30,111 nucleotides of DNA from a virus: positions 1 to 30,111 of IMG/VR virus record IMGVR_UViG_3300037508_001306. One strand, written 5' to 3'. Positions 1 through 30,111 of this stretch are shown here, one piece after another. Both the position numbers and the translations under genes were made by a program. Each line of letters starts with the position of its first letter. The first letter of the stretch is position 1. Below the pieces are notes generated by a model, which saw nothing but the letters and a program-made list of their open reading frames with translations, was not told the DNA's origin and ran no database searches.

Positions 1-3000
1 TCCAAGTTGTTCGATGGTAGAAACATACAAAGAAAAAAGCCTGCCGATGGGTTCGGGGGTCTTGGGATCGGCCACCACCTTGTTGATGGCATCTAAATAC
101 GCCTTGCCGCGCCCCACTTTTTTGCGGGGCAGATATTCATACACTTGGTCTGCTGTAAGCGTGTGGCCAGCCTCATGCGCCAAAATTTCAACGGGCATTG
201 GTATGGTAGATGGAAGCCCAATGACGGATTTAACCCCACCCCATCGCCGCGCCCTTCCCCTCTTCTTTAGCGAGGAAAGACTTTGGATGGGCTCCAAATC
301 CAAGATGGGCATATCCAACTCGGCAAGGATGGCCGCGACATCCTGCATCATTATTTCGTTGGGATCGGACTGGGCGATCTTGGAAAGATTAAGTCTGGAT
401 GCAGTCTTCAATGCCTCTCGCACCGTCTTGCCAATGGATTGTTTGGGAGGAATAGACTGCGGCCCCCAATCACTTCTTCCAATGGTTGGTGCGGGCTTAC
501 GGGCCCGCTCCTCTTGTGCCGCTTTGATTGCATTATTGGCCTGCTCTTCGGTGATGGCACCAGCAGTTGGCGCAACGGGCGGAGGTGTGACTGGCGGAGC
601 TACAGGCGGCTGAACGGGAGGAGTACCAGTGCGGTCTATGGCATATTCTGGAATGTCTCCGCGATACCACACATTTCCCTCGGCCTGTCCAGTGTGCATT
701 ATGTTTGCGGGATCTAATTTTGCCAAATCAATTGTAAACGCTCCCTGCCTCATACCCTTGTCTCGACCAAAAACACCAAGCCAAACGGTTTTAATATCTT
801 TGCCGCCAAAGGACTGGTCTATTGCGCGTTGTGCGCCAGCCTCCCTGCTAACATATGCCACCACCCCTTGCTCCTGTTTGAGTCCTGACGGCGGAGAATG
901 CCACATATAACGCGGAACAATTCTGCCAGTAGCATCAACAACTTGAGTTTTAGGATCGACCGTTCCAAACGGGGTTTCTTTTTGCGCGGCAAGTTGTGCT
1001 GGGTTTATGTATTCTTTATCCGCGAGTTCGGCTTGGGTTGGAGCAACTTGGGCCGCGACTAGCTTGACTGGGGGAACATAGATGTCTCCATCCAATGTCC
1101 ATCCTTGGGGCATGGTTACATTCGTACCCACCTGATCCACTCCGATACGAAGGCCCTTGGAAATAGCTTCTGCCACTACTTCATTGGCTCCCGTGTCGAT
1201 CTGAATCTTTCGGGCTTCGGGGGTCAGGCGGGGGCGCTCGGCTTCAGGAATTATCGCAAGGCCAGCCTCAGTAATAACGGGCTGGTCTTTATAGATCTCA
1301 ATCAATCCCGCCTCGGTCAAAGCCGTAACATCTTCAGGAGTTTGCTCCGTCCTCACAACTCGTAGCAGGGGTTCCAGATTTTCGACAGGTTCGCCAGCAG
1401 CACCACCACCAAATTCTTTTACCGCATTCTCTACCTCATCACCAAAGGTTCGCAAGGCATTGAGGGCTCGTTGCGGGTTTTCCTTGAACGCCTCAACCAC
1501 CGTAGTGAAGGCTTGCTCTGGCAGGATGTTCTTAAACTCTCCCTGCTCAATCAATTCAATGTTAAATGTTCCCTTGTCGATCTCTTGAGCAATGCTATTG
1601 ATGACATCGCGGAAATTATTAATATCAATCGTTGCAGCCCGTTCTGCCGTGGGGATGATGGCCTCGCCAATGGATGAACGAAAGGATTCGATGAATCGTG
1701 TTTCTACCGCCCTTGCCACCGCTTCCTCACCAAGACGCGCAGCCTCTTCTTGCTCCTTGAGAAGTTGGGCCAGACGGGCATTGGATTCTTTTTCGGGCGC
1801 GGGCGGCTGGACTGCGACTTGTTGCTTCAATGCTTCGGCAGACGCTGGGCCGTAGCGTTTGGCCTCTTCGGACTCTGCCGTGTCCTTGGCATCTTGCTGG
1901 GCCTTCCTTGCTTCGGCTTCGGCCACCACTCGCTCCATCTCGGCTTGCTTGGCTCTGGTAGTTTCAGAAAGCCCGATCATGCGAACAAGGGGAACCATGC
2001 CCACATTCTCCGCCATGAGTCGGCCAGCCTCGGTAACTCGGGCTTGTCCAGCCTCGTTGACCTCAATCATTGGATTCTTGATACTGGGAAGGAAGCGTCC
2101 TCCACCCACGCTGGTAATACCAACCGCAACTCGCTCGCGGCCAGTCAATGATTCCGCACCTAGCCCATTGGCAATCTTGGCCATGGCCGTAAGCCCGTCT
2201 TTGGTTTTAGGGGACACCGCCATTCCATCCAACTGATCCACCATCTGTTCGTTGACCACATTACGGCGCATGGGGGCCAAAACTTCGTTGTAGTAAGATA
2301 GATCTGCGGATGCCAGTTTGCCCTCAAGTTGGTTGCGGGCAACTCGGCTGATTGTATCATCTTCTAAAAGTTCAGAAAGTTGCTGACGCTCCGCTTGCAG
2401 CGAATTCATCCTTGTGCGGTCAACGGCCACTCCACCTAAGTTCGCAGCCTCATCACTGGGCAATGTGGCGTCATATTCACGCTGGAACTCTCCACCAATA
2501 GGAGAGCTTGCGCTGATGTTAGAAATATCCTGCTCTGCATCGGCAATGGACTGGCGGATGGATTCCATAGATGCTTCACGCCTTGCCATGGCCTTGGGAG
2601 CCTTCATGTAGTCAAAGCCGTATTTAAGTCCTTCAACCCCGCTACCCAACATGCCGCCAATAATCAAAGCCTTGAAGCCATTGTTGACAATTTCAGATGT
2701 TGTTAAGTTCGGGTTAAAGGTTGCCTGTTCGACGAATCCCTGACCAAGCTGCGCCACCAGTTCTTCAACACCCTCCACGGTGCCTCCCCCTATAACATTT
2801 GGCATAAACCTGTCTAGTTGAGCCTTGTATGCTGGGGTGTTTAGCTTGGCCTTGATGGCGTCTGGCCCCTCTCTAAATGGAGACTCGGAGCCTCTTTTGC
2901 CACCAAGAATCGTAACAGTTCCCTCAATTAGTGCAGAGAGCGCGGCGGGAAGTTGGGCCTCTTTGATTGCTTCTGCCCTCGCTTGAGTAGGCTCCATGCC

Positions 3001-4626
3001 CCCATCGATCTTTTCTTTTTCCAAAGTCTGGATGGCCGAAGAGAGAACGCCGCCATAAGACTGGGCCATGACCGCGCCGACAGAAGACCCAAAGCCGATA
3101 TTGCTAACAGTCTTGGGCTTAAATCCTGCCCTCTTGGCCCCAAAACCAACCGCACCACCAAAACCTACTTGCACCCCAACTTGAAGTGCGCCACTCGCAA
3201 GATCCTTAACAAGGGTTGGCCCGCCAATTTCTTGAGAAATGCGCTCAAGCCTATCAATCTCGTCACTGGTTTTGCTGGCTGCATCCAAGAAGGGATCGGC
3301 AAACTTTTGCGCTCCCAAAATGGAAGCTGTTGCCCCAACAATCGTTTGACCAGCACCAAGAAACCCAAGGGCCTGTTGCCTGAGTCCAATACCAGTTTGA
3401 ACGCCAGCTTTGGGAATGTTGCTCAACCATCCATCGTTGCGCCCCTTCCACTCGGCAATCTGGCGTTCTGGCGATACATCTTCAAGATTATTGTTTTTTA
3501 CAAAGCTGTTAAATTCGCTGACGTTTTCTTTCAAAAATGGGTATTCAATCTTTGCCGCTTCTTTTTGTAGTTGCGGGATTCCATTGATGGCCGTGCGCTT
3601 CTTGGAGTCAGAAATGTCAAGTGCTTCGATCTCGGCCTTGATTCCTTCGGCGTCCCACACATGGAGGGGGGAGATGCGGATCTCGTTGTTGACGATTCCG
3701 ACCTTATTCGTTCCTTCAGCCAAATCCACCATGGCGCGGGCTTCGCGGAATAGGCGTCCTTTTTCGGGATCGTCTTGATTAAGAAGGGAATCCCGCAACT
3801 CATTAAATTCCTCGGCATCCGCTCCAGTTTCCAAAAGGAATTGATCTACTGTCTGCCCCTTGGCGAATGCCTGACTAATAACTTCTGCCGCATTGTTAAT
3901 TTTGGTTTCGTTTTCCTTAAAGCGCCCCACATATTGATTGGTCAGATCTTTCTCTTCCGCCTGATACTTAGCTTGAATAGCTGCCATTGCCTCCTTGCGC
4001 TTATCGGTATCTTCAATAGTTTGGGCTTGAACGTATTCTTGTTCGGCGCGAGCATCGATATCATACAAAGCTTCTGCCGCTTGATCCCCAAACACCCCGC
4101 TACCACGGCGATCTTCGATGTAATCGATACGGGCCTGTTTTTGTCTTTCGTTGAATTTCTCAATCTGGGGCTGAAGTTCCGCCACTTTGTTTTGTGCTGA
4201 CTGCACGGAGAATCCCGAATTAAGAAGACTGTTCCAAGTGGTCTGCAATTCTTGCTCTTCTTCTGGGGTGCGCGTTTCCTTCGCCCCCAGTTCCTGATAC
4301 CTTGCCCCAAGCTGTTCATAGCCTTTGCGGGCATCACTAAACTCCTTGGTTGTTTTATCCCAGTCGGAAAGAAGTTGTTTGTTGGGATCTTGTTGGGGCT
4401 CGGTGGTGTTGGTTTTATATTTATCCCACCAATTGGCTTGCGGGGCCATCTCCGGTTCGGCCTCTGCGGGTGCGGGCTCCGGTGTCGCTTCGGGCTCTGG
4501 CGCGGGTGTAGACTTGTATTTGTCCCACCAATTACCCTCCTGTGCTACTGGCTCTGCGTCCTCTTCTTCTGGAGCAACGGCAGCACCACCAGTTTTGTAC
4601 TTATCCCACCAGTTGCCATTTGCCAT
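1..4626 (-). CDS. Giant internal virion / polyvalent protein, partial (C-terminus outside window)
   Basis: One frame is open from the ATG at 4626 to base 1: 1542 codons without a stop, which I translated triplet by triplet. NWWDKYK occurs three times at the N-terminus (residues 5-11, 32-38, 65-71), separated by Pro/Glu/Ala linkers. Charged helical sequence follows to about residue 400. Residues 403-660 are Gly/Ala-rich and hydrophobic, like phage ejection proteins that insert into membranes. A charged helical stretch lies near 885-945. Residues about 1238-1331 resemble an ADP-ribosyltransferase fold (H1243, a serine-containing beta/helix unit near 1254-1270, E1316 before a YRGDIP turn). A Pro-rich linker (1335-1355) leads to H1484-E-A-G-H1488, an HExxH zinc-peptidase motif. 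The gene follows two other repetitive proteins and a neck protein, an order like T7 gp14-gp15-gp16. The virion role and enzyme domains are inferred; the reading frame is certain. Confidence 0.9.
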   Translation of the reverse strand, partial: MANGNWWDKYKTGGAAVAPEEEDAEPVAQEGNWWDKYKSTPAPEPEATPEPAPAEAEPEMAPQANWWDKYKTNTTEPQQDPNKQLLSDWDKTTKEFSDARKGYEQLGARYQELGAKETRTPEEEQELQTTWNSLLNSGFSVQSAQNKVAELQPQIEKFNERQKQARIDYIEDRRGSGVFGDQAAEALYDIDARAEQEYVQAQTIEDTDKRKEAMAAIQAKYQAEEKDLTNQYVGRFKENETKINNAAEVISQAFAKGQTVDQFLLETGADAEEFNELRDSLLNQDDPEKGRLFREARAMVDLAEGTNKVGIVNNEIRISPLHVWDAEGIKAEIEALDISDSKKRTAINGIPQLQKEAAKIEYPFLKENVSEFNSFVKNNNLEDVSPERQIAEWKGRNDGWLSNIPKAGVQTGIGLRQQALGFLGAGQTIVGATASILGAQKFADPFLDAASKTSDEIDRLERISQEIGGPTLVKDLASGALQVGVQVGFGGAVGFGAKRAGFKPKTVSNIGFGSSVGAVMAQSYGGVLSSAIQTLEKEKIDGGMEPTQARAEAIKEAQLPAALSALIEGTVTILGGKRGSESPFREGPDAIKAKLNTPAYKAQLDRFMPNVIGGGTVEGVEELVAQLGQGFVEQATFNPNLTTSEIVNNGFKALIIGGMLGSGVEGLKYGFDYMKAPKAMARREASMESIRQSIADAEQDISNISASSPIGGEFQREYDATLPSDEAANLGGVAVDRTRMNSLQAERQQLSELLEDDTISRVARNQLEGKLASADLSYYNEVLAPMRRNVVNEQMVDQLDGMAVSPKTKDGLTAMAKIANGLGAESLTGRERVAVGITSVGGGRFLPSIKNPMIEVNEAGQARVTEAGRLMAENVGMVPLVRMIGLSETTRAKQAEMERVVAEAEARKAQQDAKDTAESEEAKRYGPASAEALKQQVAVQPPAPEKESNARLAQLLKEQEEAARLGEEAVARAVETRFIESFRSSIGEAIIPTAERAATIDINNFRDVINSIAQEIDKGTFNIELIEQGEFKNILPEQAFTTVVEAFKENPQRALNALRTFGDEVENAVKEFGGGAAGEPVENLEPLLRVVRTEQTPEDVTALTEAGLIEIYKDQPVITEAGLAIIPEAERPRLTPEARKIQIDTGANEVVAEAISKGLRIGVDQVGTNVTMPQGWTLDGDIYVPPVKLVAAQVAPTQAELADKEYINPAQLAAQKETPFGTVDPKTQVVDATGRIVPRYMWHSPPSGLKQEQGVVAYVSREAGAQRAIDQSFGGKDIKTVWLGVFGRDKGMRQGAFTIDLAKLDPANIMHTGQAEGNVWYRGDIPEYAIDRTGTPPVQPPVAPPVTPPPVAPTAGAITEEQANNAIKAAQEERARKPAPTIGRSDWGPQSIPPKQSIGKTVREALKTASRLNLSKIAQSDPNEIMMQDVAAILAELDMPILDLEPIQSLSSLKKRGRARRWGGVKSVIGLPSTIPMPVEILAHEAGHTLTADQVYEYLPRKKVGRGKAYLDAINKVVADPKTPEPIGRLFSLYVSTIEQLG

Positions 4627-4628
4627 GA

Positions 4629-5771
4629 TTAAGGAATAGTTATAACAGTTATTCCATCGGGAGCAAGAACTCTATCTCCGCTATTGTAGTTCTGAAGGTC
4701 ATCCTCATTGGCCACCTTGGGAATCTTCAAAACAGCAGCGGCACCACGAACGGCGGCGCGGGCCTTGGCTACATCTTGTGGTTCGGCCCCTTTATCGCCA
4801 GCCATCCCTTCATATGTGGCAAGAGCCTTGTTGTAGTCATCAAACCTTGTTTCGGACTCTTTCTCCGTAGCTTTAGTTTCCTTCCTTCCCTCAATAGCTT
4901 TTTCTGCTTCGGCAATGATGGGCTTGGCCTTATTGGGATCAAACTTAACAACCCCAGCGGGAAGATTAGGAACAAGCATTCTGGCCTGTTGTTCTGGAGT
5001 TAGATTGTATTTTACAATATCTGCATTTATTTGCGCCTGCTCTTCCCCCTCTTCTTCCATTGAGATGGTGCGATCTTTTTCTGCCGCCACCCTTGTATTG
5101 TAAATATCGTCCATCGTGGCAATGATCGGACTTACTTCTTCATTTTTTGTTGCTAGAGGGAAGTCGCGAATAAGTTGTGATCTGCGTTGAAGATATTCTG
5201 GCGACTCTGGATCAAGTGGCGGAATTGTATTTCCCGCTGAATCAACCCCGCCGCCATTTAGACCAGCCAAAAATCCCGAAACATGCTGATTGGTTCTATG
5301 TTTTATATCCTGTGCTGTTCTGCGTGTTTCGCGCTTTAACTCTAAATCTTCTTCTTGTAGTTGCCTGTCTCGGAGCGAGTCTTCTATTTCTCTTTGTTCT
5401 TTGGCGGCTTGTCTGGCGGCTTCTTGCTGATCAATAAGCATTTTGTATTGCGCGTCCCACTCCTGCTGCATGCGAAGACCTCGACGAGTAGTGGCTTCTG
5501 GGCGATCACCCAGTCCTCCGTATTCTTTGGGGAGATCCATCGGGTCGCGCTGACCAGCCATAACTTCAGAAGCAACCCAAGCATCTTTTTCTGATCTACT
5601 AGCCATCGGTGAAATGCCGCGACCTTCGGCAAGTCTGGTAATATTTTCACCAGAAAGAGGCGATTCTCCCGCTGCGGCAAATCGTTTGCGCTCTTCTGTC
5701 GAGGACAATGGAGACGCCCCCCATCCGCGTTCTATGCGCCAAACGTCAGATGATGTCAGTGGTTCAGCCAT
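4629..5771 (-). CDS. Glu/Arg-rich coiled-coil virion-type protein
   Basis: A 380-residue protein of no recognised family. The central part (about residues 105-165) is rich in Gln, Glu, Arg and Lys with long helical heptad-like runs (EQREIEDSLRDRQLQEEDLE), so a coiled coil is likely. The C-terminal third is also charged and helical (about 255-345) and ends in a short hydrophobic tail. The start is the ATG at 5771, three bases after the stop of the upstream gene; its own stop is two bases before the ATG of the giant gene. The tight spacing puts it in one transcription unit with the neck protein and the giant protein, so an internal virion or ejection protein is the best guess. There is no catalytic motif. 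Confidence 0.85.
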   Translation of the reverse strand: MAEPLTSSDVWRIERGWGASPLSSTEERKRFAAAGESPLSGENITRLAEGRGISPMASRSEKDAWVASEVMAGQRDPMDLPKEYGGLGDRPEATTRRGLRMQQEWDAQYKMLIDQQEAARQAAKEQREIEDSLRDRQLQEEDLELKRETRRTAQDIKHRTNQHVSGFLAGLNGGGVDSAGNTIPPLDPESPEYLQRRSQLIRDFPLATKNEEVSPIIATMDDIYNTRVAAEKDRTISMEEEGEEQAQINADIVKYNLTPEQQARMLVPNLPAGVVKFDPNKAKPIIAEAEKAIEGRKETKATEKESETRFDDYNKALATYEGMAGDKGAEPQDVAKARAAVRGAAAVLKIPKVANEDDLQNYNSGDRVLAPDGITVITIP

Positions 5772-5774
5772 AAA

Positions 5775-6797
5775 TCAAACACCATAACCAAAATTAAAAC
5801 TCATTGGATTTCCGATGCGGTTATTATCAAGAATTGGAGTTAAAGCATTAAAATTCATTCCTGTATTAAAGCCAGATGCCTGATATGGCTGGGGGCCTCC
5901 GGTTGGAATATTAAAAGAACTTCTAATTCCAGCAACACTGCCTCTTTGCGCCATAGGAGTTCCAAACTGTGGAACCATTGATTGAAATTGTTTTTGGATG
6001 CCAGCAATAGATGAGGGCTGTTGAGATGTATATTCGTTTCTGGCCTGTCTGATTGATTGCGGACTCATTCCTGATTTATAAGCTTCTTGAGTGGCCCCAG
6101 CCAACGCTGCTCTTTCTGCTCTTTTTTGTTTAAAAAATTCTTCCTGTTGCGCGATTTTATTTTGGGCCATTTGCAGGCCTTGTGATCTAATTTGCGCCAA
6201 CAATGCCTGTTGCTGTTGCGGGGATCTAGAGCTTTGCTGATCTATGGAGCGGGGCGCGGCCATATTGGCTTGCTGTTGATCGGTGGCAAAAATTGTTCCA
6301 CGCGGAGTCTGGATGGCGGTTCTTCCCATTTGCCCCGCCGTCTGGGCTCGATTAATTCCCACCGATAGAGCCCCACCCTCAATCGGAATTGAGGTTTGTG
6401 GAGCTAATGCCATGCTATTAAGCGGCTGACGGAAGCTATAACCCTCACCACGAAACCCTCCCCCTCCCGTAAAAGAAGCTGGCTGACCGAAACCGAAGGC
6501 TTGTGCCTGCGGCAGTCCTAAAGATCCAAAGTCTCTTGATCCCATCTCCCTTGATCCAAAAGCGCCACCAGAAAGTCCAAGCGAAGATGGATATGCGGAA
6601 TTTATACCACCAACTCCGATTGTTGCGGGCACCTTGCTGGTAAACCTAGTTGAACCCGCCTTCTGTTCTGATGGTCCGATATTTGAAAAATTAGAAGGAA
6701 AAGCAGAAACGCCCTGCATTCCCAAGCCCCAACCGAATTGGTTGGGCATAACCATTCCTCGCTGGTTTGAAATCCTGTCTTTTTCTTCTTGTGTCAT
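5775..6797 (-). CDS. Gly/Gln/Ser-rich virion-type protein
   Basis: A 340-residue protein of low complexity with no family I recognise. The N-terminal 140 residues are rich in Gly, Phe, Ser and Pro with repeated SRxFGS-like and GFGQP-like stretches. Residues about 185-270 are Gln/Ala/Arg-rich and predicted helical, and the C-terminus is again Gly/Asn/Phe-rich. It starts one base after the stop of the neck-type gene and ends three bases before the next gene, so it belongs to the same operon. Composition and position fit a structural or internal core protein ejected with DNA. It may correspond by position, not by sequence, to T7 gp14 or gp15. Confidence 0.83.
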   Translation of the reverse strand: MTQEEKDRISNQRGMVMPNQFGWGLGMQGVSAFPSNFSNIGPSEQKAGSTRFTSKVPATIGVGGINSAYPSSLGLSGGAFGSREMGSRDFGSLGLPQAQAFGFGQPASFTGGGGFRGEGYSFRQPLNSMALAPQTSIPIEGGALSVGINRAQTAGQMGRTAIQTPRGTIFATDQQQANMAAPRSIDQQSSRSPQQQQALLAQIRSQGLQMAQNKIAQQEEFFKQKRAERAALAGATQEAYKSGMSPQSIRQARNEYTSQQPSSIAGIQKQFQSMVPQFGTPMAQRGSVAGIRSSFNIPTGGPQPYQASGFNTGMNFNALTPILDNNRIGNPMSFNFGYGV

Positions 6798-6798
6798 A

Positions 6799-7779
6799 TT
6801 ATCGCATGTTAATCATTTGTCGGGTCAGCCAAGGTGCAACTTGCATAACCCCTTCTTGGCCCGCGTTATATTCTTTTAGTTCGGCGTTGAGAAGGAGAAT
6901 CGCACGATCCATGTAGTATTGGCCGCGTTCGACATCGGCCTTCTCTTCGGCGTTCAGAGCCATGAGACCAAGCTTGATGGCTTCCAGAGAGTCGGGATAG
7001 AGGGGGTCGTTGTCGGAGATAGCCCAGCAATGGCGGCGTTTGAAGATGCCTTGAACAGCGTCCCAATTACGATCCACGATGTAACGCCGATAGCTTATTG
7101 CCCGCTCCCCAGCCTCGTATTTGGCCAGAGTAACCGAACCCGTGGTTGCCGATAGCGTGATGGTGCCCGTGGTAGGGGTTTTCTCGACACTATAGATTTC
7201 CTTGAATGTCTGACTGGTGGTTTGGGTTCCGTTTCCAAGGTCAAGACGAATGCCCTCCACTCGTTCACCATCCACTGTAGAAAAGATCTTATCTCCATTG
7301 TTGTCCTTTCCGCGAATCCAGATGTAGCTTCCAGCACACTCTGTTTCACTGCTACTCAGGGTCAGGGTTGAGGCGGTCTCAATGTCCCTGAATGTAACGT
7401 AGCCCTCCCCGATATCCTGCAACGGCCCACTGTAGGCTTGGTCTGATTTACGGATGCCGCGTCCTTGGGGCAAATACTGGTACCACTCGCTCTGAACTGC
7501 GGTGGTCTTGTAGCCCGCCTTGCCCCCTCGGATACAGGTCTCTAGATGGCGGGGGAGGGTAATGAACTTGTTGTCGTTGGCGTCCTCGTAGGCTGTAATC
7601 GTGGCCTGTTGAATGAGGCCAGCCCATTTGCCCTCGCTGTATAGCCTCTCCAAAACCCGATTGATATTGTTTCGGAGTTCGGCTTGCGCGTCAAATCCCG
7701 CCAGATCGGGGGGATCAGGGACGGGAACAACCGAGTTCGGTAATCGCTCTACGCAGAGGCCAAGGGTCAATGAGGACAT
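6799..7779 (-). CDS. Head-tail adaptor / neck-type protein
   Basis: The product is 326 residues from the ATG at 7779. An in-frame TTG at 7818 would add 13 residues, but the ATG form begins with a more typical sequence (MSSLTLGLCVERL). The N-terminal part has a helical segment on the pattern 'NNINRVLERLYSEGKW' followed by 'ITLPRHLETC' and a WYQYLPQG turn. The middle is beta-rich. The C-terminal part is a helical repeat (PDSLEAIKLGLMALNAEEK, then MDRAILLLNAEL). This layout is seen in podovirus neck or tail-tube adaptor proteins that bridge portal and tail. The assignment rests on pattern and on the neighbouring virion genes. Its stop is one base before the next gene's start. Confidence 0.75.
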   Translation of the reverse strand: MSSLTLGLCVERLPNSVVPVPDPPDLAGFDAQAELRNNINRVLERLYSEGKWAGLIQQATITAYEDANDNKFITLPRHLETCIRGGKAGYKTTAVQSEWYQYLPQGRGIRKSDQAYSGPLQDIGEGYVTFRDIETASTLTLSSSETECAGSYIWIRGKDNNGDKIFSTVDGERVEGIRLDLGNGTQTTSQTFKEIYSVEKTPTTGTITLSATTGSVTLAKYEAGERAISYRRYIVDRNWDAVQGIFKRRHCWAISDNDPLYPDSLEAIKLGLMALNAEEKADVERGQYYMDRAILLLNAELKEYNAGQEGVMQVAPWLTRQMINMR

Positions 7780-7827
7780 TTTGCCCGCAAAGCTACCACC
7801 CTTCCAAAGGAAGGTCAATAGTAGAGA

Positions 7828-8049
7828 TTACAAACCCTCCCAAAGTTCTCCGCGCCCCAACTTATCCAGATACTCACCAAAGGTTATTTGATCATGCTCA
7901 TTGTAGATGTAATCAAATAGATAATCTTCGGCCTCCTTTGGGAGATCTAGCTTCTTGCAAAGCTTCTTGAAATACCGATCCTGCACCTTGGACAACTCAT
8001 TGATGAAGTCTTTGGCAGCAAAGATGCGGTCATCTGGGTGGCGGCTCAT
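7828..8049 (-). CDS. Small charged hypothetical protein
   Basis: A 73-residue acidic and basic mixed helical protein with a conserved-looking core (KKLCKKLDLPKEAEDYLFDY). It has no Cys/His metal motif and no membrane segment. Its ATG overlaps the stop of the preceding small basic gene by four bases (ATGA), which supports both starts. It sits between a cluster of small Lys-rich proteins and the neck-type gene. No function can be assigned. Confidence 0.72.
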   Translation of the reverse strand: MSRHPDDRIFAAKDFINELSKVQDRYFKKLCKKLDLPKEAEDYLFDYIYNEHDQITFGEYLDKLGRGELWEGL

Positions 8050-8180
8050 TCCTTGAACTTACCCTTCTTGGCTTTCATCTTCTTGTAGACCTTCGGGTCG
8101 ATAGTGGATTTGGATTTCGGGCGGCTAGTGCCAGCTTTTTTCCGTGCGTTGATGTTATCGTATAGTCCTTTTTTCTTCAT
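8046..8180 (-). CDS. Small Lys-rich 'KKGLY-N-NARKK' phage protein
   Basis: A 44-residue protein from the ATG at 8180 (MKKKGLYDNINARKKAG...). The frame is open further upstream, but that extension covers the neighbouring gene. Short proteins beginning KKGLYxNIxAKRK, with a basic Ser/Pro/Lys-rich tail, recur in many tailed phages near structural genes; their role is unknown. About a third of the residues are Lys or Arg, so nucleic-acid contact or packaging in the head is possible. The stop overlaps the next ATG (ATGA). It sits four bases after the stop of the gene at 8185-8421. Confidence 0.78.
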   Translation of the reverse strand: MKKKGLYDNINARKKAGTSRPKSKSTIDPKVYKKMKAKKGKFKE

Positions 8181-8184
8181 AGTA

Positions 8185-8421
8185 TTATTTTCCTTTCTTA
8201 ACTGATTTGCTTCCACTGCATCCCCACTTTTTGCGGGAAAGTTTGTTAGGAGAATTGGGATCACTCCGCCAATCACCTTTAATTTTATTACTGCGGGCAC
8301 AGTAGGCATCCGCTCTGGGACTGCCAATCGGCCCAATCTTGCTTCCTTTAGCCCCATACTTCACGGTTTTCTTCCGTCCTGTTTCGGGGTTGGTAACTGT
8401 TTTACTGAATTTTTTCTTCAT
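8185..8421 (-). CDS. Small basic phage protein with Cys and SPNKLSRKKWGC motif
   Basis: A 78-residue basic protein starting at the ATG at 8421, which overlaps the stop of the upstream DUF3431-like gene (ATGA). A 13-residue upstream extension is possible but less likely. It has an N-terminal TGRKKTVKYGAKG stretch, a GSPRADAYCARS segment, and a C-terminal SPNKLSRKKWGCSG block. I know this combination from many uncharacterised phage small proteins (KTVKYGAKG...YCARS...SPNxLSRxxWxC). Two Cys residues (in YCARS and WGCSG) are the only candidate metal or disulfide residues. The function is unknown; DNA or RNA contact is plausible from charge alone. Confidence 0.78.
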   Translation of the reverse strand: MKKKFSKTVTNPETGRKKTVKYGAKGSKIGPIGSPRADAYCARSNKIKGDWRSDPNSPNKLSRKKWGCSGSKSVKKGK

Positions 8422-9122
8422 AGTTTTGTTATTTCTGGTTCTCCTAAAATGTTCCACCAAGTTCTTTCAAAAATTTCCCCGCTTCGATCCGTTTCAAGTC
8501 CAAGTTGTTGTGCTTTTTTATACCAATCTAGCGGCTTGGACAGAATTGTTTTTTTGGATGCGGCAAACTGCGCTCCAGCAGACCAACAAATTTTTTCTGG
8601 AACTGCGCCATCGTCGAGCTTTATCCAAAAATCTTTAACCATTGATTCGTTATTTTTTCCCGCATCTCTTTGTGGAAAGCAGCAGAAGGAAATGCTATGA
8701 ATCGAATCAACAAGATCAATAATATTATTACAGTGGTCAAAAGGACAGCCCTGCAAAAATACAGTTATTTCTGCCAAACAGTCGTAACGAGAAATAATGT
8801 GTGTTAACCATTGTTGGGACTCCCGAAGCTTGGGACAATTGATGGTTTTTTTAGTTTTAATCAGCCCATTGTCGCGGGATTGATGTTTTTCTTCGCTGGA
8901 AAAAAGCTCATTTACTTCTTTGTATAAATAATAAAGCTCGCGGAGTTGGTCGATTTTTCCATAAAAATCGTTTTGATCGTGGTGTCTGTGGCGACTTTGA
9001 ATCTTGTGTGAAATATTATTTTCTGGAATTCCACACCTGTAAATTGTGGTTATGTTTTGCCAATGTTCTGGAATCCAATTAACGATTTCATTGTAAGCTG
9101 CAACAATTATTTCTTTATTCAT
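8418..9122 (-). CDS. DUF3431-like protein
   Basis: A 234-residue protein matching the DUF3431 pattern. It has an N-terminal 'EIIVAAYNEIVNWI' strand, a central HIISRYDCLAEITVFLQG segment (residues 108-125) followed by CPFDH (126-130), and a C-terminal FAASKKTIL helix with a closing ERTWWNIL motif near 220-227. DUF3431 proteins occur in bacteria, fungi and large viruses; they look like relatives of glycosyltransferase-type proteins but have no proven activity. The gene is clearly more AT-rich than its neighbours, like the other surface or sugar genes here, which suggests separate acquisition. It overlaps the nuclease gene by eight bases at its start and the next small gene by four bases at its end. 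Confidence 0.75.
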   Translation of the reverse strand: MNKEIIVAAYNEIVNWIPEHWQNITTIYRCGIPENNISHKIQSRHRHHDQNDFYGKIDQLRELYYLYKEVNELFSSEEKHQSRDNGLIKTKKTINCPKLRESQQWLTHIISRYDCLAEITVFLQGCPFDHCNNIIDLVDSIHSISFCCFPQRDAGKNNESMVKDFWIKLDDGAVPEKICWSAGAQFAASKKTILSKPLDWYKKAQQLGLETDRSGEIFERTWWNILGEPEITKL

Positions 9123-9984
9123 TTAGCTTTCTTCCAAAGTTGCAGAATTGCCTGACTTGGCAAAAATGCAAACATCTTGTTTCCTCACCCTCCCGTTTCT
9201 CAACGGCACCACCGATTCTTTTGGCGTGTAGCAAAGCTTCAGCCTCAGATCCGTATAAGCCACCATTAACGGCACGTTTCGCTCCTTTTTCTTTGAGGAC
9301 GGCCCATGTTGTGGGTTTAGCCCAGCGTTCTTCCTCGGTGCAGACGGGGATGTCATCTTCCTTTTCTACCATCTTTGCCGCGTTGTGCAAGGCGATACGA
9401 GAGCGGATGTATGCCATTGTCTCGGCCTCATGCCAAATCTGGAGTGGGATTTCTTGGATGGCGCATTTAGGATAGTCGGCCTTGAATTCGGCGTCCTTGC
9501 GCTTCCAGTCCTTACAGACAAGCAGGATGGCAAGTTTCTTGGGGTGGATGCCATTGTGTTCGCAGAGGAGCTTGTTGACATTGGCTTGCCTTGTCCAGTC
9601 AAGCTTGTCATCGCTCATGGCCTTGTAGACGCTGGAGACCTTGTAGTCCCACAAGGTTTCGGTCTCGCGGTCAAACAAGTCGATCTGTCCTCCCAGCTTG
9701 ACGCCGTCCACATCGATATAAAAACGTTGCTCGCAGACGTAGCGTTCGGGATTCCGCTTCGCTATCTGCTCCAAAACGTAGTGGTTGGCTGTCCCCAACA
9801 TCGTCCATACTTTCTCGGAACAGTCCATGGTGATCTCGTTGCTGTGGCGTTTCCAGAGTTCGGAGATCTTTGGAGGTTGTGCCAAACCTGTAGTGGTGAT
9901 GTCTGACTCCCCTTTGCTGTAGGTGTCCTCGCTGACAAGGTCTACGAAAGGCTGGGGTAAAGAAAATCGGTTGGTTATGATCAT
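9115..9984 (-). CDS. PD-(D/E)XK nuclease, RecB/Cas4-like
   Basis: A 289-residue protein with the core of a PD-(D/E)XK nuclease: E85 on the first core strand, GGQID with D102, WDYK with D113 and K115, and then an RQANVNKLL helix (132-140) in the place of the QxxxY motif. The C-terminus holds three closely spaced Cys residues (RCLHFCQVRQFC), as in Cas4/AddB-type enzymes that bind an Fe-S cluster; whether a cluster forms here is inference. A role in recombination or end processing of phage DNA is likely. The start is the ATG at 9984, directly below an inverted repeat and the shared upstream motif. It overlaps the DUF3431-like gene by eight bases. Confidence 0.85.
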   Translation of the reverse strand: MIITNRFSLPQPFVDLVSEDTYSKGESDITTTGLAQPPKISELWKRHSNEITMDCSEKVWTMLGTANHYVLEQIAKRNPERYVCEQRFYIDVDGVKLGGQIDLFDRETETLWDYKVSSVYKAMSDDKLDWTRQANVNKLLCEHNGIHPKKLAILLVCKDWKRKDAEFKADYPKCAIQEIPLQIWHEAETMAYIRSRIALHNAAKMVEKEDDIPVCTEEERWAKPTTWAVLKEKGAKRAVNGGLYGSEAEALLHAKRIGGAVEKREGEETRCLHFCQVRQFCNFGRKLNE

Positions 9985-9987
9985 AGT

Positions 9988-10021
9988 GTTGTTATGAATC
10001 TGACGCTGTTTTTATAACAAC
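9988..10021 (-). promoter_or_regulatory. Inverted repeat just upstream of nuclease start
   Basis: GTTGTTAT at 9988-9995 is matched perfectly by ATAACAAC at 10014-10021, with an 18-base spacer. The proximal arm ends three bases before the nuclease ATG (9984). It could be an operator, or a hairpin that hides the start codon. No Shine-Dalgarno sequence is visible between it and the ATG. Confidence 0.55.
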
Positions 10022-10029
10022 GTTCAAAG
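9998..10029 (-). promoter_or_regulatory. Shared two-part motif CTTTGAACGTT-N14-GTCAGAT
   Basis: Read on the minus strand, CTTTGAACGTT is followed after exactly 14 bases by GTCAGAT, upstream of the nuclease gene. The same arrangement (CTTTGAACGTT-N14-GTCGGAT) occurs at 11265-11296 upstream of the OB-like gene. The identical 11-mer, identical spacing and equivalent positions before start codons suggest a common leftward promoter or activator site. It is not a good sigma-70 match at this copy. Confidence 0.55.
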
Positions 10030-10034
10030 AAAGT

Positions 10035-10110
10035 AGCGGGGCTGGGCGATCCCATATTTGGCTGAACCTGACGGTTAGATGTAAGATCTGCCGTTTTCGG
10101 CCACCCCGCC
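10035..10110 (-). ncRNA. Tandem-hairpin structured RNA element (tRNA-sized, not a tRNA)
   Basis: On the minus strand GGCGGGG (10110-10104) pairs with CCCCGCT (10041-10035); the outer pair is a G-U that only the minus-strand RNA can form. This stem encloses four perfect 4-bp hairpins: GCCG-AAAA-CGGC (10101-10090), AGAT-CTTAC-ATCT (10089-10077), AACC-GTCA-GGTT (10076-10065) and TGGG-ATCG-CCCA (10054-10043). The first three abut with no spacer. The 76-nt span recalls a cloverleaf, but there is no 7-nt anticodon loop, T-loop or CCA end. It lies between the DUF6496-like and nuclease genes and could be a processing site, leader element or terminator-like structure. Confidence 0.5.
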
Positions 10111-10116
10111 AAAGGA

Positions 10117-10281
10117 TTATTTGCCCTTCTTCTTTTTGCTCATGCCAGCTTCCGACATAGCAATAGCCTTCGCTTGGGCTGGTTTGGTTACCTTCTGGCC
10201 CGAACTACTCTTGAGTTTTCCCTTGGAGTATTCGCGCATTACGGTTGCCACTTTCTTCTGGGCTTTAGTTTTCTTCTTCAT
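10117..10281 (-). CDS. DUF6496-like small basic protein
   Basis: A 54-residue protein found by direct translation. Key stretches are a Lys-rich start (MKKKTKAQKK), VMREYSKGKLKSSSG (residues 14-28), VTKPAQAKAIAMSEAG (31-46) and a Lys-rich tail. This follows the pattern of DUF6496-type phage and bacterial proteins (VMxEFxxGxLxSG...VTxxxQAIAIAxSEA). The function is unknown; the charge suggests nucleic-acid binding. Its ATG at 10281 lies two bases after the stop of the SWIM gene, so the two are co-transcribed. The structured RNA element begins seven bases after its stop. Confidence 0.8.
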   Translation of the reverse strand: MKKKTKAQKKVATVMREYSKGKLKSSSGQKVTKPAQAKAIAMSEAGMSKKKKGK

Positions 10282-10283
10282 AT

Positions 10284-10520
10284 CTATGCTGCTTTTTCTA
10301 GTTGGTTGTTGGTTGCTTGCGGCGTTTTGATGCCCAAGAGTTTACAGATGTATCGGATGTGGAAGCACTCCTTGCGGAATTGATAGCTTGGACAAGTGCA
10401 GGTAATTGGGGCTTCTCCAACGTCAACGAGGTAGAAATCTTCTTGGTGGGTGCGTGACTGGATAAGAAATGTTCCCTGATCGTGCGGCAAAATCTTAATG
10501 CCCTTTCCATAGCTAGTCAT
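10284..10520 (-). CDS. SWIM zinc-finger protein
   Basis: A 78-residue protein with a textbook SWIM motif: C41-x-C43-x8-C52-x-H54 (ITCTCPSYQFRKECFHI). SWIM domains bind zinc and mediate DNA or protein contacts; small phage versions usually consist of the motif plus a short beta strand region, as here. I chose the ATG at 10520 because AGGAGG precedes it by four bases. The frame is open further upstream (to 10571), but that would overlap the OB-like gene much more. The chosen start overlaps that gene's stop by eight bases. A role in phage recombination or replication with the adjacent OB-like and nuclease genes is inferred. Confidence 0.85.
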   Translation of the reverse strand: MTSYGKGIKILPHDQGTFLIQSRTHQEDFYLVDVGEAPITCTCPSYQFRKECFHIRYICKLLGIKTPQATNNQLEKAA

Positions 10521-11244
10521 TGGCCTCCTCTGGTTGCGGGGTTTTGAGGGACTCAGCCTTGCTTGCCCCATAGCCCAATTCTTCGGGACTGTAGGGTTGG
10601 ATGGGCATCTTGAAGGTGTGGCCAGAGCGGTCTGCTTGGATGAAGAGCGAGGTGGCTATGCCTTGCCTATGTTCGTTGGGAAGGTCTAGCTCGACAGCAA
10701 TGTCGTTGGCCTTCTTCACACACAACCTCATAAGGTTTGCCGCCTGACAGAGGAAGACTTTAACTTCGCGGTCTTTGGGTTCGGGATTCTTGACGGCCTC
10801 TCCTGCGGGCTTCTGGGGCTCTTGAGGATGTTTAAAGTCTTTATGCATCCTATCCAGCGCAACCACTGAGCTTTGCGCTGACTCGGCTTTAAGACCGCCC
10901 CGTGGTTGGATTGTGGTTGGCAACTCCGATCCCTTAACCATGGCGGCTTGGATTTCCATCGTAGCCGTTCCCTGCCTGTCGTTGCCCGAAGCAATAAGGA
11001 CTACAGTCTTGCCGACATACTCTTTGAATCCATCTTCGATATCTTTATTCGGGATGAAGTAGGTATGATCCACTCCTCCGACTTCCACTGTTACCAGATG
11101 GAACTTTTTCTGATCGGCTTTACGAACGATGACCTTGGGAACCGATTTGATTGTGACCAGCTTCGGGCCGTTTTTGACGAGGTCGCCATGGTGGAGGCTG
11201 GGTGTTTTATCGTAGTTCTTTTGGTTGGGTTTTTGGAATGACAT
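10513..11244 (-). CDS. OB-fold-like DNA-metabolism protein
   Basis: The product is 243 residues from the ATG at 11244 (MSFQKPNQKNYDK...). An in-frame TTG at 11286 gives 257 residues, but that codon is part of a perfect TTGACA -35 box, so I reject it. Residues about 20-110 alternate beta strands (LVTIKSVPKVIVRKA, FHLVTVEVGG, KTVVLIASGND) in the style of an OB fold, which suggests single-stranded DNA binding. The C-terminal part is helical (DREVKVFLCQAANLMRLCVKKAND) with a Pro/Glu tail. I do not recognise a specific family. It is the first gene of a leftward unit with the SWIM, DUF6496-like and nuclease genes. Confidence 0.8.
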   Translation of the reverse strand: MSFQKPNQKNYDKTPSLHHGDLVKNGPKLVTIKSVPKVIVRKADQKKFHLVTVEVGGVDHTYFIPNKDIEDGFKEYVGKTVVLIASGNDRQGTATMEIQAAMVKGSELPTTIQPRGGLKAESAQSSVVALDRMHKDFKHPQEPQKPAGEAVKNPEPKDREVKVFLCQAANLMRLCVKKANDIAVELDLPNEHRQGIATSLFIQADRSGHTFKMPIQPYSPEELGYGASKAESLKTPQPEEAND

Positions 11245-11259
11245 ATGGTTTTGGTATTC

Positions 11260-11286
11260 TCTATATCCGACACTCGGCTTTGTCAA
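11260..11286 (-). promoter_or_regulatory. Leftward promoter of OB-like/SWIM operon
   Basis: TTGACA (11286-11281, a perfect -35) and TATAGA (11265-11260, a good -10) are separated by 15 bases, a little short. Transcription would begin near 11253, about 10 bases before the ATG at 11244, giving a very short leader. The site overlaps the shared motif CTTTGAACGTT-N14-GTCGGAT (11296-11265). It lies just downstream of the leftward terminator. Confidence 0.6.
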
Positions 11287-11296
11287 ACGTTCAAAG
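11265..11296 (-). promoter_or_regulatory. Shared two-part motif CTTTGAACGTT-N14-GTCGGAT
   Basis: This is the first copy of the motif also present at 9998-10029. Here it overlaps the -35 and reaches the -10 of the leftward promoter. The position suggests binding of a phage or host regulator, or recognition by a phage-modified polymerase. Confidence 0.5.
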
Positions 11297-11304
11297 TATT
11301 TTTT

Positions 11305-11348
11305 AAAAAAGGGCGGGGGGCAGGAAAAACCACTAACCTACCCCCCGC
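11305..11348 (-). terminator. Intrinsic terminator, leftward
   Basis: On the minus strand GCGGGGGGTAGG (11348-11337) pairs with CCTGCCCCCCGC (11324-11313) over 12 bp, including one G-U pair, with a 12-nt loop. CCC and six T residues follow (to 11305). On the plus strand the G-U becomes an A-C mismatch and no T tract follows, so the element is oriented leftward. It stops any transcript coming from the right, across the plus-strand cassette, before the OB-like operon. Confidence 0.85.
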
Positions 11349-11415
11349 GATCATACACATGAAAACGAGGGAGAACACATACCCTCAGACCGCAATCTAC
11401 CAGATTCGTTCAATC

Positions 11416-11444
11416 TTGCAAGGGTAAAATGACCTTGCTAGGAT
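11416..11444 (+). promoter_or_regulatory. Candidate rightward promoter of virion cassette
   Basis: TTGCAA (11416-11421) and TAGGAT (11439-11444), 17 bases apart, each match the sigma-70 consensus at four of six positions. The predicted start is near 11451, about 25 bases before the ATG at 11476. This is the only plausible plus-strand promoter I see in the 230-base divergent gap. Confidence 0.45.
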
Positions 11445-11475
11445 CGGGCTTTTAGAGTAGGTTGACTCGCAATCT

Positions 11476-14022
11476 ATGGCCGAAAACCCGCCCCTGAATC
11501 GTATCTATGTCCTTGGCTACTCCGCCAATGATCGCGATTACCCAATTGTAAGCCTAAATGCCGACCCAAGGGTGGCTGGGTACAAGGTTCCTGAAGACCT
11601 CTCAACCTGTCCCGACAAACGCTATCCTAACCATGTATTTACGGGGGCCCAGCCCCTTTCTGGGGATGAACGGGTTCGCCATGTGTGGGAGATTCTTCCC
11701 TCTCCTTGGGTGCCATTTACCCGCTATGATGACGATCTAGGCCCGATTCAGGGTCGGCGCAGAGCGGTTAAAAATGAAGGACAGCAAGCCAGTTTGTCGT
11801 CTGATAAAAAGATATCATATGAAGGGCGGGACGGATCGGCCATTGTTTCTCTAGAAATAGAAGAGATTTGGTCTATAAAGACCGACGAAGATGAAAACTC
11901 TCTATTCCCAATAAAAGATCGGGATTTTTACGATCCAAGACTTGGCGCTGTTAAGGAAAGAAGGCAATTATTTGTTCCGACAGGGGAAGAAAAAGCATCA
12001 ATTGAATTTAATGATCCTGTAGTAACACAGATTGGTTATGAAGCGTACAACGAATATCTATCATACAAGGTAACAACAACTTACACATTAAACGGCCCAG
12101 TTCGCAGAGAGGACGTTTATGATCCAATCAAAGGCCCGATTGAAAGGATTAGTCAGATTGTTTACGATGATGGAAGTCTTGAGGGATCACTTGTTAATAA
12201 CGGCGGAATAATTACTCAGACATCTTATCAGCCCATCAATACTTTGGTTGTTGATAAAATTGTTGAAAAATATTCCGTAAGCGGCCCCCAATTAATCGGG
12301 CAAGCAACTGACAACGAAAAACAACTTGTTACTATAACAACGCAGCGAAAGGCGGCAGATGGATATGTTCCGCCAAATCCAACAGCAATCAAAACAGTTG
12401 AAGTTTCACGCGAAGACGCCGAATCAATAATTGAAAGAATTACTGAAACTCCAGAAATTTTTAGCGCAAAAGTTTTCTCAACAGAGCGCCCAGATCCGAT
12501 ACCAGAAAAGTTCAGGGTTCTTATTCCGTCTACCACAGAACAGTCAAACATAGAAGGAACTGCAACAACTCCTATTTTGTCTTCTGGGCAAATATCCAAA
12601 AGCGAACAGCAAGTAGATAAGTTTGTAAAGCGTATATCATCAACATCAAGAAATCAAACATTACTTCCAAGAACTCTTACACAAAAAACAACTAACAATG
12701 ATTTGCAACTTGCAAATATTACAGAAACGCTTCAAGGCGGAGACACAACAGAGCAACCAACAGCAAAAAAAATCATTCAAAGCGAAGCTCTTGGAGATGG
12801 AAACTATGTAGTAAGAAAAACAGAGATTGATAATGTATTTGACTCTAAGCTTTTGTCGGTTCAAAAAACCGATCCAATACCTGAAAAATTCAGAATTAAT
12901 AGCCCTCTCAATAGAACGGAGGAAACAAAAGAACAAACTACTGTTTCTATTCCAGTTTTAGAAGATAGACAATTTTTAAAATCAGAACAAAGGCTTACGG
13001 CTCACACTGTTCAATCTGTTACACTGCAAAGAGAAGAAAATTACGAAGAAATTAATAATAGAGATCTTGATGAGAGTTGGGGAATTCAACTTCCTTTTGT
13101 AGAATATATATCTTCCACTGTTGTAACTGGATACAATATTGAAGTTGAAGGACTTGGAGATGGAAATTATCTTGTTAGGGAATATAATTTAGATTCTCTT
13201 GAATCAATTCTTGGTGGATTTTCAATTGTAATTCCTTCATCTGCTGATGTTAATACTCCCAGAGTTCTTTCTGATGTTACAATTGCTGGGTGGCAGGAAG
13301 AAAAAAGTTTGGGAGAAAACGAATTTGACTCAAGTGGACTTAAAGGGTCTTTTGATTCTTTGACACAAAGAGACAACGGCTCAATATCCTCAACGCTTTC
13401 GCTGGTTCCAAAAATTGAAATAACATTTAAAGAATACTGGGGAAACAATATTCCAGCAAACATTCACATATTTTTTCTAGAAAAATCAAATCTTAACAGC
13501 GGCTCCATTAATTCTAAAGTTGGAGCAACTGGAAATTGGCCAGTGTTTAAACCAGAATCTTTTATTGCAACAGCTTATGGAGTATCAGAAACAAAAACAA
13601 TTAGTGTCGGAATAAGCAGGGCAATGTCTTTTACTCGCAATGAAGAAATAGGCTATCAGCCAACAACTGAATCTCAGACAGATTATAAAAAATCTTTAAT
13701 TCCTGTTATTATAAACATTCCTCCGTGTTTGCGCTCACAAAAAATTCTTAATTTAACAAATACTCTTAATGCTGACTCTGGAGAAATCAAACTAAACTAT
13801 GAAGGCGTTACTACGTCAACTGGAGAAGAATTTCCTGCTGTAGAAATAATAAAACCCATATCTCACAGCATTTCTATAGACGATCAAATAACAATACCAG
13901 AAACAAATCAACCAGATGTTCCAAAAAACGGGAAATACATAATCAGCACATCCGTAGAGCCTTATAAATTTAATTGGTTTTTGGTCAGGGCTGTTGTTTT
14001 TGATGCTTCTGTTTTTGCTTGA
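11476..14022 (+). CDS. Large repeat-containing virion protein (tail/spike type)
   Basis: An 848-residue protein. The first ~100 residues (NRIYVLGYSANDRDYP..., then RHVWEILPSPWVPFTRYDDDLGP) resemble a phage virion domain with a 'W-x-LP-GPW' block. The rest is beta-rich and Thr/Ser/Glu-rich. Two tandem modules of about 126 residues are visible: DPIPEKFR at residues 340 and 466, KSEQ about 35 residues later in each, and LGDGNY at 439 and 560. The DNA is balanced in base use up to about 11.78 kb and then becomes AT-rich, as if a new module had been joined to a conserved head. No signal peptide or enzyme motif is seen. It starts a three-gene cassette; its stop overlaps a TTG of the next gene. A receptor-binding or fibre role is inferred. 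Confidence 0.85.
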   Translation: MAENPPLNRIYVLGYSANDRDYPIVSLNADPRVAGYKVPEDLSTCPDKRYPNHVFTGAQPLSGDERVRHVWEILPSPWVPFTRYDDDLGPIQGRRRAVKNEGQQASLSSDKKISYEGRDGSAIVSLEIEEIWSIKTDEDENSLFPIKDRDFYDPRLGAVKERRQLFVPTGEEKASIEFNDPVVTQIGYEAYNEYLSYKVTTTYTLNGPVRREDVYDPIKGPIERISQIVYDDGSLEGSLVNNGGIITQTSYQPINTLVVDKIVEKYSVSGPQLIGQATDNEKQLVTITTQRKAADGYVPPNPTAIKTVEVSREDAESIIERITETPEIFSAKVFSTERPDPIPEKFRVLIPSTTEQSNIEGTATTPILSSGQISKSEQQVDKFVKRISSTSRNQTLLPRTLTQKTTNNDLQLANITETLQGGDTTEQPTAKKIIQSEALGDGNYVVRKTEIDNVFDSKLLSVQKTDPIPEKFRINSPLNRTEETKEQTTVSIPVLEDRQFLKSEQRLTAHTVQSVTLQREENYEEINNRDLDESWGIQLPFVEYISSTVVTGYNIEVEGLGDGNYLVREYNLDSLESILGGFSIVIPSSADVNTPRVLSDVTIAGWQEEKSLGENEFDSSGLKGSFDSLTQRDNGSISSTLSLVPKIEITFKEYWGNNIPANIHIFFLEKSNLNSGSINSKVGATGNWPVFKPESFIATAYGVSETKTISVGISRAMSFTRNEEIGYQPTTESQTDYKKSLIPVIINIPPCLRSQKILNLTNTLNADSGEIKLNYEGVTTSTGEEFPAVEIIKPISHSISIDDQITIPETNQPDVPKNGKYIISTSVEPYKFNWFLVRAVVFDASVFA

Positions 14023-14024
14023 TT

Positions 14025-14810
14025 ATGGAATTCAGTTCAAATATTAGAGCAAACGAAGTTGATGCTCGCAATAAGGAAAGGCGAGAACAAAAGGGATTAG
14101 CGTTTTCAATTCTTTCCACACAGTCTGGGCAAGAAGCCCTGTTGCAATCTATGGCAAAGGGTGGGCCGCTTGGACGAAAAATAGCTAGAGAAATAAAAAA
14201 GTTTCAGTCTTCTGGCAGGATTAGTGGATGGTTGGCCGATCAGACAATAAATAGCGCGATACAGTCATCAAGAAACACAAAAACAAACATTGATGAAAAT
14301 GGATCAATCCAAATTGGATCACCCATTAATTTTGAAACAATTGAACCATTCAATGGGCTGCAAAAATTTAAGCCAGAAATACCATCAACAGCCACCGAAT
14401 TAGATTTAAAACCTTGGGATATTTATGTAAAGAAAAAAGAAAATGACACTTATACGCTAAAGGTTAGGGGTGGGACAATCTCTGGAATTCTTCCAGAAAA
14501 TTGGGATGATGAATTTACAGCATCCAAAGATACACTATGCTATGGAATTGTTACCGTAAAAACAGACGGCCAATTCATAAATGGAGCAGAAATAAATGTT
14601 TCAACATCTTTGCCTCAATACTCGCAAACAACTGAAAACTCCGCACCAGATGAGGCAGATTTTGTTTTTGGACTATTTGAAAACGGTATTAACATAAATA
14701 CTTCTGGAGGAAGAGATATTTCTGTTCGTGTTCAAAATGTGTTTGCCACAGAAAGAACTGGCGGTTCGTTTGGAACGCCCGCTTACAATTTATGGTATAG
14801 AATACAATGA
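14025..14810 (+). CDS. Virion-associated protein, middle gene of plus-strand cassette
   Basis: The product is 261 residues from the ATG at 14025; a TTG at 14019 overlapping the upstream stop would add two residues. The N-terminal 80 residues are helical and charged (NEVDARNKERREQKGLAF, then a SGWLADQTINSAI segment), a possible attachment domain. The C-terminal half is a beta domain (WDIYVKKKENDTYTLKVRGG, GYGIVTVKTDG-like strands, and a Ser/Gly-rich end). This two-part layout, with short beta strands of the type gTYTLKVRGGTISG, is common in phage fibre-tip or base components. It is AT-rich like its neighbours. Its TGA overlaps the ATG of the next gene by four bases, implying coupled translation. 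Confidence 0.8.
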   Translation: MEFSSNIRANEVDARNKERREQKGLAFSILSTQSGQEALLQSMAKGGPLGRKIAREIKKFQSSGRISGWLADQTINSAIQSSRNTKTNIDENGSIQIGSPINFETIEPFNGLQKFKPEIPSTATELDLKPWDIYVKKKENDTYTLKVRGGTISGILPENWDDEFTASKDTLCYGIVTVKTDGQFINGAEINVSTSLPQYSQTTENSAPDEADFVFGLFENGININTSGGRDISVRVQNVFATERTGGSFGTPAYNLWYRIQ

Positions 14811-16615
14811 TGATTTGGAGGTCAGCTACGATTCGCGGCGAAATGAATTTTGTCGCCACAAGTTCGTATACTCCAACCTTTCAATCACCAACCCAAGGAG
14901 GGGGCGGCGGAGGAACGACAGATAGCAGAAACGTTACTGGAACAACCTACTCTTACAATACATCAAGGTCATCCTCATGGAGCGGAACAGCAATATCTGG
15001 AGTCGGAACAAACAGGAGCACCATAACAACAACAAATAGCGGAAGCGCCTCTGGATCATCTTCTTTTACGAACCAAAAAACGGTAGTTCGCTACACCTCA
15101 ACAACAAGAACGAGAACAGCAAACTTTGTTTCATATTCTGTTAGAACCCAGTCTTTACAAGCCGTCTATACAACAAAAACAAAATCAACCAATAAATTTG
15201 ACACCATAAATTTTACTTCAACAACTTCTAATGTTCCAACACAGGCAAATTTTACTGAGCCAGTAAACACCACGATCACAATAACGGTGACAGGGGAAAC
15301 AAACTCTGGAACCACTATTGGAAATACACATGATACAATTTATGAATTAAACACTTCAACAAATCCTAACAGGGTTTGGCTGGCGCTTACTACATTTTTG
15401 TACGCAAGCTCTTGGGATAGTCAAGCATTGCAAATAGACGATTATGTAACAACAGCAACAAAATACACAAGATCTGCTGATGTAAAAACAAGAAACGTGT
15501 TTACACAATATGATGATACACCAACATCAAGTCTTTCCGTGCAAGAGTCATCAAGTTCTTTACAATATGAAGACCTTGAATTTGATGAAAGTGACTTAAC
15601 TGCATATTATTTTGGAAATAAATTTCCAAACACTGGCCCAGAAAACGAACAAAGTTTTTTTAGATTTGTAAAATATATATCGACTTTACGGGATACATTT
15701 ATTTTTAATAGAACATATCAGCACAGAGGTAACACAGAACCAATTACAGCGTTTGAATCTGAATATGAAACATTCACAGAGGTATCGCCAAATCCAGTAT
15801 TTACATATAAAGCAATACCCTTTATTCAAAGATTTGCAAACAAGATAAAAAGTTTTGCTTCTACAACAACATTTGCCTCTTTTCCAATTGATACAAATAA
15901 TCAAGTTCAAGCTGGTGGAGCAGGAAACACAACCTACATAAACACCGAACCGTATTTGGGCATAAGGTATCAAACAACAATTAGAGAATTATTTGCATTT
16001 AGTAATTATCTTTTATGCAGCATAGCAAGTCCATTTGGAGCATTTTTAAGTGGACAATTTGGAAAAAATTTTACATTTGATGGCCCAACATTTAACGATG
16101 GAAGTTTTTTTGTTGCTGTGAATAGAGGAACTCAAGAAACGATTTTAGGACTTGGACAGCTTGATTATTTTTTTGGCTATGGTGGAATTTTTTCTCTCAA
16201 CACATCAAGCAACAAAACATGGACACAAAGCGGGCCATCGTTTACATACCGAACTGGAAGCACAACAGAAAGCGCAATAGCTGGAATCGACGGAACAAAA
16301 CACGAAGACGCAATAATTGGAGCTAAATATGTTTTTGGCGGAAAACCAGAAAAAAGCGCCACATTTTATCAAAGACTTTTGCGTGGAGCTTATTTTGATC
16401 AAGATTTTAACTTTTTTACAACAAGCGGCGGATTTACTACTATAAATCCAGAACAAAATGAATCAACAGCAATTTATTTTGATGCTCCATTTATTTGGCT
16501 TCAGGGTTTCAGGGGAGACAGGGATATTGATTATGAACTTGTTGAAATTGAAAATTGCCCAGTTCTTTACAAAGATAATTATAATACATTTATTGATATC
16601 GGCGTAAACCCATGA
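14807..16615 (+). CDS. Thr/Ser-rich virion protein (spike/fibre type)
   Basis: A 602-residue protein, extremely rich in Thr, Ser and Asn. A Gly6 run (near residue 31) follows a short N-terminal segment. Residues 40-180 are almost all T, S, N, R and Y in beta-like alternation (for example TTTNSGSASGSSSF). The C-terminal two thirds are aromatic-rich (many Phe and Tyr) and look like a folded beta domain. It has no catalytic motif, coiled coil or signal peptide. It begins by an ATGA overlap with the preceding gene and ends four bases from the convergent glycosyltransferase gene. The AT-rich composition and surface-type amino-acid use suggest a host-facing virion part; this is inference. Confidence 0.82.
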   Translation: MMIWRSATIRGEMNFVATSSYTPTFQSPTQGGGGGGTTDSRNVTGTTYSYNTSRSSSWSGTAISGVGTNRSTITTTNSGSASGSSSFTNQKTVVRYTSTTRTRTANFVSYSVRTQSLQAVYTTKTKSTNKFDTINFTSTTSNVPTQANFTEPVNTTITITVTGETNSGTTIGNTHDTIYELNTSTNPNRVWLALTTFLYASSWDSQALQIDDYVTTATKYTRSADVKTRNVFTQYDDTPTSSLSVQESSSSLQYEDLEFDESDLTAYYFGNKFPNTGPENEQSFFRFVKYISTLRDTFIFNRTYQHRGNTEPITAFESEYETFTEVSPNPVFTYKAIPFIQRFANKIKSFASTTTFASFPIDTNNQVQAGGAGNTTYINTEPYLGIRYQTTIRELFAFSNYLLCSIASPFGAFLSGQFGKNFTFDGPTFNDGSFFVAVNRGTQETILGLGQLDYFFGYGGIFSLNTSSNKTWTQSGPSFTYRTGSTTESAIAGIDGTKHEDAIIGAKYVFGGKPEKSATFYQRLLRGAYFDQDFNFFTTSGGFTTINPEQNESTAIYFDAPFIWLQGFRGDRDIDYELVEIENCPVLYKDNYNTFIDIGVNP

Positions 16616-16619
16616 TATT

Positions 16620-17654
16620 TTATAAACTATTCCAAGGAACCATGTTGACCCTAAGATGGCCCAAATGCTCATCTTGCGTTTCGTGGTAAGCCCTGTAATG
16701 AATAATTTCTGGATCGCCTTTTGGGGCATCTGCATGTTTTCTTTTAATGTGGTCGCATACCACATGCGGAACACATGCAATCCTGAGTTTTGCTGGATGC
16801 CACCGATTCCAGCATAAGAATAAATCCTGCGTACCCTTACCGTCATATCCCTCAAATGTAGCCAAGGATAGGGCCTTCTGGTTCAATAGGGTGCATCCAA
16901 GCCCACACCAATCGCTTGGCACAATAGATCCTCTTCCAATAGCAGGATAAGCAAAATCCATCCATCCCCGTTTTCTCCATCCATGTTTGGCAATAACCTC
17001 CCAAATGTTTCCGTCTGGAGGGCAAGCTTTAATTTTTTCACGTAACCGCCCCATCCTTTTCATTTCTTTTTCGGCTGTTTTTTTATCTTTGCATTCTTTA
17101 AGTCGGGCTTCACATGCTTTAATTGCACTCTTTAGCCTTTCTGGAACTTTGCGTTCCTCCATTGTAAAATCCTCATTAATCTGCGATTGGGGACTTCCAA
17201 ATCCCCCCAAAAACATTCCGTTGGGATAGGTGACTGCTGCTATATCGTAATACGGGCTTCCATCGGCTTGCGGCATTTGAAGAACCCACTCTGCTACTCG
17301 GAGGCTTTCGGCGCTAACTAGCATATCGCTCTCCACGCTCCACAGCGAGGTAGCCCGAATTTTCCTAGCCAAACTAAACGCCGCTCCCTGAAGGCGGGCA
17401 ATTAACATTTGGCTTTGTTCTTTGTATTTTTCTCCTTCAGAGTCATCAACATCAACATTGATAGATGATATTTTCCAGCCGTCTGGAAGTTCTGTTTGAG
17501 CCAACTCAATGGCATTTTTGGCCTCTTTACTTTTGTCTGTAGCCAAAATAAAGTGGGCCTCTTCATGGTGAGATGCTGCTGCCGCAATATGGCGTAATAC
17601 CGATTGCCAACAATAAAAATACTTTTTGGTGGCGTAAGTGGCTATGGCAATCAT
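16620..17654 (-). CDS. GT-A-type glycosyltransferase
   Basis: A 344-residue protein with a glycosyltransferase layout. It has an N-terminal Rossmann-like strand (MIAIATYATKKYF), an acidic V-E108-S-D110 site in the place of the DxD metal motif, a YPNGMFLGGFGS strand, a long charged helix (about 170-212), and a C-terminal acceptor-side block (SDWCGLGCTLLNQKAL at 247-262, EGYDGKGTQD around 268-277, CDH at 300-302). GT-A enzymes transfer sugar from a nucleotide sugar; the target could be host surface glycan, phage protein or phage DNA. It overlaps the epimerase gene by four bases (ATGA), so the two form a sugar module. It converges with the plus-strand cassette. Confidence 0.75.
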   Translation of the reverse strand: MIAIATYATKKYFYCWQSVLRHIAAAASHHEEAHFILATDKSKEAKNAIELAQTELPDGWKISSINVDVDDSEGEKYKEQSQMLIARLQGAAFSLARKIRATSLWSVESDMLVSAESLRVAEWVLQMPQADGSPYYDIAAVTYPNGMFLGGFGSPQSQINEDFTMEERKVPERLKSAIKACEARLKECKDKKTAEKEMKRMGRLREKIKACPPDGNIWEVIAKHGWRKRGWMDFAYPAIGRGSIVPSDWCGLGCTLLNQKALSLATFEGYDGKGTQDLFLCWNRWHPAKLRIACVPHVVCDHIKRKHADAPKGDPEIIHYRAYHETQDEHLGHLRVNMVPWNSL

Positions 17655-18079
17655 CGTGATTCGGGGTTCCAGTTATAATCAAATTCATAAGGCCCAACCC
17701 TGTCTTCATCAGGGTTCTCAATGTCGTATTGAGTGGACGGCATATTGAGCATGGCGGCTTCGCGGTGACCCCAAGCTGGAGTAAATCCATGCCAAATTCC
17801 AGCAGGAATCGTCACAAGCATAGGAACTGAAGATGATAGAATTATGGTTTGGTTAATTCCAGATTCGCTGTTATATAAACCAAGCCTTGCCGCGCCATTT
17901 ACACAATACCAGCGATCTATTTGCTTTTGATGGCGATGCCAAGCTTTAATTACTCCTTGTGTGCAAGTTGTAATATATGCCTGCCCAAATCCATGGGGAT
18001 CGTCGGTAAGCCTGAATATTTCAGTCAAGCATCCACGATCATCAATATTTACTTTAAGTTGTTTGATTTGTGCTAACAT
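17651..18079 (-). CDS. dTDP-sugar 3,5-epimerase-like cupin (RmlC family)
   Basis: A 142-residue cupin with RmlC-type signatures: D14-R15-G, then GVIKAWHRHQKQIDRWYCVNG around residues 42-62 (H48 and H50 in the active pocket), PAGIWHGF at 92-99, and a closing ENPDEDR at 121-127. RmlC epimerises C3 and C5 of dTDP-4-keto-6-deoxyglucose in rhamnose synthesis. This version is shorter than the usual 180 residues, like archaeal and phage forms, so the exact substrate is uncertain. No other rhamnose-pathway gene is in the window. It lies between the HTH-like gene (7-base overlap) and the glycosyltransferase (4-base overlap). Confidence 0.8.
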   Translation of the reverse strand: MLAQIKQLKVNIDDRGCLTEIFRLTDDPHGFGQAYITTCTQGVIKAWHRHQKQIDRWYCVNGAARLGLYNSESGINQTIILSSSVPMLVTIPAGIWHGFTPAWGHREAAMLNMPSTQYDIENPDEDRVGPYEFDYNWNPESR

Positions 18080-18363
18080 TTTGGCCTGACAAAGTTCATT
18101 GTTTTAATAGTCCCTCCATCTTTGACCCTTTTCTTTTCACGATCAAACTTCTCCTCGCTGATCATGTTGCGAATTCGGGAATTGGACAGTCCAGTAATTT
18201 TCATTACTTGATCCACTGTCTTCCATCCATTGGCATTCATCGCCTCAATGGTGGTGAATGTAGTGTCCCTGCCAACAGACTCCCAAACCTTATCCCATGA
18301 TGGGATTACAATTTTAGGAGCGGGCTTTTTTGTTCTACTAGTTTTGCTATGTGTTGTTTCCAT
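18073..18363 (-). CDS. Small helix-turn-helix-like protein
   Basis: The product is 96 residues from the ATG at 18363; the frame is open to 18423, but that start would overlap the phosphoesterase gene even more. Residues 48-75 (TVDQVMKITGLSNSRIRN) fit a helix-turn-helix with a glycine turn before the recognition helix, followed by a basic wing (REKKRVKDGG). DNA binding and regulation are inferred. The gene overlaps the 3' end of the metallophosphoesterase by 58 bases and the epimerase by seven, so it is part of the same leftward unit. Confidence 0.75.
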   Translation of the reverse strand: METTHSKTSRTKKPAPKIVIPSWDKVWESVGRDTTFTTIEAMNANGWKTVDQVMKITGLSNSRIRNMISEEKFDREKKRVKDGGTIKTMNFVRPKC

Positions 18364-19100
18364 GAGAATGAACCTTTGTCTACGGTGAAGGTGAGGAATC
18401 CAAAGTCTACTTTGCCCACACATCGGCGGGCTCCGAACTTGCTGCCTGCTCCTTGGAGTGCTGGGGTGGTCATGGCGATCCAGTCGCTTCCTCCGCAGAA
18501 GTTGTGGTAATGAACATGACTTCTTAGCAAGACGTTGGCCTTGTGCTGCTCTCCTTCTTCGGTAAGCAATACATTCCAGAGGCGGTCTTTGGCTACCCCC
18601 GTGTGCCTTGTGTGGGGGAGGCTCCCGCTTCCTGCTGGGTGGTGTTTGAGATCGAAGACGATTCCTTCGACTTCAATCCAGAGTTGGTCGGAGATGGTAG
18701 CTCCCACTCGTTCTGCGATAACATTCTCCCAATCCTCTCCGTCTGAGGAACTCACATGGTAGGGAGTGCCCCTTGAAATTGCTATCTTGCAGTTCTTTGT
18801 TTTCGGGATTTGACGGATGATCTTTACGGCCATATCCGCCTGATCCTCCATATCGGGGGCTAGAAGCTCCGTAGCCCCGCTTTTCTTGCCCTTACCATCC
18901 ACCAGATCCCCGTTGACGAAAATGATGTCGTAGGGGCCGTTACGCGCAATCTCGCGGGCATACCATGTCCAGTGGGCTTTGTTAATTTGAGCCCAGAGAG
19001 GAATTTCTCCATTCTCGTCTTTTTCGGGCAACCAGCCTGTTGGGGTTAATCCGACCCTGTGGCCGCAATGAAAGTCCGATAGGACTGCTATTTTTTTCAT
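18306..19100 (-). CDS. Calcineurin-like metallophosphoesterase
   Basis: A 264-residue protein with the metal ligands of the family: D9-x-H11 (SDFHCGH), G64-D65-x-x-D68 (NGDLVDG), GTPYH at 111-115 in the place of GNH(D/E), H153-H154, and H195-x-H197 (SHVHYH). The GNHD site is altered (Thr-Pro-Tyr before His), which may change the activity or substrate. Members hydrolyse phosphomono- or diesters; phage forms are often predicted to act on nucleic acid or nucleotides. Its ATG lies six bases after the stop of the preceding 73-residue gene. Confidence 0.85.
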   Translation of the reverse strand: MKKIAVLSDFHCGHRVGLTPTGWLPEKDENGEIPLWAQINKAHWTWYAREIARNGPYDIIFVNGDLVDGKGKKSGATELLAPDMEDQADMAVKIIRQIPKTKNCKIAISRGTPYHVSSSDGEDWENVIAERVGATISDQLWIEVEGIVFDLKHHPAGSGSLPHTRHTGVAKDRLWNVLLTEEGEQHKANVLLRSHVHYHNFCGGSDWIAMTTPALQGAGSKFGARRCVGKVDFGFLTFTVDKGSFSWKQHIAKLVEQKSPLLKL

Positions 19101-19106
19101 AGTAGG

Positions 19107-19328
19107 TTAGTTGAAGTTGACGCCACGATCCGCCATTTCGTTCAAAAGAAACTCACGGACAGACTCTATGGTCTCGGTGTGCCATTCGGGATCAGACCCG
19201 TGTTTAACGTGGGATCGGAAACGGGATTCCATTCCGAACAAGATTGAATACATATCCCCAGCCTTGTGGGCCATATCGCATTCGACCTGTTCTTCTGGAA
19301 GGTCGAAGCTAAGTGTGGATTTTGGCAT
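19107..19328 (-). CDS. Small acidic hypothetical protein
   Basis: A 73-residue acidic helical protein (MPKSTLSFDLPEEQ...) with a pattern MYSILFGMESRFRSHVKHG and an ESVREFLLNEMADRG C-terminal helix. Similar short acidic proteins with a D-LPEE start recur in phage DNA-metabolism regions; no function is known to me. It sits between the acidic gene at 19334-19597 and the metallophosphoesterase, with gaps of five and six bases. Confidence 0.75.
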   Translation of the reverse strand: MPKSTLSFDLPEEQVECDMAHKAGDMYSILFGMESRFRSHVKHGSDPEWHTETIESVREFLLNEMADRGVNFN

Positions 19329-19333
19329 AAGAG

Positions 19334-19597
19334 TTATTTGTCTTTAAGGACTTTCTTCAAGTCCCCGTCATCCAAATCATCGTCATCGTCTTCATCTTCG
19401 TCTTGTCCATAAAGGATGTCATGGATGTTGGAGACAATACCTTCGATGGCATAGTCATTGCCGAATTTAAGGAAGGCGTTCTTTGTCTCCCCGCCGTCTT
19501 GGAAAGTAGCCACCACAAACCCCGAATCAAAGTATTCAATAAGCTCGGCGCATAGCTTGTCCAACACCTTCTGGAGCCTTTCGTCATGGACGGCCAT
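19334..19597 (-). CDS. Small acidic protein with Asp/Glu tail
   Basis: The product is 87 residues from the ATG at 19597 (MAVHDERLQKVLDKL...). The longer open frame to 19684 would overlap the zinc-ribbon gene, so I reject it. The body has a conserved-looking CAELIEYFDSGFVVATF strand-helix pair, and the C-terminus carries a highly acidic run (residues 70-80) before a Lys-rich end. This recalls acidic tails of single-stranded DNA-binding proteins, but no OB fold is visible. Function unknown. Confidence 0.72.
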   Translation of the reverse strand: MAVHDERLQKVLDKLCAELIEYFDSGFVVATFQDGGETKNAFLKFGNDYAIEGIVSNIHDILYGQDEDEDDDDDLDDGDLKKVLKDK

Positions 19598-19601
19598 AAG
19601 C

Positions 19602-19745
19602 TCAGTCTTGGGTTTCTCCGCAGTTTTTGCATCGGATGATATTGACACCGCCCATTGAGATGCGTTCAATCTTTTCTGACCCACAGTAGAAACAGGTCTT
19701 AGGAGCGGGCTTGCGGTAGACCTTCTTCTTCTTGTCCTTGCTCAT
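19602..19745 (-). CDS. Zinc-ribbon microprotein (47 aa)
   Basis: A 47-residue protein found by direct translation. It starts with a Lys-rich segment (MSKDKKKKVYRK) and then has C18-x2-C21 and C39-x2-C42, a classic four-Cys zinc ribbon. The start ATG overlaps the endolysin stop as ATGA, and its stop lies four bases before the next gene. Such phage zinc-ribbon microproteins may contact nucleic acid or RNA polymerase, but the target here is unknown. The two Cys pairs and the tight packing make it a real gene. Confidence 0.85.
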   Translation of the reverse strand: MSKDKKKKVYRKPAPKTCFYCGSEKIERISMGGVNIIRCKNCGETQD

Positions 19746-20398
19746 TTGACTGTTGATGGATTGATTCTGACAAAGTTGCGAACCAAAGACGCAGACCGCG
19801 TCTTAAGCCACACCCCGTCTCCAGAGGCGGAGTCGCGGGTTCCGCGCCCATTGGTATTACCCTCCACACATTGGAACTTTCCGTCAGATAGAACCTTGGT
19901 CACAATCCCGATATGGGAGAAGTCAAACACGGCGAAGTCTCCAACATGGGGCTTGGCCTTATTGGAAAATACTTTCGTAGTAGCGGGTCTTTCTTTGGCC
20001 CATGAGATATACCCAAACGCTGCTGCTGTCTTCGGTCTCCATTGCTCTGGAGTCATCACCTTGAGTCCCAGCCATTCAACATTATCCCTGTCCTTAAGCC
20101 ACTCTTGAGTAGCCCACGATGTGAAGGCCGCGCACCATGGCCAAGATGCTGGTTTTAAAGTTGTTGCCCCCTGATACTTCCGAATTTGCGGGCCGTTGTT
20201 GTTACCCCCGACTTCTTTTACTCCTACTTGGGACTTGGCGATATCAGCCAGTTTTTCTAGCGGGTTTTTTATTTCGGGCTTTTTGGCGACTGGCTCTGGA
20301 TTTGAGTTCGTCTTGGATTCGGATGGCAAGCTCGGCAAGGACGGCGCTGGGCCATTCTTTGATTCGATGCCAAGTAGTTTCAGGATTAACTTCCACAT
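19742..20398 (-). CDS. CHAP-type endolysin
   Basis: A 218-residue CHAP-family amidase/peptidase. A short N-terminal hydrophobic stretch and Pro/Ser-rich linker (1-45) precede the domain. The catalytic Cys is C89 in SWPWCAAF, the His is H162 in FSHIGIV, and E179 in CVEGNTN is the likely third residue. The enzyme cuts peptidoglycan at lysis. It sits beside the holin-like gene. There is no clear signal peptide, so it probably depends on the holin for release, although the first ten residues (MWKLILKLLG) are amphipathic or hydrophobic and could aid membrane contact. Confidence 0.9.
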   Translation of the reverse strand: MWKLILKLLGIESKNGPAPSLPSLPSESKTNSNPEPVAKKPEIKNPLEKLADIAKSQVGVKEVGGNNNGPQIRKYQGATTLKPASWPWCAAFTSWATQEWLKDRDNVEWLGLKVMTPEQWRPKTAAAFGYISWAKERPATTKVFSNKAKPHVGDFAVFDFSHIGIVTKVLSDGKFQCVEGNTNGRGTRDSASGDGVWLKTRSASLVRNFVRINPSTVK

Positions 20399-20420
20399 GG
20401 GTTGATTTCACCCATAAACC

Positions 20421-20621
20421 TTACCACTTGCAAACTCTTTTTCCGATATCCCAATTCCTAGAAATCCGCTCCACCTCTGACTCCGATGGTGAGGGAAGTC
20501 TTTCCATCATGGCCCCGCTTACCCTTGGCCCAGAAACGGAGGGAACCGAGTAAACGGACAAGGAAACTTCTGCGATCTTCTTTGGGAGGGACGGGGACGA
20601 GTATTGCTTTGAGGACTTCAT
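20421..20621 (-). CDS. Small hypothetical protein
   Basis: A 66-residue protein with a Ser/Pro/Val-rich N-terminal half (MKSSKQYSSPSLPKK) and a C-terminal SESEVERISRNWDIGKR segment. It has no transmembrane segment, lipobox or metal motif. It fills the gap between the holin-like gene (ATG 12 bases below that gene's stop) and the endolysin. Its only support is position and an intact frame, so it could be an over-call. Confidence 0.55.
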   Translation of the reverse strand: MKSSKQYSSPSLPKKIAEVSLSVYSVPSVSGPRVSGAMMERLPSPSESEVERISRNWDIGKRVCKW

Positions 20622-20633
20622 GGGATAAGGGCT

Positions 20634-20993
20634 TCACAGACGTTTCTTTCGGCTACAGGCGGGCTTGCGGGCTGGTTTGCGGGCAGCAGGCACCTCAATA
20701 GCCCTACGGACTTCAGTGTAGGTTACAGGCCCAGCCACGCCATCCACATCTGTATTGACCAAGGCTTGAATCTTCTTGACGCCCCTAACATTCACTTCAT
20801 TGGTGAAGTAATTAACCATGGAGATCAAGAGGGCTACAACAAATCCTGTGAGGGTTGTTTGGTCTACGGATTCAGCCAACTTGGGATCAATCATGGCGAG
20901 CTTAGAAACAACCGCTGCCACAGCCACGGCGATAATCGGGGTGATGACGCCTCCAGATTTGGAGACTAAAAATGCTAGGATTTTATCTTTCAT
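20634..20993 (-). CDS. Holin-like membrane protein with peptidoglycan-binding-like segment
   Basis: A 119-residue protein. Two hydrophobic stretches (about residues 18-36 and 47-62) look like membrane helices. Residues 70-95 (VKKIQALVNTDVDGVAGPVTYTEVRRAI) follow the PG_binding_1 pattern (Q-x-L-N-x-D-G-x-x-G-x-x-T). The tail is Lys/Arg-rich. A holin or anchored lysis accessory fits the position next to the endolysin. The combination of a membrane hairpin and a cell-wall-binding-like segment in so short a protein is unusual. Confidence 0.75.
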   Translation of the reverse strand: MKDKILAFLVSKSGGVITPIIAVAVAAVVSKLAMIDPKLAESVDQTTLTGFVVALLISMVNYFTNEVNVRGVKKIQALVNTDVDGVAGPVTYTEVRRAIEVPAARKPARKPACSRKKRL

Positions 20994-20997
20994 TTGA

Positions 20998-21282
20998 TTA
21001 TTCCTCCAACTTCACCCGCTGAACTGCCGATTCAATCGTGAAGCGGATTAGGGACTCGGAAACGTCGATACCATTACGAAGAGCAGCACTGGTTAGCTTT
21101 TTGACGGCTGCTTCGCGCTTTTGGCTTCCGCTTTTGCTGGAGTCGGCCAACTCGCGGACAATGTCCAAGGCAAGGGGCAAGAGGGACGCCGCAGCATCCA
21201 CAAATAGTTCACGGAGGATAGGGGCATAAAAGCTCCAGATTTTGGCGGGAATCCCGAAGAGGTAGCTAAAGAATGATTTCAT
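20998..21282 (-). CDS. Holin-LLH-like / lysis-cassette protein
   Basis: A 94-residue protein with an amphipathic or hydrophobic N-terminal half (MKSFFSYLFGIPAKIWSFYAP, then a leucine-rich helix around 28-45) and a basic helical C-terminal half (REAAVKKLTSAALRNGIDVSES...IESAVQRVK). This recalls LLH-type phage holin-superfamily proteins, in which a hydrophobic start is followed by a helical tail ending in xIExAVxxxK. GGAGGAA precedes the ATG of the next gene (20993). The assignment is tentative. Confidence 0.65.
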   Translation of the reverse strand: MKSFFSYLFGIPAKIWSFYAPILRELFVDAAASLLPLALDIVRELADSSKSGSQKREAAVKKLTSAALRNGIDVSESLIRFTIESAVQRVKLEE

Positions 21283-21297
21283 ATGTTTAAAGCTAGA

Positions 21298-21582
21298 CTA
21301 GAATCCCTTGGACTTCAAGTAATCTTCGATTCTTTTTGTGCGCTCGTCAATTCTGGCTAGGGTCTCAGACCTCTCTTGGTTTTCCTTGTTGATCATTTCA
21401 ATCCGCGCATCCTGTTTAGCATCATTGGCTTGGATAGACCGCATCTGTTCTGGGAGGACAACCCATCCATTAAGCGCCGAAAACAAAGTAACCATTAGGG
21501 CAATGCCCGCAATCAACTCGCTCATCGTCAGCTTAACTCCACGCTCCATACCCCTGCGTCTTGGTATTTCTTCTATGCTCAT
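21298..21582 (-). CDS. Single-TM coiled-coil protein, i-spanin-like
   Basis: A 94-residue protein with a short basic N-terminus (RRRGMERG), one membrane helix (about residues 20-42: a leucine/alanine-rich stretch ending in GWVVL), and a charged heptad-like helix (about 48-90: QANDAKQDARIEMINKENQ...). This is the topology of a Rz-type inner-membrane spanin. No lipoprotein partner with a lipobox is visible nearby. The neighbourhood (holin-like genes, endolysin) fits lysis. Another possibility is a structural membrane anchor. Confidence 0.6.
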   Translation of the reverse strand: MSIEEIPRRRGMERGVKLTMSELIAGIALMVTLFSALNGWVVLPEQMRSIQANDAKQDARIEMINKENQERSETLARIDERTKRIEDYLKSKGF

Positions 21583-21604
21583 AGTGATATCTTATCTAAT
21601 AAAA

Positions 21605-22270
21605 TTAAGGGCATATTTTACTTGATGTAAATGGGGAATCCCAAATAGCCAACCAAGGATAATCTGCATAGCTGTAGGCCCTTGTTATTTCTCCTAATCC
21701 GCTATTTTCATAAATCCAAACACCAGTTTCATATCTCACAACTTCATCACCATATTGATAAGTTTCTTTTCCGTATGGAAGATAGCCAATTGGCGATAAT
21801 GTCCTATCCCCAAAAACCCAACCCGTCATAAGAACTTGTGCGGTTGCATTATCGCAAGCTGGTTCTGGCGGCACAAGCAAGCTGGTAATAATGGAGGCTA
21901 CTTGGTAACGCCAAGGCCAATTAATGTAAGTGGCTAGGTTTGCGGGGTTGGCTGTGTCTCCGCGATAGGCGGCGGCAATATGCCCCAATGCTTGTTTTTC
22001 ACTCCAGTCGATAGTGCCAAGGCTCGACCCCGAAACCGCATCATAGATGGCCTTCCACACATATTGTTTAGGAAGAGAGATGTAGTCTGCTTCGGTCTTC
22101 GGGCCTCCTGCGGCTACGGCGATCTTGGCCCAGAGATAGCGTTCTGGGAGGGTAACGTAATCGGCAATAGATCCAGATCCCAATTCTCTTACCAGCCATT
22201 GGGAAAGCATATACCTTCGGGGCTGATCCGCCGCCGAAGCAAACACCGCATCTAAAGTAGGGAGAGCCAT
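21605..22270 (-). CDS. Repeat-containing virion-type protein
   Basis: A 221-residue protein. The N-terminal 135 residues carry three repeats of the pattern A-x-Y-[IV]-x-x-P-x-[RQ]-Y-x-x-x-x-I (ADYVTLPERYLWAKI, ADYISLPKQYVWKAI, ATYINWPWRYQVASI). The C-terminal part (from about 138) is Tyr/Gly-rich and its DNA is visibly more AT-rich (21605-21860) than the start of the gene, so the tail may be a swapped module. There is no enzyme motif. It lies between the small acidic gene and the TM gene; a virion or tail role is inferred. Confidence 0.78.
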   Translation of the reverse strand: MALPTLDAVFASAADQPRRYMLSQWLVRELGSGSIADYVTLPERYLWAKIAVAAGGPKTEADYISLPKQYVWKAIYDAVSGSSLGTIDWSEKQALGHIAAAYRGDTANPANLATYINWPWRYQVASIITSLLVPPEPACDNATAQVLMTGWVFGDRTLSPIGYLPYGKETYQYGDEVVRYETGVWIYENSGLGEITRAYSYADYPWLAIWDSPFTSSKICP

Positions 22271-22289
22271 AGCCTATGGTCTCCGTCTT

Positions 22290-22535
22290 TTAAGCCATGC
22301 CCATGATGCGCTCACCCATGCCAGCCATAGGGGACACACCAGCTTCCATTTCGTCAGCGGCCTCGTCCTCCATCTCGTCTTCGTCTTCGGCCTCTTCAGC
22401 CGCAATCTCGACGCCAGCCAACATGGTGGGAACCAGCGAATCTCCGTCAACACGGAAGGTCACAAGCTCTTCAAAGGTGTCGCCATCAGCAACATCTTCA
22501 GGCAGGGTATAATCAGTCGGTATAGTTAGTTTCAT
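22290..22535 (-). CDS. Small acidic hypothetical protein downstream of capsid gene
   Basis: An 81-residue protein with an acidic centre (a run of Glu/Asp and Ala at about residues 45-63) and a Gly/Met C-terminus (MAGMGERIMGMA). TATGAGGAGAAAA precedes the ATG at 22535 with good Shine-Dalgarno spacing. It directly follows the capsid gene and a stem-loop; small acidic proteins here in other phages can be head decoration or stabilising proteins, but no such domain is recognisable. Function unknown. Confidence 0.72.
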   Translation of the reverse strand: MKLTIPTDYTLPEDVADGDTFEELVTFRVDGDSLVPTMLAGVEIAAEEAEDEDEMEDEAADEMEAGVSPMAGMGERIMGMA

Positions 22536-22558
22536 AATAGTTATTTTCTCCTCATAGA

Positions 22559-22588
22559 GCTTGCCTCAGATTTTACTCCGAGGCAAGC
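22559..22588 (-). other. Stem-loop after capsid gene
   Basis: GCTTGCCTC (22559-22567) and GAGGCAAGC (22580-22588) are perfect inverted arms of 9 bp with a 12-base loop. No T tract follows on either strand, so this is not a standard terminator. It lies between the capsid stop and the next ribosome-binding site and could slow 3' decay of capsid mRNA or reduce read-through. Confidence 0.6.
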
Positions 22589-22611
22589 CTTGATGAAGGG
22601 AACCTAATTAA

Positions 22612-23871
22612 TTAGGGAACCAAGTATCCGTAGCCGCTGCCGCTGGCGCAAGGAACGAGATCGTTCGCAAGGCTGCAACGGAGGTGGATGATGTAATATC
22701 CCCATTCAGGGAAGATCTGCTTGACGGCACAGGCCATCTTCGCCCGCCAGTAACCACTGTTTTTGTCGGGGTTACAATTTTTATCATACTCGTTGACCCA
22801 GCGGAAATCTCCGCGATAGTTCTGAGCATCATAAACCAGTTTGCCGACTTTGAGGTTCGGGTTCGGGACGAGCCACTCCATCGCCTTCGGATGGAAGATA
22901 ACCGTGGAGGTATACTTCGCATTCTTGTAGGCGGGGTTGACCACGGCTTTCGTGCCCTTGAAGGCACCTTCCGTGATGTAAGGAGCAACCTCGACCAACG
23001 TGCCACCAGCGCCATCGTTGAAGCGTTTCGGGAACGGACGGCTGTGGAACACATAACCAGCGTAGCTCTTCTTAGGAAGAAGCATCTGGCCATTGGTGCC
23101 CAACAGGTCGTTCACACGATCACTCCAGCGGATGTCCTGACGGATGTCCTCGTTGATCTTGACCAACTGTTCGATGGTGGCGCGATCCGACATCACGTTG
23201 AAGACGGGAGCGCCGTCATCGGTGACTGCATCGCCGTCATCTCCAGCGTTGTCCGAGTAGAGGGTGTCGTAGATCTGACGCAGAACGCCAGTCGTAAGAA
23301 CACTCGTCGGGGCCGTGAGATCACTGATCGTGGCCAAATCGTTGGTGATGGAACCAGTGGAACCAAGACCAGTCTGTTTGTCGAAACCTGCCTCAACGCT
23401 CATAACATTGACGTTGGACAGATAATCGTTGTCGTAACGCTTGATCCACTCAACGTTGACGTTGTCGGCCAAGATCTTGATGTAGTTGTTTACATCGTCA
23501 ATCGGGAAGGCCGAGGTGCGAACGTCTTCCAAGCAGATCCAATCCGACTCGACAGCCTGTTGGCGGAGCGAAAAGTTCTTCTGATCGAAGGCGTAGCCGA
23601 CTTTCTTGACGGGAGCCAAGCAGGAGTTGTCCTGACCAGCTTCGCCAGTAACACCGATGGTCTCCCAACCGCTGCCAGAGGCAATCGTGCGGCGGGCGAT
23701 GGTGTTGGTGATCGTTTTGCCCATGTTGTCGGGAAATGCCGACTGGGTGACAAGACGGAGGTAAGGATCTTTATAAAGACCCAAGCGATGGGTACCAAGA
23801 GCAATGCGTCCAGTCTCGCGCTGGAACTGATCACTGATGGCCTCACAAGTTGTAGCAGTTTGTGCTGACAT
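22612..23871 (-). CDS. Major capsid protein (HK97-fold candidate)
   Basis: A 419-residue protein between the scaffold-like gene and downstream head or lysis genes, the standard location for a phage major capsid protein. The sequence is mixed alpha/beta with many short strands (GWETIGVTGEAGQD, VFNVMSDRATIEQLVKINED, KSYAGYVFHSRPFPKRF, a FHPKAMEWLVPNPNLK segment) and no enzyme motif, as expected for an HK97-type fold. The start at 23871 is preceded by a 200-base leader with its own promoter candidate. No prohead-protease cleavage domain is visible at the N-terminus. Confidence 0.85.
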   Translation of the reverse strand: MSAQTATTCEAISDQFQRETGRIALGTHRLGLYKDPYLRLVTQSAFPDNMGKTITNTIARRTIASGSGWETIGVTGEAGQDNSCLAPVKKVGYAFDQKNFSLRQQAVESDWICLEDVRTSAFPIDDVNNYIKILADNVNVEWIKRYDNDYLSNVNVMSVEAGFDKQTGLGSTGSITNDLATISDLTAPTSVLTTGVLRQIYDTLYSDNAGDDGDAVTDDGAPVFNVMSDRATIEQLVKINEDIRQDIRWSDRVNDLLGTNGQMLLPKKSYAGYVFHSRPFPKRFNDGAGGTLVEVAPYITEGAFKGTKAVVNPAYKNAKYTSTVIFHPKAMEWLVPNPNLKVGKLVYDAQNYRGDFRWVNEYDKNCNPDKNSGYWRAKMACAVKQIFPEWGYYIIHLRCSLANDLVPCASGSGYGYLVP

Positions 23872-24080
23872 TTGTTTAGTTTCTTTCTATTTAATTTAAG
23901 GGTTAGGTTTGATATCAAGGCATAGAATGCCCATCTATCGGTTGATTTTCTGGGCCGCGACCAGAGATTTACGGCAACAAATTTTGAAGGCTAACCCGCC
24001 AGCGAGGCATCCGCGACCAACTCGGACTTAAGTCTTGAGCGCAAACTATTACATTTACGCCAAATTGTCAATAGCAGAAT
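23872..24080 (-). promoter_or_regulatory. Capsid-gene leader with promoter candidate
   Basis: This 209-base gap has no open frame. On the minus strand TTGACA (24071-24066) is a perfect -35; TAGTTT (24048-24043) lies 17 bases on. A perfect 10-bp palindrome GACTTAAGTC (24034-24025) follows near the expected start, as an operator might. The remaining leader of about 165 bases contains CCGCGACCA twice (plus-strand sense, about 23954 and 24011) and would precede the capsid ATG at 23871. Confidence 0.55.
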
Positions 24081-25400
24081 TTAGCGGAATATAGATTTTC
24101 CGAAATTCATCAAGCTATCCACATCCTCATCTTCTTCGCTGGCATCCGTTTCGGTAGCCTTGCCAAGACTCGGAGTGGCCCCAACTAGTCCTTCCAGTTG
24201 GGTCTTAAGTTCTTTGATTTCGGCGTCCTTGGTCTCGCTAACCTTCTGCAATTGGGCAGAATAATGGTTGATGGCACTTTCAAGGAAGGGGACAACAGCG
24301 GCCCGCGCAAGGATGGCGCTTCGGTCTTCGACGCTCAAGCGATCCAGATTGGTCTCTGCGGCGTTTTTCTTGGCGCTGCGGATGTGGCTATTCCAGTCAT
24401 CCTGTCCGTCGATTTCTTGGAGGAAATTGTAGCGGTCTTCCAAATTTGTCCACGTTTTGGCCGTGAAGGCTTTTTGGAGACGAAGATCGTTCTCAATAAA
24501 TTCCTGTTCAGATTGGGCCTTGCGGGCATTTTCTGCCTCTGAGAGGGATTCGGCCTCCTTCTGGAACCGCTCATGGTATTGAGCCAGTTCATGGTATTTA
24601 TCGGCCATCTTGACAATGGACATCTGCTCCATGCGCTTGAAGTCTCCCGTCAGGTCTTCTAGGGAGTCGATTCTCTTTCGGGCATCGGGCTCGGTGAGGG
24701 CTTGCCAGAGTTTACTGAAGTCCGCGTCATTGGCCTCTGCAATAGCCCTTAGATCGCCCTGAAGGCCAGCCAGAGGCTTTTTGATGGACTCAACGTACTC
24801 TGGGCTTCTTTCAAAGTTGGCGGTCTTTAGCTCACGATTAAGCTCTGCCATGCGGGTCTTGTACCCCTCTAGCTCTTCTTGGAGGGACTTGACTGTCTCC
24901 CCCTCATATTTTCCAACCTTCTCCTTGGTGGCTTCCAGTTCGGCCTTGAGGCGATCCCGCTCTTCGCGGGCCTTTTTCATTTCAGTTTTAATCTCTTTCC
25001 AGCTTGAGATGCCCTTCTCGGAATCATCTCCTTCGGGCCTGTCTGCCACTTCTTTATCTTGGAAATGGGGGTTGAGAGGAAGATCGTCATCTGAAGCATC
25101 TGCCTTCGGAGCCTCTTCTTTGGTCTCCTTGGATGCGCTCTCGGTAATCTTCTCTACCGCCTTGGCCGTCTCTTCCTTGGTTGCTTTGGCCTTGGGCTCC
25201 GCTTTAACGGGAGCTTTTTTCTCCGCCTTGGGAGCTTCCTCTTTCGGGGTTTCGGCGGCGGGCGTTGGCTCTTCTTGCTGGGTTTCAGGGGCGGGCGTCT
25301 CACTTGGAGTGGGTTCTACAGGTTCTTGATTTTTGCCACCAAAGATTGTGCCAGCAAAGTCTGCGTCACCCGTGAGGGCTGAATTGAGGATATCGGCCAT
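24081..25400 (-). CDS. Scaffold-like protein
   Basis: A 439-residue protein directly upstream of the capsid gene. Residues 25-115 are low-complexity Pro/Ala/Glu/Lys (for example PAAETPKEEAPKAEKK); residues 140-200 and 270-310 are long charged helices likely to form coiled coils (ETVKSLQEELEGYKTRMAEL). The size, charge, helicity and location fit a scaffolding protein that assembles the procapsid and leaves before packaging. No protease motif is seen. Confidence 0.8.
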   Translation of the reverse strand: MADILNSALTGDADFAGTIFGGKNQEPVEPTPSETPAPETQQEEPTPAAETPKEEAPKAEKKAPVKAEPKAKATKEETAKAVEKITESASKETKEEAPKADASDDDLPLNPHFQDKEVADRPEGDDSEKGISSWKEIKTEMKKAREERDRLKAELEATKEKVGKYEGETVKSLQEELEGYKTRMAELNRELKTANFERSPEYVESIKKPLAGLQGDLRAIAEANDADFSKLWQALTEPDARKRIDSLEDLTGDFKRMEQMSIVKMADKYHELAQYHERFQKEAESLSEAENARKAQSEQEFIENDLRLQKAFTAKTWTNLEDRYNFLQEIDGQDDWNSHIRSAKKNAAETNLDRLSVEDRSAILARAAVVPFLESAINHYSAQLQKVSETKDAEIKELKTQLEGLVGATPSLGKATETDASEEDEDVDSLMNFGKSIFR

Positions 25401-25418
25401 AATAGTATATTAGTTATG

Positions 25419-25709
25419 TTAGTTGGTTTCTTCTGAAGTTATATGGGAAAAGGGTTCTGGCAAGTCAAATTTAGGTTTATTTACCTGTCCATAACCAAGA
25501 GTTTCAATGAGATCCATAACCTCTTGACTGCCCTCATAAAAACCCGCGCTCTTAATGAACACTGGCGACAGATCAAAACCTTGCGCCACAGGACTACTGC
25601 TCCGCTTCGGACGAACCCGTTTGGAGATGAATTTAAGCCCCTTCTGCATATGGGGCATCGCCCACGTTTTGCTCCATTCACGGGCGTCCTGATCGGTCCA
25701 TTCAGTCAT
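25419..25709 (-). CDS. Hypothetical protein between portal and scaffold
   Basis: The product is 96 residues from the ATG at 25709 (MTEWTDQDAREWSKTW...). The longer frame begins at a TTG at 25739 whose extension contains a hairpin-forming sequence (25723-25735), so I prefer the ATG. The protein is basic in the middle (KFISKRVRPKRSSS) with a hydrophobic helix later (EVMDLIETLGYG). It has no recognised domain. Its place between portal and scaffold suggests head assembly, but nothing in the sequence proves it. Confidence 0.68.
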   Translation of the reverse strand: MTEWTDQDAREWSKTWAMPHMQKGLKFISKRVRPKRSSSPVAQGFDLSPVFIKSAGFYEGSQEVMDLIETLGYGQVNKPKFDLPEPFSHITSEETN

Positions 25710-25722
25710 TAGATATATACTA

Positions 25723-25735
25723 CCGCTAACAGCGG
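25723..25735 (-). other. Small hairpin in portal 3' gap
   Basis: On the minus strand CCGCT-GTT-AGCGG forms a 5-bp stem with a 3-base loop, in the 50-base gap between the portal stop (25760) and the ATG of the next gene. No T tract follows. It may be an mRNA stability or pausing element. Confidence 0.45.
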
Positions 25736-25759
25736 ACAAGTGGTTTGTCTAGTAGAAAG

Positions 25760-28036
25760 TTATACTTGTGTAGCCATCGGGGGTCGGCCTGCGGGCCTAG
25801 CCGTTTTCTCTAGAATAGAACTCCGCGTCTTAAGATCATTAAGAGCCATCTGTTGCCTGATCGTCTCCATCTTCTGTTGATGGGTTTCTTGATTCATCAT
25901 CCGCTTCTCCTGCATCTCGGCTAGTTTAAGTTGGGCCTTCTGGAATTCCATTTCCATCTTGGGATCAATCTGCTGTTGTCCCCCTTCTTGCGGGGCCATA
26001 GCAGCCTCTTGCATTTGGCTCTGTTCGGCCATAGCCCGATTGATTACCTGCTGCTCCAATTCATCAACATAGGCCGTGACGTTCTGAAGCTGGCGTTTAA
26101 GTTCGTTGACCTCTTGCTTGCGGAAGCTGTTGTTTGAGAAGAGAACCAAATGCTCGGTGGTATGGTCGGCTGTGGGACGGAGGATGGCCATAGCCCGCTC
26201 ATCGGGCATCTGCTGTTGGCGATGCATTTCAATAATCTCCGCCATAAGAGGAATGTGGGCTTCGATATGCACAGCATGGTTTTGGCTGTCATGCACCATC
26301 TGTTGAATGCCATTACGAAGGTTGCCGTTTTCAAGGTTGGCAATATCAAAGTCAATTGTACGGCGGGGGCCTTTCTCGGAGACGAAGAGGTTGACCTTCT
26401 GCCAACCCACCCCAGAGATACCAGCGATGACGGAACGAAGGGTGTTCTCTTTGCCCTTTTCGTCCATCAAGGAGTAAAGCTCCATGAGTTGCTTGGAGGC
26501 CATTTCGGTCATTACGGGGCTTCCATCGCCCATGGCGCGGAAGGCTGTGACTTTAAGAAACTGGCGCATCCGCTCAACACTTACTCCTCTACGTAGACAG
26601 CGTTTACGGAATTCTAGGGCTAGGCGTCCACCCTTATCGTTGGCTGTGAGAAGGGGGCTAACTGCTCTACGATACTGCTCGGTCAGAAGTTTGTTATATG
26701 GAGTGTAAAAGAGTTCCAGTGCTGCGGCGTTGAGCGTGGATTCTTGGCGGGCCTGCTGGACAACTTCGGTAGCCGACCTTGCTTGGCCTTCGGGCGTGGT
26801 CTGCCTAGAACGGTAGCTACCTGTATTATTCTGCAACACCTGACTCATCAGGTTGTAAACAGGAAGCCCCTGAGTTGCTACTGCGGGAGGTTGAAGTTGG
26901 ATCGGGGTCAGCCCGCTAGGGATAAATGTATAAGGCCCGACCTCAATGTATTGAAAGTCTTGGATGGCTTCGGCGTCACCCTGCAACTGGATAAGCCCAG
27001 AAGTAATGGCGGCTTGGGCGGCTTGGCACAACACGCGGTTGGAAATCTGAATCTGATTGTAGATCTTCTGCTTGAGCCCGCGAATGGTGTGGAAGGTTCC
27101 TTGTCCCACTCCGTAGGTGAAGATGACGAAGCACTGGTTGACATCTCCATAGCGGCTGTAGCGTTCGTAGAGGAAATCCGAAGAATCCCGACTGCCAATC
27201 AACTGGGTGAACTTGCCGTCAAACTCCTTGTTATAACCATAGACCAATTGTGCTCTATGATATGCAGATTCACCCGCATATAGGTCGTTTTCTTTTATTT
27301 CGCGCTCAAAATCTTCCCAGTGGGCAGTGTAGTTCTTCCACTGATCCCGCTTGGTTGATGCCTTCCAGATGGCTTGCTTGACCGCGTTGAGATTCCAGCC
27401 AAGGGCCTTGGCCGCTTTAGGATTGCGGATGTAGTTGTATAGCTCGCTCACGCTCATGGAGCGTTGGACGATGGCTACTTCGATAGATTCGTCTGAAACT
27501 TTAGTGTCGCGAGCCACTTTAAAGTCCTTGAGTCCGCACGGCTCCCAGAAGATGGAGCGTTCGTCGGGCCACATAGCAACCCCAACTCCATCTCCGACAA
27601 ACTCTCTGGAGAGGAGTTGCATGTTATAAGCGTGGTCGTTCCACTCCTTGAGCATCCAGTCAAACTCTTCAGAGATGATCTCAGAGTCCTCGTTGGAGTC
27701 TCCTTCGTAGGAGTCCATGATGACGTTGGCGATGCGGGGCACCCCGTTTTGGAGTTCAATATAGGGGGCTAGAGCAGCCTCCATAATGGAGTTGGCTTCT
27801 CCAAAGTTGGCATTGACTACGTGGGTAAGTCCCTTGGATTTAAGCTCTTCGGCATCATAGGGTGCTTCGCCGTTGACTAGGGCTTGAGCCCGCGCACGAA
27901 GATACGCCGCATCCTCGTCTTGTTCGATATACTTATTTGCAATGGAAATAAGATTGTCGGAGGATTTGATCCGCTTTTTAGGAGGAGATCCCGCCTCGTT
28001 CAAATTCTCCAGTTCTGCGTTACCGTTAGAAGCCAT
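25760..28036 (-). CDS. Portal protein
   Basis: A 758-residue protein in the position and size range of podovirus portals (P22-type about 725). It has the usual mix: a disordered charged N-terminus, an early helix-rich region with repeated acidic segments (EAALAPYIELQNGVPRIANV, DSEIISEEFDWMLKEWNDH), a beta/alpha middle around GDGVGVAMWPDERSIFWEPCG, a YIEVGPYTFIPSGLTPIQL segment, and a long Gln/Met-rich helical C-terminus (about 645-750), as in the portal barrel. The portal sits at one capsid vertex and passes DNA. The upstream gene is the fibre-like gene, 42 bases away. Confidence 0.88.
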   Translation of the reverse strand: MASNGNAELENLNEAGSPPKKRIKSSDNLISIANKYIEQDEDAAYLRARAQALVNGEAPYDAEELKSKGLTHVVNANFGEANSIMEAALAPYIELQNGVPRIANVIMDSYEGDSNEDSEIISEEFDWMLKEWNDHAYNMQLLSREFVGDGVGVAMWPDERSIFWEPCGLKDFKVARDTKVSDESIEVAIVQRSMSVSELYNYIRNPKAAKALGWNLNAVKQAIWKASTKRDQWKNYTAHWEDFEREIKENDLYAGESAYHRAQLVYGYNKEFDGKFTQLIGSRDSSDFLYERYSRYGDVNQCFVIFTYGVGQGTFHTIRGLKQKIYNQIQISNRVLCQAAQAAITSGLIQLQGDAEAIQDFQYIEVGPYTFIPSGLTPIQLQPPAVATQGLPVYNLMSQVLQNNTGSYRSRQTTPEGQARSATEVVQQARQESTLNAAALELFYTPYNKLLTEQYRRAVSPLLTANDKGGRLALEFRKRCLRRGVSVERMRQFLKVTAFRAMGDGSPVMTEMASKQLMELYSLMDEKGKENTLRSVIAGISGVGWQKVNLFVSEKGPRRTIDFDIANLENGNLRNGIQQMVHDSQNHAVHIEAHIPLMAEIIEMHRQQQMPDERAMAILRPTADHTTEHLVLFSNNSFRKQEVNELKRQLQNVTAYVDELEQQVINRAMAEQSQMQEAAMAPQEGGQQQIDPKMEMEFQKAQLKLAEMQEKRMMNQETHQQKMETIRQQMALNDLKTRSSILEKTARPAGRPPMATQV

Positions 28037-28078
28037 TAGGAATAAATAGGTTAGTTTGTTTCGGGATTTAAGTCAAAG

Positions 28079-29197
28079 CTATTGCGTCCATCCCGTAATG
28101 ATCCCGTTGGATATGGTCACGGAGTTGGTGGTGTAGTTGGTTCCATCGTAGGAGACGAAGGTGCGGTTGGTGGTGATGCCGTTGCCAAGGCCGAGGTTGG
28201 TGCGGGTAGCGTCCGCTGACACATTGGTTCTAAAGATTATTCCATTTGTTCCTAGATCAAGGCTCATCCCGCCAGCAGCACGCACATTGAAGGAATTGTC
28301 ATTAGTGGAAGAGAAGGATATAAGATCAGGTGCATTGACTCCATAATCGGCAAAAACAAATGACCCAAAATGAACCGCTTTTGCTGCCGTTCCAGCAGCT
28401 ATAGAGTAGTTGGCCGTTACTTCATTACTTCTTCCACCCAAAACGACTGACAGCCCTCCGCTCACTGCGTGATCACGCCCACCAACAATTACAGAAAAAT
28501 TACCATTACCCGATACAGTGTTATTTGGGCCTGAACCAATAATAGCGGAACCAACACCGCCAGCCACATTTGTTAGCCATGTGGCTCCAAGGCCGAGGTT
28601 AGTGCGGGTGATGGCGGCTCCGTTGGTGTTGCTTGCGCCAAAGGCAATACCTAAACCAGACTCCTCAAGCCTCATGCCAACACTACCAATAAAACTAATT
28701 CTTTGGGAATTTCCCTGCCAACCAATCGCAGCGCCACCTCCTGATGTAGATTGAGAAAATCTTGCCCCAGCAGTGCCAACAGAAATTCCGTTTGTACCAG
28801 TTGTAATTGTATCAAATGTTGGAGAACTATTTGTTCCAACTCCTAAATCATTAAGAAAATTTGCGTTATTTGTATTTGTTAGAACTGGCAAACCAAGACC
28901 GAGGTTGGCGCGGGTGAAAGAGGCTGCGTCAGAGTTTGTGGCATTAAATCGAATCTCTTGGTTAAACCTAAAATAGCTATCAATATAAGTTTCGCCTTCA
29001 CTCTGGATTGTTACCCCATCGTCTATCTTCACATCCGCGCTTAACCAAATGCTATTCGTGAACGTCAAAAAGTTGGTTCCCGTATTGGCGACTACTTGGC
29101 CATTGGCCGTATTAAATCCAAGCGTTTTGATGGTCTGCCCGTAGACCCCGACCCCCAAAATCCCGAATAAAAGTGTAAGTGCTAGTTTCTTCATCAT
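28079..29197 (-). CDS. Secreted-type fibre/adhesin-like protein
   Basis: A 372-residue protein with a typical cleavable signal peptide (Lys residues, then a hydrophobic core about 5-18, then VYGQT with likely cleavage near 20-21). The body contains NLGLG repeat units at residues 98, 200 and 334, each after a T-R-[TA] triplet, and a YadA-like trimeric head region (about 215-285: G-S-A-I-I-G-S-type repeats with GGRxxxVSGG and FGSFVFAD). An NSFNVRAAGG strand near 301-310 is also typical of bacterial trimeric adhesins. A phage virion gene with a signal peptide is unusual. It could be a fibre acquired from a host adhesin, or a surface protein made by infected cells. Confidence 0.75.
   Translation of the reverse strand: MMKKLALTLLFGILGVGVYGQTIKTLGFNTANGQVVANTGTNFLTFTNSIWLSADVKIDDGVTIQSEGETYIDSYFRFNQEIRFNATNSDAASFTRANLGLGLPVLTNTNNANFLNDLGVGTNSSPTFDTITTGTNGISVGTAGARFSQSTSGGGAAIGWQGNSQRISFIGSVGMRLEESGLGIAFGASNTNGAAITRTNLGLGATWLTNVAGGVGSAIIGSGPNNTVSGNGNFSVIVGGRDHAVSGGLSVVLGGRSNEVTANYSIAAGTAAKAVHFGSFVFADYGVNAPDLISFSSTNDNSFNVRAAGGMSLDLGTNGIIFRTNVSADATRTNLGLGNGITTNRTFVSYDGTNYTTNSVTISNGIITGWTQ
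28185..28915 (-). repeat. Three 23-bp dispersed repeats in fibre-like gene
   Basis: CCAAGGCCGAGGTTGGTGCG (then GGT) at 28185-28207 recurs at 28587-28609 and 28893-28915 with one to three changes. They encode the TRTNLGLG/TRANLGLG units. Near-identical DNA in an otherwise diverged gene suggests recent duplication or homologous exchange between modules. Confidence 0.75.
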
Positions 29198-29409
29198 GGT
29201 AATACCTCTGTTAGCGGGGTTCCGTCTGTGTCTACTCTGAGTCGGCGTCTGACCCCGTTGGAATCCCGCAAGATAATCCCCTTGGCCGCACTAGTGATCT
29301 CAATGTCATCCGATCCCACCTTGAAGGCAGCATCGTCTCCCTCCGCATAGGTTCCTGCGGTGGTTCCTGCCACTACGGGCTGGGGATAATATGCTGATAG
29401 GAATGCCAT
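29194..29409 (-). CDS. Small virion-associated protein
   Basis: A 71-residue protein with a C-terminal motif GIILRDSNGVRRRLRVDTDGTPL, the 'GIIL-SPNG-x-R-x-x-V-D-x-x-G' strand pair that recurs in short phage tail or structural proteins. The N-terminal half (MAFLSAYYPQPVV) is hydrophobic and aromatic. It ends by an ATGA overlap with the fibre-like gene, suggesting coupled translation and a related role. Confidence 0.7.
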   Translation of the reverse strand: MAFLSAYYPQPVVAGTTAGTYAEGDDAAFKVGSDDIEITSAAKGIILRDSNGVRRRLRVDTDGTPLTEVLP

Positions 29410-29894
29410 TATGTTTCGGGGTTCGGGGTGGATAGATCAGCCACAGCCTCCGCACTCGCCTCTTCAAACGATGCCGCAGGGATTCCAAAGCTGGCCGCAG
29501 GTGCAGCGACAGGATTCATCGCCCAGCCCAGCATCACGGCCTCCAGCCAGTTCTTCGCGGCGGTCATTTTTACGCCGAGCGGCTTGCCTGCTTGGAGAAG
29601 GGCCATTTCAAAACGCTGGAGGGCGGCGATTTGGTAGGCGCTAAAATACTGCGAGACGATTTGCTCTGCGGTATAGATAAGATCGGTGACCGCCCAAGTG
29701 CGCGTCACAGTCTGCGCTTCCACATTGACGGAATCCGATTGAGTGAGCACTTGGGTTTCGGAGTTGTAAGCAGGCGGTTCGCTTTCCACCACAGTCATCT
29801 CCAAAAGCTCTGGAGCAAGACCGACAATCGGCTCCTCATCAATGCGCGGCCACGGAAGGACTTGTTCTGTTTGGGTATTGTAGAGAAGTTTCAT
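29409..29894 (-). CDS. Conserved-type hypothetical protein, fibre-associated
   Basis: A 161-residue acidic protein. Residues 70-125 (RTWAVTDLIYTAEQIVSQYF, AYQIAALQRFEMALLQAGKPLG, KMTAAKNWLEAVML) form a helical core of a type often encoded next to phage fibre genes, where it may be a chaperone or capsid accessory; I cannot confirm a family. The C-terminal 30 residues are Ala-rich. Its stop overlaps the next gene's start by one base (TAATG). Confidence 0.65.
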   Translation of the reverse strand: MKLLYNTQTEQVLPWPRIDEEPIVGLAPELLEMTVVESEPPAYNSETQVLTQSDSVNVEAQTVTRTWAVTDLIYTAEQIVSQYFSAYQIAALQRFEMALLQAGKPLGVKMTAAKNWLEAVMLGWAMNPVAAPAASFGIPAASFEEASAEAVADLSTPNPET

Positions 29895-29896
29895 GC

Positions 29897-30085
29897 TTAG
29901 AATATTACGCTGACATTAGAAAGTGCAGGAGTTTGAGCCGCTGCCCCTTTCCAAAAGTTGATGCGAACCACATGACCCGCAGGCACGTTGGACGCTGTAA
30001 GCGTGACGGTCTGTGGTGTGTTGATTGCAGTTCCCGTACCTGCAATTTGCTGACCCGTAGTTCGATTAAAGATATTTGCAGCCAT
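29897..30085 (-). CDS. Small beta-rich hypothetical protein
   Basis: A 62-residue protein (MAANIFNRTTGQQI...) with short beta-like strands (TPQTVTLTASNVP, HVVRINFWKG) and no metal, membrane or enzyme motif. It is followed two bases later by the 161-residue gene. The start is the ATG at 30085. Only 26 bases lie beyond it, so its upstream partner is unknown. Confidence 0.6.
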   Translation of the reverse strand: MAANIFNRTTGQQIAGTGTAINTPQTVTLTASNVPAGHVVRINFWKGAAAQTPALSNVSVIF

Positions 30086-30111
30086 TGCCCACGCGTTTGC
30101 ATTAAATGGAT

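What the first reader, a model, noticed from the sequence alone, without database searches (positions are those of the whole stretch)
28079..29197. Phage fibre-like protein with a signal peptide and trimeric-adhesin repeats
A cleavable signal peptide is not expected on a virion protein assembled in the cytoplasm. The body resembles host trimeric adhesins. It could be a host gene captured for display or a superinfection or attachment factor made by infected cells.
Basis: partly seen in the sequence, partly recalled or inferred. Interest (0 to 1): 0.65.

Follow-up and report, generated by a model that had tools for sequence, protein, structure and literature searches.

The report
Exported fibre gene of uncultured phages
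This phage gene encodes a fibre of the sort viruses use to grip bacteria, but it starts with a tag that should send it out of the infected cell's cytoplasm, and related phages keep that tag while swapping the fibre's middle, so part of these phages' gripping equipment may be made outside the compartment where virus particles assemble.

Summary
The gene lies on the minus strand (28079-29197, 372 aa) and starts MMKKLALTLLFGILGVGVYG|QTIK, a textbook Sec/SPase I signal peptide by rule-based scoring; SignalP was not available. It is not an isolated oddity. Every complete relative keeps a signal peptide, and a second, larger fibre in the same phages has one too. Over 57 distinct signal peptides the letters drift while the mature N-terminus stays conserved. 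The body is modular: 5' and 3' ends are shared and the middle is exchanged as a cassette. The same signal-peptide-plus-motif N-terminus occurs on fibres of unrelated prophages in Verrucomicrobiota genomes; one carries a Phage Tail Collar domain (PF07484, E=2e-19). "Host gene captured" is not supported; this is a phage fibre family inside the structural module. Export by Sec is very likely. Whether the exported fibre joins virions at lysis (slightly favoured) or works off the virion (receptor masking, attachment) is unresolved and needs virion proteomics. I found no published description, though the paper search was limited. The host is probably Verrucomicrobiota, but Gln at +1 in 65 of 70 signal-peptide/mature pairs would also fit Bacteroidota.

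The parts
28079..29197 (-). 372-aa signal-peptide fibre gene (P0001)
   Evidence: ORF; relatives
29138..29197 (-). Signal peptide MMKKLALTLLFGILGVGVYG (aa 1-20), predicted SPase I cut before Q21
   Evidence: rule-based scan; conserved in all complete relatives; a wholly different signal peptide in front of a very similar mature N-terminus in L056
29090..29137 (-). Conserved mature N-terminus (aa 21-36, QTIKTLGFNTANGQVV); end of the 5' conserved DNA block
28208..29089 (-). Exchangeable middle (aa ~37-330), not homologous at DNA level between relatives
   Evidence: blastn homology stops near codon 36 and resumes ~128 nt before the end
28238..28564 (-). Beta-roll / trimeric-adhesin-head-like stretch (aa ~212-320)
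   Evidence: LbR_Ice_bind E=0.0011, below cut-off; similarity to P8625 gp22
28082..28219 (-). Conserved C-terminal cap (aa 327-372, ..TNRTFVSYDGTNYTTNSVTISNGIITGWTQ)
   Evidence: only well-modelled part
29194..29409 (-). 71-aa protein overlapping the fibre start by ATGA; its N-terminus is that of signal-peptide-less tailspike-like proteins that occupy the same slot in relatives
29409..29894 (-). 161-aa gene of unknown function, same operon
   Evidence: no family match
25760..28036 (-). Portal-like protein (758 aa) downstream of the fibre; named from gene order and a prophage relative, no Pfam/PHROG match

Best explanation
A phage-encoded fibre that the infected cell exports. The late operon makes a precursor whose signal peptide takes it through the Sec channel; signal peptidase I cuts after Gly20 (inferred); the fibre, probably a trimer (inferred), folds in the periplasm. 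Its middle is swapped between relatives as a receptor-binding or adhesive cassette between fixed ends. The most likely end point is that the fibre meets and joins virions when the cell lyses, perhaps through adaptor proteins such as the LtfC-like gene near the sister fibre. Shown here: the family, the signal peptide by sequence, its conservation, cassette exchange, structural-module location. Inferred: export, cleavage, trimerisation, virion joining. My probability for export is about 0.85, and for export followed by virion joining about 0.45 (the figure given below).
For: Signal peptide in every complete relative. 42 of 56 fibre-like ORFs upstream of the portal score as signal peptides, against 7 of 239 other upstream ORFs and 17 of 367 downstream ORFs, all 17 holin-like; most of the 14 exceptions are cut by contig ends or have a leader the rule missed. 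Letters of the signal peptide drift while the mature N-terminus is held: 25% against 76% identity (L005/L056), 24-56% against 68-91% for differing pairs in another family, dN/dS-type ratio 0.42 against 0.04. Structural location. LtfC-like gene two genes upstream of the sister fibre, phrog_3304 'L-shaped tail fiber protein assembly', E=7e-8. A signal-peptide fibre with a tail collar domain in a Mu-like prophage. The slot is otherwise filled by tailspike-like proteins without a signal peptide.
Against: No SignalP, no proteomics. The same phages also carry a signal-peptide-less collagen-type fibre that matches PHROG tail fibres, so the virion does not obviously need the exported ones. No tailed-phage virion fibre known to me carries a cleaved signal peptide. 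The cultured verrucophage P8625 has no signal peptides. The outgroup L083 and prophage G192 lack the whole block between terminase and portal, so it is accessory there.
Confidence: 0.45

Rival explanations
1. Exported but never part of the virion: the fibre coats the infected cell or enters the medium, masks the phage's own receptor (superinfection exclusion, fewer virions lost on debris) or sticks cells together.
For: All evidence for export. A separate signal-peptide-less virion-type fibre exists in the same phages. The fibre block is absent from the nearest outgroups. P. gingivalis phages carry signal-peptide proteins of unknown function proposed to modify the host surface (PMC10367356).
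Against: Place in the structural operon, exchange with tailspike-like proteins in the same slot, LtfC-like gene nearby, collar-domain relative. No surface anchor found. The exported fibres' C-terminal caps were not found on signal-peptide-less fibres, so masking of the same receptor is not indicated.
Confidence: 0.35
2. The hydrophobic N-terminus is not cut by signal peptidase: it is a membrane anchor, a virion-attachment peptide, or is trimmed by a phage protease.
For: Signal-peptide-like N-termini of phage capsid proteins are thought to be cut by prohead protease in P. gingivalis phages (PMC10367356). Cleavage cannot be shown from sequence.
Against: Small residue at -1 (partly imposed by my rule), aromatic at -2 in most, Gln at +1 in 65 of 70, and lengths mostly of 15-21 residues fit SPase I substrates. 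The leader's letters drift as cleaved leaders do.
Confidence: 0.12
3. A host trimeric adhesin captured by the phage.
For: Signal peptide and beta-roll stretch; one faintly related signal-peptide protein lies in a host glycan cluster (L191, motif E=0.04).
Against: No YadA anchor or any host family match. The one hit of an 84,980-species scan with the sister N-terminus is a prophage. At least four of eight Verrucomicrobiota genomes with the motif carry it among phage head or tail genes, a fifth by eye.
Confidence: 0.05

Closest known systems
Phage tail collar fibre / tail fibre families (PF07484; phrog_523)
   Same: Fibre repeats, structural-module location; a relative with the same signal-peptide-plus-motif N-terminus carries the collar domain
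   Different: Known members are made in the cytoplasm without a signal peptide; P0001 itself matches no named tail family
Tail fibre gp22 of Verrucomicrobia phage P8625 (NC_029047)
   Same: YadA-head-like beta-roll followed by TRSNLG
   Different: No signal peptide (also none reported in the genome paper, PMC4642752)
Trimeric autotransporter adhesins (YadA/Hia, type Vc)
   Same: Sec signal peptide, repetitive beta-roll-like head
   Different: No C-terminal membrane anchor; short soluble-looking C-terminal cap
Signal-peptide proteins of Porphyromonas gingivalis phages (PMC10367356)
   Same: Phage-encoded, Gln at +1
   Different: Described as genes of unknown function, not as fibres
Phage receptor-masking / superinfection-exclusion proteins such as T5 Llp (from memory)
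   Same: Phage-encoded, exported
   Different: Small lipoprotein, not a fibre; no sequence link tested

Membership tests
Sec/SPase I substrate | Positive n-region, hydrophobic core, small residues at -3/-1 | tested here: met
   (rule-based, not SignalP)
Sec/SPase I substrate | Leader kept through divergence in homologues | tested here: met
   101 of 112 motif-bearing ORFs by rule; the 11 others have a leader visible by eye or are cut by contig ends
Sec/SPase I substrate | Actual export and cleavage | not testable with these tools
   needs expression or N-terminal sequencing
Lipoprotein (SPase II substrate) | Lipobox with Cys | tested here: not met
   no Cys in P0001; one relative (MKTAITLLILLVGC..) is ambiguous
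Phage tail fibre / receptor-binding protein | Fibre repeats and gene in the structural module | tested here: met
Phage tail fibre / receptor-binding protein | Match to a named tail-fibre family | tested here: not met
   P0001 matches none; relative L195 matches phrog_523 and PF07484
Phage tail fibre / receptor-binding protein | Present in virions | not testable with these tools
   needs virion proteomics
Trimeric autotransporter adhesin (type Vc) | C-terminal YadA-type beta-barrel anchor | tested here: not met
   no Pfam match; C-terminus is a short helix plus beta-strands
Trimeric autotransporter adhesin (type Vc) | Head repeats | tested here: inconclusive
   sub-threshold beta-roll match only
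Superinfection-exclusion protein | Blocks adsorption or entry of related phage | not testable with these tools
   needs an assay

The most novel reading that the evidence does not exclude
A class of tailed phages divides virion maturation between two compartments: heads form in the cytoplasm while receptor-binding fibres go through Sec and signal peptidase I and are mounted on the virion at or after lysis, with leaders tuned to the host's cleavage preference.
Probability: 0.35. Interest if true: 0.9.

Novelty: new variant of a known kind. Interest (0 to 1): 0.62.

Why it matters
Tailed-phage fibres are taken to be made and mounted in the cytoplasm. A recurring, selected Sec signal peptide on fibres across podovirus-like phages and Mu-like prophages breaks that rule, or else reveals a widespread set of secreted fibre-like effectors. 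Either way it gives testable targets in the poorly known phages of Verrucomicrobiota, and it warns that 'tail fibre' genes in metagenomes may encode secreted proteins.

Tried and rejected
Mis-annotated start: rejected, since the ATG has a ribosome-binding site and the frame upstream of it is not that of the preceding gene. Lone chance: rejected by the relatives. Cultured-phage relatives: none for P0001, the portal, the sister fibre's N-terminus or the beta-roll. PDB by sequence: nothing. AlphaFold model too poor for a fold search, so none was run. The N-terminal motif as a dedicated virion adaptor: not accepted, because it also recurs inside fibres without a leader. Homology of the motif to the N-terminus of P8625 gp22: looked tempting, no HMM hit at E<1. 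Host from Gln at +1: sampled Verrucomicrobiota leaders give 7 of 50 with Gln, while the Q-rule is described for Bacteroidetes (PMC5837995), so the host is left open.

Full report
WHAT IS THERE. The window is a 30,111-base virus record. The gene at 28079-29197 is on the minus strand, 372 aa, ATGATG start after AGAGG, and overlaps the upstream 71-aa gene by ATGA. It reads MMKKLALTLLFGILGVGVYG|QTIKTLGFNT..., followed by fibre-type TRxNLGLG repeats, a beta-roll-like stretch (about residues 212-320) and a short C-terminal cap. No Pfam family matches; PHROG gives only an unnamed family at E=0.006. A longer contig carrying the identical fibre and portal genes (L002, 35,987 bases) shows what lies beyond the window's end: terminase, an LtfC-like gene, a 107-aa gene, a large fibre (called SPF1 here), another small gene of the same look, a collagen-type fibre, three small genes, this fibre, portal, scaffold-like gene and major-capsid-like gene. 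The names portal, scaffold and capsid rest on order, length and composition, not on family matches.

THE SIGNAL PEPTIDE. I had no SignalP, so I wrote a rule (charge, hydrophobic core, -3/-1 residues). It recognises 7 of 8 classical E. coli leaders, missing PhoA because of its Lys at -2. It scores P0001 at 4.98; the only other strong window hit is a holin-like protein. Shuffles pass 1.2% (whole protein) and 6.8% (first 45 residues) of the time, so the single case is suggestive, not proof. The weight comes from relatives. All complete relatives among 16 loci keep a leader. Among loci with a related portal, 42 of 56 fibre-like ORFs upstream of the portal score as leaders, against 7 of 239 other upstream ORFs and 17 of 367 downstream ones, all 17 being the holin-like gene; of the 14 fibre-like ORFs without a score, 6 start at contig ends, 4 have a leader the rule missed, and 4 are truly leaderless, 3 of them collagen-type. 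An HMM of the mature N-terminal motif finds 112 ORFs; 101 score, and the other 11 are contig-cut or have a leader visible by eye (GTG starts and the like). SPF1 itself starts MKYILSLIISGALVVSGFG|QTRNVLVGTNNAVVQPTNFW.

SELECTION ON A LEADER. The leader's letters drift while the mature N-terminus does not. In SPF1 the dN/dS-type ratio is 0.42 for the leader and 0.04 for the next 34 codons (63 distinct sequences). L056 carries MIKHLIAILLTTSAAYS|QTIKTLGYNTTNGKVAYSGSNT: leader 25% identical but mature start 76% identical to the P0001-type of L005. Over 57 distinct leaders, -1 is Gly, Ala or Ser (partly imposed by the rule), -2 is mostly aromatic and +1 is Gln in 65 of 70 leader/mature pairs, the last not required by the rule. 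These sequences are related to one another, so the counts are not independent events, but the mature starts QTIK, QTRN, QTNxR, QRQ, QVSR, QISR, QLVP, QNNT and QTIT are distinct.

A CASSETTE. DNA homology between P0001 and its relatives covers the upstream genes and the first ~107 nt of the gene, stops, and resumes ~128 nt before its end; the roughly 880-nt middle is exchanged, with proteins of 168-375 aa sharing both ends. The whole slot upstream of the portal is also exchanged: other occupants are different leader-bearing fibres, a ~130-aa leader-bearing protein, and leaderless tailspike-like proteins (for example L054, pectate-lyase-like, E=2e-10) whose N-terminus MAxLSAYYPxPVVAGTTAGTYAEG is that of the 71-aa gene next to P0001. 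So the slot looks like a place for receptor-binding proteins.

THE SAME THING IN OTHER PHAGES. A scan of one genome for each of 84,980 species with the SPF1 N-terminus confirmed one relative: two leader-bearing fibres after a tape measure and a tail-tip-like protein in a prophage flanked by host genes in a Verrucomicrobia MAG. An HMM search of 388 Verrucomicrobiota genomes hit 8; at least four are phage regions with phrog_1005 major head proteins or tape measures. In the Mu-like prophage of G140 (transposase phrog_310) the leader-bearing fibre carries a Phage Tail Collar domain (PF07484 E=2.3e-19, phrog_523 E=1.6e-28). The next gene there (668 aa, collagen-type, weak tail-fibre matches) has a hydrophobic N-terminal stretch that my rule does not score; I saw no further tail-fibre candidate before the host genes resume. 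Four of the five leaders checked by eye in these prophages have Ala, not Gln, at +1 (L097 twice, L190, L194; L196 has Gln).

HOW IT MOST LIKELY WORKS. Export by Sec is the simplest reading of a leader kept through such divergence (about 0.85). Beyond that I prefer that the fibre joins virions at lysis: it sits in the structural operon, shares a slot with tailspike-like proteins, its sister gene lies near an LtfC-like gene (phrog_3304, E=7e-8), and a related protein is a true collar fibre. The off-virion reading is nearly as good: the phages also make a leaderless collagen-type fibre with strong PHROG tail-fibre matches, and the closest outgroups have terminase directly next to portal without this block. 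P0001 has no Cys, so disulfide formation is not the reason for export. A caution from the literature: leader-like N-termini of phage capsid proteins are thought to be cut by prohead protease (PMC10367356).

HOST. A distant portal relative (22%, E=1e-30) is in a Verrucomicrobiota prophage, and the fibre relatives are in Verrucomicrobiota, but only that phylum could be searched in depth. Gln at +1 is the Bacteroidetes rule (PMC5837995); sampled Verrucomicrobiota leaders have it in 7 of 50. I favour Verrucomicrobiota without certainty.

KNOWN OR NEW. Paper searches found no description of tail fibres with Sec leaders; the library lacks most subscription journals and preprints. The only cultured verrucophage I examined, P8625, has none. 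[quoted passage not shown] I rate it a new variant of a known kind.

Noticed in passing
L002:2937-5714 and about 80 further loci (L098-L177): A second, larger fibre (about 530-1,660 aa) with its own signal peptide, MKYILSLIISGALVVSGFG|QTRNVLV..., sits after terminase and an LtfC-like gene in these phages; the window is cut before it.
   Followed up: yes
L025:6669-7058, L073:8287-8706, L019:6960-7421: A ~130-aa signal-peptide protein (..A|QLVPQTQLEQDL..) of unknown function is found in the fibre region, in several phages directly in the slot upstream of the portal.
   Followed up: partly
L022:7575-9959, L029:8628-9962: Other occupants of the same slot carry a GDSGSP motif like trypsin-type serine proteases, one of them fused to the tailspike-type N-terminus; Pfam does not recognise them.
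   Followed up: partly
window 17651-18079 (-) and 16620-17654 (-): A gene matching a polysaccharide-biosynthesis domain (PF14667, E=8e-10; FdtA-like sub-threshold) beside a gene that by eye may be a glycosyltransferase, within the late region; might alter host surface glycans.
   Followed up: partly
window 11476-16615 (+): Three large genes (848, 263, 602 aa) on the opposite strand without any PHROG match; GC drops to 37-40% against 48-53% around them, suggesting recent acquisition.
   Followed up: no
window 5775-6797 (-): Weak, sub-threshold match to T7 gp14 internal virion protein (E=0.008), in line with a podovirus-like particle.
   Followed up: no
L202/L203 (G192:C3:98000-136000) and L083: Verrucomicrobiota prophage with a distant portal relative, where terminase is directly next to portal; same in L083, so the fibre block is probably an insertion in the window's lineage.
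   Followed up: yes
L191:5685-8498: A host-context signal-peptide protein with beta-helix domains in a glycan gene cluster whose N-terminus faintly resembles the phage motif (E=0.04).
   Followed up: partly
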